In this document: one piece after another, positions 1 through 64,000 of the stretch
Position numbering within the stretch: the first letter of the stretch is position 1
Layout: each line of letters opens with the position of its first letter
Origin: Terriglobales bacterium
GTDB taxonomy: Bacteria; Acidobacteriota; Terriglobia; Bryobacterales; Bryobacteraceae
Assembly: GCA_027485675.1 (NCBI GenBank)
Contig: JAIXQP010000007.1
Span: forward strand, 1-64,000
DNA length: 64,000 bases
Direction: 5' to 3'
The notes under the pieces: model-generated
Seen by the model: only the letters and a program-made list of their open reading frames with translations
Database searches by the model: none
What the model was told of the DNA's origin: nothing
Translations under genes and position numbers: made by a program

Positions 1-90
1 AGGTGCGGGGGCGGCGTGGGGAGTTGGACATGAGGGCGTGGCGCGGGTGCGCGATCGTCCTCTTAGCTTGCAGAAATCGGGGCTGAATCG

Positions 91-123
91 CTAGACGGCC
101 GAGACCGGACGCTTACGCTTCAT
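91..123 (-). pseudogene. Start of a broken toxin gene after the ParD-like antitoxin
   Basis: An ATG at 123-121 overlaps the TGA of the upstream antitoxin (ATGA overlap), the usual layout of a ParD-ParE pair. The frame reads only MKRKRPVSAV and then meets TAG at 93-91. The same frame stays open beyond the stop to the window edge, but I see no clear ParE motif in it. I infer a dead toxin; the alternative is a chance overlap. Confidence 0.35.
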
Positions 124-458
124 CTACGGTTGGCTGCCTCCCGGCGTCGTTCCGCTTCTGCCAGACCACCCGCTCTAGCTGCCTCGAGGAAAGCGACCCG
201 CCCGGCCGCAGTCATCTCATAACTTGTGCATTCACCTCGCTCAACCTGCTCGATCCCGAGCAGCACATTCCGCCGGAGCGATTCCCGTTCCTGTTCGGAG
301 TCGCCCGAATTGCCTCGTGCCTCCTCCGCTTCCCGCGCCGCCAGTTCGGCCAGCGCTTCCTCCACTACATCCTCCGAGCTGGCATAGCCGCCTTCTTTGA
401 CGTGCCGCGCCACAAACTCCGCCCATTCCGCCGTCAAGTGAACCTGCTGCTCAGCCAT
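120..458 (-). CDS. ParD-like type II antitoxin
   Basis: A 112-residue protein. The N-terminus (MAEQQVHLTAEWAEFVARHV, then GGYASSEDVVEEALAEL) has the layout of a ParD/CopG-type ribbon-helix-helix antitoxin: a short beta strand followed by two helices, with the typical 'G-x-Y-x-S-x-x-E-V-V' turn. The C-terminal half is acidic and helical and would bind a toxin. It is longer than most ParD proteins (about 80-90 residues). The stop codon overlaps a possible toxin start that is broken after ten codons, and a degenerate second copy lies upstream at 1153-830, so this is probably an orphan antitoxin. The family call rests on pattern, not on a search. Confidence 0.7.
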   Translation of the reverse strand: MAEQQVHLTAEWAEFVARHVKEGGYASSEDVVEEALAELAAREAEEARGNSGDSEQERESLRRNVLLGIEQVERGECTSYEMTAAGRVAFLEAARAGGLAEAERRREAANRR

Positions 459-829
459 AAGTCCCTCTGTCTGCTATCGGAACACCGCCCCCGCGAAAAC
501 ACGCCGCGTGCCACTCCCTGCGAACCACCCCATCGAGTCAGACCACCGTCCCCGCCCCCCAAACAAAAAAAGCGCAGCCAGGTCGTCCAACCCGCTGCGC
601 CCAAACCCCTCCGCCTCGTCGCCAAACCTCTCCCGGCCCCATCTCCGCGGCAGACCTCCCCGCCAGCGGCTGCTGTGCCCATACCCGCCACCCCGCCCCG
701 ATCCGGTCCCCTGCCGGGTCACCGCCGGCGCCGGCACTCTCTCCGCCCCCCTCTCAGAAAAAGCAGCCACCCGTTCCCCTCCCCTTCCCTCTGCGCTCGA
801 GCAGAAAGGACCCAGCGCTGCCTCGCCAA

Positions 830-1153
830 TCTTCCGCCGCCCGGCGCCGTTGCCCTTCGGCGAGTCCGCCAGTTCGCGCCGCCTCGAGCAATGCCCTTCG
901 CCCCGCCGCCTCGAACGCATCCGTCGGGCCTTCGCCGCACGGAATCGGCCCCCCTCCCGCGCCATCCCTTCTGCCGCCGCTCTTCCCGCTCCGCGTCCGC
1001 GTATCCGTTCCCCTCTGCCTCGAACTCCCGCGCCGCCAACTCCGCCCGCGCCGCTTCCCCCCCATCCGCGGAGCTGGCCGAGCCGTTCTCTTTCCCCTGC
1101 CGCTCCACGAACTCGGCCCACTCCGCCGTCAAAGGAATCATGGGTTCGGCCAT
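830..1153 (-). pseudogene. Frameshifted copy of the ParD-like antitoxin
   Basis: The reading from ATG at 1153-1151 begins MAEPMIPLTAEWAEFVERQG and matches the intact antitoxin at 458-120 for about 55 residues. It then loses similarity. The matching C-terminal part resumes in another minus-strand frame: EAAGRRALLEAARTGGLAEG at about 906-845, against TAAGRVAFLEAARAGGLAEA in the intact copy. The helix-turn residues GGYASSEDVV have become GSASSADGGE. At least one frameshift lies near 990-930, so the gene is dead. Confidence 0.7.
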
Positions 1154-1490
1154 ATGGCCCTCGCTGGGCTGGATCGGATCACTGCCACCCCCATGCCTGG
1201 GGGCGCCACGCTCGCTGCGGAACCGCGCGGAAACAGGGCCCCATTCCCCGGCCCGTCTCCAACAAAAAGCGCAGCCAGGCCGTCCCGCCCGCCGCGCCCG
1301 TGCCCATCCGGCCCCTTGCCCAAGCTCCCCCCCCTTCCTCCCCGGGTCCTCCCCTGGCAGGCAGCCGTTCCCCTTCCGTCATCACGCGGATCCCCCGCCA
1401 AGCGCAACGAGCCACTCCCCCGCCCCGGCTACCGCCCGGCGCCTCCTCCGCGGCACATCCCGCGTCCGGCCCGCTGCGGGCCAGCCCCGG

Positions 1491-1521
1491 AAATGCGAAA
1501 AGGGCGAAGTCGCCTTCGCCC
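1491..1521 (-). terminator. Rho-independent terminator after the exopolysaccharide locus
   Basis: A perfect 8-bp stem, GGGCGAAG/CTTCGCCC with a 4-base loop, occupies 1502-1521. On the minus strand it is followed directly by TTTT. It lies about 28 bp beyond the stop codon of the WecA-like gene, the last gene of the minus-strand locus. The T-tract is short, so termination may be partial. Confidence 0.6.
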
Positions 1522-1549
1522 CTCTCGTCCTTACCTAAATAATGCCCGC

Positions 1550-3001
1550 TTACGCTCCGGCCGCCATCTTCTTGCCGCCGCTCTCCCGGCCGTTCTCCCA
1601 GCCCTGGCTCTTTTCGAGCAGGGTCCCGCGCAGCGTATCGAGAAACGGTCCCATGGCGCTCTGGTGGACGGTAGAATCGAACGGGCGGCTCAGCCGCACC
1701 CAGTCGCCGTTCCGCAGCGGCAGTTCGGCGGTCCACTCCGCCCCGCTCACCTCGTCCCGCACCCGGGCCTCCCACGCCGTGCCGGCCACCTGCCAGGCCA
1801 CCCGGTGGAAGCCCATCTCCCGCGCAGTCTCCGTCACAATCTCCCAGGCCTCCCAGGGGCTACCCGCCTTTTTCATGCTCTCTTGATAGCTCCGCAGCGC
1901 CAACTGCCCGAGCAGCAAACGCCGGAATCCCCCACCAATGAGTAAACGTCCTGCCATGTTGAGCTCCACATATCCCAGTCCTTGCACCCCGATCCAAGTC
2001 ACGGCGCAGAAGAGCACCAAAACCAGACCGGCGTAGGAGTCTTGCGTTACGGAGCTGATAAGGCTCAAGATCGCGAACAGGAGAGCGAATCCATACAGGA
2101 GAAGCGCAGCCTGCCGAACGGAGAGGCCACGATCGAGCAACCGGTGGTGAATATGCCCCCGGTCCGCCCCAAAAATGCTCTGCCGTTTCAAGAAACGGCG
2201 CACGATCGCCAGGAAAACGTCCAAGAGCGGAATAGCCAAAGCCAGCAGCGGCGCCGTGACGCCGAGCAAAGTGGCCGACTTCTGACTCCAGATCAGGCCG
2301 AAGCACCCAAGCAGAAACCCGATGAGGAGACTGCCGCAATCCCCGAGAAAAATCGTGGCCGGGTTGAAGTTGTAGCGCAGAAACCCGAACAACGCGCCTG
2401 CTAAAGGCACCGTCGCCATCGCAAGTGGAATATTGCCCACCAAAAGGGCGCTGGTCAACATGGTTAGAGAAGCAAACAGACTAACGCCCGTGGCAAGTCC
2501 ATCCATGCCGTCAATTAAGTTAATAGCATTAGTAATCACCACTAACCAAGCCAACGTCAACGGCAATTGCGCCCAACTTGGTAAAGAATATCCACCAAGA
2601 CTTAACACAGTTACCCCCGCTGCATGCGCAGCCCCAGCAGCTGATAGCTGGCCAAGCAGTTTCTGCCAAGCCGACAAACCCCAAATGTCATCAAATAAAC
2701 CAACAAGGAATATAATCACTACGGAAGGAGCGATTCTCGCGACGAGAACCAACTCCTGTTCCACTAGCCGACCGCCCTGCAACGGTAAGGCGAGCAAGGC
2801 CAAGAAGGATGCCGCGTAAGCCGCGAAAATCCCAACCCCGCCAAGCCTAGGGATGGGTAAGCGATGTAATTTCCGCGCTCCTACCTCCCCGTGGTCAGGA
2901 GCGTCCAACAAACGGCGTCGAATAGCGACGTCCCGAACAAAGGGCGTCGAAAGAATTGCGACGAGAAAGGCTACTAGAGCAAGTAACGCAAGAGAAATCA
3001 T
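1550..3001 (-). CDS. Undecaprenyl-phosphate sugar-1-phosphate transferase (WecA/TagO/MraY family, GT4-type membrane enzyme)
   Basis: Polytopic inner-membrane enzyme that moves a sugar-1-phosphate (in WecA, GlcNAc-1-P) from a UDP-sugar to undecaprenyl phosphate, the first step of lipid-linked polysaccharide assembly. Counted from ATG at 3001, the family motifs are in order: RKLHRLPIPRLGG near residue 43, FDDIWGL near 103 (the metal-binding DD), NLIDGMDG near 161, FLGDCGS near 217 and the HIHH loop near 283. About ten hydrophobic segments precede residue 350. The last 130-140 residues form a soluble extension not found in WecA of E. coli. An in-frame ATG at 3037 would add 12 residues; neither start has a clear Shine-Dalgarno. 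It is the final gene of the locus and the only initiating transferase seen in it. Confidence 0.88.
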   Translation of the reverse strand: MISLALLALVAFLVAILSTPFVRDVAIRRRLLDAPDHGEVGARKLHRLPIPRLGGVGIFAAYAASFLALLALPLQGGRLVEQELVLVARIAPSVVIIFLVGLFDDIWGLSAWQKLLGQLSAAGAAHAAGVTVLSLGGYSLPSWAQLPLTLAWLVVITNAINLIDGMDGLATGVSLFASLTMLTSALLVGNIPLAMATVPLAGALFGFLRYNFNPATIFLGDCGSLLIGFLLGCFGLIWSQKSATLLGVTAPLLALAIPLLDVFLAIVRRFLKRQSIFGADRGHIHHRLLDRGLSVRQAALLLYGFALLFAILSLISSVTQDSYAGLVLVLFCAVTWIGVQGLGYVELNMAGRLLIGGGFRRLLLGQLALRSYQESMKKAGSPWEAWEIVTETAREMGFHRVAWQVAGTAWEARVRDEVSGAEWTAELPLRNGDWVRLSRPFDSTVHQSAMGPFLDTLRGTLLEKSQGWENGRESGGKKMAAGA

Positions 3002-3037
3002 AAAGACACAAACCGGGGCTTCAACACTCGGCACCAT

Positions 3038-3439
3038 CGCCGCACTCTAGTCTGCGGAAACAGACACTGACAGGACCGCAAGCATCTTCCGACTCAATAC
3101 CAAGACACAAAAAGGATCGGCCACTGAAGCGATGAAAGACATCGGAAAGACTTGAGGTCGCTGCGCAAAACAGCCTATCAGCCCTGCCACTCGAATTACC
3201 CACGATGATTACCGTCAATCATGACAAGCTAGCCAACACTTAAAGAGAAGAAGTGGACACCAATGCTCTTCCACCGAGTTTTTCGTCCTAACACAACTCG
3301 GCCTCAGGCGCGGCCACGGGCCAAGAGAAGACGGAACTGTCCTTGCACTGACGATCCAATAGGTCAATGCACCCTTCGCGGCTGACTGCCGCACAATGAA
3401 TGCCCAAGAGGGAATACCGAACTCACTTCTAAACCAACG
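3038..3439. other. Intergenic region of about 400 bp within the polysaccharide locus
   Basis: Between the upstream glycosyltransferase and the WecA-like gene. No open frame with a family signature was seen. GC is moderate. It may hold a separate promoter for the WecA-like gene, but I cannot place a convincing -35/-10 pair. Confidence 0.4.
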
Positions 3440-4708
3440 CTACATTGCCCTACGATTCGATTCACGGCTCAGCATTTCGCAGCCTCGATTGGTTAGAACG
3501 CTAGAGTACAGCACAGAGATGTCGTCCACTAAACGCTCAATACCAAAGTTCTCCTCTACAAACTCTTTTGCTTGCACCACCATCCTACGTATTGAATCTC
3601 GGCCCTCAAGGGCAATGAGAATCGCTGCCGATACCGACTCACAATTGGAGTCTGCTATTATTCCCCTCTCGCACAGGCGGAAGCCTAGATACTCGACTTT
3701 AACGCCACCCAACAGGTCCATAACTCCACCGACTCCAGTCGAGACTACAGGAATTCCAAGCATCATCGCTTGAATAACGCAAACCGGAGTCCCTTCGTTA
3801 AGAGACGTCAGGACGAGGCAAGAGCATTCTCTCATATAAGGTACAACGTCATCCACCCATCCAGTCACGACTACTCGGTCTTGTCCTGCCGATTCGCGAA
3901 CTGCTAAAAGTTTTTCAAACTCGGGACCGTCTCCGGCTAACAAGAACCCGCACTCACTGGTCACGCTTGTAGCCAACTTAGCTGTTTGACATAGCAAATC
4001 AACATTCTTAATGGGAACGGCCCGACCAAACCAACCAACCCACCGAAACTTCGATTGCCTCAGATAGTCGAGGCTCGGAAGCGGTCCGGCCAATGTCCCC
4101 GAAGGCTTAACACTAACTCCGAGGCGGATGATTCGAACCATCTGATCGGGGGCAATTCGAAAGCGTTGGCAAATGTCGTATTTTTGCGCCTCCGACAACA
4201 CGATTATCTGATCGGTCCAGATTGCGAGGAACCTCTCAATAAGAGATATTGTCGCACTGGCAAAACCACCAAAATACTTTTCCAGTACATGGCCGTGAAA
4301 AGTGTGAACTATTCGAGGTACGCCAGTTATTACAGCAGCAATTCTTCCCAAGGCACCGGCTTTTGACGTATGAGTATGGACAAGGTCTGGCCGCAAACGC
4401 CTCAGCCACGCTACTAATTGGAAAAGGGCAATAAGATCTCTCCAAGACACCCTACGAGACATAGCACTCACTGTTACGATGTCGTCGGCGGGAGAGGCGA
4501 TATACCGCATGTCAACATCACTCTCGTCACAGACCCCTATAGCCAGTTGCATCTTAAAGCCTTTGCTTGTTAAGCCCCGATGCAACGCGATCACATGCGG
4601 CGGCGGTCCGCCGCCGCCAAGTCGCGTCATTGCTTGCCCAACTATGACTGCCTTACCGCTCATGCGCCGCCGCGGTCTATTTGAGAATAGCCAAGATCTT
4701 AGCGTCAT
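3440..4708 (-). CDS. Glycosyltransferase family 4
   Basis: Cytosolic retaining glycosyltransferase of the GT-B fold, expected to add one sugar to the lipid-linked repeat unit. The N-terminal half has the acceptor-domain pattern (DLVHTHTSKAGALGRIAA, then HTFHGH). The C-terminal half has WVGWFGRAVPIKN, LLAGDGPE and the donor-site segment LNEGTPVCVIQAM followed by GIPVVSTGVGG. In the usual E-x7-E donor motif the second Glu is Gln here. The 422-residue length is normal. The first 15 residues are basic and may not be translated, since MSGKAVIVG at 4663 is an equally good family start. It follows the next gene by 2 bp, so the two are co-transcribed. Confidence 0.85.
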   Translation of the reverse strand: MTLRSWLFSNRPRRRMSGKAVIVGQAMTRLGGGGPPPHVIALHRGLTSKGFKMQLAIGVCDESDVDMRYIASPADDIVTVSAMSRRVSWRDLIALFQLVAWLRRLRPDLVHTHTSKAGALGRIAAVITGVPRIVHTFHGHVLEKYFGGFASATISLIERFLAIWTDQIIVLSEAQKYDICQRFRIAPDQMVRIIRLGVSVKPSGTLAGPLPSLDYLRQSKFRWVGWFGRAVPIKNVDLLCQTAKLATSVTSECGFLLAGDGPEFEKLLAVRESAGQDRVVVTGWVDDVVPYMRECSCLVLTSLNEGTPVCVIQAMMLGIPVVSTGVGGVMDLLGGVKVEYLGFRLCERGIIADSNCESVSAAILIALEGRDSIRRMVVQAKEFVEENFGIERLVDDISVLYSSVLTNRGCEMLSRESNRRAM

Positions 4709-4710
4709 AC

Positions 4711-5817
4711 TTAATGAGCCTTTCTAACGACAGCCAAGCACAAGTTCTTTACGCTTGCCGCCGAACGCTCCCAAGAATAGTCTGAATACATTATTCGCTT
4801 GAGCTCACGCGAAAGTGAAGCCCGTAAGTCGGGGCGGTCCAAAAGCCGACCTATAGCGTCAGAAAGCTCGGCTGGGCTGTCCGGACTCACGAGTAGTCCT
4901 CCAACACCATACCCAAGCTGCTCCGGAATTCCGCCGCAACATGAGGCTATCACCGGCACTTCCAGCGCAGCCGCAATGGCAATCACTCCCGATTGAGTGG
5001 CATCACGATAAGGCAGTACAATTACGTCGGCTCCGTTGAAAATGCCGCGAACTTCCGACTCATCGACCCACTCGTTCCGCAAGATTACGCCTTTATTAGC
5101 GGCGATTCGTGGCGCTAACGTGCCCAGACTGCCACTTCCAACAATATGTAGCTCAATCCCACTCCGCGACCGTTGAAGGTTCTCAAATGCCGCCAACACA
5201 GTTTCGATGCCTTTGTACGGCCGAATTCGGCCAAAGACAAGGAGACGCTGATTACGTTCCTCGTCTGGGCGCGCTGGTACAACAGGGTCTTGTGGACCTA
5301 AATCATCAAACGGCCCATGCGGGATTGACTCGACGAGTGTAATTCGCCGGAATGAAGCCTGAAATCGAGAAAGAAAGCACTTGGAGAGCACCACCACAGC
5401 TGTCGCTTTCCGGATGGATATCTGCTGATTCAGCCATTCTAAGATTGACTCGCCCCGGTGCAAAGCGGGATCATGAACCGTCACCACCGTCGGAGTGCGT
5501 CGTTCGATCCAACTGATAAGCCCGCCCCAAATAGTTATCATTGGAAAGTACAGTACATCGGGCTTTACAAGCCTTACCTCACGGGCAATTGCAAAGAGAC
5601 CGCTCAGCGACGCAGTCCGCCAGATGAAGGAACCAAGGCTGTTGTATGTAGGGAAAATTCTTAAATCAACATTACTATCTTTCCATGCCCCAAGCAATTC
5701 ATTATTGGCGGACACAAATGCTGTACATCTCACGCTCTCATTAAGATGGCGGGCCATCTCCAGTGCATACCGGTTACCGCCTCCGCGTCTACCAAGATAG
5801 ATGAGCGCGATTGTCAT
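4711..5817 (-). CDS. Glycosyltransferase family 4
   Basis: A 368-residue GT-B glycosyltransferase. It starts with MTIALIYLGRRGGGNRYALE, the acceptor-domain glycine-rich loop. The C-terminal donor domain shows LLVFGRIRPYKGIET, HIVGSGSLG and PYRDATQSGVIAIAAALEVP, followed by GGIPEQLG. The 'ATQSGVI' form of the donor motif is common in polysaccharide glycosyltransferases. The start codon overlaps the stop of the upstream glycosyltransferase by 4 bp (ATGA), and the gene ends 2 bp before the next one, so translation is probably coupled. The transferred sugar and linkage cannot be told from sequence. Confidence 0.86.
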   Translation of the reverse strand: MTIALIYLGRRGGGNRYALEMARHLNESVRCTAFVSANNELLGAWKDSNVDLRIFPTYNSLGSFIWRTASLSGLFAIAREVRLVKPDVLYFPMITIWGGLISWIERRTPTVVTVHDPALHRGESILEWLNQQISIRKATAVVVLSKCFLSRFQASFRRITLVESIPHGPFDDLGPQDPVVPARPDEERNQRLLVFGRIRPYKGIETVLAAFENLQRSRSGIELHIVGSGSLGTLAPRIAANKGVILRNEWVDESEVRGIFNGADVIVLPYRDATQSGVIAIAAALEVPVIASCCGGIPEQLGYGVGGLLVSPDSPAELSDAIGRLLDRPDLRASLSRELKRIMYSDYSWERSAASVKNLCLAVVRKAH

Positions 5818-6854
5818 TTGTTTCCTGACTTGGTCTTGTCCCCGAGGAGCGCTTGGTAGTGCTGTATGAGGGAATCAACAACCGCGTTCCATGTATAGTT
5901 CTGGTTGATGTGGTCACGCAACTCAGTTGTGCGCTTTCTAGCTAGCGCAGCCTGAACAGACGAACGAATAGAGGCTACGTCAAAAGGATCACAATAGTCT
6001 ATTCGATCCCCAAAGTACTCTCGCACCTCTGGCGCGTCTCCAGAGACAACCCCGCAACCACACAGACCGGCCTCCAAGCTTACAAGTCCTGGAAACTCCC
6101 CCTCGCTAGGTAGTACATGCAGACGAGCGTGCCGATAGAGCCATACCAACTGTGCCTTTTTATAAACGGGACCAAGATAATGGACCCAGTTTTTCCCTGC
6201 AATCGTCTTCCGGAACAAGTCATAGGTCGCCTGATCATCCGGGTCCTGCGGCCCTGCAAACACTACGTGAAGACCCGTGCCTTCAAGCGCTTCAATCAAA
6301 CGCACCTGGCCCTTTCTTCGACTTATTCGTCCCACCTGCAGGATAAATCCATCGGCAACGTTACCGATCGTCTCTGGCGGCTCTTCGGCGAGCTCTAAAT
6401 ACTCTTCATCCACCCCCAGTGGGAGAACCCGCATTCGGTCAAAGGACACACCGAAATTCTGATTTAGTTGGAGCGCCATAGCGTCGGAGCTGGGTAACAG
6501 TAGATGGGAATGCTGATAAACCTCAGCACGATACCGGAACACAGTCGGAACCGGCACAATGGAATCAAGAAGTCGCAAACCGATCCACGCTAGTCTCGAT
6601 TTACTGCTAAAAATTATGGGCGAATTCACGACCATCATCCCCAGACGATTGGCCGTGGATGTTAGAGCTGCAAGCTCGTGAGTAGAGCCGAACACATGTA
6701 ACAAATCGATATCCCGCTCTGGCTCAAACAGGTTCAGAAATTGGGCATCCACTCCCCGCCTCTGCAGCCGTCGAAGCACCTCCCTTAAATAGATCTCACC
6801 GCCACCATGAGACCAGAGCGTGGGTGCAAAGAACTGAAACAGACGAATCTTCAT
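5814..6854 (-). CDS. Glycosyltransferase family 4 (tandem paralogue of the upstream gene)
   Basis: A GT-B enzyme of about 346 residues. I start it at ATG 6854 (MKIRLFQFFAPTLWSHGGGE), because this is where family similarity begins and it gives a 7-bp gap after the preceding stop. A longer form from 6887 adds 11 residues. Motifs: DLLHVFGSTHELA, ILQVGRISRRKGQVRL, VFAGPQDPDDQ, YLGPVYKKAQL and EGEFPGLVSLEAGLCG, with an intact E-x7-E. It shares most of these blocks with the gene at 6862-7890, so the two arose by duplication. It probably adds a sugar during repeat-unit assembly. Confidence 0.85.
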   Translation of the reverse strand: MKIRLFQFFAPTLWSHGGGEIYLREVLRRLQRRGVDAQFLNLFEPERDIDLLHVFGSTHELAALTSTANRLGMMVVNSPIIFSSKSRLAWIGLRLLDSIVPVPTVFRYRAEVYQHSHLLLPSSDAMALQLNQNFGVSFDRMRVLPLGVDEEYLELAEEPPETIGNVADGFILQVGRISRRKGQVRLIEALEGTGLHVVFAGPQDPDDQATYDLFRKTIAGKNWVHYLGPVYKKAQLVWLYRHARLHVLPSEGEFPGLVSLEAGLCGCGVVSGDAPEVREYFGDRIDYCDPFDVASIRSSVQAALARKRTTELRDHINQNYTWNAVVDSLIQHYQALLGDKTKSGNK

Positions 6855-6861
6855 AGTGTGA

Positions 6862-7890
6862 TTACTGATTGGTCCTTCCGAGGGCAAGATGATAGGCGGC
6901 GGCGAGCTGTAATGAGACCGAATGTGGTTCGAGTTTTGGGTACAGACCGCTTTGAAAACGGCCTTGGCTCATCGCCATTTGAACCGCACTCCTGATGCTG
7001 TCAATATCTTGAGGATTGCAATAATGTGCCGTGTCGCCGAGATAATCTCTTAATACGGCATTTTCTCCTCCAACTACCGGGCATCCCAGTTGAGCCGCTT
7101 CAAGAGAAATTAAGCCTGGGCTCTCATTGATCGAGGGAAGTGCGTGAGCACTCGCCGCAAGAATTGCTCCTTGTATCAAGTCGTCCTCAAGCGGGCCAAG
7201 GTAGTAGGTGTCCGGCCTCTCTGCGACTCCGGCTCGAAACGCGTCAAAATACGACAATTCATACTGGGCGGGATGACCACAAAATACGAGCGCCACCTTG
7301 AGAGCACGAACCGCTTCGAGAAGTCGCAATTGACCCTTCCTGTCGGAAATGCGCCCAACCATCAGTAAGAACTGGACCTGACCCAAAAACGGGTATCGAT
7401 CTAAAAATCGATCTCTTGCCGTCAGATCTCGGGCGCTGGACACCACCAGCGGCACTTCGATCATTCTGGAGTCCACAACAGAAAACGCCTCTCGCAGATA
7501 GGCTCTTTCGCTCCCACTCATTACAGTAAGCAGCCGACTATGATCCATGAGCCGTTGTAACATCAGAGGCGAACTATCAAAGGGAAGAAGTGCGCTCAAT
7601 TTCCTTGAAAGGCGCCGGGCCCAAGGGGGCTGCAACAGGGACACAATCGGGGAATAAACAAACGGTAGCGACCGCCTCGAACATTCCACCGCAATCCCCG
7701 CCAATTCATGAGTGAAACCGAAGGCATGAACAAGATCACAGTTTGGCATGTCATAGTAAGAAAAAGGCACCACCCGTCCACCTGCACCTTCCACCAAAGC
7801 CCGAACACTATCCATTTGACGCCGGTCGCCGGTTTGGGTCCATGAAGCTAAAGGCAGGCAGTGATGAAAACCAACTGTTAAATTCTTCAT
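6862..7890 (-). CDS. Glycosyltransferase family 4 (tandem paralogue)
   Basis: A 342-residue GT-B enzyme beginning MKNLTVGFHHCLPLASWTQT. The acceptor half has CDLVHAFGFTHELAG. The donor half has LLMVGRISDRKGQLRLLEAV, VFCGHPAQYELSY, YLGPLEDDLIQGA and NESPGLISLEAAQLGCP, with an intact E-x7-E. Its closest relative in the window is the next gene downstream (6854-5814). It lies 63 bp after the probable polymerase gene in the same direction. The N-terminal acceptor domain is shorter and more diverged than in its neighbour, which suggests a different acceptor. Confidence 0.84.
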   Translation of the reverse strand: MKNLTVGFHHCLPLASWTQTGDRRQMDSVRALVEGAGGRVVPFSYYDMPNCDLVHAFGFTHELAGIAVECSRRSLPFVYSPIVSLLQPPWARRLSRKLSALLPFDSSPLMLQRLMDHSRLLTVMSGSERAYLREAFSVVDSRMIEVPLVVSSARDLTARDRFLDRYPFLGQVQFLLMVGRISDRKGQLRLLEAVRALKVALVFCGHPAQYELSYFDAFRAGVAERPDTYYLGPLEDDLIQGAILAASAHALPSINESPGLISLEAAQLGCPVVGGENAVLRDYLGDTAHYCNPQDIDSIRSAVQMAMSQGRFQSGLYPKLEPHSVSLQLAAAYHLALGRTNQ

Positions 7891-7953
7891 GAGTACGTTT
7901 TCGTATTCGGAGCCTTGTCTTTCGATGCCTGGCTAACGGTTTTTGACGATCAC

Positions 7954-9234
7954 CTAAAGCGCTGTATCGATACTTAGGTACGTACCACCGATCATGGCTG
8001 CGGCCAGCGCAGCAACTACCACTGCAGTGGTCAACGGGTGACGGCGAAATGCATCTTGAACCGCCCATCCCTTTGGCGGCATATATACAACGGAGCTGAC
8101 AACCAGCAAATATAAAAATTGAAACAGAGCACGCTTCCTCATTCCCATTCCAGACCCATGTGCATATGTGTAAATGAGAAAGAAGCCCAGCAGCGTTGCG
8201 AGAAGAACAACAGCGCCTTTGCGATAGTGAATCTTCGGCAAAACGAATAGAAGACTGGGGAGAGTGATCAACAAGTTTAGATACCAGCAAACCGTTCCCC
8301 ACCAGAACATGGCTGCATGAAGATTTGTTGATTCCATGAAGTATAAAGATGGACGGAGTGGGCGAATGAGACCGGGACCAAAAGCGGCTTTCAGAGGATC
8401 AGCTAGCGATCTTGTTGCGCTGCTCCCGTACGCCTCAGCATTTGATTTCCTCGCCAGATCCTGTTCGACGTTGACATCGTACAAAAACTCGATCTGATCT
8501 GAGTAGAGGCCACTAAGTCCAAGCAGGGCTCCGAACGTGGTGATGGCAGCAACTCGCTGGTACATTCCTGCCTTCAGGACGACGGCCCTGTAGGCCAGTT
8601 CTAACGACACAGCGGCTCCCAAGACAAAAACTTGCCAGCCGGAAACAGCCACAAGGATCGCCGCTCCAGCACTTGCCCAGAAAGGATCATTCATACAAAA
8701 CTTACGACGTCCTAGGGCAATTACAACGCCGAACAACGCCATCGTCAATGCAAGAAGAATGATCACATCTCTGACGAGTTGAGTCGCGAGCCCGTAAAAG
8801 ATGCCATTAAGTACGAAGAAGCGGCAAAAGTATCGAACATTTCGCTCGCTAGAGCTGAGCCGCCACACGACGACCCCAGCGAGGATGAAAAGCATTCCCA
8901 GAACCCCAAAGTGACTGAACCTTGCAATTAGGGGACTTCCCATATTTAGGCTACTCGCAAGGAACCAATCGTAGGCCGGGTAGCTGGTGGGAGCCCCTGC
9001 ACCAGAGAGGACGAACTGCGCCCCCGCGATGTAATATTGGGCATCGCCGGGGATGTCATCCTGTGCGAAGACCCATTCATTCTCCAAGGTATAGACGACG
9101 GACAGCGCAGCTCCGATCAGATAAAGCATCGTAGCGTACATCTTTAGAATAGACCGAACAGCGCTTGGGATCTGCCTATTGACCCAGTGGTGGAGCGCAA
9201 CGTTCACAACAATGACGGCAAATAAGCCTAACAC
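7954..9234 (-). CDS. Polytopic membrane protein, probable polysaccharide polymerase (Wzy-like)
   Basis: A 426-residue protein with about ten hydrophobic segments and a long polar loop (about residues 250-320, including DQIEFLYDVNVEQDLARKS). This is the layout of O-antigen or exopolysaccharide polymerases, which share topology rather than sequence. It is the only polytopic protein in the locus not assigned to flipping or initiation, so polymerase is the best guess. The GTG start at 9234 is preceded by GAAGGAAG on the minus strand and by an in-frame stop a few codons upstream. It could also be a membrane glycosyltransferase or acyl-modifying protein. Confidence 0.6.
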   Translation of the reverse strand: MLGLFAVIVVNVALHHWVNRQIPSAVRSILKMYATMLYLIGAALSVVYTLENEWVFAQDDIPGDAQYYIAGAQFVLSGAGAPTSYPAYDWFLASSLNMGSPLIARFSHFGVLGMLFILAGVVVWRLSSSERNVRYFCRFFVLNGIFYGLATQLVRDVIILLALTMALFGVVIALGRRKFCMNDPFWASAGAAILVAVSGWQVFVLGAAVSLELAYRAVVLKAGMYQRVAAITTFGALLGLSGLYSDQIEFLYDVNVEQDLARKSNAEAYGSSATRSLADPLKAAFGPGLIRPLRPSLYFMESTNLHAAMFWWGTVCWYLNLLITLPSLLFVLPKIHYRKGAVVLLATLLGFFLIYTYAHGSGMGMRKRALFQFLYLLVVSSVVYMPPKGWAVQDAFRRHPLTTAVVVAALAAAMIGGTYLSIDTAL

Positions 9235-9366
9235 GATCTTCCTTCAAGGCGTTCGTGGTATAGTTTGGCTCTATTCACAACTAAGGGCTCTACCTTAAGC
9301 AATTGCAACTGAGGGACACACTGAATCCTGCCTGTGGTCGGACACAAATGCTCGTACGGTCGTTGG

Positions 9367-9816
9367 TTATTGAGCAAGTTCAGTCCCTGATAGCATAGTG
9401 AGCAGTCCTGCCCTCGACATCTCGTCGTGCTGGACACATTGAAAATTGGGCACCAGTACGTATTCGGCATGAGACTTTTCGCTATAGACGGTCGGTATTC
9501 CAGAATCCCGACACTCCGCGAGCCTGATCAGGGAACCAATGCCACGCTGGTTAGGAACTACCATCTCTGCGGTCCCTGCAAGCACTTGAGCTGGCTAGTC
9601 CTCATGGATCCTTCCCAACTTTTTGACACGAGACCGAATAGCGGATTCTGGAACCGCCTCAGCGGGTAGACCACCGGCGACGGAAATGCAAATTGGCGCA
9701 TCAAGAACTAGTATCCACCAAGTCGCACTATGGGATTGATTAATTGAGTACGTTTTAGGGGCATACACAGTAAGCCAGGGTGGACATTCTTGTCTGCGCT
9801 GAACGCAATACAGATC
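9367..9816 (-). pseudogene. Remnant of a glycosyltransferase
   Basis: A minus-strand frame reads ICISVAGGLPAEAVPE, then SRVKKLGRIHED, a TAG stop at 9597-9595, and then PAQVLAGTAEMVVPNQRGIG, SLIRLAECRDSGIPTVYSEK, SHAEYV. The order 'small-hydrophobic strand / LGRI / VVPN.RGxGSLIRLAE / GIPTVYS' resembles the C-terminal donor domain of a GT4 enzyme. No N-terminal domain is present, and the frame closes upstream at 9819-9817. I infer a decayed gene inside the active locus. The remaining sequence from 9817 to 10019 shows nothing recognisable. Confidence 0.45.
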
Positions 9817-10019
9817 TTACAGAAAGAGAATTAATGTTTGGAGTGTTTGGAGCGTTGGAGGCCTCGCGCAAGTGATACCTCAGAATGTTTGGTTGATTTA
9901 GGTAAGGCAGATCGCTGCCTCATGGTTGAGCGATATCAGCACGTCCGACAAGAGATATTTGACAAACTCTTATCACCTCTTCGATATCTTTCAATGTGCT
10001 CAGAACCGACAATCGCCGT

Positions 10020-11393
10020 TCAACTTCTCGCCTCTGCCGGCAATTGCCATTCTCGCTGTAGCCGAGTAAGCAGACCACGGCAATAAGCAAATTGTGGGCC
10101 TGAGTTGAGAAGCAAGTGGGGAATGGCCGCACCAAGGGCAAGGCCGCTAGGACCCATATGTTGTACAAAAACAATCTTCGCCGCGAAGGTAGCAATGGCC
10201 GTGATTGGGGTAACGATTGCCCCAAACTTTAGATTGTTGGTGCTTAACAAAAAGATCGCGCAAGGGTAGCCCATGGTTGTGACAACGGTAGCGATTGCGA
10301 TGCACACGATTAGACCAATCGAAACGTGTACATTATCATTTGTCCACCATCTTAACGCTTGCTGGCCGAAGAGAATCAGGCATATGGATCCTGCCATTAA
10401 ACCACCTATAGTACGTGCGTTGGAGGTCCAGAGCGCGGTTCTAATCCATTCTAGATCTCTCCTAGCATATGCCTCTCCATAAGCGCCCCAGAGTTGGGAC
10501 GAAGCCATAAGAGCTAATTGACCCATAACATTGAAGAGCCTTACGACCACGGAGTAGTCTGCCACCTGGTCGACTCCCAGATGTCTTGCAATTATGATGT
10601 TGTCAGACTGGAGACTTAGGGTCCCTATTAGCTGAAGCCAAAACAGCGAAAGTCCTGTGCGCAATAGTGACTTGAGCTTATCAATGCGCACAAGAGCCAC
10701 CCGGGGCATCAGCCACGGCTTTTGAAACCGAAACAGATATACTCCATTGGCAAAGCCAACTAGTGCAGGCACTCCACACAGACAGATCACTAGGGTAACA
10801 AGATCGCCTTGTAGCCGAATTGCGATGAGCTGAGCGCCCATAGAAGTCACGCTGGCGAGTGTTTGCCAGATTGCATTTTCAAACCCTTCCTGGAAGCCGA
10901 CGTGCACTCTCGACACCAGAGTGAAGGGCAGCCAAAACGAGAACATTGTGACATACACCATGATTGCCGAGTTCGTTTCCGCCACTACTTGTGGACTCCG
11001 CACGCCGATAAACGCTGCGAGATCATTGCCGACAGCCAGGGCAAGGCCAGATATCAACAGAAGTATAGCCGCGATTCCAATTGCGCACAGTGCGCTCGAA
11101 ACGCTCTCGGCGGCTCCGATTCTGTCCTCGTTTCCACTCGCCTTCGAAAGTTCGTTCACGAGTCCCTGCCCTACTCCAATGTCGGCGAACATCAACACTG
11201 CGTTAAAGGAGCTGATCGTAACCCATACACCGTAACGCTCGGGCCCAAGGTAAGCGATTGTTAGCGGGAGGATCAGCAGGTTTGTGGCAATCTGAACAAG
11301 CCGCGCGATAAGGACTGCCGCACTTGCTTTTCGCGCTCTTCGGTCCCGCTCAGATCGCAGATGTATTTTCGTAGACTCGTTTTGCGAGGGAAT
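10020..11393 (-). CDS. Wzx-like oligosaccharide flippase, possibly started at ATT
   Basis: Inner-membrane protein of the MATE/PST flippase group that moves lipid-linked repeat units to the periplasm. The conventional start furthest upstream is GTG at 11198 (VLMFADIGVGQGLVNELS), which would remove the first two membrane helices. The frame stays open upstream to a stop at 11426-11424 and encodes a typical N-terminus: IARLVQIATNLLILPLTIAY, LGPERYGVWVTISSFNAV. No ATG, GTG or TTG lies in that stretch. ATT at 11393-11391 has a perfect GGAGG 9 bases upstream, giving 457 residues, a normal Wzx length. Either ATT is used or the start codon has been lost by mutation. Twelve or so hydrophobic segments are visible in the full-length form. 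Confidence 0.75.
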   Translation of the reverse strand: MPSQNESTKIHLRSERDRRARKASAAVLIARLVQIATNLLILPLTIAYLGPERYGVWVTISSFNAVLMFADIGVGQGLVNELSKASGNEDRIGAAESVSSALCAIGIAAILLLISGLALAVGNDLAAFIGVRSPQVVAETNSAIMVYVTMFSFWLPFTLVSRVHVGFQEGFENAIWQTLASVTSMGAQLIAIRLQGDLVTLVICLCGVPALVGFANGVYLFRFQKPWLMPRVALVRIDKLKSLLRTGLSLFWLQLIGTLSLQSDNIIIARHLGVDQVADYSVVVRLFNVMGQLALMASSQLWGAYGEAYARRDLEWIRTALWTSNARTIGGLMAGSICLILFGQQALRWWTNDNVHVSIGLIVCIAIATVVTTMGYPCAIFLLSTNNLKFGAIVTPITAIATFAAKIVFVQHMGPSGLALGAAIPHLLLNSGPQFAYCRGLLTRLQREWQLPAEARS

Positions 11394-11593
11394 TTTAGTG
11401 GGCCTCCATAACTTTACAGGGAACTATCGATTTGTTGAGCCAAAGAACCGAGTAGCATCCAATGATTTTGGAAATTCAAGCCCAGAGCGAAATAGTTGAT
11501 TCGCTCCCGGCGCTTGCAGTGGAAATTCACTGGGAGCCTAAACGCGGCCTACCGTGACAATATCCAGCCGCGCCTCCAATAAAGACGAGCTAT

Positions 11594-12589
11594 CTATGCT
11601 TTTTGCCTACGCAGTCCCCGGAAGCGTACATATAGGTCAGTCCATTTAAGCTTAAGCAGAATTGCCTTCACCAGAGCTCCAGGATTCCTTATCAGAACCC
11701 GCGCAGGCACTGATAGATCGGCGATCGCAAGATCATATGCTTCGGAGTTCTCCAGCCGGAAGGTGCCAATCTTTGCTTTGAAGAGGAAATCCACGTAGCT
11801 TAGGATACACCCCACCTCAAGTTGTTTCTGGAGGCGAGGTTCTGCTTTCCTGAAGTATGGTAGGCGGGAAATCTTCCACAAGGCACCCCAAGTGTGGGGT
11901 TCGAGCCTTATAAAATCCCAATCTTCATCTGCGGAAGCTAACTGCCGTGACACAGCGCCCAATTTCGGCTTCACTTGGGCCGAAAACACGTAGTCGACGG
12001 CCGCAAAGAAGAACCAGTTTGATCCTTCAAGCTCAAGTCGATCTCCCCACGCAATGGTCGGCACCGGGCCCCTTTTTAAAACATATATCGAAATCTTCGG
12101 ATAGCGCCGGAGCATCGCTACAATCTCTGTTCCTACAGAGGTCTCGTAATATTCCTCTTTATAGTTAAATTGTCGGTCCGGTGAGCCTGGGGGTTGGCTA
12201 AAAGAAAATAGCAGGCCGTCAGGGCGATTTTTCTTGAGAGTATTGATGACGGTTTGGAGCGCATCTTCGAGTGGAATATCATCATCGGAAAAGAACCAGA
12301 CGTATTCGCTGCGCGCGGCTTCGTAGAGCTTTCTTACATTTCCGTCTTGACCTAGGTTAGTTGGCTGATTTATTACCTCCATGCCCTTGGTTTCGGCGAA
12401 CACATTACTGAGCATTTCTGCTGTATCATCTCTGGAACAATCATTGCTCACTAGAAGGCGAACCTCTGATGGTTCTGACAACAACTCTCGTTGAGCAAGC
12501 AAGATCTTTAAAAGCCTGTGAAGTTTTGCGGACCGATTATAGGTCGGAATGAGTATGGTAAGAAAGGTGCTTTCAATTATATTCGTCAT
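11594..12589 (-). CDS. Glycosyltransferase family 2
   Basis: GT-A fold inverting glycosyltransferase of about 331 residues. The nucleotide-binding N-terminus reads FLTILIPTYNRSAKLHRLLK, followed by LLVSNDCSRDDTAEML, NLGQDGNVRKLYE and the metal-binding WFFSDDDIPLEDAL. The C-terminal third has no hydrophobic hairpin, so it is probably soluble or peripheral. ATG at 12589 is preferred to a TTG two codons upstream. It is the first gene of the downstream half of the locus: the next minus-strand gene upstream lies beyond the 5-kb island, so this gene now needs its own promoter or long read-through. Confidence 0.88.
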   Translation of the reverse strand: MTNIIESTFLTILIPTYNRSAKLHRLLKILLAQRELLSEPSEVRLLVSNDCSRDDTAEMLSNVFAETKGMEVINQPTNLGQDGNVRKLYEAARSEYVWFFSDDDIPLEDALQTVINTLKKNRPDGLLFSFSQPPGSPDRQFNYKEEYYETSVGTEIVAMLRRYPKISIYVLKRGPVPTIAWGDRLELEGSNWFFFAAVDYVFSAQVKPKLGAVSRQLASADEDWDFIRLEPHTWGALWKISRLPYFRKAEPRLQKQLEVGCILSYVDFLFKAKIGTFRLENSEAYDLAIADLSVPARVLIRNPGALVKAILLKLKWTDLYVRFRGLRRQKA

Positions 12590-12595
12590 TTTCAA

Positions 12596-13139
12596 GTCGG
12601 CTCAGTTGAAGGTAACGCGTTGGCTGCTTGGAGGCACATTTTCCCAATCGCCGTGTTGCAGTTGGATCATGCCACAATCCATGTTGCGAGCTTCACCAAA
12701 TCGTTTGGACGCACTATCCGGCTGCGCGGTGGCGAGGCCCATAGTGCGGTGCGCAGTCTGGTTATTTGCGGTCGTGGGCAGAAAACCGATTAACTGGGGG
12801 TTCGGTCGGTGCTTACGCTGCATAGTCGGCACGGCTATGCATGCAGCAGGCATAAGCTCCCGTAGGCTGGTCCCCCGTCTAAAATCGCTCGATCACCCGC
12901 AGGATTGGTCAGGCATATGCTGACGAGTGGCAGTTTCAACACAGAGTTGGTTCCTTTGCAGTGCCACCTCGCCGGATAAGCTTTGCGCGTTCAACAGAAG
13001 TCTCTTGCAAAACCCTCCGCTGCCTGTGGAAATCCCCGAGCCACCGGCCGCGCGCTGGCGCCCTTCCGGTTGATCAGGGGGCTCGAATGGTTGGAGAACC
13101 CCCTGAAAAGCGTTAGAGCTTCAAGGCCAATCAAAACTC
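12596..13139. other. Non-coding stretch at the left edge of the accessory island
   Basis: About 540 bp with no frame showing a recognisable domain. Composition changes from the AT-richer glycosyltransferase block to the GC-richer island within it. The left end of the insertion-sequence remnant must lie here, but I could not define an inverted repeat. A promoter for the minus-strand glycosyltransferase block is also expected here. Confidence 0.4.
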
Positions 13140-14319
13140 AAAGGCTCGACAAAAGTCTTCCCAACCAACCTCGTGCAGAATACCGGATTCACTCGTCTGT
13201 CGCAATTCGCCCACGTCCTCCAGTCGGAACTCGTTCCCGTCTCGAACCCGTACTCGGCCCCCTCAACCTCCAACTCGCCCTCTTCCTCGCCGCCGCCGCT
13301 CTCATCCCATTTAACCGTCTCCTCACCGCCAAAGCCAGCACCGGCCGCCTCCCAAGTCCCGCCTCGCCCTCGCCCATGCCTTCCCGGCCAAAAGCATCTT
13401 CAACTGCCCGCACACCCGCCAGCTCATCGCCGAATTGCACAGCAACGAACCCCTCCGCCGGTTCTGCTGTTACCCCTCCCGCAGGCACATCCCGCACGAG
13501 TCCTGCTTTTCACGTGCCTTCGCCGAATTCGCTCATTCCGAACTTGCCCAACACGCTAATAAAGCCCTTGTTAGCGACACCCAGGAGGGCCGCCTGATCT
13601 GCCACATCGCCCGCGATTCCACCGCCATCGAAGCCCGTGAACGCTTCCCCGATCCGGCGCCACCCACGCCGTCGAAGAGATCCCGCGGCCGCCGTAGAGC
13701 CTTCCGGCCCCTCTCGTTTGCGCAACGTCTGGCGCAGACAGGCACGCGTTTGGAGAAGCAGTTAGCCAGTAAGGACTCCGCTCACGCGATGTTGGCCGAG
13801 ATCCCGAACACCTGCAGCATCGGAGCCAAGAAGAATAGTAACGGACACGAGATCTGTTGGCACGGCTACAAGCTGCGTCCCGATGTGGCCGTTGGCGAGA
13901 TCCCCATCACGGCGGTCCTGACCGGAGTTAGCGTTAACGACTCCCACGTTGCCATTCCGCTCATGAAACTCACCTCGGAGCGGACGACTTACCTGTGTGA
14001 ACTGATGGATTCGGCCTACGATGCGGCGTCGATCCGGACGATCAACCACTGGCTTGGCCACGTGCCGATTATCGATCCCAAGACCCCGCCCAAACCCAAG
14101 ACGCAACTGCCGTGCCGGATGAAACTGATTCCGGTGTTGGATCCGCCGGAGGTGATGCGTTTCCGGGAGCGAACCATGGTGGCGCGAGTCAGTGGGCGGT
14201 TGAAGGATGAGTTTGGCGGACGGTTTGTGCGGATGCGGGGCGTGGCCAACGTAGTGACTCAATTGATGTTCGGAGTGCTGGCCTTGACGGTCGATCAGCT
14301 CCTGCGGCTATCCCGCTAA
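13140..14319 (+). pseudogene. Frameshifted DDE transposase (IS5/IS1182-like)
   Basis: The protein can be rebuilt from three frames: VQNTGFTRLSQFAHVLQSEL at about 13170-13230, then LGPLNLQLALFLAAAALIPF at about 13258-13320, then LALAHAFPAKSIFNCPHTRQ from about 13363. The last frame continues as HIPHESCFSRAFAEFA, HIARDSTAIEARE, GYKLRPDVAVG, MDSAYDAASI and RTMVARVSGRLKDEFGG to the stop. The DST and MDSAYDA blocks would carry the catalytic Asp residues, and the C-terminal R-x-x-V-x-R-x-x-G-R-L-K-D-E block carries the Glu. Two frameshifts make the element inactive. The family name is from memory of these motifs. Confidence 0.75.
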
Positions 14320-14633
14320 GTTGTTGAAAACAGGTTCTACCGAAAAAACAAAAAAGTCCAAAAGTGAATAGAATCAACGGAAAGATCTAACCTTTTTTCA
14401 TGAAAACGGGGCCGGATTCCACCTGGACTTCCCGTGTCGTTCGATCAAGCGCCTGAACTGAGGCAATCTGCCTTTCCAGCCCCGCCTATCACACCTGTCA
14501 AGAGGTTCTCAACGGAGTTTTGCAAGTCCTTCACAGGCGTTTGCGTTTTTTATCTCCTTGCCTGTCTTACGCTTCGGTAGATGCTGTCAGTTGACGAGCG
14601 CAGTGGGATGGAACCATCGAGTCAGGAGACGGT
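14320..14633. other. Intergenic region between the transposase remnant and the terminase-like cassette
   Basis: No coding sequence recognised. It should contain the right end of the insertion sequence and the promoter of the plus-strand cassette. An AT-rich stretch with several A-runs and T-runs covers about 14337-14400. AGGAGACGGT just before 14634 is the ribosome-binding site of the next gene. Confidence 0.45.
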
Positions 14634-15455
14634 ATGCTTTCACCAGAAGAAAGGGCCATCAAGAATCGCGCCAATGCGCAAAAAAGCACAGGGCCGAAAA
14701 CGGCGGCCGGGAAGGAACGAAGCGCGAAGAACGCCGTAAAGCACGGGCTGCGGGCGGACTTCCTCAAGAATTTTGTGCCGCCCCATTCAGCGGTGCTGTG
14801 CAACCAGGATCGGCAGCGCTTCTTTCGGCTGCACGAGCGGTTGATCCAAAAATACCAGCCGCGGGATCAGGCCGAAGCCATCGTCGTGCGCAAGATCGTG
14901 GACGCCGAATGGCGGGCCGTCACCTTTGCCGAACTGTTTTCCGCCTTCTGGAACCGGGAAATCATGGAAAAGTTCGAAGGCAACCAACATCCTAATCCGG
15001 AAATCGCCGAGGTCCTCGGAAACGTCCGGATCTATGAGAACCAGGCCAATCAGCCGGCCATCGAGATCATGCACGAACGTATCCAAAAATCGCTGGATCG
15101 CATCATTGCCGCCAATGAAAAGCGGCTCGTCCTGATGCGCAAGCATTTTCCGTCCGCGTCCACGGTCATCGAACGGCGCGAGTTCGATCGCGAACGGCGC
15201 GAATTCTATCGGTCCCGTCCGGATCTGGAAGAAACGTCGCCGGAATCTCCCGAAGCAACCGAGGCCGCGCCGGAGGCAATCCGCCCGGTCCCGTCGCCGC
15301 AACCGTCCGGGACGGAGAAGCCGCCGGCGCCGGCCCACTCGGGGAAGGCTGCCGGGGTCCCGGCGAAGGCCAAGCGGGGCCCACGCACCACGAACGAAGC
15401 CAATTTTTCGGGACCACCGCCGGAAGACGAAATCTTCCAACTCGTTGAACAATAA
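14634..15455 (+). CDS. STGPKT-motif protein of unknown function, first gene of a terminase-like cassette
   Basis: A 273-residue protein. The N-terminus carries NRANAQKSTGPKTAAGKERS followed by AKNAVKHGL, a block I recall in many uncharacterised acidobacterial and planctomycete proteins. The middle (about residues 45-175) is charged and helical and may form coiled coils. The last 80 residues are Pro/Ala/Glu-rich and look disordered. AGGAG lies 5-6 bases before the ATG. It is followed 42 bp later by a terminase ATPase gene, so by position it could be the DNA-recognition (small-subunit) partner, but no small-terminase fold is evident from sequence. The position-based role is inference. Confidence 0.7.
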   Translation: MLSPEERAIKNRANAQKSTGPKTAAGKERSAKNAVKHGLRADFLKNFVPPHSAVLCNQDRQRFFRLHERLIQKYQPRDQAEAIVVRKIVDAEWRAVTFAELFSAFWNREIMEKFEGNQHPNPEIAEVLGNVRIYENQANQPAIEIMHERIQKSLDRIIAANEKRLVLMRKHFPSASTVIERREFDRERREFYRSRPDLEETSPESPEATEAAPEAIRPVPSPQPSGTEKPPAPAHSGKAAGVPAKAKRGPRTTNEANFSGPPPEDEIFQLVEQ

Positions 15456-15497
15456 GGAACAACTACCCACGGGAGCCGGTGGAGGCGGCTCAAAACC

Positions 15498-16406
15498 ATG
15501 CGAAAAAAACAAACCAAGCCAAATACCGCGCTGCTGCAACGGGCCTATTGGGGCGAAAGCCATCCGGCCGCTCACCAGCCGGGCGAAGGCCATCGCGTGT
15601 TCCCGCCGTCGGCCCACCCAGGGGGGCACGGGCCGCCCGGCGGCGGGGGCCATCCGGCGGTTGCCGCGCCGCCGCTGGAGGTGCCGCTGTGCTCTCGCTG
15701 GGCCGCCGAGGCGTTCGGCTTCCTGGCCGACGAAGTCCAGCGCGCCGTGCTCGATGGGCAGCACCTGCGGCTCATTCTCCTCACCTCTCGGCAGTGGGGC
15801 AAGTCGGTCGTCGCCGCCCTGCGCGCCATCTGGCAGGCTATCTTTTTCCCGCGGTCGCTCATCGTCGTCGCCGGGCCCGTCGAGGATCAGGCCTGCGAAC
15901 TGAACCTCAAAATCTACCACTTTCTCGAACAGCTCGGCTGCAAAGTCCATGGCGGCGGCCGCGGCAAGCTCGCCGCGTACTTCCCCAATGGCTCCCGCAT
16001 CGTCGGCCTCTCCGAAGTGCCGGACCATGTCCGGGGCTATTCGGCGCCGGCGCTTATCCTGGTCGATGAAGCCAGCTTCTTCAAAGGCGACGAAATCCTC
16101 GCCTCGCTCATGCCCATGTTGGCCACCCGGCCGGATGGGGCCATCTGGCTCATGTCCACCCCCAAACAGCAGACCGGCTTCTTCTACAATCTCTGGCACC
16201 AGGACGGCGGTCCCTGGCATCGCATCCGGGTCACCGCCTCCGAAATTCCAGATCGTATCTCGCCCGCCTTTCTCGCCGAAGAGCAGCGGCGCGATCCGCT
16301 CATGTACCGGCGTGAATACTGCTGCGAATTCCTCGCGGACGATGCGGCGCTGTTCAGCCGGGAGGCGCTTACGGCCCTCCTCAGTGACGAAGTGGAACCC
16401 CTATGA
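15498..16406 (+). CDS. Terminase large subunit, ATPase half (separate gene)
   Basis: A 302-residue protein matching only the N-terminal ATPase domain of phage TerL packaging motors. After a Gly/Pro/His-rich N-terminal tail (about residues 1-60) come LILLTSRQWGKSVVAALRA near residue 92 (Walker A variant, R-Q-W-G-K-S), SLIVVAGPVEDQACE, LILVDEASF near 185 (Walker B with catalytic Glu) and WLMSTPKQQTGFF near 216 (coupling motif). The protein ends at a TGA overlapping the ATG of the next gene. In phages the ATPase and nuclease are normally one polypeptide of about 450-600 residues; the two genes here add up to 536. No portal, capsid or tail gene is in the window. Confidence 0.85.
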   Translation: MRKKQTKPNTALLQRAYWGESHPAAHQPGEGHRVFPPSAHPGGHGPPGGGGHPAVAAPPLEVPLCSRWAAEAFGFLADEVQRAVLDGQHLRLILLTSRQWGKSVVAALRAIWQAIFFPRSLIVVAGPVEDQACELNLKIYHFLEQLGCKVHGGGRGKLAAYFPNGSRIVGLSEVPDHVRGYSAPALILVDEASFFKGDEILASLMPMLATRPDGAIWLMSTPKQQTGFFYNLWHQDGGPWHRIRVTASEIPDRISPAFLAEEQRRDPLMYRREYCCEFLADDAALFSREALTALLSDEVEPL

Positions 16407-17107
16407 TGAACCTTCTGCGCAATCCGCGGGCGTCGCAACTGACGCCCCAGTTGTTCCTCGGGCTCGATCTCGGCAAGGAACGCGACCATACCGTCCTGGC
16501 CCTCTGTGAACGCCGGTGGCAATTGGGCCAGTGGTCCGCCGCGCACCACGATCATGCCCGGCGGCCGGTCCTCGTCCTGCGGGATCTCGTCCGGTTGCCG
16601 CTCAGCACGCCGTATACTCAGGTGCCGCAGGCCGTCAAGAACCTCTTCACGCGGCACGAAGCCGTCTCGCCGTATTCTGTCTCGGTCAAAACCGACCGGG
16701 ATCTCGTCGTCGATGCCGGCGGCGTCGGCGGCGGCGTCCTCGATATCATTCGCGAAGCCCAGCACAGTCGGTACCTGCCGGGGCTGCGTCTCATTCCGGT
16801 CTTCACTTCCGGAGGCCACGAACCGGGGATGACCGGCAGCGGCTGCTATACGGTCCCCAAGCGAGACCTGTTCACGGCCGTCCGGGCCGCCGTCGAAGCC
16901 CGCTCGCTGGTCGTACCCCGGCGTTTAGAGCTAGCGGAAGAGCTTTTTAGGGAACTAGTAGGCTTTAGGGAGAACGGGCGCAGCACCGCGCGCCACGACG
17001 ACTTGGCAATGGCCGTGTGCCTGGCGGTCTGGTGGGCCGCCCGCCACGAAAAGGACCTCCTGGTAGCCCCCTCGCCGGCCTTCGCCGGAAAGACTCGCCT
17101 CGCCTGA
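16403..17107 (+). CDS. Terminase large subunit, RNase H-like nuclease half (separate gene)
   Basis: A 234-residue protein matching the C-terminal nuclease domain of TerL. FLGLDLGKERDHTVLAL (about residues 18-34) supplies the first catalytic Asp, DAGGVGGGVLDII (about 104-116) the second, and ARHDDLAMAVCLAVWW (about 196-211) the third; this is the usual acidic triad of the RNase H-like fold. The start overlaps the ATPase gene stop by 4 bp (ATGA), implying translational coupling and equal dosage. All three acidic residues are present, so the nuclease may be active. It converges with the small minus-strand genes that begin 50 bp further on. Confidence 0.82.
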   Translation: MMNLLRNPRASQLTPQLFLGLDLGKERDHTVLALCERRWQLGQWSAAHHDHARRPVLVLRDLVRLPLSTPYTQVPQAVKNLFTRHEAVSPYSVSVKTDRDLVVDAGGVGGGVLDIIREAQHSRYLPGLRLIPVFTSGGHEPGMTGSGCYTVPKRDLFTAVRAAVEARSLVVPRRLELAEELFRELVGFRENGRSTARHDDLAMAVCLAVWWAARHEKDLLVAPSPAFAGKTRLA

Positions 17108-17156
17108 CAACTGAGGAGTAGCAGGAATGCGACAAGTGCTGCTGCCACCACGCCGG

Positions 17157-17369
17157 TTATCGGCGGCCCGCACCCCGGAGCTTGCCGTACTCGATAGCTG
17201 CCCGTATGTGCTCTTCGCTCAGGTAGCCGTAACTAGCCAGGATCTCCTCGGCCGTCTCTCCGGCGCCCAACTTCTCCAACACTAATTCCACTGGGATTCG
17301 CGTGCCCCGCAGACAGGGCTTGCCTCCCAAAACCTCGGGTCTTCTGACGATCCAGGAGCTGTCGGTCAT
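17157..17369 (-). CDS. DUF433-family antitoxin-like protein
   Basis: A 70-residue protein with the classic DUF433 pattern: PEVLGGKPCLRGTRIPVELV, then LEKLGAGETAEEILASYGYL, then SEEHIRAAIEYG. DUF433 proteins have a winged-helix-like fold and are usually the antitoxin of a pair with a DUF5615 PIN-like toxin encoded just downstream. Here there is no such gene: downstream (below 17157) the sequence runs within 50 bp into the opposite-strand terminase nuclease gene. It is the last of three small genes in the same direction. The antitoxin role is known for relatives and inferred here. Confidence 0.85.
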   Translation of the reverse strand: MTDSSWIVRRPEVLGGKPCLRGTRIPVELVLEKLGAGETAEEILASYGYLSEEHIRAAIEYGKLRGAGRR

Positions 17370-17401
17370 CGCGAACCTCGCCTCGTCCGGCCCAACGGCA
17401 G

Positions 17402-17635
17402 CTAAGCCGCCGTGCTGGCCAACGCCTGCCGAACGGCCAGGGGTACTGCCAGCCGTCGGAATCGGGCCGCCGGGTAAAGATAATCCTCGCCGGATTCATC
17501 CACTACCCGCAAAAATCCTTCCTTCTCGGACTTTTCGTCCGGAAGAATCTCGTAAAGCTTCCGCACTTCTAAAGAAGCCGGATAGCCCTCGTTATCGACA
17601 CACACGGCAAACTGAGAGGTAACGCCTTTCCGCAT
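17402..17635 (-). CDS. Small conserved hypothetical protein (partner of the upstream 78-residue protein)
   Basis: A 77-residue protein starting MRKGVTSQFAVCVDNEGYPA and continuing SLEVRKLYEILPDEKSEKEG, then VVDESGEDYLYPAARFRRL. I recognise this pattern from uncharacterised proteins in several phyla, including cyanobacteria, in which 'F-x-V-C-V-x-N-E-G-Y' and 'E-D-Y-L-Y-P' are the constant parts. An ATG at 17635 lies 8 bp after the upstream stop; the frame is open further upstream but overlaps that gene. It looks like a compact beta-rich domain. It may be half of a toxin-antitoxin-like or regulatory pair; function unknown. Confidence 0.72.
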   Translation of the reverse strand: MRKGVTSQFAVCVDNEGYPASLEVRKLYEILPDEKSEKEGFLRVVDESGEDYLYPAARFRRLAVPLAVRQALASTAA

Positions 17636-17643
17636 ACGAATCA

Positions 17644-17880
17644 CTAGTCGATAAAGTACTTCACTTTGAACTCGCGCCGCCCAATCCCGGTAGCTTCGTA
17701 CCAGTGTACTTCTGCCACTCTGATCGCGCCACTCGCCCATCGGACGTTCGCAATTCCTTTCCGCTTTCGCCAGCGGCCCGGTCCGTAAACTTTGCGCAGT
17801 CGGGCAAGATCTCGAATCTGACTTCCTATCGCAAAGGTTTCGACATTTCGGATTGGCCCAACGATCTCGAAAGGGGACAC
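17644..17880 (-). CDS. Small conserved hypothetical protein
   Basis: A 78-residue basic protein (GTG start at 17880): FEIVGPIRNVETFAIGSQIR, then LRKVYGPGRWRKRKGIANVR, then AEVHWYEATGIGRREFKVKY. Similar small proteins, with the blocks 'I-R-N-V-E', 'G-x-x-R-W-R-K-x-K-G-I-A' and 'A-E-x-H-W-Y-E-A-x-G-I-G', occur widely and are usually annotated as hypothetical. It is the first gene of the three-gene minus-strand set. It begins 27 bp after the end of the tyrosine-kinase gene at 17908, so it may be transcribed from that operon. The positive charge suggests nucleic-acid binding, but that is a guess. Confidence 0.72.
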   Translation of the reverse strand: MSPFEIVGPIRNVETFAIGSQIRDLARLRKVYGPGRWRKRKGIANVRWASGAIRVAEVHWYEATGIGRREFKVKYFID

Positions 17881-17907
17881 CCCCTCAGCTTACCCTGTAC
17901 GTTTCCT

Positions 17908-20316
17908 TCACCCCTTCTCCCCGTTCCGCTCCGTCCCCCCGTAGTATCCCTTGTAGCTCTTGTAGTATCCGCCCGCGTACCCGTAGTACCCGCCCGGGCT
18001 CGCCTTCGGGTTCCAGTCGTTCAAAATGGTCCCCATAATCTTCGTCCCGTCCTGCTGCAACTGGTTCCGCATCGCCTTCGCCGCGTCCCGCGTCGTCTTC
18101 CCCGCCCGCAGCACCAGAATCACCCCGCCGGCCATCCGGCCCAAGATGCGCGCATCCGGAATCTGCAGCATCGGCGGCGTGTCAATCAGAATCACGTCGT
18201 ACTCCTCCCGCAGCAGCTCCAGCAGTTGCGCCATGCCGCTCCCGTAAAGCAGGTTCGTCGCCGAAGCCACCCCCGGCCCCGCCGGCAGCACCCACACCCC
18301 GGGCACCTGGCTCTCCTGAATCACTTCCCGGACGGCCCCGGCCAGGTCCCGCTCCGCCCCCGCCTGCGGAACAAAGGCCAGCGGATCCAGCAGCAGCGTC
18401 GTCAACCCCTTCTCGTTCGGCACCCCGAATATCCCGTGCTGCCGCGGCTTCCGCGTGTCCGCGTCAATCAGCAGCACGCGCTGGTTAATCTCCGCCAGCG
18501 CCGTCGCCATGTTGCTCACCACGGTGCTCTTCCCCTCGCCCGGCCCCGCCGAAGTGAAGACCAGCGCCTTCGGCCGCTCCGTGCCGCCGAAGGCCGCGTT
18601 GTTCTGCCCGGCGAACAGAATACTCGTCAACGCCGCCCGGAAACTCTCCGCCATCATGCTCGGCTTCTTCTGGTGCACCACCAGCTCCACACGCTCCGCC
18701 AGCTCCTCCGCCGCCGCCCCGCCGCTCAGCAGCCGTTCGTTGTGGATCGCCGCCTTCACCTTCTTGCCCGCCTTCCCTGTGCCCATCACCTTATCGCTGG
18801 GGATCACCCCCAGCTCCGGCAGGTTCAGATAGAACTGCGCATCCCCTGGGTCCCGCAGCGTCTTGTTCGCCTTGTCCGTGGTCACTACAAATCCCACTCC
18901 GGCAAACACGCCCGCCAGCAGCCCCAGCGCCGCGTTCAGCGGCAGCACCGGTCGCGAAGGCCGCTTCGCCGGCTTCGCCGGGTCCACAATGCGCACGTTG
19001 CTCGCGCGGATCGCCCCCGCAATGCTCGCCTCTTTCACCTTCGCCAGCATCGCCTCGTAAAGCGCCCGGTTGCTGTCCACCTCGCGCTTGTAGATGCCGT
19101 ACTGAATGCCCTTCTCGCCCTCGTCCCGCACCAGCGTCGTCTGCTGCGTGTAGTCCGCCGCCAGCAGCTTCTCCCGCCGCGCCGCCTCGTCGAACTCGTT
19201 CTTGATGCGTTTCAGGATGGCCGCCCGCTCCCGCTGGTAAGCGGCCTCAATCGTCGCCAACTGCGGCTCCAGCTTCTGCACCTTCGGGTAGCTGGTAGTG
19301 TAGGTCGCCTTCAGCTCCGCCAACTGGCGCCGCAGGTCGGTGAGCTTAGAAGAATACTCGCGCAGCGTGGAGTCATTCAACACGTCCGGCAGCGTCTCCG
19401 GGCTCGCCGTCTCCGCCATCTCCCAGCGGCTCTGCTTGCTAATCCGCTCCGCCGTCGCCGCCGAAAGCCCCGTCTGGAGCTGCTTCAGCTTCTCTTCGCT
19501 CACGCTCGCCTTCTCTTGGGTAAAGAGCAGTCCACTCTGCCGCGCGTACGCCTGCAGTTGCTCCTCGCTCTTCTCGAGCTTCACCTTCATCTCGTCCAGT
19601 TGGCGCGCCAGCCACTCGCCGGTCTTCTGCGTCTGCTGCCAGCGCGCCTCCATGTTCTGCTCAATGAACTCGGTCGTCAGCGTGTTCGCGTAGTCGCTCG
19701 CCAGTTGCCGGTCCGTGCTTTCGACGAGCACCTCCACGATGCGGGTCTGCCCGCTCGCCCGCACCTTCAGGTTGCTCTTGGCCATCGCCAGCGCCTGCGC
19801 GTGGCTATCCTTGCTATCCTCTTCTGGCAGGTTCAGGGCCCGCCGCCACGCGCTCACGCGGTTGCCGTCCTCCTCCATCTGCCCGGGCGTCACCACCTTC
19901 AGCTTGTTCGTCACTCGTTCAAGCAGACTGTCGCTCTGCAAAATCTTGATCTGCGTCTGGATGTCCATCATGGCGTTAAAGCCGCCATTGTTCCCGAATT
20001 GCTGCACCTCTTTCATGCCCAGGAAGTCCGTGTTCACGTCCTGTACCTCCAGCAACGCCTTCGCTTGAAACACCGGCGTCATCGGCAGCGTAATCAGGAT
20101 CGCCAGCAACAGCCCCAGCACGCTGATCAGGATCACGGTCCCCTTCCGTCGCTGCAGCACGCGCCAATATTCAATCAGTCCGGGCCCGTCGTCCTCGTCC
20201 TGCGCCGGCTCCTGGCCAATCGGTCCGTACCCGGGCGGCACCACGTAACCCCGATACTGCACCCCGGGCTGCAGGTCCACAATCTGCGGCAATGTCTTCT
20301 GCTGTGGCTGTTCCAT
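17908..20316 (-). CDS. Polysaccharide co-polymerase with BY-kinase domain (Wzc-like)
   Basis: An 802-residue inner-membrane protein controlling chain length and export. The Wzz domain lies between a membrane segment at about residues 61-83 and a second near 455-475, with a large coiled-coil periplasmic region between. The cytosolic bacterial tyrosine kinase follows: Walker A GPGEGKSTVVSNMATAL near 592, Walker A' VLLIDADTRKPRQ near 615 and Walker B DVILIDTPPM near 707. The last 30 residues are a tyrosine-rich tail (GGYYGYAGGYYKSYKGYYGG), the autophosphorylation cluster. It follows the Wza-like gene by 3 bp. It is the last gene of the upstream half of the locus before the accessory island. Confidence 0.93.
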   Translation of the reverse strand: MEQPQQKTLPQIVDLQPGVQYRGYVVPPGYGPIGQEPAQDEDDGPGLIEYWRVLQRRKGTVILISVLGLLLAILITLPMTPVFQAKALLEVQDVNTDFLGMKEVQQFGNNGGFNAMMDIQTQIKILQSDSLLERVTNKLKVVTPGQMEEDGNRVSAWRRALNLPEEDSKDSHAQALAMAKSNLKVRASGQTRIVEVLVESTDRQLASDYANTLTTEFIEQNMEARWQQTQKTGEWLARQLDEMKVKLEKSEEQLQAYARQSGLLFTQEKASVSEEKLKQLQTGLSAATAERISKQSRWEMAETASPETLPDVLNDSTLREYSSKLTDLRRQLAELKATYTTSYPKVQKLEPQLATIEAAYQRERAAILKRIKNEFDEAARREKLLAADYTQQTTLVRDEGEKGIQYGIYKREVDSNRALYEAMLAKVKEASIAGAIRASNVRIVDPAKPAKRPSRPVLPLNAALGLLAGVFAGVGFVVTTDKANKTLRDPGDAQFYLNLPELGVIPSDKVMGTGKAGKKVKAAIHNERLLSGGAAAEELAERVELVVHQKKPSMMAESFRAALTSILFAGQNNAAFGGTERPKALVFTSAGPGEGKSTVVSNMATALAEINQRVLLIDADTRKPRQHGIFGVPNEKGLTTLLLDPLAFVPQAGAERDLAGAVREVIQESQVPGVWVLPAGPGVASATNLLYGSGMAQLLELLREEYDVILIDTPPMLQIPDARILGRMAGGVILVLRAGKTTRDAAKAMRNQLQQDGTKIMGTILNDWNPKASPGGYYGYAGGYYKSYKGYYGGTERNGEKG

Positions 20317-20319
20317 CGC

Positions 20320-21264
20320 TTAGCGCCTAAAAATCAATAGCCCCGTCGTCAGCGCAATCGCCGCCTCGCCGGTCCGTGCCAGTATCTTCTTGCCCGTGCT
20401 CGCCGGCACGAACAAGATGTCTTCGCTCTGCATCGGCACGTCCGGTGCCTTGCCCTTTAAGATCGCATTCAGGTTCACCGGGATCTCCTCCCGGTCGCTG
20501 TTCCCCGTCTTCCGCAGAATCTTGCACTCCTTGTCCGCCGGCTGCGGACCAAACCCCTCCGCCATGCTCAGCGCCTGCAGTACGGTCACCTTCTCCCGGT
20601 CCGCCAGCGTAAACCCGCCCGACTTTTGCACCGTCCCCACCACATAAACCAGCTCCGCCTTCGGCACCGTAATCACGTCGAACGGCTGAATCAGCAGATT
20701 CTCCTCCGGGTGCTCGGCGTTCATGATGCCTTTCACGTTCACCTCCGCCACGGAGTATTCGCCCGTCGTGTCCATCTTCGCCGACTTCAGCGGAATCGCC
20801 CCGAACTCCTTCTTGCGGACGATCTTGATCGTGTAGCCCGCCTCCGGCTTCAGCCCCCCGGCCATCGAGATCACCTCGAAGAGGCTCTTCCGCCCCTGCA
20901 GTTGGTGCACGCCCGGAGAAGTCACCTGGCCCAGAATCGAAATCGGCTGGCTGCGGTACTCCGTCACCATCACGGTCACCTGCGGCTCCTTCACGAACTC
21001 CCGCAGCTTCCCCACCAGCTCCGCCTCAAAGGCCTCAATCGTCCGGCCGCCCGCCTTCATCCGGCCCACCAGCGGCAGGTTCACGAACCCCCGCAGGTCA
21101 ATCCGGTACGGCTTGTCGGTCGCCGTCGATGACGCCCCAAACTCCTCCAGGTCCAGCACCCGGATCACAATCTGGTCGTCCGGTCCCAGCGTGTAAGCCG
21201 CCGGCCCCGTCTCCTGCCCCGCTGCGCCGCAGACTACGGCCAGCAGCAGCGCCGCGAACTTCAC
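20320..21264 (-). CDS. Polysaccharide export protein (Wza-like, SLBB domains)
   Basis: A 314-residue exported protein that would form the periplasmic/outer-membrane channel for the polymer. A signal peptide (MKFAALLLAVVCGAAGQ) is followed by the Poly_export domain (YTLGPDDQIVIRVLDLEEFG, then FVNLPLVGRMKAGG) and two SLBB domains (SILGQVTSPGVHQLQG near residue 112, VVGTVQKSGGFTLADRE near 210). No lipobox Cys is seen, unlike E. coli Wza. It ends with a hydrophobic stretch (EAAIALTTGLLIF) that may insert in the outer membrane. The GTG start overlaps the stop of the ribbon-helix-helix gene by 4 bp. Confidence 0.92.
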   Translation of the reverse strand: MKFAALLLAVVCGAAGQETGPAAYTLGPDDQIVIRVLDLEEFGASSTATDKPYRIDLRGFVNLPLVGRMKAGGRTIEAFEAELVGKLREFVKEPQVTVMVTEYRSQPISILGQVTSPGVHQLQGRKSLFEVISMAGGLKPEAGYTIKIVRKKEFGAIPLKSAKMDTTGEYSVAEVNVKGIMNAEHPEENLLIQPFDVITVPKAELVYVVGTVQKSGGFTLADREKVTVLQALSMAEGFGPQPADKECKILRKTGNSDREEIPVNLNAILKGKAPDVPMQSEDILFVPASTGKKILARTGEAAIALTTGLLIFRR

Positions 21265-21503
21265 GCCTGCACCATCCGCGAAAGGCGCGCCACCTCTTCC
21301 CGCAGCGCCACCAGCCGTATGTCGAGCTCCTGCACCTTGCCCTCAATACTGGTTGCCGGGCTCATCAGCCCGAACATCGCGTCCCGCGCCAGGTCGCTCA
21401 CGCTCCGCGCCCCCCGCGTCTCGCACAACCGTTTCAACTGGTTGTACTCCTCGTCCAGCAGGCGAATGCTCACAATCTTCGTCCGGCGCTTAATCATCGG
21501 CAT
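21261..21503 (-). CDS. Ribbon-helix-helix-like small protein
   Basis: An 80-residue protein starting MPMIKRRTKIVSIRLLDEEY, then NQLKRLCETRGARSVSDLAR. This fits a ribbon-helix-helix fold: the KIVSIRLLDEE strand contacts DNA and the 'G-A-R-S-V-S-D-L-A-R' helix follows. The C-terminus is a short coiled coil (IEGKVQELDIRLVALREEVA). ATG at 21503 has AGGAG upstream; a TTG four codons earlier is less likely. It overlaps the antiterminator gene by 10 bp and the Wza-like gene by 4 bp, so it is a member of the polysaccharide operon and a candidate autoregulator. Confidence 0.75.
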   Translation of the reverse strand: MPMIKRRTKIVSIRLLDEEYNQLKRLCETRGARSVSDLARDAMFGLMSPATSIEGKVQELDIRLVALREEVARLSRMVQA

Positions 21504-21997
21504 GGTTCTATCCAACTCCTGTCCACTTCCACTGCCACCGCTCGCTGCAGCGTCTCAATGTTCACGACAACGCGATCCCGCCCCTCGGCGGATTGCAAAA
21601 TTCCTTCAAGTCCCGCCCAAGCCCCCGTCCGCAGCCGCACCCGCTCCCCTTCGCGCAAATACGGCCAGGGCATCGCCGCCCCACTCGCCACCAGCCGCCG
21701 CATCGCCCGCATCTCGTGCTCTTCCACCGCCCCCACAATCTGCAGCACCCCCGGCGTCGAAATCACCGGCAGCGTTCGGCTCTCCACCATCTGGCAAAAG
21801 ACGTATCCGCTAAACAGCGGCTCCTCCGTCACCTTCACCCGGTCGCTCCATCGCCTCTTCGCCTCGTACGTGGGCAAGAAACACTCGATCCCCCGCACCT
21901 CAAAATTCGCCGCGCAGCTCTTCTCGCCCCGGCTTTTCACCCGCACTGCATACCAATCCTGCGAAATCATGACAGGCTTCGCCCCTTCCAGTCCCAT
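21494..21997 (-). CDS. NusG-family transcription antiterminator (RfaH/UpxY-like)
   Basis: Specialised NusG paralogue that would travel with RNA polymerase and let it read through the long polysaccharide locus. The NGN domain shows DWYAVRVKSRGEKSCAANFE, ECFLPTYEAKRRWSDR and EPLFSGYVFCQM. A linker leads to a KOW domain: LREGERVRLRTGAWAGLEGI. About 167 residues from ATG 21997; another ATG at 21970 (MISQDWYAV) and an open frame up to 22054 leave the start uncertain. It is the first gene of the locus, the usual place for UpxY/RfaH-type regulators. Confidence 0.88.
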   Translation of the reverse strand: MGLEGAKPVMISQDWYAVRVKSRGEKSCAANFEVRGIECFLPTYEAKRRWSDRVKVTEEPLFSGYVFCQMVESRTLPVISTPGVLQIVGAVEEHEMRAMRRLVASGAAMPWPYLREGERVRLRTGAWAGLEGILQSAEGRDRVVVNIETLQRAVAVEVDRSWIEPCR

Positions 21998-22066
21998 CAC
22001 TGCGGTGGGACGGGTAAAGTGTTGTACTTTAGTTCTAGCCGTGCTGTATGCCAAGTGTCAATCAAA

Positions 22067-22112
22067 AACCTGAATCGACACCATAAATTAACCTGAATCG
22101 ACACCATAAATT
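22067..22112. repeat. Perfect 23-bp tandem repeat in the divergent promoter region
   Basis: Two identical adjacent 23-bp units, 22067-22089 and 22090-22112, each containing TGAATCGACACCATAAATT. They lie between the divergent antiterminator gene (minus) and the gene starting at 22130 (plus), only 17 bp before that start codon. The phase is two helical turns plus two bases, compatible with a repeated operator, possibly for the ribbon-helix-helix protein; that link is inference. Confidence 0.7.
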
Positions 22113-22129
22113 CGTACTATTCCATTTCC

Positions 22130-23287
22130 ATGAAACGCTTAGTCGGTCTTCTTCTCTCTACCCTATCCGTAGCAGCCGCGGCCGCTATCTTGTTCATTGT
22201 CGGACCGGATAAACCGGCCGATCTCACCACCGACCCACTCAATCCGTTTCACTGGGCCGACGCCGCCGAAGCCGAAGGTTCCGAAGAAAAATTTCTCGCC
22301 GCCGCCGAAAAAGGCCCCAACGTCCCCGCCATCCTCATCCGCGTCGCTAACTTTTACGTCGCCCGCGGCGAGTTCAGCAAGGCCCTGCCTTACCTACAGC
22401 GGATTCTGTCGCTGACGCAGGCCTACAACGGAATAATTTTTAACTACTACCTGCGCGCCGATCTCCCCCTCGCCACCCTCATTCCCTCGGATTCCAAGCA
22501 ATCTGCGGCTTTTTTGTACCATTTGATGGCCCGCCGCCACCCCGAAGCCAGCGCCGTCTGGCAGCAGCTCGAAAAACAGAAAAATCTGGATCCCGATCTC
22601 ACCCAAGCCTGGATCAACCACCAATTCGAGTTACACCAGTACCACCAGGCCTATGCCGTGTGGAAAAAATTCCAGCCCTTCAAAAAACCCACCCTCCTCG
22701 ACTGGCGCTTCACCAAACACGACCACGTGGAGGTTACCGAAAGTCCTCTAACGTTACGTTTCGATGGCACCTTCAACTCCGACTTTCGTCATGTCACGCG
22801 AAACTACGTTTTAAATCCGGGGCGTTATCGCCTGAATGTCGATTGGGAATCCGCGCGCATCACCACCAACGAAGGACCCTTCGTCCAGGTGTTAGACCAG
22901 GCCTTGTCCCCGCTTTTAGGAACGAACGCGCGTAAGACAGACCACCTGGACTTCGTGGTATCCCCCCAAAACCCCGTCGCCCCCGTAACAATAATTCGCC
23001 GCCCTTCGCAGAAATTCGACAACAAAATCCAAGGCACCCTCACCATCCACAAAATCGAGATCACCCCCCCTCTAAAAACCTGCCGTATACTGATCCCAGG
23101 AGGTCCCGCATGCAGCCCATCACCTTATCTCCATCACGCCAGGCAGAGGTGGAACGATTCGCCGAAGAGAACGGCCAGACCCCCGCCGAAGTCGTCGAAA
23201 ACGCCCTGGCCGCGTACATCGGCGGCGAAGTCGACGAATACGACGACGACCTGGAAGACTCCCTCGCTGCTATCGACGAAGCCATAG
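22130..23287 (+). CDS. Exported TPR-like hypothetical protein with an altered 3' end
   Basis: Up to 385 residues. A signal peptide or membrane anchor (LLLSTLSVAAAAAILFIVG) is followed by helical-pair repeats typical of TPRs (PAILIRVANFYVARGEFSKA, LPYLQRIL; later HQYHQAYAVWKKF) and a C-terminal beta-sandwich-like part (LRFDGTFNSDFRHVTRNYVL to about 23060). After IHKIEIT the frame crosses a seven-C tract at 23054-23060 and then overlaps the downstream antitoxin gene, with Pro/Arg/Thr-rich shadow-like sequence. Removing one C would give an immediate TAA, so the genuine C-terminus is probably near 23066. Similar proteins with polysaccharide loci are often of unknown function. Confidence 0.65.
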   Translation: MKRLVGLLLSTLSVAAAAAILFIVGPDKPADLTTDPLNPFHWADAAEAEGSEEKFLAAAEKGPNVPAILIRVANFYVARGEFSKALPYLQRILSLTQAYNGIIFNYYLRADLPLATLIPSDSKQSAAFLYHLMARRHPEASAVWQQLEKQKNLDPDLTQAWINHQFELHQYHQAYAVWKKFQPFKKPTLLDWRFTKHDHVEVTESPLTLRFDGTFNSDFRHVTRNYVLNPGRYRLNVDWESARITTNEGPFVQVLDQALSPLLGTNARKTDHLDFVVSPQNPVAPVTIIRRPSQKFDNKIQGTLTIHKIEITPPLKTCRILIPGGPACSPSPYLHHARQRWNDSPKRTARPPPKSSKTPWPRTSAAKSTNTTTTWKTPSLLSTKP

Positions 23288-23361
23288 CGGAAGTCGAAGC
23301 AGGCGAGACTATATCTCTCGAGGACTTCAAGCGCGAGATCCGCCGCGACTATGGCCTTTGA
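23110..23361 (+). CDS. Antitoxin-like protein (ribbon-helix-helix/ParD-type)
   Basis: An 83-residue acidic protein: MQPITLSPSRQAEVERFAEE, then NGQTPAEVVENALAAYIGGE, followed by an acidic stretch rich in Asp/Glu and FKREIRRDYGL. The first half has the beta-helix-helix spacing of RHH antitoxins; the second half would wrap the toxin. AGGAGG lies 5 bases before the ATG. It overlaps the start of the adjacent toxin-like gene by 11 bp in another frame, the typical antitoxin-first order. Because the toxin is truncated, it is probably now without a partner. Confidence 0.72.
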   Translation: MQPITLSPSRQAEVERFAEENGQTPAEVVENALAAYIGGEVDEYDDDLEDSLAAIDEAIAEVEAGETISLEDFKREIRRDYGL

Positions 23362-23782
23362 CGTTCAGATCTCTCCGGCGGCAAGCCGAGACATCCGCCG
23401 ATATCTGAATCGCTTCGAAGAATGGGCCCCATTGGCCATTGAAGAATGGCACTCTCGCCTGATCCAGGCGATTGAGACTTTATCCGACATGCCGCGTCGA
23501 TGTACGGCCGCACCGGAGTCACGCCGTCACCGCTCCGAGATTGGCCAGCTACTATGGCGAATCTGCCGGGTCGCCCACCTAGCTCACCCAAAATCAGTGA
23601 ATCTGCACGAACTCTGCGGCCGCCATCTTCTTCAGCTGCCCGCAAGCCGCGTAAATATCCCGCCCGCGCGGCTTCCGCACGAAGCACGGGAGCTTTTCCA
23701 TCACAGTGGAGTGGAACAAAGCCACTTTTTCATCACTCGGCGTCGCGTACGGAATCCCCGGCCCCGGATTCAAGGCAATTAG
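23351..23782 (+). pseudogene. Truncated ParE/RelE-family toxin
   Basis: The first 69 residues fit the ParE/RelE fold: MAFDVQISPAASRDIRRYLN, then WHSRLIQAIETLSDMPRRC, then APESRRHRSEIGQLLW. A complete family member would continue with two more strands (Y-R-I-L-F... V-x-I-L-x-V-x-H). Instead the frame turns at about 23560 into sequence without family character and then runs antisense through the 3' end of rlmN to 23782. The toxin has therefore lost its C-terminal catalytic part. The coordinates give the open frame; the real toxin homology ends near 23560. Confidence 0.65.
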
Positions 23783-24622
23783 ATTCACTTTTGCCCGAAT
23801 ATTCGCGAGCAATTTCGTCACGCGTTTCGCATCCGCCACCGAATCATTGACGCCGCCCAGCAACACGTATTCAAACGTGATGTGCTCCCGCGGTTTCAGC
23901 GGAAAAGCCCGGCAAACCTCTAATAAATCAGCCAGATGGTACTTCCGCGTGATCGGCATGATCTCCCGCCGCTGCTCTTCCGTCGAAGCGTTTAAAGAGA
24001 TCGCCAATTTCGGTCGAATATTTTCCTTGCCTAATTCTTCAATCTTGGGTATGATCCCACTAGTCGAAATTGTCATCCGGCGAGGCGAAAAACCAACGCC
24101 TTTATCGTCACAAATTATTTTTGTGGCCTTGATAACATTTTTCAAATTTAAAAGCGGTTCGCCCATTCCCATCATTACAATATTTACATGTTGGGAACGG
24201 GGATCCAGCCCGTGCTTACTACAGACGTAGAGGACCTGGCCGACGATCTCGCCGGCGCTGAGGTTCCGTTCGAGGCCCATCTTGGCGGTCAGGCAGAACT
24301 GGCAGTCCACCGGACAGCCCACTTGGGAGGAGATACAGAGGGTATCGCGTCGGTCGTCGGGCATGAGGACGGTTTCGACGGTCTTGCCATCTGATGGCAA
24401 GGAAAGGAGATACCGAGTCGTCCCGTCTGATGAGGTATAGGTCTCAGCGGCGCTGAGTGTCCCCACCGAGAGCCCGGCGCGCATTCCGATGGGGAGCGAA
24501 GTGACCCCATCGAGGGACTCGACGCGTTGCCGGTACAGGGCGTCGTAGAGTTGTTTAGCCCGGAAGACTGGGGCATCCCCCAGCGCCCCTTGCAGTTCCG
24601 TCAAATCCATTCCGAGCAACAT
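23594..24622 (-). CDS. rlmN: Dual-specificity 23S rRNA/tRNA adenine-C2 methyltransferase RlmN
   Basis: Radical-SAM enzyme that methylates C2 of A2503 in 23S rRNA (and A37 in some tRNAs), cytosolic. A 342-residue protein of normal length. The N-terminal accessory domain ([20 protein letters not shown]) is followed by the [4Fe-4S] motif CPVDCQFC near residue 104, [49 protein letters not shown] and [11 protein letters not shown]. Near the C-terminus ACGQLKK holds the methyl-carrying Cys. Start at 24622, with an alternative ATG four codons in. It is a monocistronic-looking housekeeping gene; its 3' end borders the truncated toxin. Confidence 0.96.
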
Positions 24623-24649
24623 CGTAATCCCAGTTTACCAATCCCACGA

Positions 24650-25720
24650 ACCCACCAACGAACCCACTAACCCACTCACCCCACCTCCCAGTACCACCAG
24701 CCAGCCCACCCCGCGACCAACCCCAACAGCACCCACCGCAAGCCCAAACCCCGCCCACCCTCCAACCAGCCCAACCGCCCCAGCCCCAAGTCACCGCCCC
24801 CCGCCCGACACAACCACCAAGCCTGCCCCGGCCTGCTCCAACAGTCCCACCGCAAGCCCAACCTCCGCACACCCTCCAACCACCAACCACCCCAGCCCCA
24901 AGTCACCGCCCCCGGCCCGGCACAACCAGCACTAACCGACAGCCAAACCCCGCACACCCTCCAACCAGCCCAACCACCCCAGCCACAAGCCACCCCCCCC
25001 CCGCCCGGCACAACCACCAAGCCCCCCCCGGCCAGCCCCAACAGTCCCACCGCAATCCCAACCTCCGCAAACCCTCCAACCACCCCAACCGCCCCAGCCC
25101 CAAGCCATCCCCCCCGCCCGACACAACCACAAAGACCACCCCGCTACCAACCCAACCAGCACTCACCGCAAGCCCAAACCCCGCACACCCTCCAACCACC
25201 AACCACCCCAGCCCCAAGTCATCGCCCCCGCCCGGCACAACCACCAAGACCACCCCCCGGCCAGCCCCAACAGTCCCACCGCAAGCCCAACCTCCGCAAA
25301 CCCTCCAACCACCAACCACCCCAGCCCCAACTAGCGAAACCAACATCGCCACCACCAAGGCCGCACAGCAACCCATGGTCTAGGCCCCCGCTGCGCCGCC
25401 AGAGACCGACCCGGCTCCCAGCACAACCGCCACCCGCCGCGGCGCGCCGGGGCATCGAGCCCCGGGCGCACCGCCAGACACTATCCCAATCCCGGAACCC
25501 CCAGCAACCCTGTCCGCAGCCGCCACACACTAGCGACCAGCCCTAACCAGCAACCACCGCAGGCACAAGCCCTCACACCCTCCAACCAGCCCAACCACCC
25601 CAGCCCCAAGCCCACGCCCGGCACAACGACCAAGACCACCCCGCTACCAACCCCAACAGCACCCACCGCAAGCCCAACCAGCGAAACCAACATCGCCACC
25701 ACCAAGGCCCGCACAGCAGG
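24650..25720. repeat. C-rich, strand-asymmetric imperfect tandem repeat array
   Basis: About 1.1 kb in which the plus strand is almost only C and A with few G and very few T. Imperfect units of roughly 85-120 bp recur, each carrying CCCTCCAACCA near its end (about 24758, 24872, 24957, 25072, 25178, 25300, 25578) and CCCCAGCCCCAAG soon after. Minus-strand frames read as Gly/Trp/Val/Arg repeats (GGWRVCGGWACGG and similar); these follow from the base repeat and do not look like a protein family. The minus strand is rich in GGG/GG runs and could form G-quadruplexes. Confidence 0.75.
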
Positions 25721-25980
25721 CCGTGGCCTAGCCCGCCGCTGCGCCGCCAGAGACCGACCCGGCTGCCAGCACAACCGCCACCCACCGCGGCGCGCCGGGG
25801 CATCGAGCCCCAGGCGCACCGCCAGACACGACCCCAATCCCAGTACCCCGCCGGATCGCCTCACCCACCCCATCAGCACCAGCCAGACAGCGTCCGAATC
25901 CCCAAACGCCCACCCACCGCGGCGCGCCGGGGCATCGAGCCCCGGGCGCACCGCCAGACACTATCCCAAGCCCGGAAGCC
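25336..25980. repeat. Repeat units carrying a GGGGCATCGAGCCCC palindrome (three copies)
   Basis: The palindrome occurs at 25449-25463, 25797-25811 and 25929-25943. The first two lie in a longer repeated block (offset 348 bp) that includes CCACCAAGGCC, GCGCCGCCAGAGACCGACCC and GCGCACCGCCAGACAC; the third copy shares only the right part. Each centre is a 5-bp GGGGC/GCCCC stem with a 5-base loop, extended by flanking GCGCC/GGCGC with a bulge. A fourth, inverted copy is at 32481-32495. This looks like a REP-type dispersed element. Confidence 0.7.
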
Positions 25981-26896
25981 CGCCCAAGCCCTTCGCCGTC
26001 GTCACCCCCCGCACGATCGCTTGCCCCACCACGTCCGCCGCCGCCACCCCCAGCGCGCTCAAGTTCACCGACTCCTCCCCCAACGACAACGCAATCACAA
26101 TGTCCCCGTCGCTCATCGTGTGCCCCGGACTCAACGCCCGCAACACCCCCCCCTGCGCCATCTTCGCCAACCGCGTCGCCCCCACCTTGCTCAACTTCGC
26201 GTTCGTCGCCACCACCACCAACGTCGTGTTCCCCCCCGTCAATCCGCCTTCCCTGCCCCCACGCATCAAGAGCTCCGTGTCCGCCAACTCCGAACTCGCC
26301 GGCGAATGCCGCGCCCCCGCCACCAACTTCCCCGTCCGCGGATCCCGCACATCCCCAAACGCGTTCACCACCGCCAACGCCGCCACCTTCACCTTCCCCA
26401 TCTCATGCCCCGCCGTTCCCACCCCTCCCTTCATCGCCTGCCCCATCCCAAACAACTTCCCCACCGTCGCACCCGTCCCCGCGCCCACACTCCCTTCCAC
26501 CACCGGCCCCGCCGTCGCCGCCTTCGCCGCCGCTACCCCCATCTCCCGCGTCGGCCGCACGTCGCTCCGCCCAATCCGCAGGTCAAACAGGATCGCCGAC
26601 GGCACAATCGGCACCCGCAGATCACCCACCGCAAACCCGACCCCCTTCTGCTCCAGATAGTTCCTCACCCCGCTCGCCGCCTCTAACCCAAACGCGCTCC
26701 CCCCCGAAAACACAATCCCATGCACCAGACCCGTCACATGCAGCGGGCTCATCGTGTCGAACTCCTGCGTCCCCGTCGCCGCCCCGCCAATGTCGACCCC
26801 GGCCACCGCCCCGCCCTCGCACAGAATCACCGTACACCCCGTCAACGCCTCGAAATCGGACGCGTGGCCTACCTTGATTCCCGGAATCTGAGTCAT
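25961..26896 (-). CDS. P1 family peptidase (DmpA/L-aminopeptidase-like)
   Basis: An N-terminal-nucleophile hydrolase of about 311 residues. ATG at 26896 (MTQIPGIKVGHASDFEALTG) is chosen because this is where the family begins; the open frame extends 23 codons further up. Motifs: VAGVDIGGAATGTQEFD, VHGIVFSGGSAFGLEAASG, VGAGTGATVGKLFG and GGNTTLVVVATNAKLSKVGA, where self-cleavage before the Asn-Thr-Thr segment would expose the nucleophile. The end of the gene, including the TAG at 25961-25963, falls inside the last copy of the REP-like unit, so the final few residues (GLPGLG) come from repeat sequence. It is divergent from mlaE. Confidence 0.88.
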   Translation of the reverse strand: MTQIPGIKVGHASDFEALTGCTVILCEGGAVAGVDIGGAATGTQEFDTMSPLHVTGLVHGIVFSGGSAFGLEAASGVRNYLEQKGVGFAVGDLRVPIVPSAILFDLRIGRSDVRPTREMGVAAAKAATAGPVVEGSVGAGTGATVGKLFGMGQAMKGGVGTAGHEMGKVKVAALAVVNAFGDVRDPRTGKLVAGARHSPASSELADTELLMRGGREGGLTGGNTTLVVVATNAKLSKVGATRLAKMAQGGVLRALSPGHTMSDGDIVIALSLGEESVNLSALGVAAADVVGQAIVRGVTTAKGLGGLPGLG

Positions 26897-26939
26897 CCCA
26901 CCAGAGTGGCACAACCCGCCTGTGCTAGCATCGAAACGG

Positions 26940-27698
26940 ATGCTGGACTGGCTGAAATCGCCCATCCTTACTTTTCAAGAGTTCGTAAACCTCGCCGGAC
27001 GCGCCTCACTCAACGCCTTCCGGCGTCCGTTTTATGGCCAGGACCTGGCGCTTCAGATGGATACCATCGGCGTCGGCAGCCTGCCCATCACGGTGCTCAT
27101 CGGATTCTTCTCCGGCGTCATCATGGCCCTGCAGATGTCCCGCGCCCTCTCGCAGTACGGCGCCACCGGCCAGGTCGGACAAATCACCGCCATCACCCTC
27201 GTCCGCGAAATGGGCCCGGTGCTCACCGCGCTGCTCATCGCCGGCCGCAACGCCTCCGGCATCGCCTCCGAACTCGGATCGATGAAGGTCTCCGAACAGA
27301 TCGACGCCATGCGCGCCCTCGGCACGGACCCCGTCAAGAAGCTCGTCACGCCCCGGCTCCTCGCCATGTGCATCACCCTCCCGCTGCTGACGATCATCGC
27401 GGACTTCGTCGGCATCGTCGGCGGGTACATGGTCGCCGTCCCCCTGCTCCGGCTGACGACCGGCTCCCAGTATTGGAACAACGCTTGGCGCTCGCTCGAA
27501 TACAACGACATCGCCCAGGGCCTCATCAAGCCCCTCCTGTTCGCCTTCATCATCGCTCTCGTCGGCTGCCTCTACGGCATGCGGACCAGCGGCGGCACTC
27601 AGGGTGTGGGCCGCGCGACCACGCAGGCCGTCGTCGTCGCCAGCGTCTGGATTTTTATCGTCACCGCGCTCGTTACGCGTATCTTTGTGAACCTCTGA
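26940..27698 (+). CDS. mlaE: MlaE/YrbE-type ABC transporter permease
   Basis: Inner-membrane permease of an MCE transport system that moves phospholipids between the membranes. From ATG 26940 it has 252 residues, normal for the family; a GTG at 26922 would add six. The N-terminal amphipathic interface helix is followed by about five membrane segments (SLPITVLIGFFSGVIMALQM, LLTIIADFVGIVGGYMVAV, PLLFAFIIALVGCLYG). Signature blocks include AITLVREMGPVLTALLIAGR, NASGIASELGSMKVSEQIDA and MRALGTDP. The stop TGA overlaps the mlaF ATG by one base. It begins the operon mlaE-mlaF-mlaD-hpnK. Confidence 0.93.
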   Translation: MLDWLKSPILTFQEFVNLAGRASLNAFRRPFYGQDLALQMDTIGVGSLPITVLIGFFSGVIMALQMSRALSQYGATGQVGQITAITLVREMGPVLTALLIAGRNASGIASELGSMKVSEQIDAMRALGTDPVKKLVTPRLLAMCITLPLLTIIADFVGIVGGYMVAVPLLRLTTGSQYWNNAWRSLEYNDIAQGLIKPLLFAFIIALVGCLYGMRTSGGTQGVGRATTQAVVVASVWIFIVTALVTRIFVNL

Positions 27699-28561
27699 TG
27701 CCGCGTAACGAAGCCAAAGAGCATCGCTGCATCCTCAAGTTCGAAGAAGTATCCGTCTACTTCGACCAGCCCGACCCGGTGCTCGACCGAGTCTCCTTCG
27801 AGATCTGGAGCGGCGAAACCCGGATCATCCTCGGCGCCGCCGGCTCCGGCAAAACCGTGATGATGAAAGTCGCCCTCGGCCTCCTCAAAGCCACCAGCGG
27901 ACGCGTCTCCGTTATGGGTCAAGACGTTACCGACTTCGACGAACGTCAATGGTACGAAGTCCGCTCCCATATCGGCGTCCTTTTCCAGGAGGGCGGACTG
28001 TTCGACTCCCTGACCATCGAAGAGAATGTCGCCTATCCGCTGCTCAATCAGGCCCGCTTCATGGTCGGCGGCAAAAAACCAACTCTCGATACCGTCCGCC
28101 CCGACGTCCAGGAAGCCCTGAATTTCGTCGAATTGGGCAATACTTTAAATAAATTTCCGTCAGAACTTTCCGGAGGAATGCGCCGCCGCGTCGGCATCGC
28201 GCGGGGTAGCGTCGCCGATCCCGACCTCTTCCTCTACGACTCTCCCACCGCTGGACTCGACCCCATTACGGCCAATACGATCATTGCTCTTTTGATCAAA
28301 GATCGCGAAATGCGGAACACCACCGCCGCCATCATCACCCACCGCTTCCAGGACGGGCATTTGCTGGCCAATTTCCGCTACAATCCGGAGAAGGATCGCC
28401 TCGAACGATTGCCCGCCAGTTCCCCCTTGCGAGAAAAAACCAAATTCATGGTGATGAAAGAAGGACGCCTCGTCTTCGAAGGCCGCGAAGCCGAACTCGA
28501 CGCATCCCTCGATCCCTATATCTCCAAGTTCTCCATGCATCCGGCAAAAAAAGTTTCCTAA
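27698..28561 (+). CDS. mlaF: MlaF-type ABC transporter ATPase
   Basis: A 287-residue cytosolic ATPase energising the MlaE permease. ATG at 27698 (MPRNEAKEHRCILKFEEVSV) overlaps the mlaE stop; the frame is open far upstream but only as mlaE shadow. Walker A is GAAGSGKTVMMKVALG near residue 45, the Q-loop VLFQEGGLFDSLTIEENVAY near 96, the signature ELSGGMRRRVGIARG near 155 and Walker B DLFLYDSPTAGLDPITANT near 174, followed by IITHRFQDG with the switch His. In Walker B the residue after Asp is Ser where most ABC ATPases have Glu (D-S-P-T). The C-terminal region is longer than in E. coli MlaF and may regulate it. Confidence 0.93.
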   Translation: MPRNEAKEHRCILKFEEVSVYFDQPDPVLDRVSFEIWSGETRIILGAAGSGKTVMMKVALGLLKATSGRVSVMGQDVTDFDERQWYEVRSHIGVLFQEGGLFDSLTIEENVAYPLLNQARFMVGGKKPTLDTVRPDVQEALNFVELGNTLNKFPSELSGGMRRRVGIARGSVADPDLFLYDSPTAGLDPITANTIIALLIKDREMRNTTAAIITHRFQDGHLLANFRYNPEKDRLERLPASSPLREKTKFMVMKEGRLVFEGREAELDASLDPYISKFSMHPAKKVS

Positions 28562-28577
28562 GAAAAAAATTTTCAAT

Positions 28578-29651
28578 ATGCCATCAGCCACCAAAGTCTC
28601 CTGGGCGCAACTTCGGGTCGGAGTCATGGCGTTTGTCGCGCTCGCCATCCTCTTCGTCCTCGTGTTCCTTTTGACCGGGAACAAGAATCTGTTCAGCAAA
28701 GAGGTGATGGTCTACACGCTGCTCGACGACTCGGCGGCGATTACGGAAGGTTCGGCGGTCCGGCTGAACGGTATTCTCATCGGCAAGATCTCCAAAGTCG
28801 GCCTGAGCGGAGAGAATACACCCAATCGAATCATTCGGTTAGAGCTGGCGATCGATGAAGACAAGCTGGGTTCGATTCCAGCGGATTCGATTGCCGCGGT
28901 GGGGGCGGAGAACCTGCTCGGCACGAAGTACATCAACATTAAGAAAGGTAAATCTCAAGCATCAGTGAAGGCTGGCGGTGAGATCAAGAGTCTGGACACG
29001 CGCGAGTTCCAGGACCTGGTGAACGCGGCTTACCCCTCGCTGCAGTCGTTGCAGAAGATCGTTGAGCGGGTCGATAACATCGTCGGGATGGTGGAAAAGG
29101 GCCAGGGTTCGATCGGCAAGCTACTCTCCGATGACGAGCTGTATCAGCGGTTGGTCAGCACGGTCGCGGAGGTGCAGAGCATCACGGCCAATCTCGGGAG
29201 CGGGCGCGGGACCATCGGCAAGCTGCTGAACGATGACGCCATCTACGAAGACTTGCGGACCACTCTCAAGAAGACGGATTTGCTGATTGACGACTTGCAG
29301 GCCGGCAAGGGCTCGGCGGGTAAACTGTTGAAGGACCCCGCGCTTTACGATGAGACCAAGCAGACCATCGCGGAGTTGCGGAAGACGATCGACGGGATCA
29401 ACCGCGGCGAAGGCACGGCCGGGAAGCTGATGAAGGACGAGGCGCTGTACAAGAACATGAATCAGCTGATCACTCGGCTCGATTCGGTGGTGGAGCGGCT
29501 GCAGAGCGGACAGGGCACGATGGGTCAACTGATGGTGAACCCGCAACTGTACGAGTCGATGAACGGCACGATGAAGGAGATGAACTCCTTCATGAAAGAC
29601 TTCCGGGCGAACCCGAAGAAGTTCCTGACGATTCAACTGAAGTTGTTCTAA
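28578..29651 (+). CDS. mlaD: MlaD/MCE-domain lipid-transport protein with C-terminal repeats
   Basis: A 357-residue periplasmic protein anchored by one N-terminal helix (VGVMAFVALAILFVLVFLLT, about residues 15-34). The MCE domain follows (YTLLDDSAAITEGSAVRLNG, then GILIGKISKVGL, ending near GTKYINI at about 120). After it come five degenerate units of about 34-38 residues with the core G-x-G-[ST]-x-G-K-L-[LM]-x-[DN]-x-x-[LI]-Y, at about 29097, 29205, 29305, 29404 and 29506; these are predicted long helices that may build the bridge across the periplasm. The start is 16 bp after mlaF and the stop overlaps hpnK by one base (TAATG). Confidence 0.9.
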   Translation: MPSATKVSWAQLRVGVMAFVALAILFVLVFLLTGNKNLFSKEVMVYTLLDDSAAITEGSAVRLNGILIGKISKVGLSGENTPNRIIRLELAIDEDKLGSIPADSIAAVGAENLLGTKYINIKKGKSQASVKAGGEIKSLDTREFQDLVNAAYPSLQSLQKIVERVDNIVGMVEKGQGSIGKLLSDDELYQRLVSTVAEVQSITANLGSGRGTIGKLLNDDAIYEDLRTTLKKTDLLIDDLQAGKGSAGKLLKDPALYDETKQTIAELRKTIDGINRGEGTAGKLMKDEALYKNMNQLITRLDSVVERLQSGQGTMGQLMVNPQLYESMNGTMKEMNSFMKDFRANPKKFLTIQLKLF

Positions 29652-30427
29652 TGGCCCGGCAGCTGGTGGTGAACGCCGACGATTTTGGGTTCACGCGGGA
29701 CGTGAACGCCGGAATTGTCGAGGCGCACCAGCGGGGTATCCTGACGGCGACGACGCTAATGGCGAACGGGGACGCGTTCGAGGACGCGGTGCGGCTGGCG
29801 GGGGAGAACCCGGGGCTGGACGTCGGGGTTCACCTGGTGCTGGTGGGGATGCCGGGGTTGCCGGCGACGCTCGCGGACTGCGTGACGGCGGTGTACGGGG
29901 GGCAGTTGGACGTCTACGCGGAGTTTGCCGGGCAGGTGAAGAAGATTCTGGCGGCGGGGATCCGGCCGACGCATCTCGACACGCATAAGCACACGCACCT
30001 GCTGCCGCCAGTGCTGCGGGCGGTCTGCACGGTGGCGGAGGAGTTTGGGATCGGCTGGGTTCGTTCTCCGGGAGACTTTCCGTTTGCGTACGGCCGGAAG
30101 GCGGCAGTGAGCGCCGTGATGCGATGGCGGCAGCGGGCCATGCGCCGGGCCATCGCGGAGGCGGGTCTGCGGACGACGGACTCCTTTACCGGCTTTGCGT
30201 GGACGGGTTCGTTTACCGAGAAGGAGCTCGGGAAGCTGATGCCGGCCCTGCCGGAGGGGTTGACGGAGTTGATGTGTCACCCCGGGAAGCTGGGGGGAGA
30301 GCTGGAGGGGGCGAACACACGGCTCAAAGGGAGCCGCGTGCAGGAGTTGCGAGCGCTGACGCATCCGGCGACAAGGGCGGCGGTGGAGGCGGCGGGGATC
30401 CAGTTGGTTCGTTTTCGGGAGTTATAG
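29651..30427 (+). CDS. hpnK: HpnK/ChbG-type carbohydrate deacetylase (YdjC family)
   Basis: A 258-residue metal-dependent deacetylase. It has RQLVVNADDFGFTRDVNAGI (metal-binding DD), LDVGVHLVLVG, THLDTHKHTHLLPPVLRAV (metal-binding His), WVRSPGD and ELMCHPGKLGGE near the C-terminus. This set fits the YdjC-like family; the closest named type is HpnK, encoded in many hopanoid clusters, where it deacetylates a hopanoid glycoside. No other hopanoid gene is in the window, so the substrate is uncertain. It is the last gene of the Mla-type operon (one-base overlap with mlaD), which supports a role in outer-membrane lipids. Confidence 0.82.
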   Translation: MARQLVVNADDFGFTRDVNAGIVEAHQRGILTATTLMANGDAFEDAVRLAGENPGLDVGVHLVLVGMPGLPATLADCVTAVYGGQLDVYAEFAGQVKKILAAGIRPTHLDTHKHTHLLPPVLRAVCTVAEEFGIGWVRSPGDFPFAYGRKAAVSAVMRWRQRAMRRAIAEAGLRTTDSFTGFAWTGSFTEKELGKLMPALPEGLTELMCHPGKLGGELEGANTRLKGSRVQELRALTHPATRAAVEAAGIQLVRFREL

Positions 30428-30431
30428 AGCA

Positions 30432-32459
30432 ATGAAATACCTGATGATGGTGGCGCTAGCGGTGATGACAGTACCTACGACACGAGTTGAGAAGGTGGTA
30501 GAGACGCTGCACGGGGTGGAGGTAGTGGACCCCTACCGGTGGCTCGAGAACCAGGAGGCGCCGGAGACGCGGGAGTGGCTCGCCGCGCAGGAGAAGTATG
30601 CGCGGTCCTGGATCGACGGAGCGCCGCGGCGGGCGGCGATTGAAAAGCGTCTCGAAGAGCTGATGCGGGTGGAGACGGTGTCGTTCCCGACGGTGCGAAA
30701 GAACCGGGTGTTCTTCACGCGCCGGGCGCCGGAGCAGAGTCAGCCGGTTTTGTATGTGCGGGAGGGGCTGGGAGGGACCGATCGGCTGCTGGTGGACCCG
30801 AACGCGCGGGGCGGGAGTATCTCGGTTTCGCTGCAGGCGGTTAGTCCGGACGGGTCGGTGTTGGCGTACGGGCTGCGGAAGGGCGGGGAGGACGAGACGG
30901 AGATGCAGTTGCTGGACGTGGCAACGGGCAAGGACGTGGGGGCGCGGCTGCCGCGGGCGCGGTACATGGGGGTGGAGATTGCGCCGGATAACCGGACGCT
31001 CTACTTTTCGAAGTTTGAGGTAAAGGGGCCCGGGATCTACCGGTACCAGGATGGGCAAGCGCCGGAGCGTTTGTTCGGGGATGGGTATACGCCGCAGAAC
31101 ATTATCGGCATCGACCTGTCGCCGAGCGGGAAGCGGCTGCTGTTGACGGTGATGCTGGGGTCGGCCGGGAGCAAGGACGAGGTGTATCTGATGGACCTCG
31201 GATCGAAGCAGGTGACGACGATCAACAAGGAGATCGACGCGCGGTTTCGGGGAACGTTTGCCGGGGAGGAGACGGTTGTCTTCACGACGAACTGGAAGGC
31301 GCCGCGGCAGCGGGTAGTGTCGGTGCCGGCGGCGGCGCCGGAGCTGGCGAAGGCGAAGGAGATTGTGCCGGAGACGGCATGGCAGTTGGAGAGTGCTTCG
31401 CTGGTGGGGGGACGGATTGCGCTGCAGTATCTCGAGAACGTGCAGTCGAAGGTGAAGTTTGTTGACTTACAAGGCAAGTTAGTGCGGGAGATGGCGGCGC
31501 CGGGGCTGGGGACGGCGTCGAATGTGTTTGGCGAGTGGACGAATGATACGGCGTTTTTGACTTACAGCTCGTTCTATCAGCCGAATACGATTTACTCGTA
31601 CTCGGTGAGTAAAGGGACGCAGACGGAGTTTGCGCGGGAGCGGACGCCGCTGGAGCGGCTGGACGTGAAGATGGAGCAGGTCTGGTACACGTCGAAGGAC
31701 GGGACGAAGGTGCCGATGTTCCTGGCGCACCGGCGGGACCGGAAGTTGGACGGGAACAATCCGACGTTGTTGACGGGGTACGGCGGCTTTACGCTGACGA
31801 TGACGCCGGGGTTTGCGCCGTGGGCGGCGTGGTGGATTGAGCATGGCGGGGTGATTGCGTTGCCGAGCTTGCGGGGCGGGAGCGAGTTTGGGGAGGCTTG
31901 GCATCAGGGGGGGATGCTGGGAAAGAAGCAGAACACGTTTGACGATTTCATTGGGGCGGCGGAGTGGTTGATTGCGAAGCGGTATACGCGGCCGGAGAAG
32001 CTGGCGATTCGGGGCGGGTCGAACGGGGGGTTGTTGGTGGGGGCGGCGATGACGCAGCGGCCGGAGTTATTCGGGGTGGTGGTTTGTTCGGTGCCGCTGC
32101 TGGATATGGTGCGGTATCACTTATTCAAGGTGGCGCGGTTTTGGGTGCCGGAGTATGGGTCGTCGGAGGATGCGGGGCAGTTTCGGACGATTTTGAGTTA
32201 CTCGCCGTATCAAAAGGTGAAGGATGGGGTGAAGTATCCGGCGACGATTTTGATTACGGGGGATTCGGATACGCGGGTGGACCCGTTGCATGCGCGGAAG
32301 ATGGCGGCGCGGCTGCAGGCGGCGACGGGTTCGGGGAAGCCGGTGATTCTGCACTATGACACGGAGGGGGGGCATACGCAGGGGTTGCCGCTGGGGAAGC
32401 GGGTGCGGAATTTAGCGGATGAGTTGGCGTTTGTGACGCAGCAGTTGGGTTGGGAGTAG
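30432..32459 (+). CDS. Prolyl oligopeptidase family protease (S9A)
   Basis: A 675-residue serine peptidase that cleaves short peptides after proline. The N-terminus (about 15 hydrophobic residues, MKYLMMVALAVMTVP) may be a signal peptide, so a periplasmic location is possible. After the family opening VEVVDPYRWLENQEAPETRE comes a seven-bladed propeller (about residues 75-400). The hydrolase domain carries the nucleophile in RGGSNGGLLVGAAM near residue 530, the Asp in GDSDTRVDPLHARKM near 615 and the His in TEGGHTQG near 647. All three catalytic residues are present. Length matches the family. It is 4 bp after hpnK, so it may be co-transcribed. Confidence 0.94.
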   Translation: MKYLMMVALAVMTVPTTRVEKVVETLHGVEVVDPYRWLENQEAPETREWLAAQEKYARSWIDGAPRRAAIEKRLEELMRVETVSFPTVRKNRVFFTRRAPEQSQPVLYVREGLGGTDRLLVDPNARGGSISVSLQAVSPDGSVLAYGLRKGGEDETEMQLLDVATGKDVGARLPRARYMGVEIAPDNRTLYFSKFEVKGPGIYRYQDGQAPERLFGDGYTPQNIIGIDLSPSGKRLLLTVMLGSAGSKDEVYLMDLGSKQVTTINKEIDARFRGTFAGEETVVFTTNWKAPRQRVVSVPAAAPELAKAKEIVPETAWQLESASLVGGRIALQYLENVQSKVKFVDLQGKLVREMAAPGLGTASNVFGEWTNDTAFLTYSSFYQPNTIYSYSVSKGTQTEFARERTPLERLDVKMEQVWYTSKDGTKVPMFLAHRRDRKLDGNNPTLLTGYGGFTLTMTPGFAPWAAWWIEHGGVIALPSLRGGSEFGEAWHQGGMLGKKQNTFDDFIGAAEWLIAKRYTRPEKLAIRGGSNGGLLVGAAMTQRPELFGVVVCSVPLLDMVRYHLFKVARFWVPEYGSSEDAGQFRTILSYSPYQKVKDGVKYPATILITGDSDTRVDPLHARKMAARLQAATGSGKPVILHYDTEGGHTQGLPLGKRVRNLADELAFVTQQLGWE

Positions 32460-32464
32460 GGATT

Positions 32465-32515
32465 GTTGCGGCGGTGGCGCGGGGCTCGATGCCCCGCGAC
32501 GCCGCGGCGGGGGAG
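32465..32515. repeat. REP-like palindromic element, inverted copy
   Basis: The minus strand reads CCGCCGCGGCG, then CGGGGCATCGAGCCCCG, then CGCCACCGCC, matching the three units at 25.4-25.95 kb. The palindrome core is 32481-32495; the stem here is a perfect 8 bp (CGCGGGGC/GCCCCGCG). It sits between the convergent prolyl oligopeptidase and DUF2075 genes, so it could also act as a transcription barrier. Confidence 0.65.
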
Positions 32516-32519
32516 AGGG

Positions 32520-34505
32520 CTAAAGGGGGCGAACTCCACAGTCGACGAGATAGCGATAGATGCTGTCAAAGTCGTTCGGCCGGCGCGTTTCATCCTCGGT
32601 TGAACCTTTCGGCACATAAATGGTCATCGCCTTACGAAACCGAGTGAGCAGGACCCGGTATTTGTTCAGGATCCTGGTTTTCGAATCGTCCGCGGCCAGT
32701 TGCGGATCTCCTAATCCCGAAACGGGTCTCCATTTCGTTCCGGTGAGTCGTCTTGCCTCGACTTGCCCGTCCGGAAACATCAAGTCACCGCCCCAGAGCA
32801 GGGCGCAGACATCAAGTTCCAGACCTTGGACTTCAAACTCACTCAAGGCAACTTCGAGCTGGTTGGAAGACCGATAGTCGCCAAGAGGCTCAAGAAACCA
32901 CTTTACGTAATCAATTCCTCCCAAAAACTTGAATGTGGGTGTCTCGACACCCTCGGCCCGCAATCTCGCCGCACCCGAACTGGCAATCAGCCCGGCGCGA
33001 CGCCCACTCTTGACATGCGTACTTAACCACGATCGCGCTGCCGATAGCTCACGGGTGATGGTGACCGGCATACCGCTGTTCGCAAGACCTGCCGCGTCTG
33101 CTTTTCTGCCTTCCAGCACAGCATTTACCCAAGCGGCAGTTACTTCAGACTCATAGGACCTTCTTGGTGTGTGCAAGTGGAGTCGGGGCTCCTGTTCGAC
33201 CTTACAGACCTCGATCTTCTCGTCACGAAACAACCGAGCCCCGGCAACAGAGGCGCCGCCCACGAGGGCTTCCGGAGACGTGATCAATTCCCAATTCTGA
33301 TGCTTTTGAATTGCATCGCCCCACGAAGCGAGGCCTGCCTCTCCACCGTGAATCTCCTGGCCACCGCCCACAAGCGCGACAACAACAGCCCATCCTTCAT
33401 GACGCCCCATAACCTCGAGGAGCATCTCCGGTTCCGAGACATTACGCCCGAACTTCTTGTCGTTCTTGGCCGCTGTCCAAGCGCGCTGCGCTTCGTCGAA
33501 GACCACGAGGCGGTCGGCGGGAGGGCGGTTTCCCTGGTAACTATCTGCGACAAACCGATGGACTTCGCCAACCCTGGATCCAACTGCCCGTGCTGCCCCG
33601 CGCCTCCGCGGGCCACAGCTTCGCTTCAACGCTTCCTGGAGAACCTTGACCAGCGGACCATTCCCCGACAAAAACGAAGCCTGCTCAAGCCTAAGGTTTA
33701 GCTTTTGCACAATCTGATGCACCGCATTCAAGCCAGCCAGGGTTTTTCCGGCGCCAGGGACACCTGTTAAGATCAGGAGCTTCTTCACTCGACGCTGAAT
33801 CGCATCGTCCACTGCCCGAACGATCGCATTTTGGGTCGCGTCGAGGTCGTCTTTGCCGGCTCGAAAGCGGGACAGATCTTCGACGTTATGATTGTGGTAG
33901 ATTGCAGATGCTGCTTCAATGATCGATGGGACCGGGAAGTAGCGCGAATTGTTCCACGTGTCGGGGTTGAGCAGAGAACCTTTATTTCCCGATGTTCGCT
34001 GGATGGTCAAAATTACATTGACCAAGCAGGAAGGGCCCAGCACCGCACCTTCATGTAGGAGGTCTGGATTCAATCCAATCTTGGTCTTGAATGACCCTAT
34101 GGCAATTGGAACGACTGTTCGACTACGAGACTCCTCATGGAAGTCTGACAGGCTTAATGCATACTCCTGCGCTTGCCTCAACGCAGAAGCGCCACTGGCG
34201 GAGTGACCTCCCTTGTATTCGATGACGTAGATCAAATCGTTGGCGAGGAGAACACAGTCGATACGCTTTCTCATTACGGGGATCACGTACTCAAGCAGGA
34301 CCTGCCACTCCGACGACTCCGGCGAGGCGTTCAATAATCCCGCAAGAGAGTTTTGCAGTTCAGCAATCTGCCTTTCCCAAGAAAGCACGTTTTCCTTGGT
34401 ATTACTAAGCCCCGCATCGGCCAGTCCCTTCGTTAGGCGCCCCAAGATCTCGTCAGCATTCGTACGAACAAATTGCCTTAAGGACTCAACATAGAACGCA
34501 CTCAT
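32520..34505 (-). CDS. DUF2075 NTPase/helicase-like protein with N-terminal nuclease-like region
   Basis: A 661-residue protein. The N-terminal third has RIDCVLLANDLIYVIEYKGG (about residues 79-98), whose D...E-x-K spacing fits a PD-(D/E)XK nuclease core. A P-loop NTPase follows: LILTGVPGAGKTLAGLNAVH near 243 and RLVVFDEAQRAW near 333 (Walker B, DEAQ). Further on are a VALVGGGQEIHGGE block, LELDVCALLWGGDL and KYRVLLTRFRKAMTIYVPKG, the last resembling helicase motif VI (L-T-R). This is the DUF2075/Schlafen-type helicase layout. It is a lone gene with lower GC than its neighbours and gene remnants upstream. I infer a nucleic-acid-directed, possibly defensive role; the function is not known. Confidence 0.8.
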   Translation of the reverse strand: MSAFYVESLRQFVRTNADEILGRLTKGLADAGLSNTKENVLSWERQIAELQNSLAGLLNASPESSEWQVLLEYVIPVMRKRIDCVLLANDLIYVIEYKGGHSASGASALRQAQEYALSLSDFHEESRSRTVVPIAIGSFKTKIGLNPDLLHEGAVLGPSCLVNVILTIQRTSGNKGSLLNPDTWNNSRYFPVPSIIEAASAIYHNHNVEDLSRFRAGKDDLDATQNAIVRAVDDAIQRRVKKLLILTGVPGAGKTLAGLNAVHQIVQKLNLRLEQASFLSGNGPLVKVLQEALKRSCGPRRRGAARAVGSRVGEVHRFVADSYQGNRPPADRLVVFDEAQRAWTAAKNDKKFGRNVSEPEMLLEVMGRHEGWAVVVALVGGGQEIHGGEAGLASWGDAIQKHQNWELITSPEALVGGASVAGARLFRDEKIEVCKVEQEPRLHLHTPRRSYESEVTAAWVNAVLEGRKADAAGLANSGMPVTITRELSAARSWLSTHVKSGRRAGLIASSGAARLRAEGVETPTFKFLGGIDYVKWFLEPLGDYRSSNQLEVALSEFEVQGLELDVCALLWGGDLMFPDGQVEARRLTGTKWRPVSGLGDPQLAADDSKTRILNKYRVLLTRFRKAMTIYVPKGSTEDETRRPNDFDSIYRYLVDCGVRPL

Positions 34506-34570
34506 GTAATTTACACTAACATAGCCACTGACTTAGCACAGGAAGATGCTTGCGACGAGTCACCGGCGCG

Positions 34571-34664
34571 GATTGCAGCGGCGAAGTTGCTGATTGGAAA
34601 CCGGCACACCTGGCCGGAGGAATTGGCGATTCGGGGCGGGTCGAATCCGGGATCGAGCCTAGTA
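34571..34664 (+). pseudogene. Fragment of a prolyl oligopeptidase paralogue
   Basis: The frame reads RIAAAKLLIGNRHTWPEELA followed by IRGGSNPGSSL. The intact protease at 31954-32040 reads GAAEWLIAKRYTRPEKLAIR and GGSNGGLLVG, clearly the same segment around the catalytic serine. At DNA level GGCGATTCGGGGCGGGTCGA is shared exactly. Only about 90 bp survive; flanking sequence does not match the protease. Confidence 0.7.
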
Positions 34665-34967
34665 GCAGACTATTGCCGGAGATTCTTGAACCTATGCCAG
34701 CGTCCTCGCCCGATGGACCACCAACCCATCGGGCCAGGACTTTCGCCGACTCACTATCTCCCCAATCCGACTTGGCTCAGCGAGGTGACCAGGAGTTTGA
34801 CCATGTCGAGCTTGGACCACGCGTCGGAACAATCCATCAGCATTTTCTTGGCTGCGTCGCCGAGTTGAGTAGTCAGCGCGAACTTGCGTTCAGCCTGGCT
34901 GGCAATCGCTGGCACTGATGGTCCCAATTGATCAAGGCGGCGCCTTAGCGAATCATCGCACTTTGTT

Positions 34968-35081
34968 ATGGCTTGGTCAGCCGGGGGCCCACCTTCTTGG
35001 CGCCCTTCCAGAATGCTGCATCGGTCGGCACGATGGCCGGGTCAGAGGCAACTGCAGCCTTGATTTGACTGTCGCTCTAAA
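34968..35081 (-). pseudogene. Possible BrnA-like antitoxin fragment
   Basis: Between a TAG and a TAA the minus strand reads SDSQIKAAVASDPAIVPTDA followed by AFWKGAKKVGPRLTKP. The pattern 'I-x-A-A-x-x-x-D-P-x-x-x-P-x-D-x-x-F-W-x-x-A-K-x-V' resembles the N-terminal part of BrnA-type antitoxins. No start codon and no DNA-binding C-terminal half are present. Low confidence. Confidence 0.3.
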
Positions 35082-35253
35082 GAACGCAGATTATCCCAGT
35101 CCGTGCTGGAGTTTGCCGTATTCGATTTCCCTATCCGTTTCTTTCTCACTGGAGTCTCATGTCGATGGTAAAGTATCGAGCGCCGCGGGGATTACCTCGA
35201 CTGCGCCGGAAGGGGTTGGGAGCCGCAGGGCGATCGGAGGTTAAACTAAACGG

Positions 35254-35445
35254 ATGAAGCGAACTCGGTTTGCACACTTGAGAGCGCCCGATTTCACGGA
35301 TGATCCCCACTATCCGGCGGCGGTGGAACGGGCCAAGGAGGCGGTGCGGAAATTGCAGGAGGCCGGGATTACCGATGCGGAGGGGCGACGGATTCGCACC
35401 GATCTTCCCTTCGATATGCGTGAGTCCTCGGACGACGGCCAGTAA
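35254..35445 (+). CDS. Small hypothetical protein
   Basis: A 63-residue charged protein: MKRTRFAHLRAPDFTDDPHY, then PAAVERAKEAVRKLQEAGIT, then EGRRIRTDLPFDM. CGGAGG lies about 11 bases before the ATG, which supports translation. It is predicted to have one long amphipathic helix (residues 21-37). I do not recognise a family. It stands alone, 59 bp before the OsmC-like gene in the same direction. Confidence 0.55.
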   Translation: MKRTRFAHLRAPDFTDDPHYPAAVERAKEAVRKLQEAGITDAEGRRIRTDLPFDMRESSDDGQ

Positions 35446-35504
35446 CGGCTTGGCATTGGTGAGTTTGGGCTATGGCGCGCCGGAGAAACAGGGCACAATA
35501 GGGC

Positions 35505-35930
35505 ATGATCACCAGAAAATCAGAAGCAGAATGGAGTGGCGGCCTGAAAGATGGCGTCGGACGGATCAAGTTTGGCAGCGGGTCCTTCGAGGGCCCCTAT
35601 AACTTCTCGTCCCGGTTCGAAGGCGGAGCCGCGACCAACCCCGAAGAACTCCTCGCCGCATCCCACGCCGGATGCTTCTCCATGGCGTTCTCCCTCTTCC
35701 TCGGCATGGCGAACTTCACCGCCACCCGCATCCATACCACCGCCTCCGTCAAACTCGAACAGGTCGGCGGCGGGTTCGATATCACCCACATCAACCTCAT
35801 CATGGACGCCGAAATTCCCGGCATCACCGAGGGTCAGTTTCAAGAACTCGCCAAACAAGCCAAGGAAAACTGCCCGATCTCGAAAGCCCTCGGCGCCGTT
35901 CCCATCGACCTCACCGCTACCCTGAAATAA
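35505..35930 (+). CDS. OsmC/Ohr-family peroxiredoxin
   Basis: A 141-residue cytosolic thiol peroxidase that reduces organic hydroperoxides. It has the OsmC signature: TNPEELLAASHAGCFSMAFS with the peroxidatic Cys (about residue 58), and the resolving Cys in AKENCPISKALGAVPIDL (about 126). Length and Cys spacing match OsmC more than Ohr. It converges with the carboxyltransferase gene with only 4 bp between stops, so the two transcripts probably overlap. No regulator (OhrR-type) is adjacent. Confidence 0.92.
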   Translation: MITRKSEAEWSGGLKDGVGRIKFGSGSFEGPYNFSSRFEGGAATNPEELLAASHAGCFSMAFSLFLGMANFTATRIHTTASVKLEQVGGGFDITHINLIMDAEIPGITEGQFQELAKQAKENCPISKALGAVPIDLTATLK

Positions 35931-35934
35931 TCCG

Positions 35935-37464
35935 CTACAACGGGATGTTGCCGTGCTTCTTGCGCGGCGTCGATACCTTCTTGTTCTCCAACATGCGCAA
36001 CCCGCGGATCAGCTTTCCGCGGGTCTCGCGCGGCTCAATCACCGCATCAATAAACCCGTTCTCCGCCGCCACAAAGGGCGTCGCAAAACGCTCGTTATAG
36101 TCGTCGATCTTCGCCTGCCGGCCGGCGGGATCGTCTCGGCGGGAAAGGATATTTACCGCTCCTTCGGCGCCCATTACCGCGATCTCGGCCGAGGGCCAGG
36201 CGAAGTTCAGGTCCGTCCGGAGATGCTTCGAGCCCATCACGCAGTAAGCCCCGCCATAGGCCTTCCTTGTGATGACCGTGATCTTGGGGACCGTGGCTTC
36301 GGCATAGGCGTAGAGGAGCTTCGCTCCGTGCTTGATGATGCCGCCCCACTCCTGCTCGGTGCCGGGGAGGAAGCCGGGCACATCCTCAAACGTGATGATC
36401 GGGATGTTGAAGGCATCGCAGAAGCGGACGAATCTCGCCGCTTTGATCGAAGAGTTAATGTCCAGGCAGCCGGCGAGGACCGCGGGCTGGTTGGCGACGA
36501 TGCCGACGCTGCGGCCGTCGAGGCGGGCGAAACCAATCACGATGTTCGCGGCGAAGTGCTCGTGGATTTCGAGGAACTCGCTGTCGTCGACTGTCAGGCG
36601 GATGGCGTCCTTAATGTCGTAGGGCTGGTTGGAGGCGGCGGGGACAAGGCTGTCAAGTTCGGGGGCGGCGCGGTCGATGGGGTCGGTCGAGGGGAGCTGG
36701 GGCGGGTCCTCCGCGTTGTTTTGCGGGAGATAACGGAGGAGTTCGCGGATGTGGGCGAGGCACTCCTGATCGGAGGGCGCGAGGAAGTGGGCGACTCCGG
36801 AACGGGAGTTGTGGGTCTGGGCGCCGCCGAGATCCTCTTTCGAGACGTCTTCGTGGGTCACCGTTTTGATGACGTCGGGGCCGGTGACGAACATGTGGCT
36901 CGTGTGGTCGACCATGAAGACGAAGTCGGTGAGAGCGGGCGAATAGACCGCTCCGCCGGCGCAGGGGCCCATGACAGCGGAGATCTGCGGGATGACGCCG
37001 GAGGCGACGGTGTTGCGGAGGAAGATATCGGCGTAGCCGCCGAGGGACAGGACGCCTTCCTGGATGCGGGCGCCGCCGGAGTCGTTCAGGCCGATGACGG
37101 GGGCTCCGTTCTGCAGGGCGAGGTCCATGATCTTGCAGATTTTCTGGGCATTCGTGGCCGAAAGGGAGCCGCCGAAGACGGTGAAGTCCTGGGCGAAGAC
37201 ATAGGCGAGGCGGCCGTGGATGAGGCCGTAGCCGGTGACGAAGCCGTCGCCGTCGATGACCTGGGCGTCCATGCCGAAGTCGCGGCAGCGGTGGCGGACG
37301 AGTTGGTCGAGCTCCTCGAAAGTATCGGGGTCGAGGAGGAGGTTGACGCGTTCGCGGGCGGAGAGCTTGCCTTCGGCGTGCTGGCGGGCTTGGCGCTGGG
37401 GGCCACCTCCGGCGAGGGCAGCGGCCTGGCGGCGGCGGAGTTCGGCGACTCGATCGAGAGGCAT
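35935..37464 (-). CDS. Acyl-CoA carboxylase carboxyltransferase subunit (PccB/AccD-like)
   Basis: Carboxyltransferase (crotonase-like fold) that passes CO2 from carboxybiotin to an acyl-CoA such as propionyl- or acetyl-CoA. About 509 residues from ATG 37464 ([20 protein letters not shown]); the frame is open further upstream over pdxA but without homology. Blocks: [80 protein letters not shown] and [20 protein letters not shown]. The biotin carboxylase and carrier partner is not in the window. It starts 8 bp after pdxA ends, so it is the third gene of a minus-strand operon. Confidence 0.93.
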
Positions 37465-37471
37465 GAAACGA

Positions 37472-38452
37472 TCAGGGTAACACTGCGAGGCGGACGGCCA
37501 TATCGAGGGCGGCTTCGAAGCTGCGGGTGGAGGCTTGGCCCTTCCAGGCGATGTCAAAAGCCGTGCCGTGGTCGACGGAAGTCCGGATGATGGGCAGGCC
37601 GAGGGCGATGTTGACGCCGCCTTCGAAGTCGAGGAGCTTCGAGGGGATGTGGCCCTGGTCGTGGTACATGCAGACGATGGCGTCGTACTTGTGGCGGCGG
37701 ACGGCGAGATAGAAGAGCGTATCGGGCGGGAAGGGGCCGTCGACGTTCCAGCCTTGGGCCTGGGCCCACTGGACGGCGGGGCGGATCTCGTCGATCTCTT
37801 CGCGGCCGAAGAGGCCGTTTTCGCCGGCGTGGGGGTTGAGGCCGGCGACGGCGACGCGGGCGTTGGGTTTCAGGCGGCGGACGGCGTGCCAGGTGAGTTC
37901 GAGGATGGTTTGGATGCGGGGCTGGCGGCAGCGTTCGATGGCTTCGCGGAGGGAGCAATGCGTGGAGACGTGGGTGACGATCAGGTCCGGCGAGGCCAGC
38001 ATGATGGTCACGTCGTCGCTGCCGCAGAGTTCGCCGATGAGTTCGGTGTGACCGGTGAAGTGGGGGTCGGAGAGTTGGGTGGCCTCCTTGTTCATGGGGA
38101 GAGTGACGAAGGCGGCGATGTCGCCGGCGAGGGCGGCGCGGGTGGCGCGGATAACGTACTCGCGGGCGGCGAGGCCGGACTGGGCGTTGATTTTGCCGGG
38201 GGTGAGTTGGGCGGGCTGGAGGAGCTGGGCGTCGAGGATGTTGACGGGGCCGGGGGTGTAGTCAGCCGGGGTGGCGATGGGGCGGAGGGTGAGGCCGAGG
38301 TTGAGTTGCTCGTTCAGTTGGGCGAGGGGGGCGAGGTCTCCGTAGACGACGTAGGGGACGGGGATGCGACCGGCGTGGGCGGCGAGGAGGAGGATTTCGG
38401 GGCCGACACCGGAGGAGTCGCCCATGGTGATGCCGAAGAGGGGGGAGTTCAT
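37472..38452 (-). CDS. pdxA: 4-hydroxythreonine-4-phosphate dehydrogenase family (PdxA, probably PdxA2 type)
   Basis: A 326-residue NAD-dependent oxidative decarboxylase. [20 protein letters not shown] is the PdxA opening; [53 protein letters not shown] and [15 protein letters not shown] carry the metal-binding His residues. Its ATG overlaps the stop of the four-carbon acid sugar kinase by 4 bp. In such pairs PdxA2 converts phosphorylated D-threonate or D-erythronate to dihydroxyacetone phosphate, rather than making pyridoxal phosphate. The context therefore favours sugar-acid catabolism, but a vitamin B6 role cannot be excluded, as no other pdxA is visible. Confidence 0.9.
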
Positions 38453-39465
38453 GCGAAGAGTTCCTTTACCTGTTGTACCAGCGTGGGGGGGCCGAAGCCG
38501 CCGGCTTTGGTGACGAAAGTCAGCGGGGATTGGGGGGATTGGCAGGCAGCGACGCCAGGGAGGAGTTCGGGGAGGGGGGTTAGTTCCGAGATGCCGAGGG
38601 CTTGCCAGAGGGCACGGGCGGTGTCGCCGCCCATGATGAGGACGGCGTCGGGGTGGTGTTGCGCGATGTAGTCGCGGGCTTGGGCGGCGAGTTCGGTGGC
38701 GGCGGTGGCGGGGTCGGCGCGTTCGCGGGGCGTCGCGAGGACGGGGCTTTCGGAGAGAGCGGCCTGGTGGCGGGAGTGGGGATGGAGGCTGCCGCAGAGG
38801 ACGAGCCAGTTGTTGAGTTTGGGGCGGGGAGCGGGGGTTTGGGCGGGGAAGGGGAAGAGGCGGGCCCAATGGGGGAGGAAGCCGGCGGGTCCGGCGAGGG
38901 TGGGGATGGTGGGGAGTTGGGCGAGGGCGTGGGCCCAGGCGGCGAGATCGTCGTCGGTGATGGCGTCGGCGATGGCGAGGGGGGGTAGGGGGTCGGTGAG
39001 TTGGTGGGGGTGGGTGAGGAGTTGGGCTTGGGGGAGGAGGTGGAGGAGGTTCGAGGAGGTGACGGGTTGGCGGGGGTCGGCGGCGAACTCCGTGAGATGG
39101 ACGGGGGTGCCGTGGACGGAGAGGATGCCGTTTTCGACGGTGCGGCCGACGGCGGGGTAGGCGGGGAGATAGAGGACGGGCGCGGGGAGGGCGAGGAGTT
39201 CGGCGGCGATGTTGCCGCGGAGGGTGGAGTCGGTTTTCTTGTAGAGAGGAGCGTGGGCGGCCCAGGATTGGATGAGAGCGTGGGCGGCGAGGGGGTCGGC
39301 GTGGCGGGTGTTTGTGTCGACGACAAGGACGCCGTTGGTGGGAGTGACGGGGTGGGGCGAGAGGGTGACGGTGGCGGCGAGGCCGAGGGTGGCGAGGAGG
39401 GAGCCGCATTCGAGGGCGCCGGTGGCATCGTCGGCGAGGACGAGGCCGGAGGTGGGTGGGGGCAT
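38449..39465 (-). CDS. Four-carbon acid sugar kinase family protein (DUF1537)
   Basis: A 338-residue kinase, shorter than most relatives (about 400-430). SGLVLADDATGALECGSLLA is the family opening (A-D-D-x-T-G-A), followed by VVDTNTRHAD, LYKKTDSTLRGNIAAEL and YLPAYPAVGRTVENG. The C-terminal nucleotide-binding part has LVLCGSLHPHSRHQ and VLIMGGDTARALWQALG. It would phosphorylate D-threonate or D-erythronate at the 4-position, feeding the overlapping pdxA product. The matching dehydrogenase is absent from the window. The reduced length comes mostly from the middle linker; all recognisable motifs remain. Confidence 0.87.
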   Translation of the reverse strand: MPPPTSGLVLADDATGALECGSLLATLGLAATVTLSPHPVTPTNGVLVVDTNTRHADPLAAHALIQSWAAHAPLYKKTDSTLRGNIAAELLALPAPVLYLPAYPAVGRTVENGILSVHGTPVHLTEFAADPRQPVTSSNLLHLLPQAQLLTHPHQLTDPLPPLAIADAITDDDLAAWAHALAQLPTIPTLAGPAGFLPHWARLFPFPAQTPAPRPKLNNWLVLCGSLHPHSRHQAALSESPVLATPRERADPATAATELAAQARDYIAQHHPDAVLIMGGDTARALWQALGISELTPLPELLPGVAACQSPQSPLTFVTKAGGFGPPTLVQQVKELFA

Positions 39466-39469
39466 GGGG

Positions 39470-42100
39470 TTATTGGGGCACGGATTCGCCTTCGCCGGCC
39501 ATGCGGGAGGCGGCGGGGGGAATCCAGCGGGTCCAGAGGCGGGCGAGGCCGGTGGCGGGTTGGGGGACGCCTTCGATCAACCAGAGATCGGAGTTGGGGC
39601 GGAGGATTTCGATGAGAAAGCGGCGGCCGTCGGGGGAGGGGCTGAAGCCGCGGGGGGTGGATTTCGGATCGATTTGGGCGACGACGGAGCGGACTTCGCG
39701 GCCGGTTTCGACGTCGAACGTATTGAGGGTGCTGCGGTCTTCATCGAGGCGGCCGAGGGTATAGAGCAGGGCGCCGGGGCGGCCGAATTGGAGGGCCATG
39801 GCGGGTTTGTTGGAGATGAGCTTGTCGTTTTGGCCTTCCGGGGAGATGACGTGGAGGCCGTCGAGGCCGACATAGGCGAGCCACTTGCCATCGGCGGACC
39901 AACTGACCATGGGGCGGGCGATGAGGGGGGTCTTGATATCGACCGGGGCGGCGCCGCCGCTGGCGGAGACCTTGCGGAGACGGGGGCGGCCTTTGTAGCC
40001 TTCGACGAAGGCGATCCAATCGCCGGTGGGGGACCAGGAGACGGCGAGGACGGCGTAGTCGTAGTCCTTGGGCAGGAGGCCGACGGGGCGGCCGCCGGGA
40101 ACGGGGGCGACCCAGATCTGGCGGGGTTCGAAGTAGGCGACGCGGCGGCCATCGGGGGAGAAGTGGGGCTGGGGGTTGCCGCGGAGGCCGGAGGCGACGA
40201 TCATCGACTCGTCCATACCGGATTCGGTGAGGCGGATTTGCGAGCCTTCGCCGAGGGCGACGACGTAGGCGAAGCGGTCGCCGGCGGGGGACCAGGCGGG
40301 GGCGGATTCGGGTAGGGCGGAGACGAGGCGGTCCCGGAGGAATTTGCCGTCGGCATCGATTTCGACAATGTCGCGGGAGGGGACGCCGACGGCGGCGATG
40401 GCGCGGGCGCCTTCGGGAGAGAGATGGACGGAGCCGACGCCTTGGGTGCCCTGGTCGAGGGCGAGGAGTTCGCCGGAGTCGATATCGAGAGCGAGGAGGC
40501 GAGAGACGGCGCCGCGCCAACTGCCGGTGACGAGGACGTGCTGGGAGTCGGGGAACCAGGTGACGGAGCCGAGCTGGTCGAGGTTGTCGACGCGCTTGAG
40601 CTCGCCGGAGGGGAAGGGGAAGGTCCAGAGTTCGGTGCGGGCGCGGAGGGCGATGCGTTTTTGATCGGGGGAGAAGGCGAGGAGCTGGATTTGCGCGGTG
40701 CCGATGGGGGCGAGGTTGTAGGCGAAGGGGGTGGGCGGGGCGCCGGGGGGCGAGCTGACGGCGAGGCGGTAGCCATCGTCGGTGCGCTTGGCGACGACGA
40801 GTTGTTGGCCGTCGGGGGAGAGGATGGCGGTATCGACATCGCCGAGGAGGAGTTGGGGGGTGCCGCCGGCGGCACCGACGGCATAGACGCCGCCGGCGCC
40901 GGTGAAGAAGATGCGGTTGCTATCGGGCGACCAGAAGGGGGGTTGGGTTTGGGGGCCGGCGAAGCGGCCGGTATCGAGCCAGAGTTCGACGGGTTCGGGG
41001 CTGGAGAGGGACTTGAGATAGAGGGCGCGGCCGGAGGGGCGGAGGCGCCAATAGGCGATGGAGCGGCCGTCGGGCGAGAAGGTGGGGCCGACTTCGGCGT
41101 CGGGGTCGGCGAGGAAGGAGAGGAAGCGGAGCTGTTCGGTGGGGGAGGGGGCGGAGCGGGCGAAGTCCCAAAGGAGGCCGAAGGCGACGGCGGCGAGGGT
41201 GGCGGCGGCGGTGAGCCAGGGCCAGGGGGAGAAGCGGCGGGTGGGCTTGACGGGGACGGTGGCGCCGCTGGCGGAGGAGGGGGTGGCGGCGAAGGCGTGG
41301 AGGGCGAAGGCGAGGTCCTTGGCGGACTGGAAGCGGTTGCCGGGCTCCTTTTCGAGGCAGTGGAAGACGCAGTTGCGGATGGCGATGGGGAGGGTGGTGG
41401 GGAGGTCTTCGGGATCCTGCTTGAGGATGGCGGTGAGGGTTTCGGGGGCGGAGTCGGCGTGGAAGGCGCGACGGCCGGAGAGCATTTCGTAGAGGACGGC
41501 GCCGAAGGAGAAGATGTCGCTGCGATGGTCGGCGGCGCGGCCGCGGGCTTGTTCGGGGGACATGTAGCCGACGGTGCCCATGACGGAGCCTTCGTTGGTG
41601 AGGGGGCCGGAGTGGGTTTGGGTGTCGGCGGTGGCGGGGTCTTCGCGTTTGGCGAGGCCGAAATCGAGGATTTTGGCGCGGCCTTCGCGGGTGACCATGA
41701 TGTTTTCGGGTTTGAGGTCGCGATGGACGATGCCGATTTGATGGGCGGCGGCGAGGCCGTCGGCGATTTGGGCGGCGAGTTCGAGGGCGCGGCGGAGGGG
41801 GAGGGGGTCGCGTTCGAGGAGAGTGCGGAGGGAGTCGCCTTCGACGAGTTCGGTGACGAGGTAGGAGACGCCGCCGTCGCGGCCGACGTCGTAGAGGGCG
41901 ACGATGTTGGGATGGTTGAGGGCGGCGACGGCGCGGGCTTCGCGTTCGAAGCGGTCGTCAAAGGCGGCTTTGGAGGCTTTTACGGCGACGATGCGGTCGA
42001 GGCGCGTATCGCGGGCTTTCCAGACTTCGCCCATGCCGCCGGCGCCGAGGGAGGAGAGGATTTTATAGGGGCCGAAGCGTTCGGGGGGGACGGGGGTCAC
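39470..42100 (-). CDS. Ser/Thr protein kinase with C-terminal TolB/WD40-like propeller
   Basis: An 876-residue membrane receptor-like kinase, a type abundant in Acidobacteriota. The cytosolic kinase domain (about residues 9-270) is intact: [14 protein letters not shown] (P-loop), [15 protein letters not shown] near 121, DFGLAKRED near 142 and [14 protein letters not shown] single membrane helix follows a proline-rich linker ([20 protein letters not shown], about 291-310). The extracytoplasmic part is built of PD40-type beta blades ([46 protein letters not shown]). GTG start at 42100, directly after the stop of the SMP-30-like gene, so the two are co-transcribed. Confidence 0.92.
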
Positions 42101-43078
42101 TTAGTAGACCGCCTTCTTGCCGGCGACGGTGGTTTGGATGCGATAGAGGCCGGTGCGGGCGGTCATGAAGAGCGTCTTGCCGTCGGGGCCGCCGAAGGCG
42201 ACGTTGGCGGGGACTTCGGCGGGTTTGAGGGTGCCGAGGTGTTTGCCTTCGGGGGAGAAGACCCAGACGCCGCCGGGGCCGGTGGCCCAGACGTTACCTT
42301 TCTCGTCGACTTTGAGGCCGTCGGGGAGGCCGTCGGCTTTTTCGGCGGTGACGTCGGCGAAGACGCGGCCGGCGGCGAGGGTGCCATCGGGCATGACGGC
42401 GTAGCGCATCCAGAGTTTGCGGGTGGCGTCGGAGTTGGCGACGTAGAGGACCTTTTCGTCGGGGGAGAGGGCGATGCCGTTGGGGCGGGAGAGGTCTTTC
42501 GTCAGGACTTGGAGCTTGCCTTGGGCGAGGCGGTAGACGCCGTTGAAGGCGAGTTCTTTGCCGGGGTCGTCGTCCTGCTTTTCGAGGCCGTAGGGGGGAT
42601 CGGTGAAGTAGAGGGAGCCATCGGAGTGGTAGACGGCGTCGTTGGGGCTATTGAGTTTGCGGCCTTCGAAGCGGTCCGTGACGGTGGTGAGGACGCCGCT
42701 CGGGGAGCGCAGGGCGACGCGGCGGCCGGAGTGTTGACAGAGGATCAGCGAGTTGTTGGGTCCGGCGATGAGGCCGTTTGAATTTTCTGACGGGCGCAGG
42801 AATTCGGTGACCTGGTTGCCTTCGGCGGACCACTGACGGATGACGTTGCCGGGGACGTCGGAGAACAGGAGCCGGTCTCCGGGGAGCCAGACGGGGCCTT
42901 CGATGAACTGGAAGCCGGAGGCGATTTTCTCGATCTGGGCGCCGGCGGGGAAGAGGGCTTGGAAGGCGGGGTCGATTTGCGGGGTGGCAGGGGCCGGGGG
43001 TGGGGTGGCCGGAGGGGTGGGCGTGGAGGTGCAGGCGGCGAGCGAGAGGAGGGCGAGAAAGGCGGCGGCCTTGATCAT
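42101..43078 (-). CDS. SMP-30/gluconolactonase-like lipoprotein
   Basis: A 325-residue exported beta-propeller. The N-terminus is a lipoprotein signal peptide (AAAFLALLSLAACTSTPTPP, Cys at about 16) with a Pro/Thr/Ala-rich linker. The propeller has IEGPVWLPGDRLLFSDVPGN, RPSENSNGLIAGPNN, NSPNDAVYHSDGSLYFTDPP, RPNGIALSPDEKVLYVANSD and KVDEKGNVWATGPGGVWVFS, with the Glu, Asn and Asp of the SMP-30 metal site. Likely substrates are sugar lactones, but this family is broad. The gene is immediately upstream of the kinase gene and divergent from pgm (18 bp between starts). Confidence 0.9.
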   Translation of the reverse strand: MIKAAAFLALLSLAACTSTPTPPATPPPAPATPQIDPAFQALFPAGAQIEKIASGFQFIEGPVWLPGDRLLFSDVPGNVIRQWSAEGNQVTEFLRPSENSNGLIAGPNNSLILCQHSGRRVALRSPSGVLTTVTDRFEGRKLNSPNDAVYHSDGSLYFTDPPYGLEKQDDDPGKELAFNGVYRLAQGKLQVLTKDLSRPNGIALSPDEKVLYVANSDATRKLWMRYAVMPDGTLAAGRVFADVTAEKADGLPDGLKVDEKGNVWATGPGGVWVFSPEGKHLGTLKPAEVPANVAFGGPDGKTLFMTARTGLYRIQTTVAGKKAVY

Positions 43079-43096
43079 GCCTTAGATTCTAACGCT

Positions 43097-44722
43097 ATGA
43101 TGTTGGCATCGATGCTGCTAGAACCTTCTAAACTCGTCAATGTCGCCAAGCTGATTACGGCTTACTATGCGGAGCGTCCGGACCCGGCGGTGCCGGAGCA
43201 ACGGGTTTCGTTCGGCACGTCGGGCCATCGGGGCTCGGCGCTGCAGCTGGCGTTCAACGAATGGCATATTTTGGCCATTACACAGGCCATTTGCCGGTAC
43301 CGGAAGGCGCAGGGCGTGGATGGGCCGCTGTTCCTGGGGATTGATACCCATGCGCTGTCGGAGCCGGCGGCGGCGACGGCGCTGGAGGTGTTGGCGGCGA
43401 ATGGCGTGGAGGCGATGATTCCGGAGGGGACGGACTATACGCCGACGCCGGCCGTGTCGCATGCGATTTTGACTTACAACGCCGGGCGGACGACAGGGTT
43501 GGCGGATGGGATTGTGGTTACTCCGTCGCATAACCCGCCGGTGGATGGCGGGTTTAAGTACAACGGGACGAACGGGGGGCCGGCGGATAGCGGGGCGACG
43601 TCGTGGATACAGAACGAAGCGAACCGGATTCTGGAGGCGGGCCTTGAGGGCGTATTGCGGCTGCCATATCGGGCGGCGCTAAACGCGGCGACGACGCATC
43701 GGCATGATTACCTGACGCAGTATGTGAATGACCTCGAGAACGTGATTGATTTCTCGGTGATCGACGCGTCGTTGGGCGTGGATCCGTTGGGCGGGGCGGG
43801 TGTAGATTACTGGCCGCGGATTGCGGAGAAGTATAAGTTGAACCTGACGGTGGTAAACCCGTTGGTGGACCCGACGTTCCGGTTCATGAGTCTCGATTGG
43901 GACGGGAAGATTCGGATGGACCCGTCGTCGCCCCATGTGATGGAGCCGTTGATTGCGTTGCGGGAGAAGTTCGACATCGCGTTTGCTTGCGATACCGATC
44001 ATGACCGGCACGGCATTGTGACGAAGAACGCTGGGCTGTTGCCGCCGAATCATTACCTGGCGCTGTGTATTGAGTATCTGTTTACGCACCGGCCGCAGTG
44101 GGGCGCGGAGACGGCGGTGGGCAAGACGGCGGTGAGCAGCAGCATGATTGACCGGGTGGCGGCGCGGCTGGGGCGGAAACTCTATGAGGTGCCGGTGGGA
44201 TTCAAGTGGTTCGTGCCGGGGCTGATTGACGGGTCGCTGGGGTTTGTGGGCGAGGAGAGCGCGGGGGCGTCGTTTTTGCGGCGGGACGGGCGCGTGTGGA
44301 CGACGGATAAGGACGGGATCATCGCGTGTTTGCTGAGCGCGGAGATGACGGCGCGGTGGCAGCGGGACCTGGGCGATGTGTATGGGTTGATGGAGCAGGC
44401 GATGGGCCGTTCGACGTATGAGCGGATGGAGGCGCCGGCCAATGCGGCGCAGAAGGCGAAGCTGGCGAAGTTGTCGCCGGAGAACGTGAAGGCTTCCGTG
44501 CTGGGCGGAGAGCCGATTGTGCAGATTCTGACGAAGGCGCCGGGGGACGGAAACGCGCTGGGCGGGTTGAAGGTGGTGACGGAGAACGCGTGGTTTGCGG
44601 CGCGCCCATCGGGCACCGAGGATATCTACAAAATCTACGCGGAAAGCTTCCATGGGCACGCCCATTTGCGGCAGGTGCAGATGGAGGCACAGGCCATGGT
44701 AACGGATGCGCTCAACGCTTAG
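43097..44722 (+). CDS. pgm: Phosphoglucomutase (alpha-D-glucose phosphate-specific)
   Basis: A 541-residue cytosolic enzyme interconverting glucose-1-phosphate and glucose-6-phosphate, supplying precursors for glycogen and exopolysaccharide. ATG at 43097 (MMLASMLLEPSKLVNVAKLI); other in-frame ATGs follow at 43100 and 43112. Motifs: VSFGTSGHRGSAL, GIVVTPSHNPPVDGGFKYNG with the phosphoserine, CDTDHDRHGIVT (metal loop), FVGEESAGASFLRRDG (sugar loop) and AARPSGTEDIYKIYAESF (phosphate loop). All are intact. Divergent from the SMP-30-like gene. Glycogen phosphorylase at 57-59.6 kb makes its substrate. Confidence 0.96.
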   Translation: MMLASMLLEPSKLVNVAKLITAYYAERPDPAVPEQRVSFGTSGHRGSALQLAFNEWHILAITQAICRYRKAQGVDGPLFLGIDTHALSEPAAATALEVLAANGVEAMIPEGTDYTPTPAVSHAILTYNAGRTTGLADGIVVTPSHNPPVDGGFKYNGTNGGPADSGATSWIQNEANRILEAGLEGVLRLPYRAALNAATTHRHDYLTQYVNDLENVIDFSVIDASLGVDPLGGAGVDYWPRIAEKYKLNLTVVNPLVDPTFRFMSLDWDGKIRMDPSSPHVMEPLIALREKFDIAFACDTDHDRHGIVTKNAGLLPPNHYLALCIEYLFTHRPQWGAETAVGKTAVSSSMIDRVAARLGRKLYEVPVGFKWFVPGLIDGSLGFVGEESAGASFLRRDGRVWTTDKDGIIACLLSAEMTARWQRDLGDVYGLMEQAMGRSTYERMEAPANAAQKAKLAKLSPENVKASVLGGEPIVQILTKAPGDGNALGGLKVVTENAWFAARPSGTEDIYKIYAESFHGHAHLRQVQMEAQAMVTDALNA

Positions 44723-44770
44723 CTGTGATAAATTTTGAACGGATATTTGTCTTCCTTAATCTGAGGTTTT

Positions 44771-47700
44771 ATGCGTTTCCCACTGCTTCTGGCCGTGGCC
44801 GCCTGCAGCTCCGTGCTTGCTGCAGATGAATCGGCCGCTGGTGCGCCCGGCACCTTCAAGCAATACTGTTTTTCTTGCCACGGCAAAGCAGCGACGGGGG
44901 GAATCAGCTTTGAGAAGCTGATGGCTTCGGGTTCGATGGGCGACCAGTTTCAGGCGTGGGAAAAGGTGGCGGACGCCATTGAGACCAAGCATATGCCGCC
45001 GGCGCAGATGCCGCAGCCGAGTGAGGCGGAGCGGGAGAAGTCGGCGCAGTGGGTGCGCACGCGGTTGACGGAGATTGCGACGCGGCGAGCAGGCGAGCCG
45101 GGGCGCGTGGCGCTGCGGCGGCTGACGAGCGGCGAGTACGCCTATACGGTGAAGGACCTGACGGGGATCGAGATGGATACCTCGCGCGACTTTGTGGAAG
45201 ATGCGGTGGGCGGCGAAGGCTTCACGAACTATGGCGATGTGCAGTTCATGGCCGATGTGAGTCTCGAGCGCTACCTGCAGGCCGCGAAGAAGATTTCGAC
45301 GCACGCCGTGATTGGCGCGGGGCCGCTGCAGTTTTATGTGGACCCTGGCAAGAGCGGGCGGGAGCTTTCGGCGATCAACCGGATTCAGACGATTTATTCG
45401 AAGTATGGATTCCGGTCGGTTTCGGGCGAGGGCGGAAAGCCGTTCGGGCTGGACCTGTATGGCAAGGCGTTTTATGGCGCCTACCGGCTGAAGCACGAGA
45501 AGGGCGCGACGGTGGCGAAGATTGCCAAGGAAGAGGGGATCACCGAGCGGTTTCTGCAGCATATTGCGGCCGTGGTGAACCAGCCGAATCCGGCGTATCC
45601 GACGTCGTCGATTGTCGAGATGTGGAAGAAGATGCCGGGTACGCGGGAAGGCGCAGCGGCGGTGCAGAAGGCGGTGATTGACTGGCCGCGGATGCTGTTC
45701 GGCGCCGGGGCGGATGCGGCGGGCGGGCAGGGCGATGAGCGGGCGCTGGTGATTAACGAAGAGACGCTGGCGGCGCAGCCGAAGCAGAAGCTGCGGTTTA
45801 ACCTGTTCAACCGGAGCGAGAAGGCGCCGGCGGTGAACTTCCTGGTGGCGGCGGTGAACCCGAGTTCGGTGGACAAGCCGATCGTGATCTTCAAGAACGT
45901 GTCGGTGCGCTTCCGGATGGCGGACCGGTCTGTGTCGCAACCGCAGCCGCTGGTGGCGGTGCTGCCGGAGGCGTTGAAAGAGAAAGTGGCGTTCGGCAAG
46001 CGGCCGGACGGCGGGGCGATTGACCCGATGGACTTCGCCGTGGCCGGGGACGCGGTGTTGACGCTCGACCTGACGGCGCCGAAGGGCGCGCGCGGCGTGG
46101 ACGTGCAGGCGGACGTGGAGATGGTAGCGGGCGGGGCGAAGGACGCCGTGGTGCGGGTGACGGTGTCGGACCAGCCGCGGCTGTTCACGGGCCGGCCGTT
46201 CTCGGTTTTGCTGGGCTTTCCGGAGGCTCCGGGCTTTGCCAAGTGGCAGGCCGGGGTGATGAAGTTCGCGAGCGAACTGCCGCAGAACTCGCAGGGCGAG
46301 GCGAACCCGGCGGATAAGGACCCGATTCCGGAGCCCTACAACAACGTTTATAACCAGCCGGAGCGGGACGAGTTTCACATCAAGGTGAAGTACTACCGGG
46401 CTGACAAATTCCTGATGGAAAAGATGCTGGACGACGCGACGCGGAAGCAGCTCGACCACGCGTGGGCGGACCTGAAGGCTTCGTTTGCGTATCACGAGAA
46501 CTACCTGACGTTCGTGAAGAACAAGTTCAAGAACGACCCGGCGAAGGGCGCGCCCTACATCAAAGAATGGACGGCGGACTATGAGGCCGTGCAGAAGGCG
46601 CAGTTGGCGGCGCAGCCAGGACATTTGGAAGATGTGTTGAAGCTGGCGAGCCTGGCGTGGCGGCGGCCGCTGCTGCCTTCCGAGAAAGACAAGTTGCGGG
46701 GCTTCTATACGAGTTCGCGGGAGATTGGGAAGCTGGACCATGAGCAGGCGACGCGGGCGCTGATCGCCCGGGTGCTGGTGGCGCCGGCGTTCCTCTACCG
46801 GATTGAGCAATCGAATGGGCCGCTGAACGGCTTTGAGTTGGCGAGCCGGATGAGCTACTTCCTGTGGTCGTCGATGCCGGACGAGGAGTTGCGGCGGGCG
46901 GCGCAGGCGGGCGAATTGAACAACCCGGCCAAGCTGGCGGCGCAGGTGAAGCGGATGGTGCAGGACCCGAAGGCCAAGCGGCTTTCCGAAGAGTTCTTCG
47001 GCCAGTGGCTGGGCTTCTACCGCTTTGACGAATTCACGGGCGTGGACACGAGCCGGTTCCCGGAGTTTACGGCGGACGTGAAGAACGCGATGTACGCCGA
47101 GTCGGTGGCGTTTTTCGATTACATTGTGCGGCAGAACCGGCCGGTGAAAGAGATCCTGACGGCGGACTACACCTTCCTGAATCAACCGTTGGCGAAGCAT
47201 TACGGCGTGACGGCGGAGGTGAAGTCGGCGCGGGACGTGGAGATGGTGAAGGGCGTGCCGGGCCGGGGCGGACTGCTGCGGCTGGGTACGGTGCTGACGG
47301 CGACTTCGGCGCCGCTGCGGACGAGTCCCGTGAAACGGGGCGATTGGGTGTTGCGGCGCGTGCTGGGAACGCCGACGCCGCCTCCGCCGCCGAACGCGGG
47401 GACGCTGCCGGCGGACGATAAGGCCTTTGCCGGGAAGACGATTCGGGAGCGGCTGGCGGCGCATCAGCGGAACGCGACGTGCGCGGGCTGCCATTCGCGC
47501 ATCGATCCGCTGGGCTTTCCGTTTGAGAAGTATGACCCCGTGGGCCGGACGCGGGCGGCCTATGCCGACGGGCAGGCGATTGACGATTCGAGCAAGACGG
47601 GCACCGGCGTCGAAGGGCTGATTCAGTATCTGCGCACGCAAGAGAAGCAGGTGCAGAAGAACATGGCGCAGAAGCTGTTGGGTTATGCGCTGGGGCGGAC

Positions 47701-47896
47701 GATGTTGGCCGGCGACCAGGTGCTGATCCAGAAGTTGGCGGCGGCCGGGGGCGAGGCGACGATTGCCCAATTGGCGACCGAGATCATTGCGAGCAAGCAG
47801 TTCCGGTACCGGGTGGAGCCGGAGATGAAGCAGAGCGCCGTAACCCCGGTGGTGGCGCGGGCCGTCGTACCAAAAGAAGGGAGCACCAAGAAGTGA
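44771..47896 (+). CDS. DUF1592-type multidomain haem c protein (DUF1587/1592/1588/1585)
   Basis: A 1041-residue exported protein of the Planctomycetes/Acidobacteria 'planctomycete cytochrome' group. A signal peptide ([17 protein letters not shown]) is followed by a cytochrome c-like domain with CFSCH near residue 33, then DUF1587 ([20 protein letters not shown]), DUF1592 ([40 protein letters not shown]), DUF1588 ([36 protein letters not shown]) and DUF1585, including a second haem site [20 protein letters not shown] near 904. Two CxxCH motifs imply two c-type haems. The function is unknown. The stop overlaps the GTG of the DUF1552 gene by 4 bp, and the two almost always occur as a pair. Confidence 0.92.
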
Positions 47897-49227
47897 TCAT
47901 ACGTACCGACAAGCCGGGAGCCTCGCGGCGGCATTTTCTGCGGGGAGCGGGGGTAGCGCTGGCGCTGCCGTGGATGGAATCGCTGGCCGGGGCCCAAACG
48001 AAGGTGGCCAAGCCGCCGGTGCGGTTTGCGACGGTGTACTTCTCGAACGGCGTGGAGCCGGAGCACTGGTGGGCGAAGGGCGAAGGCAAGGGCATGAAGA
48101 TTGGCCCGGCGCTGGCGCCGATGGAGCCGCACGCGGGCGACTACTCGTTCCTCAAAGGCCTGTACCATCACCAGGCGTTCATTTCGACGAGCCCGCACCT
48201 GGGCCGTTCGCCGAACCTGCTTTCCGGCGCGAAGGTGAGCCTGGACCCGGCGGATATCCGCGTGGGCACGAGCTTTGACCAGATTCTTTCGCAGCGGATT
48301 GGCGGACAGACGGCGGTGCCGAGTTTGGCGCTGGGCATTGAGCCGAACGAGCTGCGGCTCGAAGATGGCCTGTCGATGATTTACGGCTCCTGCATCTCGT
48401 GGGCAACGCCTTCGCGGCCCGCGACGAAGGAGATTTATCCGGCGCGGACGTTCGACCTTCTCGTCGGCGACGGGACTGGCCGGAAGCTGGACCGCAGTAT
48501 TCTGGACGCCGTGCGGCAGGAGACGCGGGACCTGCAGCCCAAGATCAACGGCAGCGACCGGACGAAGCTGGGCGAGTATCTGGAATCGATCCGCGATATC
48601 GAAAAGCGGATTGAGCGGGCGGCGAAGGACGAGCGGATGGAAGGCTGGCGGCCGACGCTGGACAAGCCGAACATGGAGCGCCCGGCGGATGCTCTGCCGC
48701 AGGACGTGCCGCAGCACATGAAGATGATGCTGGACCTGATGGTGCTGGCGTTCCAAATGGACAAGACGCGGATCATCACGCTGATGCTGAACAACGATCT
48801 GTCGCAGATGAACTTCCGGTTTGTCGAAGGGGTGAAGGGCGCGCTGCACCTGGACCTGACGCATAACCAGAAGGCGCCGGCGGCCGAGGCGATGTACCTG
48901 AAGACGAACCAGTATCACGTGGCGCAGTTTGCCTATCTGGTGGACCGGCTGAAGAAGATCGACGAGGGCGGCCAATCGATCCTCGATAGCTCCATGCTGA
49001 TGCTGGCTTCGAGCCTGTTCGACGGCGATTCGCATGGCGCCGACCAGTTGCCGATTCTGCTGGCCGGTAAGGGCGGCGGGACGCTGCGGCCGGGCCGGAA
49101 CCTGGATTACCTTGAAAAGGGCGACGACCAGCGGCGGGCATGCAGCCTGTATCTTTCGCTGATGGATAAGATGGGCGTGCAACTCGAGAAGTTCGGCGAC
49201 GCGTCGACGCGGTTGGCCGAAGTCTAG
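47893..49227 (+). CDS. DUF1552 Tat-exported protein
   Basis: A 444-residue protein starting with a twin-arginine signal: [20 protein letters not shown]. Family blocks include [86 protein letters not shown] and [20 protein letters not shown]. The Tat signal means it is folded, perhaps with a cofactor, before export. Overlap with the DUF1592 gene (GTGA) suggests the two act together in the cell envelope. No catalytic role is established; relation to the alkaline phosphatase/sulfatase fold is possible. Confidence 0.92.
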
Positions 49228-49242
49228 GGGTTGCATCTTTGG

Positions 49243-49266
49243 GCCGGTCTGCCGCATCAGACCGGC
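49243..49266. promoter_or_regulatory. Perfect hairpin directly before the SDR start codon
   Basis: GCCGGTCTG, a 6-base loop and CAGACCGGC form a 9-bp perfect stem whose 3' arm ends one base before the ATG at 49268. No T-run follows it, so a simple terminator is unlikely. It covers the place where a Shine-Dalgarno should be, so it may control translation or be the end of the upstream transcript. Confidence 0.45.
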
Positions 49267-49267
49267 T

Positions 49268-50002
49268 ATGACGAAGATTGCATTAGTGACCGGGGCCAGC
49301 AAGGGCATCGGGTTTGAGACCGTGCGGCAGTTGGCGCAGAAAGGGATCCATGTGCTGCTGGGCGCGCGGGACCTGAAGAAGTCCGAGACGGCGGCGGCGA
49401 AGCTGCAGGGCGAGGGGCTGCCGGTGGAAGGCATTGCGCTGGACCTGACAAGCGCGGCCGATATCTTCAATGCGGCGCAGACGATTGGGGCGAAGTACGG
49501 ACGGTTGGACATCCTGGTCAACAACGCCGGGGTGCTGTTGGACGAGGGCGGCTTTGGCGTGAACACGACGTTGACGGTGCCGCTCGTGAAGGTGCGGGAG
49601 ACGTTCGACAGCAATTTTTTCGGGGTGATTGCGCTGACGCAGGCGCTTCTGCCGCTGCTTGAGAAGAGCGAGGCGGGCCGGATTGTGAACCTGTCGAGCA
49701 TTCTCGCGTCGCTGACGCTGCACGCGACGCCGGGTTCGCCGATCTATGACTCGAAGACGTTTGCCTACGACGTTTCGAAGACGGCGCTGAACGGATACAC
49801 GGTGCACCTGGCGCACGCCTTGAAGGACACACCGATCAAGGTGAACAGCGCGCATCCCGGATGGGTGAAGACCGACATGGGCGGCGAGTATGCGCCGATG
49901 GAGATCGTCGACGGGGCGAAGACCAGTGTGCAATTGGCGACGCTGCCGGCGGACGGGCCAACGGGCGGCTACTTCCATTTGGGCGAAACGCTCCCCTGGT
50001 AA
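49268..50002 (+). CDS. Short-chain dehydrogenase/reductase
   Basis: A 244-residue cytosolic NAD(P)H oxidoreductase of the classical SDR type, close in pattern to carbonyl reductases. The coenzyme loop is ALVTGASKGIGFETVRQLAQ, the NNAG block is LVNNAGVLLDEGG, the catalytic Ser is in IVNLSSILASL and the YxxxK pair is in FAYDVSKTALNGYTVHLAHA. HPGWVKTDMGG follows, as in the carbonyl-reductase subgroup. The substrate is not predictable. A strong hairpin abuts the start codon. The next gene starts 28 bp downstream. Confidence 0.92.
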   Translation: MTKIALVTGASKGIGFETVRQLAQKGIHVLLGARDLKKSETAAAKLQGEGLPVEGIALDLTSAADIFNAAQTIGAKYGRLDILVNNAGVLLDEGGFGVNTTLTVPLVKVRETFDSNFFGVIALTQALLPLLEKSEAGRIVNLSSILASLTLHATPGSPIYDSKTFAYDVSKTALNGYTVHLAHALKDTPIKVNSAHPGWVKTDMGGEYAPMEIVDGAKTSVQLATLPADGPTGGYFHLGETLPW

Positions 50003-50030
50003 GGGGGGCGTTCGCTAAAATAGCGAGAGC

Positions 50031-50837
50031 ATGATTGAACATTTGCGCCCCGGCGTAACGGCTCACAGCGCCCGGGTGGTGCTCTTTGATTTTGATGGGA
50101 CCTTGTCGACCATCCGCTCTGGTTGGGTGGAGATTATGGTGCCGATGATGGTGGAGATTCTGGCCGATTTGAAGACCGGCGAGAGCGAAGCCGAGTTGAC
50201 CGAGATCGTGAAGGAGTACGTCGGGCGGCTGACGGGGAAAGAGACGATCTATCAGATGATGGAGTTCGCCGACCAGATCGCCAAGCGCGGCGGGACGCCA
50301 GCCGAACCGAAGGTTTACAAGAAAATGTACCTGGATGCGCTGATGCAGCGGATCCAGGGCCGGCTGGAGGGCCTGGAGAGCGGGCGGACGGCGCCGGAGG
50401 AGTGGATGGTGCCGGGGAGCCGGGCGCTGCTGGAGGGGTTGCAGGCGCGGGGATTGAAGCTCTATCTGGCCAGTGGCACGGACCATGCGGACGTAGTCAA
50501 GGAAGCGAAGCTGCTGGGGATTTACGACTACTTCGACGGCGGGGTGTTCGGCGCGCTCGACGATTTGAAGGCGTTTTCGAAGGCGATTCTCGTGAAGAAG
50601 ATTGTCGATTCGGCCGAGCACAAGGGCGAGGAATTTTTGGCCTTCGGCGACGGGTACGTGGAAGTGCAGGTGGTGAAGGAAGTGGGCGGCGTGGCCGTGG
50701 GCGTGGCTTCCGATGAGCCGGCTTGCGAGAAGGTGGACGACTGGAAGCGGAACCGGCTGGTGGGCGTGGGAGCGGACTGGATTGTGCCGCATTATGCCAA
50801 CACCGAGCTGCTGCTGAGCACCTTGTTCCCGCAATGA
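50031..50837 (+). CDS. HAD-superfamily hydrolase (phosphatase)
   Basis: A 268-residue phosphatase. Motif I is VVLFDFDGTLSTIRSGW (nucleophile Asp and acid/base Asp), motif II LYLASGTDHADV and motif IV FLAFGDGYVEVQVVKEVGG. A helical cap domain lies between motifs I and II. It probably removes phosphate from a sugar phosphate, given that the next two genes are sugar kinases. The stop overlaps the PfkB start by 4 bp (ATGA). The subgroup that includes phosphoglycolate phosphatases and beta-phosphoglucomutases is the best fit, without certainty. Confidence 0.85.
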   Translation: MIEHLRPGVTAHSARVVLFDFDGTLSTIRSGWVEIMVPMMVEILADLKTGESEAELTEIVKEYVGRLTGKETIYQMMEFADQIAKRGGTPAEPKVYKKMYLDALMQRIQGRLEGLESGRTAPEEWMVPGSRALLEGLQARGLKLYLASGTDHADVVKEAKLLGIYDYFDGGVFGALDDLKAFSKAILVKKIVDSAEHKGEEFLAFGDGYVEVQVVKEVGGVAVGVASDEPACEKVDDWKRNRLVGVGADWIVPHYANTELLLSTLFPQ

Positions 50838-51790
50838 AGACGGCGGCGATTCTCGAGAAGCTGCGGGCGCTGCGGGTGCTCGTGGTGGGTGACATCTGCC
50901 TGGACCGCTGGTGCTCGTACGACCCGGCGGAGGCGCTGCCTTCGGCCGAGACGGGGATTCCGCGGATGGCCGTGACGAGCGTGGAAGTGACGCCGGGCGC
51001 GGGCGGGACGATCGCGAACAACCTGGCGGCGCTGGGCGTGGGGCAGATCACGGTGGTGGGCGTCGTGGGCCGCGACGGCTTCGGCTGGGAGCTGCGGCAG
51101 GCGCTGGCGGCGCGCGGGATTGACGGGTCGCGCCTGGTGGAGGCGCCGGGCGTGCAGACGTTCACCTACACGAAGGTGATCAACGGCGAGACCGGCGAAG
51201 AGGACCGGCCGCGGCTGGACTTCATCGTGAACCGGCCGCTGGCCGCGGACGTGGAGCAGGCGTTGATCGCGCAGTTGGGCGGGGAGTGGGACGCGGTGAT
51301 TGTGTCCGACCAGGCGGAGACGAACGCGGGGGGCGTGGTGACCCCAGCGGTGCGGGCGGCGATTCAGGGCAAGCTTGTGTGGGTGGATTCGCGGGCGCGG
51401 GCGGAGCATTTCCGCGGCGTGATTCTGAAACCGAACGAGCGGGAGGCCGAGGAGGCTTGCCTGCGGGCGTTTGGGGAAGTGGATTTCGCGCGGCTGCGGG
51501 AGTTGACCGCGGCGCCGCTGCTGCTGGTGACGCACGGTGGGCGCGGGGCGCGGCTGTTTACGGAGGCCGGCGATACGTGGGTGGCGACGCGGCCGGTGGA
51601 GAAGCCGGTGGACATCTGCGGAGCGGGCGATAGCTTCACGGCGGGCGCGGTGTGCGCGTTAGCGGTGACGGGGGATATGGTGCGGGCGGCCGAGTTCGGC
51701 AACCAGGTGGCGGCGATCACGATTATGAAGAAGGGGACGGGGACGGCGTCGCCGGAGGAGCTGCTGCGGGATGCACACGATCGCGATTGA
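50834..51790 (+). CDS. PfkB-family sugar kinase, similar to the HldE/RfaE kinase domain
   Basis: A 318-residue ribokinase-fold kinase. ATG at 50834 overlaps the HAD stop. The opening LRVLVVGDICLDRWCSYDP and the block GGTIANNLAALGVGQITVVG resemble the heptose-1-phosphate kinase half of HldE. Further on are VILKPNEREAEEACLRAFG, VTHGGRGARLFTEAG and the anion-hole/catalytic motif DICGAGDSFTAGAVCALAVT. There is no fused adenylyltransferase domain. Together with the HAD and ROK proteins it may activate or recycle a sugar, conceivably heptose for surface glycans. It overlaps the ROK gene by 20 bp. Confidence 0.88.
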   Translation: MKTAAILEKLRALRVLVVGDICLDRWCSYDPAEALPSAETGIPRMAVTSVEVTPGAGGTIANNLAALGVGQITVVGVVGRDGFGWELRQALAARGIDGSRLVEAPGVQTFTYTKVINGETGEEDRPRLDFIVNRPLAADVEQALIAQLGGEWDAVIVSDQAETNAGGVVTPAVRAAIQGKLVWVDSRARAEHFRGVILKPNEREAEEACLRAFGEVDFARLRELTAAPLLLVTHGGRGARLFTEAGDTWVATRPVEKPVDICGAGDSFTAGAVCALAVTGDMVRAAEFGNQVAAITIMKKGTGTASPEELLRDAHDRD

Positions 51791-52616
51791 TATTGGCGGT
51801 ACGAAGTTTTCGATGGCGGTGTTCGACGGGGACCGGATGGTGCGGCGGGAGAGCCGGGCGACCAACCGGGAGGGGGGCAGTGCATGGATGCTGGCCCAGA
51901 TTGGGGAGATTGGGAAGGCGTGGTGCGGCGAGTATGCGGTGGGGCGGTGCGGGATTGGGTTTGGGGGCCCGGTGGACTGGCCGACGCAGATGGTGACGTT
52001 GTCGACGCACGTGGGCGGCTGGGCGGGGGTGGATCTGCCGGGGTTTGTGCGGGCGGAGTTGGGTGTGCCGGTGGTGATGGATAACGACGCGAACGTGGGG
52101 GCGTTAGGCGAGGGCGTGTGGGGCGCGGGGCGGGGAAAGCGGCCGCTGTTCTACATGACGCTTTCGACGGGGATTGGCGGAGGGATTTTGACGGAGCATG
52201 GGCTGTACCGCGGGGCGGATTCGTATGCGGGGGAGATTGGGCATTTGAACGTGCGGCCGGACGGGCCGGAGTGTTTGTGCGGGTCGAACGGGTGCTTTGA
52301 GCGGATGTGTTGTGGGTTGTGGCTGGAGCGGGATTATGGGAAGCCGGCGAAGGAGTTGCTCGAGGATCCGGCGTTTGTGGAGCGGTATGTGGTGGATTTG
52401 GCGCGGGGGTTGAAGGCGGGGATTATGTTGTTGAACCCGGCGCGGATCGTGATTGGCGGGGGGATTCCGAAGGCGGGGGAGAGGTTGTTTGGGCCGCTGC
52501 GGGCGGAGTTGGGGAGACAGATTACGGCGTGGAGTAGGGCGCGGGTGGATGTGGTGGCGGCGGAGTTGGGGGATGACAGTGTGTTGTGGGGGGCGCTGGA
52601 GTTGGCTAAGGGCTGA
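51771..52616 (+). CDS. ROK-family protein, probable glucokinase-like sugar kinase
   Basis: A 281-residue ROK kinase. MHTIAIDIGGTKFSMAVFDG carries the ATP-binding DIGGTK. The zinc site is ECLCGSNGCFERMC (C-x-C-G-x-x-G-C-x-E). VMDNDANVGALGEGVWGAGR and LSTGIGGGILTEHGLYRGAD complete the sugar site, with catalytic Asp in DNDAN. No DNA-binding domain precedes it, so it is a kinase rather than a NagC-type repressor. It is the last gene of the HAD-PfkB-ROK operon and converges with the next gene, overlapping it by 11 bp. Confidence 0.9.
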   Translation: MHTIAIDIGGTKFSMAVFDGDRMVRRESRATNREGGSAWMLAQIGEIGKAWCGEYAVGRCGIGFGGPVDWPTQMVTLSTHVGGWAGVDLPGFVRAELGVPVVMDNDANVGALGEGVWGAGRGKRPLFYMTLSTGIGGGILTEHGLYRGADSYAGEIGHLNVRPDGPECLCGSNGCFERMCCGLWLERDYGKPAKELLEDPAFVERYVVDLARGLKAGIMLLNPARIVIGGGIPKAGERLFGPLRAELGRQITAWSRARVDVVAAELGDDSVLWGALELAKG

Positions 52617-54075
52617 GTGGGGCCGGGCCGGGGAGCCAGATGATTTGGGGCGCGCAGCGGCTGACTGGTACCGTCAACAGGACTCCGGTTTGGTGGCTCC
52701 TTGCACTGATGGCCGCCTCCGCGGATTGGAACTTCGGGCGATAGGGACGGTCGTTCGTAGTGACGCTCGTGCGACAGTCCTGGCGATAGCTGGGGATTGG
52801 GGGAGTCCATTCGGCCTGGAGGCGTACGGGGTGGCCCGCCAAGAGGCGCACGCGGAACCGGCCATCCCGATCGCTCAGTACGTAGAGGGATTCCCGGTGG
52901 CCACCGTCGAGCAGGTAAAAGGCGGCTTGCGCAGCCGGCTCGCCGTCGGTCAACTGCACGCGGCCGGTGACGGTGATGGTAGGTTTCAACTCGGGGATGC
53001 GGAGTGTTAGGTTCTCGACGCGTTCCCGGGAGCCGATCCGGACGATTCGCGCCTGATTTCGCTGGGTAGCGTCGGGCAGATAGACGGCGCCAAAGGGCAA
53101 CCGGCCGCTGGCGATGCCGGGCTGGTTGGCGACCAGCCGGTAGGTACCCGCGGGAACCATGGTGAGGCGAAAGACGCCGTCTTCCCGGGAAACTGTTTCG
53201 AGTTGGCTTGACGGCGTGGTGGATCCCGCTGCCGGTTCTAGCGTGACCGGGACATCGGCTAGAGGCCGGCCGGCGGGATCCACCACGCGGCCGGAGACCT
53301 GATTTCCTTCGCGGAGCGCAAAGCTGACGCTGGCGCCGGCTCGCGCGGAGAGGGTGATGGGGGAATCCAGCGGGGCGAAACGCATCGGCCCGCCGCCGGC
53401 GAACATGGCGAAGTCGATAATCATGCCCGGAGGAACTTCCGGCTCCACGCGGTAGGCTCCCGGCGGCAGGTCGTAGACTTCGTAGACACCGTCGGCGTTA
53501 GTGACCGTATTCGTAAGTTTTCCCGCGCCGCGGATGCGAATCGGCACCCCACCGAGCCGGGGGAGGCGGCGTAATGGGTTGGCGGCGGGGGGCTGGCTTA
53601 GGAAGAGCTCGCCGGAGAGGCGGCTACGGGTGGCCGCGCGGGGTAGCGCGCGGAGAAAGAGGAGGTCATCGGCGGCAGCCTCCACTCCTCGGGTCCGATG
53701 GCATCCGTAGGCTTCCCAGGATCCGGGAGTTTCGGTGGGATGGAGATAGAAGAGGGCTTTCTCGCCGGTGCGAAACTTCGGAGCGCAGAAATGGCCGGGC
53801 TGCTCCAGCCGCAGTTCGGTGGCGGCCTGGACGCCCTTGAAGGCTTCGTCGACCTTCACCCAGACTGTTTGGGGACCATGGAACCGATCGCCCGCCGGGT
53901 CCAGATAGTAGAGGATGGACGCCAGAAGGCCCGGCGGCCTTTCGATTCTTTCGACGTGCCCTAGGAACACAACGGGGGATGTCTCCCAGGCGCCCTTGGC
54001 GGAGGGCCACTCGCGGCAGCTACAAGGCCACAGGGTTGGTGCGAAGAGAGCAAGGAGAATGAGCCTGACCCACAT
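52606..54075 (-). CDS. Secreted protein with NTR/TIMP-like N-terminus and carboxypeptidase-regulatory-like domains
   Basis: A 489-residue exported protein. The signal peptide (MWVRLILLALFAPTLWP) is followed directly by CSCREWPSAKGAWETSPVVF, with a C-x-C at the mature N-terminus as in NTR/TIMP domains, then KVDEAFKGV, GHFCAPKFRTGEKALFYLHP and a Cys in YGCHRTRGVEA. After about residue 165 come Ig-like carboxypeptidase-regulatory/CNA-B-type domains: TNTVTNADGVYEVYDLPPGA, GNQVSGRVVDPAGRPLADVP and EDGVFRLTMVPAGTYRLVAN. No enzyme domain is seen. A role in cell-surface adhesion or peptidase control is possible but unproven. It is a tandem paralogue of the gene at 55558-54137. Confidence 0.8.
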   Translation of the reverse strand: MWVRLILLALFAPTLWPCSCREWPSAKGAWETSPVVFLGHVERIERPPGLLASILYYLDPAGDRFHGPQTVWVKVDEAFKGVQAATELRLEQPGHFCAPKFRTGEKALFYLHPTETPGSWEAYGCHRTRGVEAAADDLLFLRALPRAATRSRLSGELFLSQPPAANPLRRLPRLGGVPIRIRGAGKLTNTVTNADGVYEVYDLPPGAYRVEPEVPPGMIIDFAMFAGGGPMRFAPLDSPITLSARAGASVSFALREGNQVSGRVVDPAGRPLADVPVTLEPAAGSTTPSSQLETVSREDGVFRLTMVPAGTYRLVANQPGIASGRLPFGAVYLPDATQRNQARIVRIGSRERVENLTLRIPELKPTITVTGRVQLTDGEPAAQAAFYLLDGGHRESLYVLSDRDGRFRVRLLAGHPVRLQAEWTPPIPSYRQDCRTSVTTNDRPYRPKFQSAEAAISARSHQTGVLLTVPVSRCAPQIIWLPGPAPLSP

Positions 54076-54136
54076 GGATTACTCCTCTGACGGCGGTCTT
54101 ATCGTTAGGACGATTTTGCCTGTTGTTCCGTGGGGG

Positions 54137-55558
54137 CTACTGCGATTTGCAGGCGGGCGCTGGCAGGGTGAGGAAGAGGCCGGTTTGGTCGACGGCGGCG
54201 GAGACCGGGAGTTCGGGTGATTTGAGTCCGGTACGGTAGGAGTAGGGCCCGTCTGACCGCACATCCAAGCACTCTAGTTGGAGGCGCGGAGTGAAGGGCG
54301 TCCAGACCGCTTGCAGGCGGACGGGTTGCCCCGCCAAAAGTGGGATGCGGAACCAGCCATCGCCGTCAGCTCCCGGGAACAGTTGCTCCTTTCGGTCACC
54401 GTATATGGCGTAGAGCCAAGGCTGGGAGGCCGGTTTGCCGTCACTGAACTGGACTTGGCCGCTCACGGTAACCGTGGGCTCGAGTTTGGGGATGCGCAGG
54501 ACCAGACTCTCGACCGGCTTTCCCGCCGTGATCTTGAACGCCTGCGCCCGTTGGCGATCGCCGGTGCCGGGGAAATAGGTCGGGCCAAAGGGTCTCCATC
54601 CGCTGGCGGATTGCCCCCGATTGGCCACTAGCAGGTACTCTCCTGACGGGAACTGCCTGATTTCAAACGAGCCATCTGCTTTCGTGGAACTCGCTGGAGG
54701 CCGCGAGGAGGGGGACAGCCCGCCAACGGGTTCAAGCGAAACGGGAACCCCAGCCAGAGGATTGCCTTCCGGATCAACCACGCGCCCAGTCACCAGGGTT
54801 CTTTCCATTGCGATGAAGCTGGCGCTCGCTCCAGCGCCAGCTTCGAGCAAGAGTTGGGTATTGTTCTTTAGTTGGATACCCTCTCTCGCTCCGGCCAACA
54901 TTGGGAATCGGATCTCCATTTCTTTCGGAAGATCCACTTCCACCCGGTAGGTCCCCGCCGGTAGATCGTAGATTTCATATACGCCGTCCGCATTAGTGAC
55001 GGTTTCGATCAGCCGGTCACCGCTTCGAATCCGGACAGGTATTCCGCCGAGGTTCCGAACTCGGCGGAAGGGCTCATTTAAGGCGTCCTCGTAGAGCTCC
55101 ACTTCGCCGGATAGGCGGCTCCGCGAGGCCGCCCAAGGGAGCGCCCGCAGGAACAACAGATCATCGGCAGCGTCCGCAACCCGCCGCGTCCGGTGACAGC
55201 CATAGGCCTCCCAGACTCCCGGCTCCTTCGAGGGATGGAGATAGAAGACCACCTTTTCGCCAGTGCGAAACTTTGGCGCACAGTTGTGGCCGGCCTGCTC
55301 CAATCGAAGTTCAGACCCAACCTCCACTCCCTTGAACGCTTCGTCAACCTTGACCCAGACAGTCTGGCGCCCCTTGTAGCGCGCCGCCTCAGGGAGCGGT
55401 AGTTCGAGCTTGTCGAATTCCTGCTCTGTCCGCTCGACATGCCCGAGGAACACCACTGGCGACGTCTGCCAAGCTCCCTTGGCGGAGGGCCAGCCGCCAC
55501 AATCACACGCCCAGGCTAGCGGAGCAGCGAGTGCCAGCAGAATGACCCAGACCCACAT
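54137..55558 (-). CDS. Secreted NTR/TIMP-like plus carboxypeptidase-regulatory-like protein (paralogue)
   Basis: A 473-residue protein with the same layout as its downstream neighbour: signal peptide MWVWVILLALAAPLAWA, mature start CDCGGWPSAKGAWQTSPVVF, then WVKVDEAFKGVEVGSELRLE, HNCAPKFRTGEKVVFYLHPS and YGCHRTRRVADAADDL. The C-terminal half has TVTNADGVYEIYDLPAGTYR, LVTGRVVDPEGNPLAGVPVS and DGSFEIRQFPSGEYLLVANR. Identity with the neighbour is high through the NTR-like part and lower later, which points to tandem duplication with divergence of the C-terminal domains. Both genes run toward the ROK gene; 61 bp separate them. Confidence 0.8.
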   Translation of the reverse strand: MWVWVILLALAAPLAWACDCGGWPSAKGAWQTSPVVFLGHVERTEQEFDKLELPLPEAARYKGRQTVWVKVDEAFKGVEVGSELRLEQAGHNCAPKFRTGEKVVFYLHPSKEPGVWEAYGCHRTRRVADAADDLLFLRALPWAASRSRLSGEVELYEDALNEPFRRVRNLGGIPVRIRSGDRLIETVTNADGVYEIYDLPAGTYRVEVDLPKEMEIRFPMLAGAREGIQLKNNTQLLLEAGAGASASFIAMERTLVTGRVVDPEGNPLAGVPVSLEPVGGLSPSSRPPASSTKADGSFEIRQFPSGEYLLVANRGQSASGWRPFGPTYFPGTGDRQRAQAFKITAGKPVESLVLRIPKLEPTVTVSGQVQFSDGKPASQPWLYAIYGDRKEQLFPGADGDGWFRIPLLAGQPVRLQAVWTPFTPRLQLECLDVRSDGPYSYRTGLKSPELPVSAAVDQTGLFLTLPAPACKSQ

Positions 55559-55568
55559 GGAGAACTCC

Positions 55569-56579
55569 TTACATGGCGGTTAAATCAATGACGGCTTTCC
55601 CCACCTTATCGCGGTAGTGTTCCAGCATAAAGAACGCATCTTCAATCTCTTCAAGCGGCCGCTGATGCGTCACCAGCGGACCAAACAGCGTCGGACGCTC
55701 GCGGAGCAGGTCCAGCGCTAGCGGCGTCTCATGGTTACTCCGGCGCACTGGAAACAGCGGCACCTCTTTCCGGCGCAGCTCGTGAAAGTGAATCACCGGC
55801 ATCGGCTCGGACGGAATCCCCGTCACCACCACCCGGCCGCCACGCGCTACTGCCAGGCAGCAGGCTTCGAGCGAACCGTCGCGGGTGACGCAGTCGATGG
55901 CGACATCGACGCCACGGTCGCCCGTCGAACTCTTGATCTCCGCCAACGCCTCGTCCGGAGCGAGCGCTACGTCGGCGCCATAGGCGGTCGCCATCGCCCG
56001 GCGGTGGGGCACCGGGTCGATCGCATAGATGCGGCGGGCTCCGTGCATCTTGAGCACGGCGATCGTCAACACGCCAATGGGCCCACAACCCCAGACGGCC
56101 ACCGCCTCGCCCGGTGTCAACTTCACGAACACCATGCTATGCAGCGCAATCGCGAGCGGCTCAAACAAGGTCCCTTCGGCGAAGCCTAGACCATCCGGCA
56201 GCGGCAACACATTGTGCGCCGGCAGGTTCACGATGTCGCGGAAGAAGCCGGGGTCGGGACCGGCGCTATAGAAGCGGATATGTACGCACAGGTTATGCCG
56301 CCCGGTGCGGCACATCTCGCAGTGGTAGCAGTAAACGGCCGGTTCGAGAATCACCCGCTCGCCCGTGCCGACAATCGTCCCGGTCGGCTCATGACCGAGC
56401 ACCATGGGGAAGACGCTGGGCGTATCGCCAACCGCCCCTTCCGAGAAGTTGTGCAGGTCCGAGCCGCAGATGCCGACGGCATGGACACGGACCTGAACCT
56501 CTCCCGGACCAGGAGCAGGCGGGGGCGCGGTTTCTGCAACCGCGAAACGGTGTTGCGCAATGAGCTGGGCGAGACGCAC
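55569..56579 (-). CDS. Zinc-dependent medium-chain alcohol dehydrogenase
   Basis: A 336-residue cytosolic MDR enzyme oxidising a polyol or alcohol with NAD(P). The catalytic zinc ligands are in VGICGSDLHNF and VLGHEPTGTI; the structural zinc cluster is CYHCEMCRTGRHNLC (four Cys). The Rossmann loop is VAVWGCGPIGVLTIAVLKMH, and DCVTRDGSLEACCLAVARGG follows. The pattern is closest to sorbitol/threonine-dehydrogenase-like members. It is 10 bp downstream of no gene in its own direction except the zinc-ribbon gene, whose end at 56587 is 7 bp before this start, so those two are probably co-transcribed. Confidence 0.92.
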   Translation of the reverse strand: MRLAQLIAQHRFAVAETAPPPAPGPGEVQVRVHAVGICGSDLHNFSEGAVGDTPSVFPMVLGHEPTGTIVGTGERVILEPAVYCYHCEMCRTGRHNLCVHIRFYSAGPDPGFFRDIVNLPAHNVLPLPDGLGFAEGTLFEPLAIALHSMVFVKLTPGEAVAVWGCGPIGVLTIAVLKMHGARRIYAIDPVPHRRAMATAYGADVALAPDEALAEIKSSTGDRGVDVAIDCVTRDGSLEACCLAVARGGRVVVTGIPSEPMPVIHFHELRRKEVPLFPVRRSNHETPLALDLLRERPTLFGPLVTHQRPLEEIEDAFFMLEHYRDKVGKAVIDLTAM

Positions 56580-56586
56580 GAGAAGG

Positions 56587-57051
56587 CTATTCCGAAGTTT
56601 TTTTGAAGAGATTGTCGAAGGCGGTGCGCGCGTCCTGCACCTTGCGCGGCACGTTGGGCGCCGCCACCAGCGGCAGGCCGGCGGGCTTGGGCGCTACCGG
56701 CGCCGCGGTGTCGCGGGCAACCGTAATGCGGGGCGAAAAATGCGAGCACTCGTTGGCCCGATCCTTGTAGGGAATTCGCTCGGCGATCGGCTGCAAGCAC
56801 TGGAAGCGCGCGGACGAATCCATGTGGCCGCACTGGCTGCAGCAGTGCAGGGCGGCGGCGCACTTGGGGCAAGGCTGGGTGAAATCGAAACCCGCCGGCA
56901 GAACGTTCGAGCAGTTAAAACAGCGGCTGGCGGCCACACTGCGGACCAGCCGCGGCGTGGGCGGACCCTCAACCGGGGTGCGGGGCGCATGGTGCTCCCC
57001 TTCCCTTTTGTCCTGGTACCCGGGTTGTTTGTATTTCCGGTCTCCATCCAT
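56587..57051 (-). CDS. Zinc-ribbon protein of unknown function
   Basis: A 154-residue hydrophilic protein. The central part has paired Cys motifs: CFNCSNVLPAG, PCPKCAAALHCCSQCGHMD and later QCLQPI and NECSHFSPR. This suggests two zinc-binding knuckles. The N-terminal 40 residues are basic and Pro-rich; the C-terminal 45 are Pro/Ala-rich and end in a short helix (VQDARTAFDNLFKKTSE). I do not recognise a named family. It lies 39 bp after glgP in the same direction. A regulatory or protein-binding role is a guess. Confidence 0.72.
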   Translation of the reverse strand: MDGDRKYKQPGYQDKREGEHHAPRTPVEGPPTPRLVRSVAASRCFNCSNVLPAGFDFTQPCPKCAAALHCCSQCGHMDSSARFQCLQPIAERIPYKDRANECSHFSPRITVARDTAAPVAPKPAGLPLVAAPNVPRKVQDARTAFDNLFKKTSE

Positions 57052-57090
57052 ATCGCTGCTCTTGGGTGTACCACGAATCCGTGGTGCAGG

Positions 57091-59640
57091 CTAGTCGGAC
57101 CACTTGAGCAGGGCGTTGGTGGGCCGGGTCAAGGGGTCGCGATAGTGGTTGGAGCTGATGCGGAACGAGAAGCCGAGGCGGCCGGTCCGCCGGGGTGCAT
57201 ACTCCTGGCCGAACAGGTGAACTTCACCCCGCTGCTCAATCACAGGCAGCGGAATCACGGTCGTCTCTTCGAGGTTGCCGTCCGCGTCGACGCGGCCAAC
57301 CACTGCTTCCACGCGAACATCTTCCGGCTTGAGGCCGGCGAGTTCGACCGCGGCGCGCAGAGGAAGCGTGCCGCCGGTTTGAATCGTCGTGGCCGCCCCG
57401 CCGTCGATTTCGACAAAGCGGACCTGATTCCAGACGCGGTGCACGTCCTTATCCCACACCGCCAGCTTCTTGGCGGCGGCGTACTCGTTGGCCGCCGTTT
57501 CGACGATGTGCGCGTGGGCGGGATCGTAGAGCAGCTTCGAGTATTCAAGCAGCATCCGCTTGGCGTCGTACTGCGGAGTGACGTTCTTCAGGCTGAGCTT
57601 CATGCGCCGGACCCACTCGTGGGGGACTTCATCGGAGCGGGAGGAGTAGAAGAGCGGAACGATTTCGTTCTCGAGCAGCGAAAGGATGGCCGCCGTGTGC
57701 ATCTCGTCCTGGTCTTCGCTGTAGGGTTCGCGGTCGCCAATGGCCCAGCCGCCGGAGGTTTCGTAAGCCTCGTCGTACCAGCCGTCGAGCACGGAGAGAT
57801 TGGGGTTGCCGTTCAAGGCCGCCTTCATGCCGGAGGTGCCGCAGGCTTCCTCGCCGCGACGCGGGTTGTTGAGCCAGAGGTCCACGCCCTGGACGAGTTC
57901 GCGGGCCACCTGCATCGAGTAATCCTCGACGAAGACGAGGCGGCGGGAGATTTCGGGGTCGCGCGAGAGCTGCACGATTTCGCGGATCAGCGTCTTGCCG
58001 GGGATGTCTTTCGGGTGGGCCTTGCCGGAGATCAGGATCTGAACCGGCATACGATTGTTCATCAGCAGCCGCTTCAGGCGGGCGAGATCCTTGAAGATCA
58101 GCGTGGCGCGCTTATAGGTGGCGAACCGGCGGGCGAAACCGATGGTGAAGACGTCGGGGTCGAGGATGTCAGAGAGGCGCCGGACCTCCGACGGCGAGGA
58201 CTTCCGGGCCAGGGCGGCCGCCGTAGCGCGGGCGCGGACGAAGGCGATCAACTGGCGTTTGCGCTTCTTGTGGGCCTCCCAGATCTCCTGATCCGGAATG
58301 TCGTCGATCAGATCCCAGGTGGCTTTGCTTTCGCTGTGTTCGCGCCAGTCGGGCTGCAGGAAGTTGTCGTAGACGCTGGCCAGATCGCCGTTCAGCCAGG
58401 TAGAGACGTGGACGCCGTTCGTGACCGAGGTGATGGGCACTTCGGCGGGCGGAAGCTGCGGCCAGAGATCCTGCCACATTTCGCGGGACACCACGCCGTG
58501 GAGCGCGGAGACGCCGTTCCGCCAGCAACTAGTTTTGATGGCGAGGATCGCCATGGAGAACGACTCGCCGCCATCGAAGGGATTGCGGCGGCCGAGGCCG
58601 GCGAAAGCATCGTAGGGGATGCCCGCGGTGTGGCAGTACTCGGCGAAGTAGTAGTGGACAAGGCCCGAATCGAACAGGTCGATGCCGGCGGGGACCGGGG
58701 TATGGGTCGTGAAGACGTTATTGGCGCGCACCGCTTCAATGGCTTCGTCGAAGGCGAGGCCCTGATCGGCCATCTTCAGCCGAATGCGTTCAATGGCGAG
58801 GAAGGCCGAATGGCCCTCGTTCATATGGAACACGGTGGGCGCCAGGCCGAGGGCGGAGAGAACGCGCATGCCGCCGATGCCGAGGACGATCTCCTGGCGA
58901 ATGCGGGTGTGCGAGTCGCCGCCGTAGAGCTGATCGGTGATGTTCCGATTGTCCGGCGCTGGATTCTGCGGGATGTTGGTATCGAGCAGGTAGAGCTTCA
59001 CGCGGCCCACCTGGATCACCCACGCCTTGACGAAGACCTCCCCGGAGGGAAGCTTCACCGAGACGATCAGATCGGCACCGTTGGCCAGGCGAACGGGCTG
59101 AATCGGCAGGGTATAGAAGTCGTTTTCGGGAGACTTTTCGATCTGCCAGCCATCTTGATTCAGCGACTGGCGGAGATACCCTTTCTGATAGAGCAGGCCG
59201 ACGCCGACCAGGGGCAGATCGAGATCCGAAGAGGCCTTCAAATGGTCGCCGGAGAGGACGCCCAAGCCGCCGGAATAGACCGGCAGGCACTCCGCCAAGC
59301 CGTATTCCATTGAAAAGTAGGCAATCAGCTTATCGGACTGGGCCGCCGTGGAGGACTCCATGTACGCGTCGAGGCGCTCACAGGCCTTCTTATAAAGAGC
59401 GAGGAAACGAGGGTCGGAAGCGGCCTTTTCGAGGCTCGCCTGCGGGACCTGACCGAGCATCAGGATGGGGTTATGGCCGCTGTTGCGCCATGCGGTGGGG
59501 TCAAGGCGGCGGAACATGCCGCGCAGGTTGGGCTCCCAAACCCAGAGGAGATTGTAGGCGAGTTCGGACAGGCGGGCCAAGGCGGGGGGGAGCGCCGGCT
59601 GAACGAGGAATTCCTTATGGGGACGAATCTGAAACGGCAT
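57091..59640 (-). CDS. glgP: Glycogen/alpha-glucan phosphorylase
   Basis: An 849-residue PLP-dependent enzyme releasing glucose-1-phosphate from glycogen or maltodextrin. The N-terminal DUF3417 domain (about residues 8-100: LARLSELAYNLLWVWEPNLR, then GMFRRLDPTAW) marks the short archaeal/Thermotoga-type phosphorylase subfamily. Then come AYFSMEYGLAECLPVYSGGL, GVLSGDHLKASSDLDLPLVG, HMNEGHSAFLAIER, TTHTPVPAGIDLF, FARRFATYKRATLIF and the PLP-lysine region EEACGTSGMKAALNGNPNLS near residue 600. All are intact. Its product feeds the pgm product at 43-44.7 kb. The start at 59640 opens the run glgP, zinc-ribbon, alcohol dehydrogenase. Confidence 0.96.
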   Translation of the reverse strand: MPFQIRPHKEFLVQPALPPALARLSELAYNLLWVWEPNLRGMFRRLDPTAWRNSGHNPILMLGQVPQASLEKAASDPRFLALYKKACERLDAYMESSTAAQSDKLIAYFSMEYGLAECLPVYSGGLGVLSGDHLKASSDLDLPLVGVGLLYQKGYLRQSLNQDGWQIEKSPENDFYTLPIQPVRLANGADLIVSVKLPSGEVFVKAWVIQVGRVKLYLLDTNIPQNPAPDNRNITDQLYGGDSHTRIRQEIVLGIGGMRVLSALGLAPTVFHMNEGHSAFLAIERIRLKMADQGLAFDEAIEAVRANNVFTTHTPVPAGIDLFDSGLVHYYFAEYCHTAGIPYDAFAGLGRRNPFDGGESFSMAILAIKTSCWRNGVSALHGVVSREMWQDLWPQLPPAEVPITSVTNGVHVSTWLNGDLASVYDNFLQPDWREHSESKATWDLIDDIPDQEIWEAHKKRKRQLIAFVRARATAAALARKSSPSEVRRLSDILDPDVFTIGFARRFATYKRATLIFKDLARLKRLLMNNRMPVQILISGKAHPKDIPGKTLIREIVQLSRDPEISRRLVFVEDYSMQVARELVQGVDLWLNNPRRGEEACGTSGMKAALNGNPNLSVLDGWYDEAYETSGGWAIGDREPYSEDQDEMHTAAILSLLENEIVPLFYSSRSDEVPHEWVRRMKLSLKNVTPQYDAKRMLLEYSKLLYDPAHAHIVETAANEYAAAKKLAVWDKDVHRVWNQVRFVEIDGGAATTIQTGGTLPLRAAVELAGLKPEDVRVEAVVGRVDADGNLEETTVIPLPVIEQRGEVHLFGQEYAPRRTGRLGFSFRISSNHYRDPLTRPTNALLKWSD

Positions 59641-59697
59641 AGTTGAAAGGAGGGCGGGGGAAGCTCTAACGATAGCAGAGGGGGGGCAGTACTTGGG

Positions 59698-60417
59698 TTA
59701 CACGGCGAGGCGGAAGCCAAGGCCTGTGCGACTGAACTTTTCGCTCAGCCAGTCGTGCTCCGTGGCGGTGACCCGGAAGAGGTGGAAGTCGTTTCGTTTG
59801 GGATCGGCGTCGGCAACCCACTCGTCGACGTTGCCGACGATGTCGTAGAGGCCGAAGGCGTTGGCGTAGCCGGTGGAGGCGGGGGGCTTCGGCGCTTCCC
59901 CCTCTTTCGGCAGCGCGATGAGTTGGGGGTGGAAGCGATCGCCCCACCAGAACTCGGTGCGGGTTCCGGCGCGGCAGGCGTACTCCCACTCGCGATCCGT
60001 GGGCAGGCGGTAGGCGCGGCCGGTAAGCCGGGAGACGCGGGCGCAGAACTCCATGCAGTCCCGAAAGGAGACCGTTTCGACGGCTTGTTCCGGCTTCCAG
60101 CCGAAGGGAGAATTCTTGCCGGTGGAGAACGGGGGTAGCGCGTGCTTCCGTTTGGGTAGTTTGGCGACGGCGTTCCACTGGGCGACGGTCACCTCGTGGC
60201 GGCCGATGGCGAACGCGGAGATGATCGTTTCCCGTCCATTCGGCAGGACGAGCGGACCGGACGGGAGCGAGAGCAGTTCGAGGGGCGGAGCGCCGGGTAG
60301 CGGATCGGCAAAGCCTTCGGCCGTGCGGGTTTCAACCTGGGTCACGCGGCCTTGGCGGTCGATGGCCGTCGGGAAGGCGAAGGGGAACGCGAGGAAGGAG
60401 CGCCGGGAGATCGCCAT
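59698..60417 (-). CDS. Formylglycine-generating-enzyme-fold (SUMF1-like) protein without the catalytic cysteines
   Basis: A 239-residue protein with an N-terminal Tat-like or Sec signal (ISRRSFLAFPFAFPTAIDRQ). The FGE fold is shown by FAIGRHEVTVAQWNAVAKLP, VSFRDCMEFCARVSRLTGRA, YRLPTDREWEYACRAGTRTE, WWGD, YANAFGLYDIVGNVDEWVAD and a terminal GLGFRLAV. True formylglycine-generating enzymes have two Cys in the segment before the final G-F-R; here that segment (LFRVTATEHDWLSEKF) has none. It is therefore unlikely to make formylglycine and may be a binding or other oxidase-like variant. No sulfatase gene is in the window. It is divergent from the M81 peptidase gene (56 bp). Confidence 0.85.
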   Translation of the reverse strand: MAISRRSFLAFPFAFPTAIDRQGRVTQVETRTAEGFADPLPGAPPLELLSLPSGPLVLPNGRETIISAFAIGRHEVTVAQWNAVAKLPKRKHALPPFSTGKNSPFGWKPEQAVETVSFRDCMEFCARVSRLTGRAYRLPTDREWEYACRAGTRTEFWWGDRFHPQLIALPKEGEAPKPPASTGYANAFGLYDIVGNVDEWVADADPKRNDFHLFRVTATEHDWLSEKFSRTGLGFRLAV

Positions 60418-60473
60418 GCCTTTAGGCTATATTGTTGCGGTAAGGAAAAATGCTCGGCAATGAGGGTGCGCGG

Positions 60474-62006
60474 ATGAATCGGAGGGAAGCGATGGCAGTG
60501 ATGGCGGCAGGGCCGGTGGCGGCGCAGAGCGGAGGCAACTTCCGGGTGGCGCTGGGGTCGATCATGCATGAATCGAACTCGTTCAACCCGGCGAAGACGG
60601 AGTTGGCGGATTTCGACTGGGTGGAGCCGTCGCTGGACCGCTGGGCCGCGGGCAGCACGGAGGTGGCGGGGTTCGTCGAAGAAGGCCGGCGCCAGAAGTG
60701 GACGATGCTGCCGACGGTCTACTCCCACGCCACGCCGAAAGGCGCCGTCAGCAAGGCCGCCTTCGAAGAGTTGGCCAAGCGGTTGGTGGAGGGCTTTGAG
60801 AAGGCCAAGCCGTTCGACGCGATTCTGATCGCGCTGCACGGAGCCATGTACGCCGAATCGTACCCGCAGGGCGACGAGGAGTTGATCCGGCGGCTGCGGG
60901 CGAAGTTCCCGAAGCCGTTCCCGATCGTGTTGACGCACGACTTCCACGGCAATACGTCGCCGGCGATTGTCGAGATGACCAACGTGCTCGTCTCCTACAA
61001 GCAGAACCCGCATCTCGACACGAAAGAACGCGGCGTGCAGGCGGCCAACATTCTCGGGCGGATGCTGCGCGGCGAGATCAAGCCCGTGCAAACCATCATC
61101 AAGCCGGACATGATCTACAACATCGTGTTCCAGAACACCTACGGCGACCCGATGAAACCGCTGACGCAGGAGACGTTCCGCATGGAGCGGGACAACTCGA
61201 AGATTCTGGCCGCGAGCGTGATGGGCGGCTATCAGTACAACGACTCGCCACACATGGGCCCGAGCATCATCGTCGTCACCGACAACGACCGCAACCTGGC
61301 CGAGCGCGAAGCCAAGCGCCTCAGCGACATGATGTGGGCACAGCGCGACCGGTTGAAGCTCAATCTCCCGGACGCCGCGGCGGCCGTGAAGAACGCCCTG
61401 GCCGCCAAGAAGTTCCCCGTGGCGCTGTTCGATATCGGCGATAACATCGGCGGCGGTTCGGCGGGCGATTCGACCTTTCTGCTCGAGCAGTTGCTGGCGC
61501 AGAAGGCCGATGGGTGGGTGGTGGTGATGTACGACCCCGCCGCATTCCAGGCCGCGCAGAAGGCGGGCCTCGAAGGCGCGTTCGACCAGATGGTGGGTGG
61601 CAAGTCCGACAACGCGCACGGCAAGCCGGTCCGCGTGAAAGGCAAAGTCCGCAGCCTGCACGCCGGCCGGTACATTGAAACGGCGGTGCGCCATGGCGGC
61701 GGCCGCTATTGGAACATGGGCCACACGGCGGTGATCGAAGCCGAAGGATCGACGCGGGACCTGGCGAACTACCTCGTCGTGACGAGCGAACGGTCGAGCC
61801 CGAACTCGATCCATCAGATTGTTTCGCTCGGCATCTATCCCGACCGCCAGAAGATCCTCGTGGCCAAAGGCACCATTGCGCCGCGCGCGGCCTACGAGCC
61901 GGTGGCCGCCGAGATCGTCATGGTGGATACGCCCGGCGCCACCAGCGTGAATCCCGGACGCTACGAGTTCAAGCAGGCGCGTAAGGACCTGTGGGGGATT
62001 AAGTAG
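60474..62006 (+). CDS. M81 family metallopeptidase (MlrC/microcystinase C-like)
   Basis: A 510-residue protein. ATG at 60474 (MNRREAMAVMAAGPVAAQSG) gives a short Tat-type signal; eight more codons are open upstream. The N-terminal DUF1485 part has RVALGSIMHESNSFNPAKTE, GFVEEGRRQ, LHGAMYAESYPQGDEELI and VLTHDFHGNTSPAIVEMTNV, with the His/Asp of the metal site. The C-terminal MlrC domain has LFDIGDNIGGGSAGDSTFLL, GHTAVIEAEG and SIHQIVSLGIYPDRQ. In Sphingomonas MlrC degrades linear microcystin fragments, but most homologues have unknown substrates. It converges with the dipeptidase gene, overlapping it by 8 bp. Confidence 0.88.
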   Translation: MNRREAMAVMAAGPVAAQSGGNFRVALGSIMHESNSFNPAKTELADFDWVEPSLDRWAAGSTEVAGFVEEGRRQKWTMLPTVYSHATPKGAVSKAAFEELAKRLVEGFEKAKPFDAILIALHGAMYAESYPQGDEELIRRLRAKFPKPFPIVLTHDFHGNTSPAIVEMTNVLVSYKQNPHLDTKERGVQAANILGRMLRGEIKPVQTIIKPDMIYNIVFQNTYGDPMKPLTQETFRMERDNSKILAASVMGGYQYNDSPHMGPSIIVVTDNDRNLAEREAKRLSDMMWAQRDRLKLNLPDAAAAVKNALAAKKFPVALFDIGDNIGGGSAGDSTFLLEQLLAQKADGWVVVMYDPAAFQAAQKAGLEGAFDQMVGGKSDNAHGKPVRVKGKVRSLHAGRYIETAVRHGGGRYWNMGHTAVIEAEGSTRDLANYLVVTSERSSPNSIHQIVSLGIYPDRQKILVAKGTIAPRAAYEPVAAEIVMVDTPGATSVNPGRYEFKQARKDLWGIK

Positions 62007-63159
62007 CGATCTTGCCGAAGACGCGGAGCAGGTTGCCGCCAAGATACTTCTCAATGCGGCTCTCCTTCCAGCCGCGGCGGAGCATGGCTTCGGTGAACAT
62101 CGGGTAGTCCCGGCAGTCGCGCATGCCGCGCGGCAGCGTGGGGCCGCCGTCGAAATCGGTGCCGAGGATCACATGGTCTTCGCCGGCGATCTGCGTGGCG
62201 CGTTCAACGACCTCGAACCACTGGTCGATCGTGTACTTCAACTCCTCGGGCGCCTTGATGCCCACCATCGGGAAGCCGGGGCCGACGAGCTTATCGATCT
62301 CAGCGATGGTCATTTCGGCCTTGTCTTTCTTGACGTCGCTGCGGTCCCAGAAGGGCTTGCCGGCCTGCTTGGTCCGGTAGTCGAACATGGCGCGGTTGTG
62401 GAACTCGTTGCCGATATGGAAGCCGATCAGGCCGCCCTTTTTCGCCAGCTTCTCGAGCGTGGCTTCGGTCATGAGCCGGGGGATGTTGTTGCGGGATCGG
62501 AGGCCGTCGTGCGTCGAGACGACCGGGTGCTCCGAGAGTGCAATGGTCTGCTCGGCGGTTTCGGTTGAAGCGTGGGCGATGTTGATGACAACCCCGAGAC
62601 GGTTGCACTCGCGAACCACGGCGCGGCCGTGTTCGGTGAGCCCGTTGAAGCGCGTGATGGCGCAGCAGGAGTCGGCGAAGTTGTTGGCGAAATTGTGGGC
62701 CGGCAGTTGGAGGGAGCGTACGCCGAGTTGATGCAGAGCGCGCAGGACACCCAGGTCGCCGTCCATGTCGAAGCCGCCTTCGATATCGAGCACGGCGGCG
62801 ATCTTGTTCTGCTTCCGCAGCGCCTGAATCTCAGCGGCGTTGCGGGCGATGCCGATCGAGCGGGAGTTCTTCTCGACCTGGCGGTAGGCAAGGTCGATCA
62901 GACGCAGTGCCTGCTTCGTTTCGTAGTGGCCGGGGTAGTAGTCTTCGGTGATGAAGAGGTTAAAGAAGAGGGCGTCGAGGCCGCCTTCTTTCGCGCGGAC
63001 CAGGTCGAAGTGGCCGTCTTCGACGCGCTGACCAATGTCGCCGCCATGATAGAGCTGGCGCGTGATGACGTGCACGTGCGCGTCAAAGACGAACATCTTG
63101 TCGTGCAATTGGCGCGGGGTGAGCGCGAGGGCGGAAGAGAGGAACTGGCGGCGATTCAT
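61999..63159 (-). CDS. M19-family membrane dipeptidase-like protein
   Basis: A 386-residue zinc dipeptidase. A Tat-like start (MNRRQFLSSALALTP) predicts export. FVFDAHVHVITRQLYHGGDI stands where renal dipeptidase has H-x-D; here it is H-V-H. The bridging Glu is in AVLDIEGGFDM, and the later His ligands are in VINIAHAST and PVVSTHDGLRSRNNI. RLMTEATLEKLAKKGGLIGF and ILGTDFDGGPTLPRG are family blocks. Length is normal. Its ATG overlaps the stop of the upstream minus-strand gene by 4 bp (ATGA). The family cleaves dipeptides, including D-residue ones; the actual substrate is unknown. Confidence 0.9.
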   Translation of the reverse strand: MNRRQFLSSALALTPRQLHDKMFVFDAHVHVITRQLYHGGDIGQRVEDGHFDLVRAKEGGLDALFFNLFITEDYYPGHYETKQALRLIDLAYRQVEKNSRSIGIARNAAEIQALRKQNKIAAVLDIEGGFDMDGDLGVLRALHQLGVRSLQLPAHNFANNFADSCCAITRFNGLTEHGRAVVRECNRLGVVINIAHASTETAEQTIALSEHPVVSTHDGLRSRNNIPRLMTEATLEKLAKKGGLIGFHIGNEFHNRAMFDYRTKQAGKPFWDRSDVKKDKAEMTIAEIDKLVGPGFPMVGIKAPEELKYTIDQWFEVVERATQIAGEDHVILGTDFDGGPTLPRGMRDCRDYPMFTEAMLRRGWKESRIEKYLGGNLLRVFGKIAT

Positions 63160-64000
63160 GCGGTTTGCAAAAAGGGTTCGGCGGGCGCTCGATACGGAAT
63201 GATTAGATCGTTGGTGCTGACCGGCTGACCGGTTCGCTTCGAAAGAAAGGCCTTGGCCAGAACGCCGGTGGTGAGCAGCGTCCGCTCCGGCGGGTAAGGC
63301 TCCTTGCCGGTCAGGATGAGGTCTTCAATGCAGTGGACCAAGCCGTCAAAATGCGGGAGCGGCCGGGTGACGCCCGGCGGGCCGAAGAGGGTGGTCTGCA
63401 CGCCGGCGGGGGTTTGGAGGGCGACGGTGCGGTCGTTGCCGGAGGGCGTCAGCATCAGCGCCACGGCCTGGAGGCCGTCCCGGTATTGGATGTGAAACAG
63501 CACTGGCGACTTGGCTTGGGATTCGAAAGAACCTTTGCGGGAAGCCGGGTCGAGCGCCCAGGCGGCGTCAAGCAGCGGCCGGGCCCAGGGTTGGCTCGGG
63601 AGCCACTTCCAGATGGCCTCATTCGTCAGCGTATGGACCGAGGAGACGCCGGACTCGCCGCCGAAGCGGCGTTCAACGAGGCACTGGAGGCTTTCGAGCA
63701 GATGGAAGCCGTAGGCGTCGAGCGGGCCGTAGCCGATGGCCGCCGCATGGGAGATGCGCGTTTCGAGCTTGGGCTGCAAATGCGGCGCCCGGCTCGTCAC
63801 GGGGAGCGACGACCCGGCCAGCAGCGGAACCTTCAGCCGGCGGGAGCGTTGGAAGAGTGCCTCCGCCTTGGCCCAATCGTAGGAAAAATGCTTATCGAAA
63901 AACGTGGGGACGCTGCGGCCGGTCCGTTCATAAACGTCCAGGATCTCGTTGAAAAGTTCAAAGCGCGGATATAGCTTCTGGCCGTCGGCGTTGGTGGGAT
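63156..64000 (-). CDS. Partial protein, 5' end beyond the window (putative exported oxidoreductase-like family)
   Basis: The frame is open from the window edge to TGA at 63158-63156, giving 280 residues of a longer protein. It reads PTNADGQKLYPRFELFNEIL, DVYERTGRSVPTFFDKHFSY, DWAKAEALFQRSRRLKVPLL, AGSSLPVTSRAP and then LETRISHAAAIGYGPLDAYG. I have seen similar proteins in Acidobacteria and Planctomycetes next to peptidases and Tat-exported oxidoreductases, without an assigned function. The start is not in the window; the GTG at 63800 is internal. It overlaps the dipeptidase start by 4 bp, so the two are translationally coupled. Confidence 0.7.
   Translation of the reverse strand, partial: PTNADGQKLYPRFELFNEILDVYERTGRSVPTFFDKHFSYDWAKAEALFQRSRRLKVPLLAGSSLPVTSRAPHLQPKLETRISHAAAIGYGPLDAYGFHLLESLQCLVERRFGGESGVSSVHTLTNEAIWKWLPSQPWARPLLDAAWALDPASRKGSFESQAKSPVLFHIQYRDGLQAVALMLTPSGNDRTVALQTPAGVQTTLFGPPGVTRPLPHFDGLVHCIEDLILTGKEPYPPERTLLTTGVLAKAFLSKRTGQPVSTNDLIIPYRAPAEPFLQTA

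What the first reader, a model, noticed from the sequence alone, without database searches (positions are those of the whole stretch)
14634..17107. Three-gene terminase-like cassette with no other phage genes
An STGPKT-motif protein, a TerL-type ATPase and a TerL-type nuclease sit together on the plus strand inside a polysaccharide locus. Catalytic motifs of both enzymes are intact (RQWGKS, VDEAS, D/D/D triad), yet no portal, capsid, tail or integrase gene is nearby. Decay usually destroys such motifs, so the cassette may be kept for a function of its own: DNA transfer, plasmid or phage interference, or selfish mobility. This is the best candidate here for an undescribed system.
Basis: partly seen in the sequence, partly recalled or inferred. 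Interest (0 to 1): 0.72.

Follow-up and report, generated by a model that had tools for sequence, protein, structure and literature searches.

The report
Stand-alone domesticated phage terminase family
A soil bacterium's chromosome carries the DNA-packaging motor of a virus, recogniser and cutter included but with no virus around it, in several long-kept and selected copies, which suggests that the cell has taken over the motor for a use of its own.

Summary
At 14634-17107 lie an STGPKT-motif protein, a TerL ATPase and a TerL nuclease, all intact, beside wzc/wza/NusG-like genes, with no virion gene among the neighbours scanned.

What tools add:
- It is one of seven such cassettes in this genome. 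All 19 genus genomes searched hold the family; elsewhere it is rare.
- STG lies directly upstream of the ATPase in 88 of 89 resolvable copies and in one ORF with it in 15. In 12 of 22 phage contigs found with STG queries, an STG protein sits in the small-terminase position before a TerL-like ORF. STG is therefore most likely a small terminase, and the window trio is TerS plus a TerL split into two overlapping genes.
- Six of this genome's seven cassettes sit at the same chromosomal sites in sister species; one (C9) does not. dN/dS is 0.03-0.47; the nuclease triad is invariant in 37 copies.
- A TCACA/AT-rich box precedes 55 of 68 copies (25 of 256 controls).

This is neither prophage decay nor a freshly moving element, but a mostly vertically inherited, selected, stand-alone terminase. 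Its job is unproven. I favour interference with invading DNA or phage packaging (about 0.4); in-place DNA transfer is the bold rival.

The parts
14530..14560 (+). upstream box TTCACA-N15-TATCTCC, starting 104 nt before the STG start codon; the window's version of the cassette box
14634..15455 (+). STG protein (273 aa), putative small terminase subunit
15498..16406 (+). TerL ATPase as a separate gene (302 aa; RQWGKS Walker A, ALILVDEA Walker B)
16403..17107 (+). TerL RNase H-type nuclease as a separate gene (234 aa), ATGA overlap with the ATPase gene
17187..17351 (-). DUF433 gene next to the cassette; neighbour, not a core part
17911..20316 (-). wzc-like gene; conserved neighbour that marks the locus in sister species

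Best explanation
The cassette is a stand-alone, domesticated tailed-phage terminase: STG is a small subunit (TerS-like recogniser) and the other two genes are the ATPase and nuclease halves of one large subunit (TerL). SHOWN: it belongs to a multi-locus family, is mostly inherited vertically at fixed sites, is under purifying selection, and has a conserved upstream box. INFERRED: STG binds DNA (its own box, and related sites in foreign DNA), loads the ATPase and directs the nuclease, expressed under control of the box and, in some copies, a leader terminator. The most likely benefit is interference: capturing, cutting or mis-packaging invading phage or plasmid DNA, or competing with a phage's own terminase. 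Probabilities: domesticated selected terminase about 0.9; STG is a TerS about 0.8; phage or foreign-DNA interference about 0.4.
For: STG directly upstream on the same strand in 88 of 89 resolvable copies among 111 examined, in one ORF with the ATPase in 15. In 12 of 22 IMG/VR contigs found with STG queries an STG-HMM protein precedes a long ORF, a thirteenth (L394) has an STG motif frame there too; these ORFs are all homologous to that of L390, 41-100% identical, which matches phrog_2 terminase; portal genes follow in L384 and L396. Phage and cassette STG align at 98.4% probability over 41 columns. Six of seven G000 cassettes share flanking genes with a cassette in G001 and/or G017; the wzc-site cassette is also in G016 and G011. 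dN/dS: NUC 0.03-0.28, ATP 0.03-0.38, STG 0.09-0.47. Several tree clades by locus follow the species. Box in 55 of 68 against 25 of 256 controls. Interference is suggested only indirectly: fast evolution, variable copy number and some neighbours of defence type (BrxL, DndB by Pfam; type I R-M and CRISPR-like genes by eye).
Against: No function was tested. STG shares only a ~41-residue motif with the phage TerS-position proteins, and those phages' TerL is at best distantly related to the cassette TerL (ATPase profile E 6e-5 and 3e-4 for two of 14 ORFs, nuclease profile none below 0.04, in a 14-sequence search). The STG model has no PDB or BFVD match at E 0.001. Defence neighbourhood is weak in numbers: 4 of 32 PIN/DUF433 hits within 5 kb of a G000 cassette (compared by eye). 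PADLOC knows none of the three proteins. 29 of 111 copies lack the nuclease within about 3 kb, so cutting in cis is dispensable. One of seven cassettes (C9) is at a different site from its nearest G001 relative, in the window-type tree clade copies of two sites intermix with weak support, and lineage-specific expansions look like recent dispersal.
Confidence: 0.53

Rival explanations
1. In-place transfer: the cassette packages its own chromosomal neighbourhood, starting at or near the box, into the heads of co-infecting phages. The locus spreads by transduction and homologous recombination at the same site, so it looks vertical while being selfish.
For: A complete TerS-TerL set without a head; box at the 5' edge of homology of three recent G004 paralogues (L352-L354); syntenic copies under selection.
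Against: The box also stands before the detached nuclease gene of G016 and, by eye, of G011, which suits an operator better. Nuclease-less copies are still constrained. Of seven genus genomes only G000 has the one portal family searched. Several tree clades follow the species.
Confidence: 0.2
2. A transposable-type selfish element with TerL as its mobilising enzyme; STG-only copies are non-autonomous.
For: 2-27 TerL matches per genus genome; 22 STG hits at E below 0.002 in G000; recent paralogue sets at different contigs of G004 and others; homology of three copies starting at the box; C9 and its G001 relative share 1.5 kb that ends at the TerL stop and no flanking gene; copies at contig ends (9 of 23 within 1 kb).
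Against: Orthologous, non-moving copies keep low dN/dS. No inverted box or right-end motif was seen in the alignments read; some paralogue pairs share sequence well upstream of the box (L362/L364). The nearest ATPase lies in another species for 76 of 110.
Confidence: 0.14
3. Host DNA housekeeping (repair, recombination or DNA trimming) unrelated to phages.
For: Present in all 19 genus genomes searched; locus-specific constraint.
Against: Rare in other genera of the family (4 of 18); fast evolution and variable copy number; nuclease often lost.
Confidence: 0.15
4. Remnants of decayed prophages.
For: Terminase genes come from phages; some copies are broken (L314, L335, L359, L364).
Against: Walker A pattern in 103 of 111 and B in 104 of 111, four of the eight A misses being contig cuts; nuclease motifs in 71 of 77; dN/dS far below 1; recurring small cassette without other phage genes.
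Confidence: 0.04

Closest known systems
Tailed-phage terminase (TerS-TerL), nearest TerL in Thermus phage Riverbug and Meiothermus phage MMP17
   Same: Same two enzymatic domains; the fused C9 TerL is 33% and 32% identical over 92% and 90% of its length; Riverbug has TerS, portal, protease, head and tail genes after TerL
   Different: No portal, capsid or tail; multi-copy and chromosomal; nuclease in a separate ORF in 36 of 111 copies and ATPase in one ORF with STG in 15
IMG/VR phage group with STG-TerL-portal order (L383-L396)
   Same: STG motif protein immediately before a TerL-like ORF, with portal phrog_30703 next in the two contigs checked, L384 and L396
   Different: Virion gene clusters; TerL about 600 aa and at best distantly related to the cassette TerL; outside the ~41-residue motif STG is not recognisably alike
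Phage-inducible chromosomal islands (terminase genes carried by satellites; recalled)
   Same: Terminase genes on the chromosome without a full virion set
   Different: No integrase among the window cassette's neighbours scanned; fixed sites across sister species for six of seven copies
Gene transfer agents (recalled)
   Same: Domesticated phage packaging under host selection
   Different: No head or tail genes found beside the window cassette; Portal_Mu in 1 of 7 genomes only, on a contig without a cassette hit
Tab, a prophage-encoded assembly blocker (PMC10884400; abstract and outline seen)
   Same: Precedent for defence by blocking virion assembly
   Different: Tab acts on tail assembly and is not a terminase

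Membership tests
TerL (large terminase) | P-loop packaging ATPase with Walker A and B | tested here: met
   PF03237 above cut-off; RQWGKS and VDEA; profile matches to T4 gp17 and other TerL chains
TerL (large terminase) | RNase H-type nuclease with acidic triad | tested here: met
   Invariant D7, D89, D184/D185 in 37 copies; fold matches to terminase nucleases; PF17289 just below cut-off
TerL (large terminase) | Both domains in one chain | tested here: not met
   Two genes in the window; separate in 36 and fused in 41 of 111 copies
TerL (large terminase) | Acts with a portal and capsid encoded nearby | tested here: not met
   No virion genes among the window neighbours scanned
TerS (small terminase) | Gene next to TerL | tested here: met
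   88 of 89 resolvable cassettes; before a TerL-like ORF in 12 of 22 phage contigs
TerS (small terminase) | HTH plus oligomerising helices fold | tested here: inconclusive
   All-helical model, pLDDT 77, no PDB or BFVD match at E 0.001
TerS (small terminase) | Binds a pac/cos site | not testable with these tools
   A conserved box exists upstream; binding not tested
Gene transfer agent | Complete head-tail cluster under host control | tested here: inconclusive
   None beside the window cassette; elsewhere only one portal family was searched, in 7 genomes
Phage satellite (PICI-like) | Integrase beside the terminase | tested here: not met
   No phage integrase among the window neighbours scanned; attachment sites were not sought
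Transposable element | Terminal repeats, target duplications, polymorphic insertion | tested here: inconclusive
   5' box shared, no right end found; six of seven syntenic, one at another site
Known anti-phage system | Match to a PADLOC model | tested here: not met
   0 families at E 1 for the three proteins

The most novel reading that the evidence does not exclude
A virus-free terminase used as a chromosomal locus driver: each cassette marks its own site with a box, and its TerS-TerL loads neighbouring DNA into the heads of any infecting phage. The cell gains both phage interference (heads filled with host DNA) and site-specific spread of the locus through the population by transduction, without the cassette leaving its place. 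Dispersed STG-only genes would serve as further loading sites.
Probability: 0.12. Interest if true: 0.95.

Novelty: new variant of a known kind. Interest (0 to 1): 0.68.

Why it matters
Domesticated phage parts are known as tails, whole gene transfer agents or satellites (recalled). A terminase alone, kept at several fixed sites by selection without a head to fill, would show that the packaging motor itself can be turned into a host tool. It also gives a label (the STG motif) for small terminases that match no Pfam family here, and a natural set of split, fused and nuclease-free terminases for asking which part the cell selects for.

Tried and rejected
Rejected: prophage decay (constraint, no other phage genes found); a fresh mobile element for most copies (syntenic); membership in a known defence family (PADLOC).

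TA/defence enrichment was tried in G000 and is weak (3 of 16 PIN, 1 of 16 DUF433 within 5 kb, compared by eye). Folding energy alone separates STG upstream regions only modestly from controls (39 of 68 against 97 of 256 below -18 kcal/mol); the strict stem-plus-T-tail test does so (21 of 68 against 1 of 260). The box profile, trained on 54 segments, recovered only 21 places before STG genes and was run on loci around cassettes, not on a whole genome, so it cannot show that the box is absent elsewhere. Close viral relatives of TerL were sought in IMG/VR with single proteins: 3 and 7 loci, at most 30% identity. The first dN/dS pass used stop-to-stop frames and mispaired two C51 nuclease comparisons (aa identity 0.24-0.30); all pairs were redone on HMM cores, where one STG pair (L079/L285) was saturated and gave no value; two of the groups (L346/L347, L352/L353) are within-genome paralogues. 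One locus (L081) was left out as a nuclease-only piece. For some searches flank proteins were given of 186 left after removing near-duplicates from 234 (28 of 29 chosen loci; L089 gave no cassette anchor), and only the first 25 of 109 and 155 families are listed, so absence of virion genes there is not complete. In one search four of the 24 STG hits were left out (two very weak, two without a contig length at hand) and three TerL places added. Searches in print, open-access PMC only: 'STGPRT/STGPKT' 0 papers; six orphan/solitary/standalone/domesticated terminase phrases 0 papers; Sulfopaludibacter with terminase 0; split-terminase terms 0. No Rfam search was made.
Full report
1. The observation. 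The ATPase matches PF03237 above its cut-off and the nuclease matches PF17289 just below its own; PHROGs call the first a terminase large subunit. The nuclease model (pLDDT 89.5) has terminase nucleases as its 16 best PDB matches. ATPase and nuclease genes overlap by ATGA at 16403-16406; the C51 copy has the same kind of overlap and the C33 copy a 9-nt gap. Proteins from 7.9 to 24.6 kb are polysaccharide, wzc, wza, NusG-like, TPR and radical-SAM genes, a DUF433 gene and a transposase remnant; none scanned is a virion protein or a phage integrase.

2. It is a family in this genome. PF03237 finds eight places in the 6.59 Mb genome. Seven are solitary cassettes (window C54, C23, C26, C9, C33, C51, C18); the eighth (C34) lies in a run of phage-like genes, read by eye from translations. 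The STG protein finds 24 places, 22 of them at E below 0.002, so many STG genes stand without TerL. Six of those, aligned, keep variants of 'CCCGAAGTGTGCCC' downstream, which would encode PEVCP-like residues, the TerL N-terminus of some other copies; I read them as cassettes that lost TerL (inference).

3. Distribution. With the TerL alignment 19 of 19 genus genomes match (2-27 matches each, pieces counted apart), 4 of 18 genomes of other genera in the family, 6 of 20 in the rest of the order and 1 of 4 in the rest of the class (E 1e-10); in a phylum sample 8 of 297 including this genome (E 1e-15). With the STG alignment 4 of 199 phylum genomes match, this one included (E 1e-6). Contig lengths identify G017 as Candidatus Sulfopaludibacter sp. 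SbA3 (MAG) and G001 as Acidobacteria bacterium Ga0077553 (MAG).

4. Gene order. I examined 111 ATPase-bearing copies from the 19 genomes (not every match was fetched). STG lies directly upstream on the same strand in 88; 22 are cut by a contig end; one (L089) lacks it. In 15 of the 88 STG and ATPase are one ORF: the motif is clear in 12, altered in L369, missing in L367 and cut by the contig in L345; they come from G002, G004, G005, G010, G013 and G018. The nuclease is fused to the ATPase in 41, separate in 36, absent within about 3 kb in 29 and cut off in 5. In other Acidobacteria STG also lies divergently beside TerL (L168, L169, L172, L173, L182, L194).

5. What STG is. No Pfam match at E 0.01 in 41 members and one PHROG match in one member; all-helical model without a PDB or BFVD match at E 0.001. 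Two scans of viral contigs with STG alignments gave 18 and 4 contigs. In 12 of these 22 an STG-HMM protein directly precedes, on the same strand, an ORF of 579-678 aa, or a piece of one in L385 and L395; L389 and L390 carry identical ORFs, and L394 has an STG frame in the same place that my ORF picker missed. All these ORFs are homologous to that of L390 (41-100% identity), which matches phrog_2 terminase at 1.2e-13; the L396 ORF matches phrog_5909 terminase weakly and the L384 ORF matched nothing; portal matches follow in L384 and L396. In the other nine contigs no such order was seen. The phage and cassette STG profiles align at 98.4% probability, over 41 columns only, and these phage TerLs are at best distantly related to the cassette TerL. 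STG is therefore most likely a small terminase marked by the motif, but the phages with the motif are not close ancestors.

6. Descent. Six of the seven G000 cassettes share flanking genes with a cassette in G001 and/or G017, flank proteins mostly 75-98% identical; C23 is tied by one flanking gene, and its G017 partner lacks STG. C9 is different: its nearest G001 relative is 81% identical over 1.5 kb, ending at the TerL stop, with no flanking gene in common. The deoA site has the cassette in G000, G001 and G017; in the stretches fetched around deoA of twelve other genomes (L109-L120, upstream reach differing) no cassette gene is found. The window (wzc) site has it also in G016 and G011; G004 has a more distant cassette beside wzc; G003 has none; G006 and G009 end at the contig edge on that side. 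In G016 and G011 small genes, some of toxin-antitoxin type by eye, sit between nuclease and ATPase, yet all three cassette genes are open. A tree of 110 ATPases and five outgroups repeats (G000,(G001,G017)) and (G015,(G016,G009)) in several locus clades; in the window-type clade copies of the wzc site and of the C23 site intermix with weak support, and some deep joins are flagged as unsure. The nearest relative lies in another species for 76 of 110 ATPases, 61 of 82 STG and 69 of 77 nucleases.

7. Selection. Nei-Gojobori dN/dS on HMM cores: NUC 0.03-0.28, ATP 0.03-0.38, STG 0.09-0.47; for the window site NUC 0.12-0.22, ATP 0.29-0.38, STG 0.10-0.28, with STG dS near saturation. Copies without a nuclease are constrained too (ATP 0.08 for L348/L377). 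Walker A was found in 103 of 111 and Walker B in 104 of 111; all three nuclease motifs in 71 of 77; D7, D89 and HDD are invariant in 37 nucleases of 27-85% identity to the window's.

8. The upstream region. A [GT]TCAC[AG] box 70-260 nt before the STG start occurs in 55 of 68 copies against 25 of 256 control genes, often followed by AAATATTTT-like DNA. A profile of it finds 23 hits in 1.47 Mb of redundant loci around cassettes: 21 before an STG gene and two at one place, before the detached nuclease of G016; it is insensitive, being trained on 54. The detached nuclease of G011 has a similar stretch by eye. This favours an operator or promoter element over a packaging site or an element end. A terminator-like hairpin lies within 170 nt before STG in 21 of 68 against 1 of 260 controls; the window copy has the box but no such hairpin.

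9. Mechanism. Shown: parts, order, one-ORF copies, descent, constraint, box. Inferred: STG recognises DNA and loads the ATPase; the nuclease cuts; the box controls expression. For the benefit I rank interference with phage or foreign DNA first (about 0.4), then in-place packaging and transfer (0.2), housekeeping (0.15), selfish transposition (0.14) and decay (0.04). Selection on non-moving orthologues is the main argument against a purely selfish element; loss of the nuclease in 29 of 111 copies argues that recognition and ATPase matter more than cutting.

10. Comparison. Nearest phage TerLs to the fused C9 copy are Thermus phage Riverbug (33%) and Meiothermus phage MMP17 (32%). A 2018 survey of acidobacterial genomes (PMC5900883; only the four passages on 'terminase' seen) counts terminase genes as prophage markers; those passages do not discuss stand-alone terminases. 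Tab (PMC10884400; abstract and outline) is a precedent for defence at the assembly stage. Library searches for orphan or domesticated terminases found nothing.

11. Limits. No experiment; genomes are drafts with copies at contig ends (9 of 23 G000 sites within 1 kb of an end against 1.6% expected), so copy numbers are uncertain; flank scans list only top families; STG as TerS rests on position, one-ORF copies and a short motif.

Noticed in passing
G000 contigs C4, C16, C31, C42, C53 and others: STG/TerL copies pile up at contig ends (9 of 23 within 1 kb, expected 1.6%); C16, C42 and C53 share 95-99 identical bases at STG, which points to repeats or gene conversion.
   Followed up: partly
L284:5888-10964 and L285:6528-11561: Small genes, some of toxin-antitoxin type by eye, have entered between nuclease, ATPase and (L284) STG on the other strand without breaking them.
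   Followed up: partly
upstream of STG in 21 of 68 loci, e.g. L331, L352, L377: Terminator-like hairpins of differing sequence at a similar place just before the STG start, a possible leader attenuator.
   Followed up: partly
L011:7830-7868, L073:6188-6226, L299:1617-1781, L087:6064-6422: A 39-bp palindromic (REP-like) repeat stands near the edge of several cassettes, left of one and right of others.
   Followed up: partly
L165, L177, L180, L199, L204, L209 and others: Other phyla carry an HTH-like protein, a TerL ATPase and a separate TerL nuclease in a row, some beside primase-, integrase- or tape-measure-like genes, labels by eye.
   Followed up: no
L183:7968-9185 and L187:3653-4870: Two archaeal MAGs have a lone fused TerL at the same site between the same host genes.
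   Followed up: no
L169:7540-7900: Divergent STG and TerL genes with an inverted repeat ending in TGTGAAC/GTTCACA between them, next to CRISPR-cas-like genes by eye.
   Followed up: no
G000:C43:3381-4397: Mu-type portal gene, the only match in seven genus genomes.
   Followed up: no
window 13435-14319: Remnant of a DDE transposase just upstream of the cassette, weak matches only.
   Followed up: no
L343 and L373: Nuclease genes of G004 and G005 are nearly identical, a recent shared or transferred copy.
   Followed up: no
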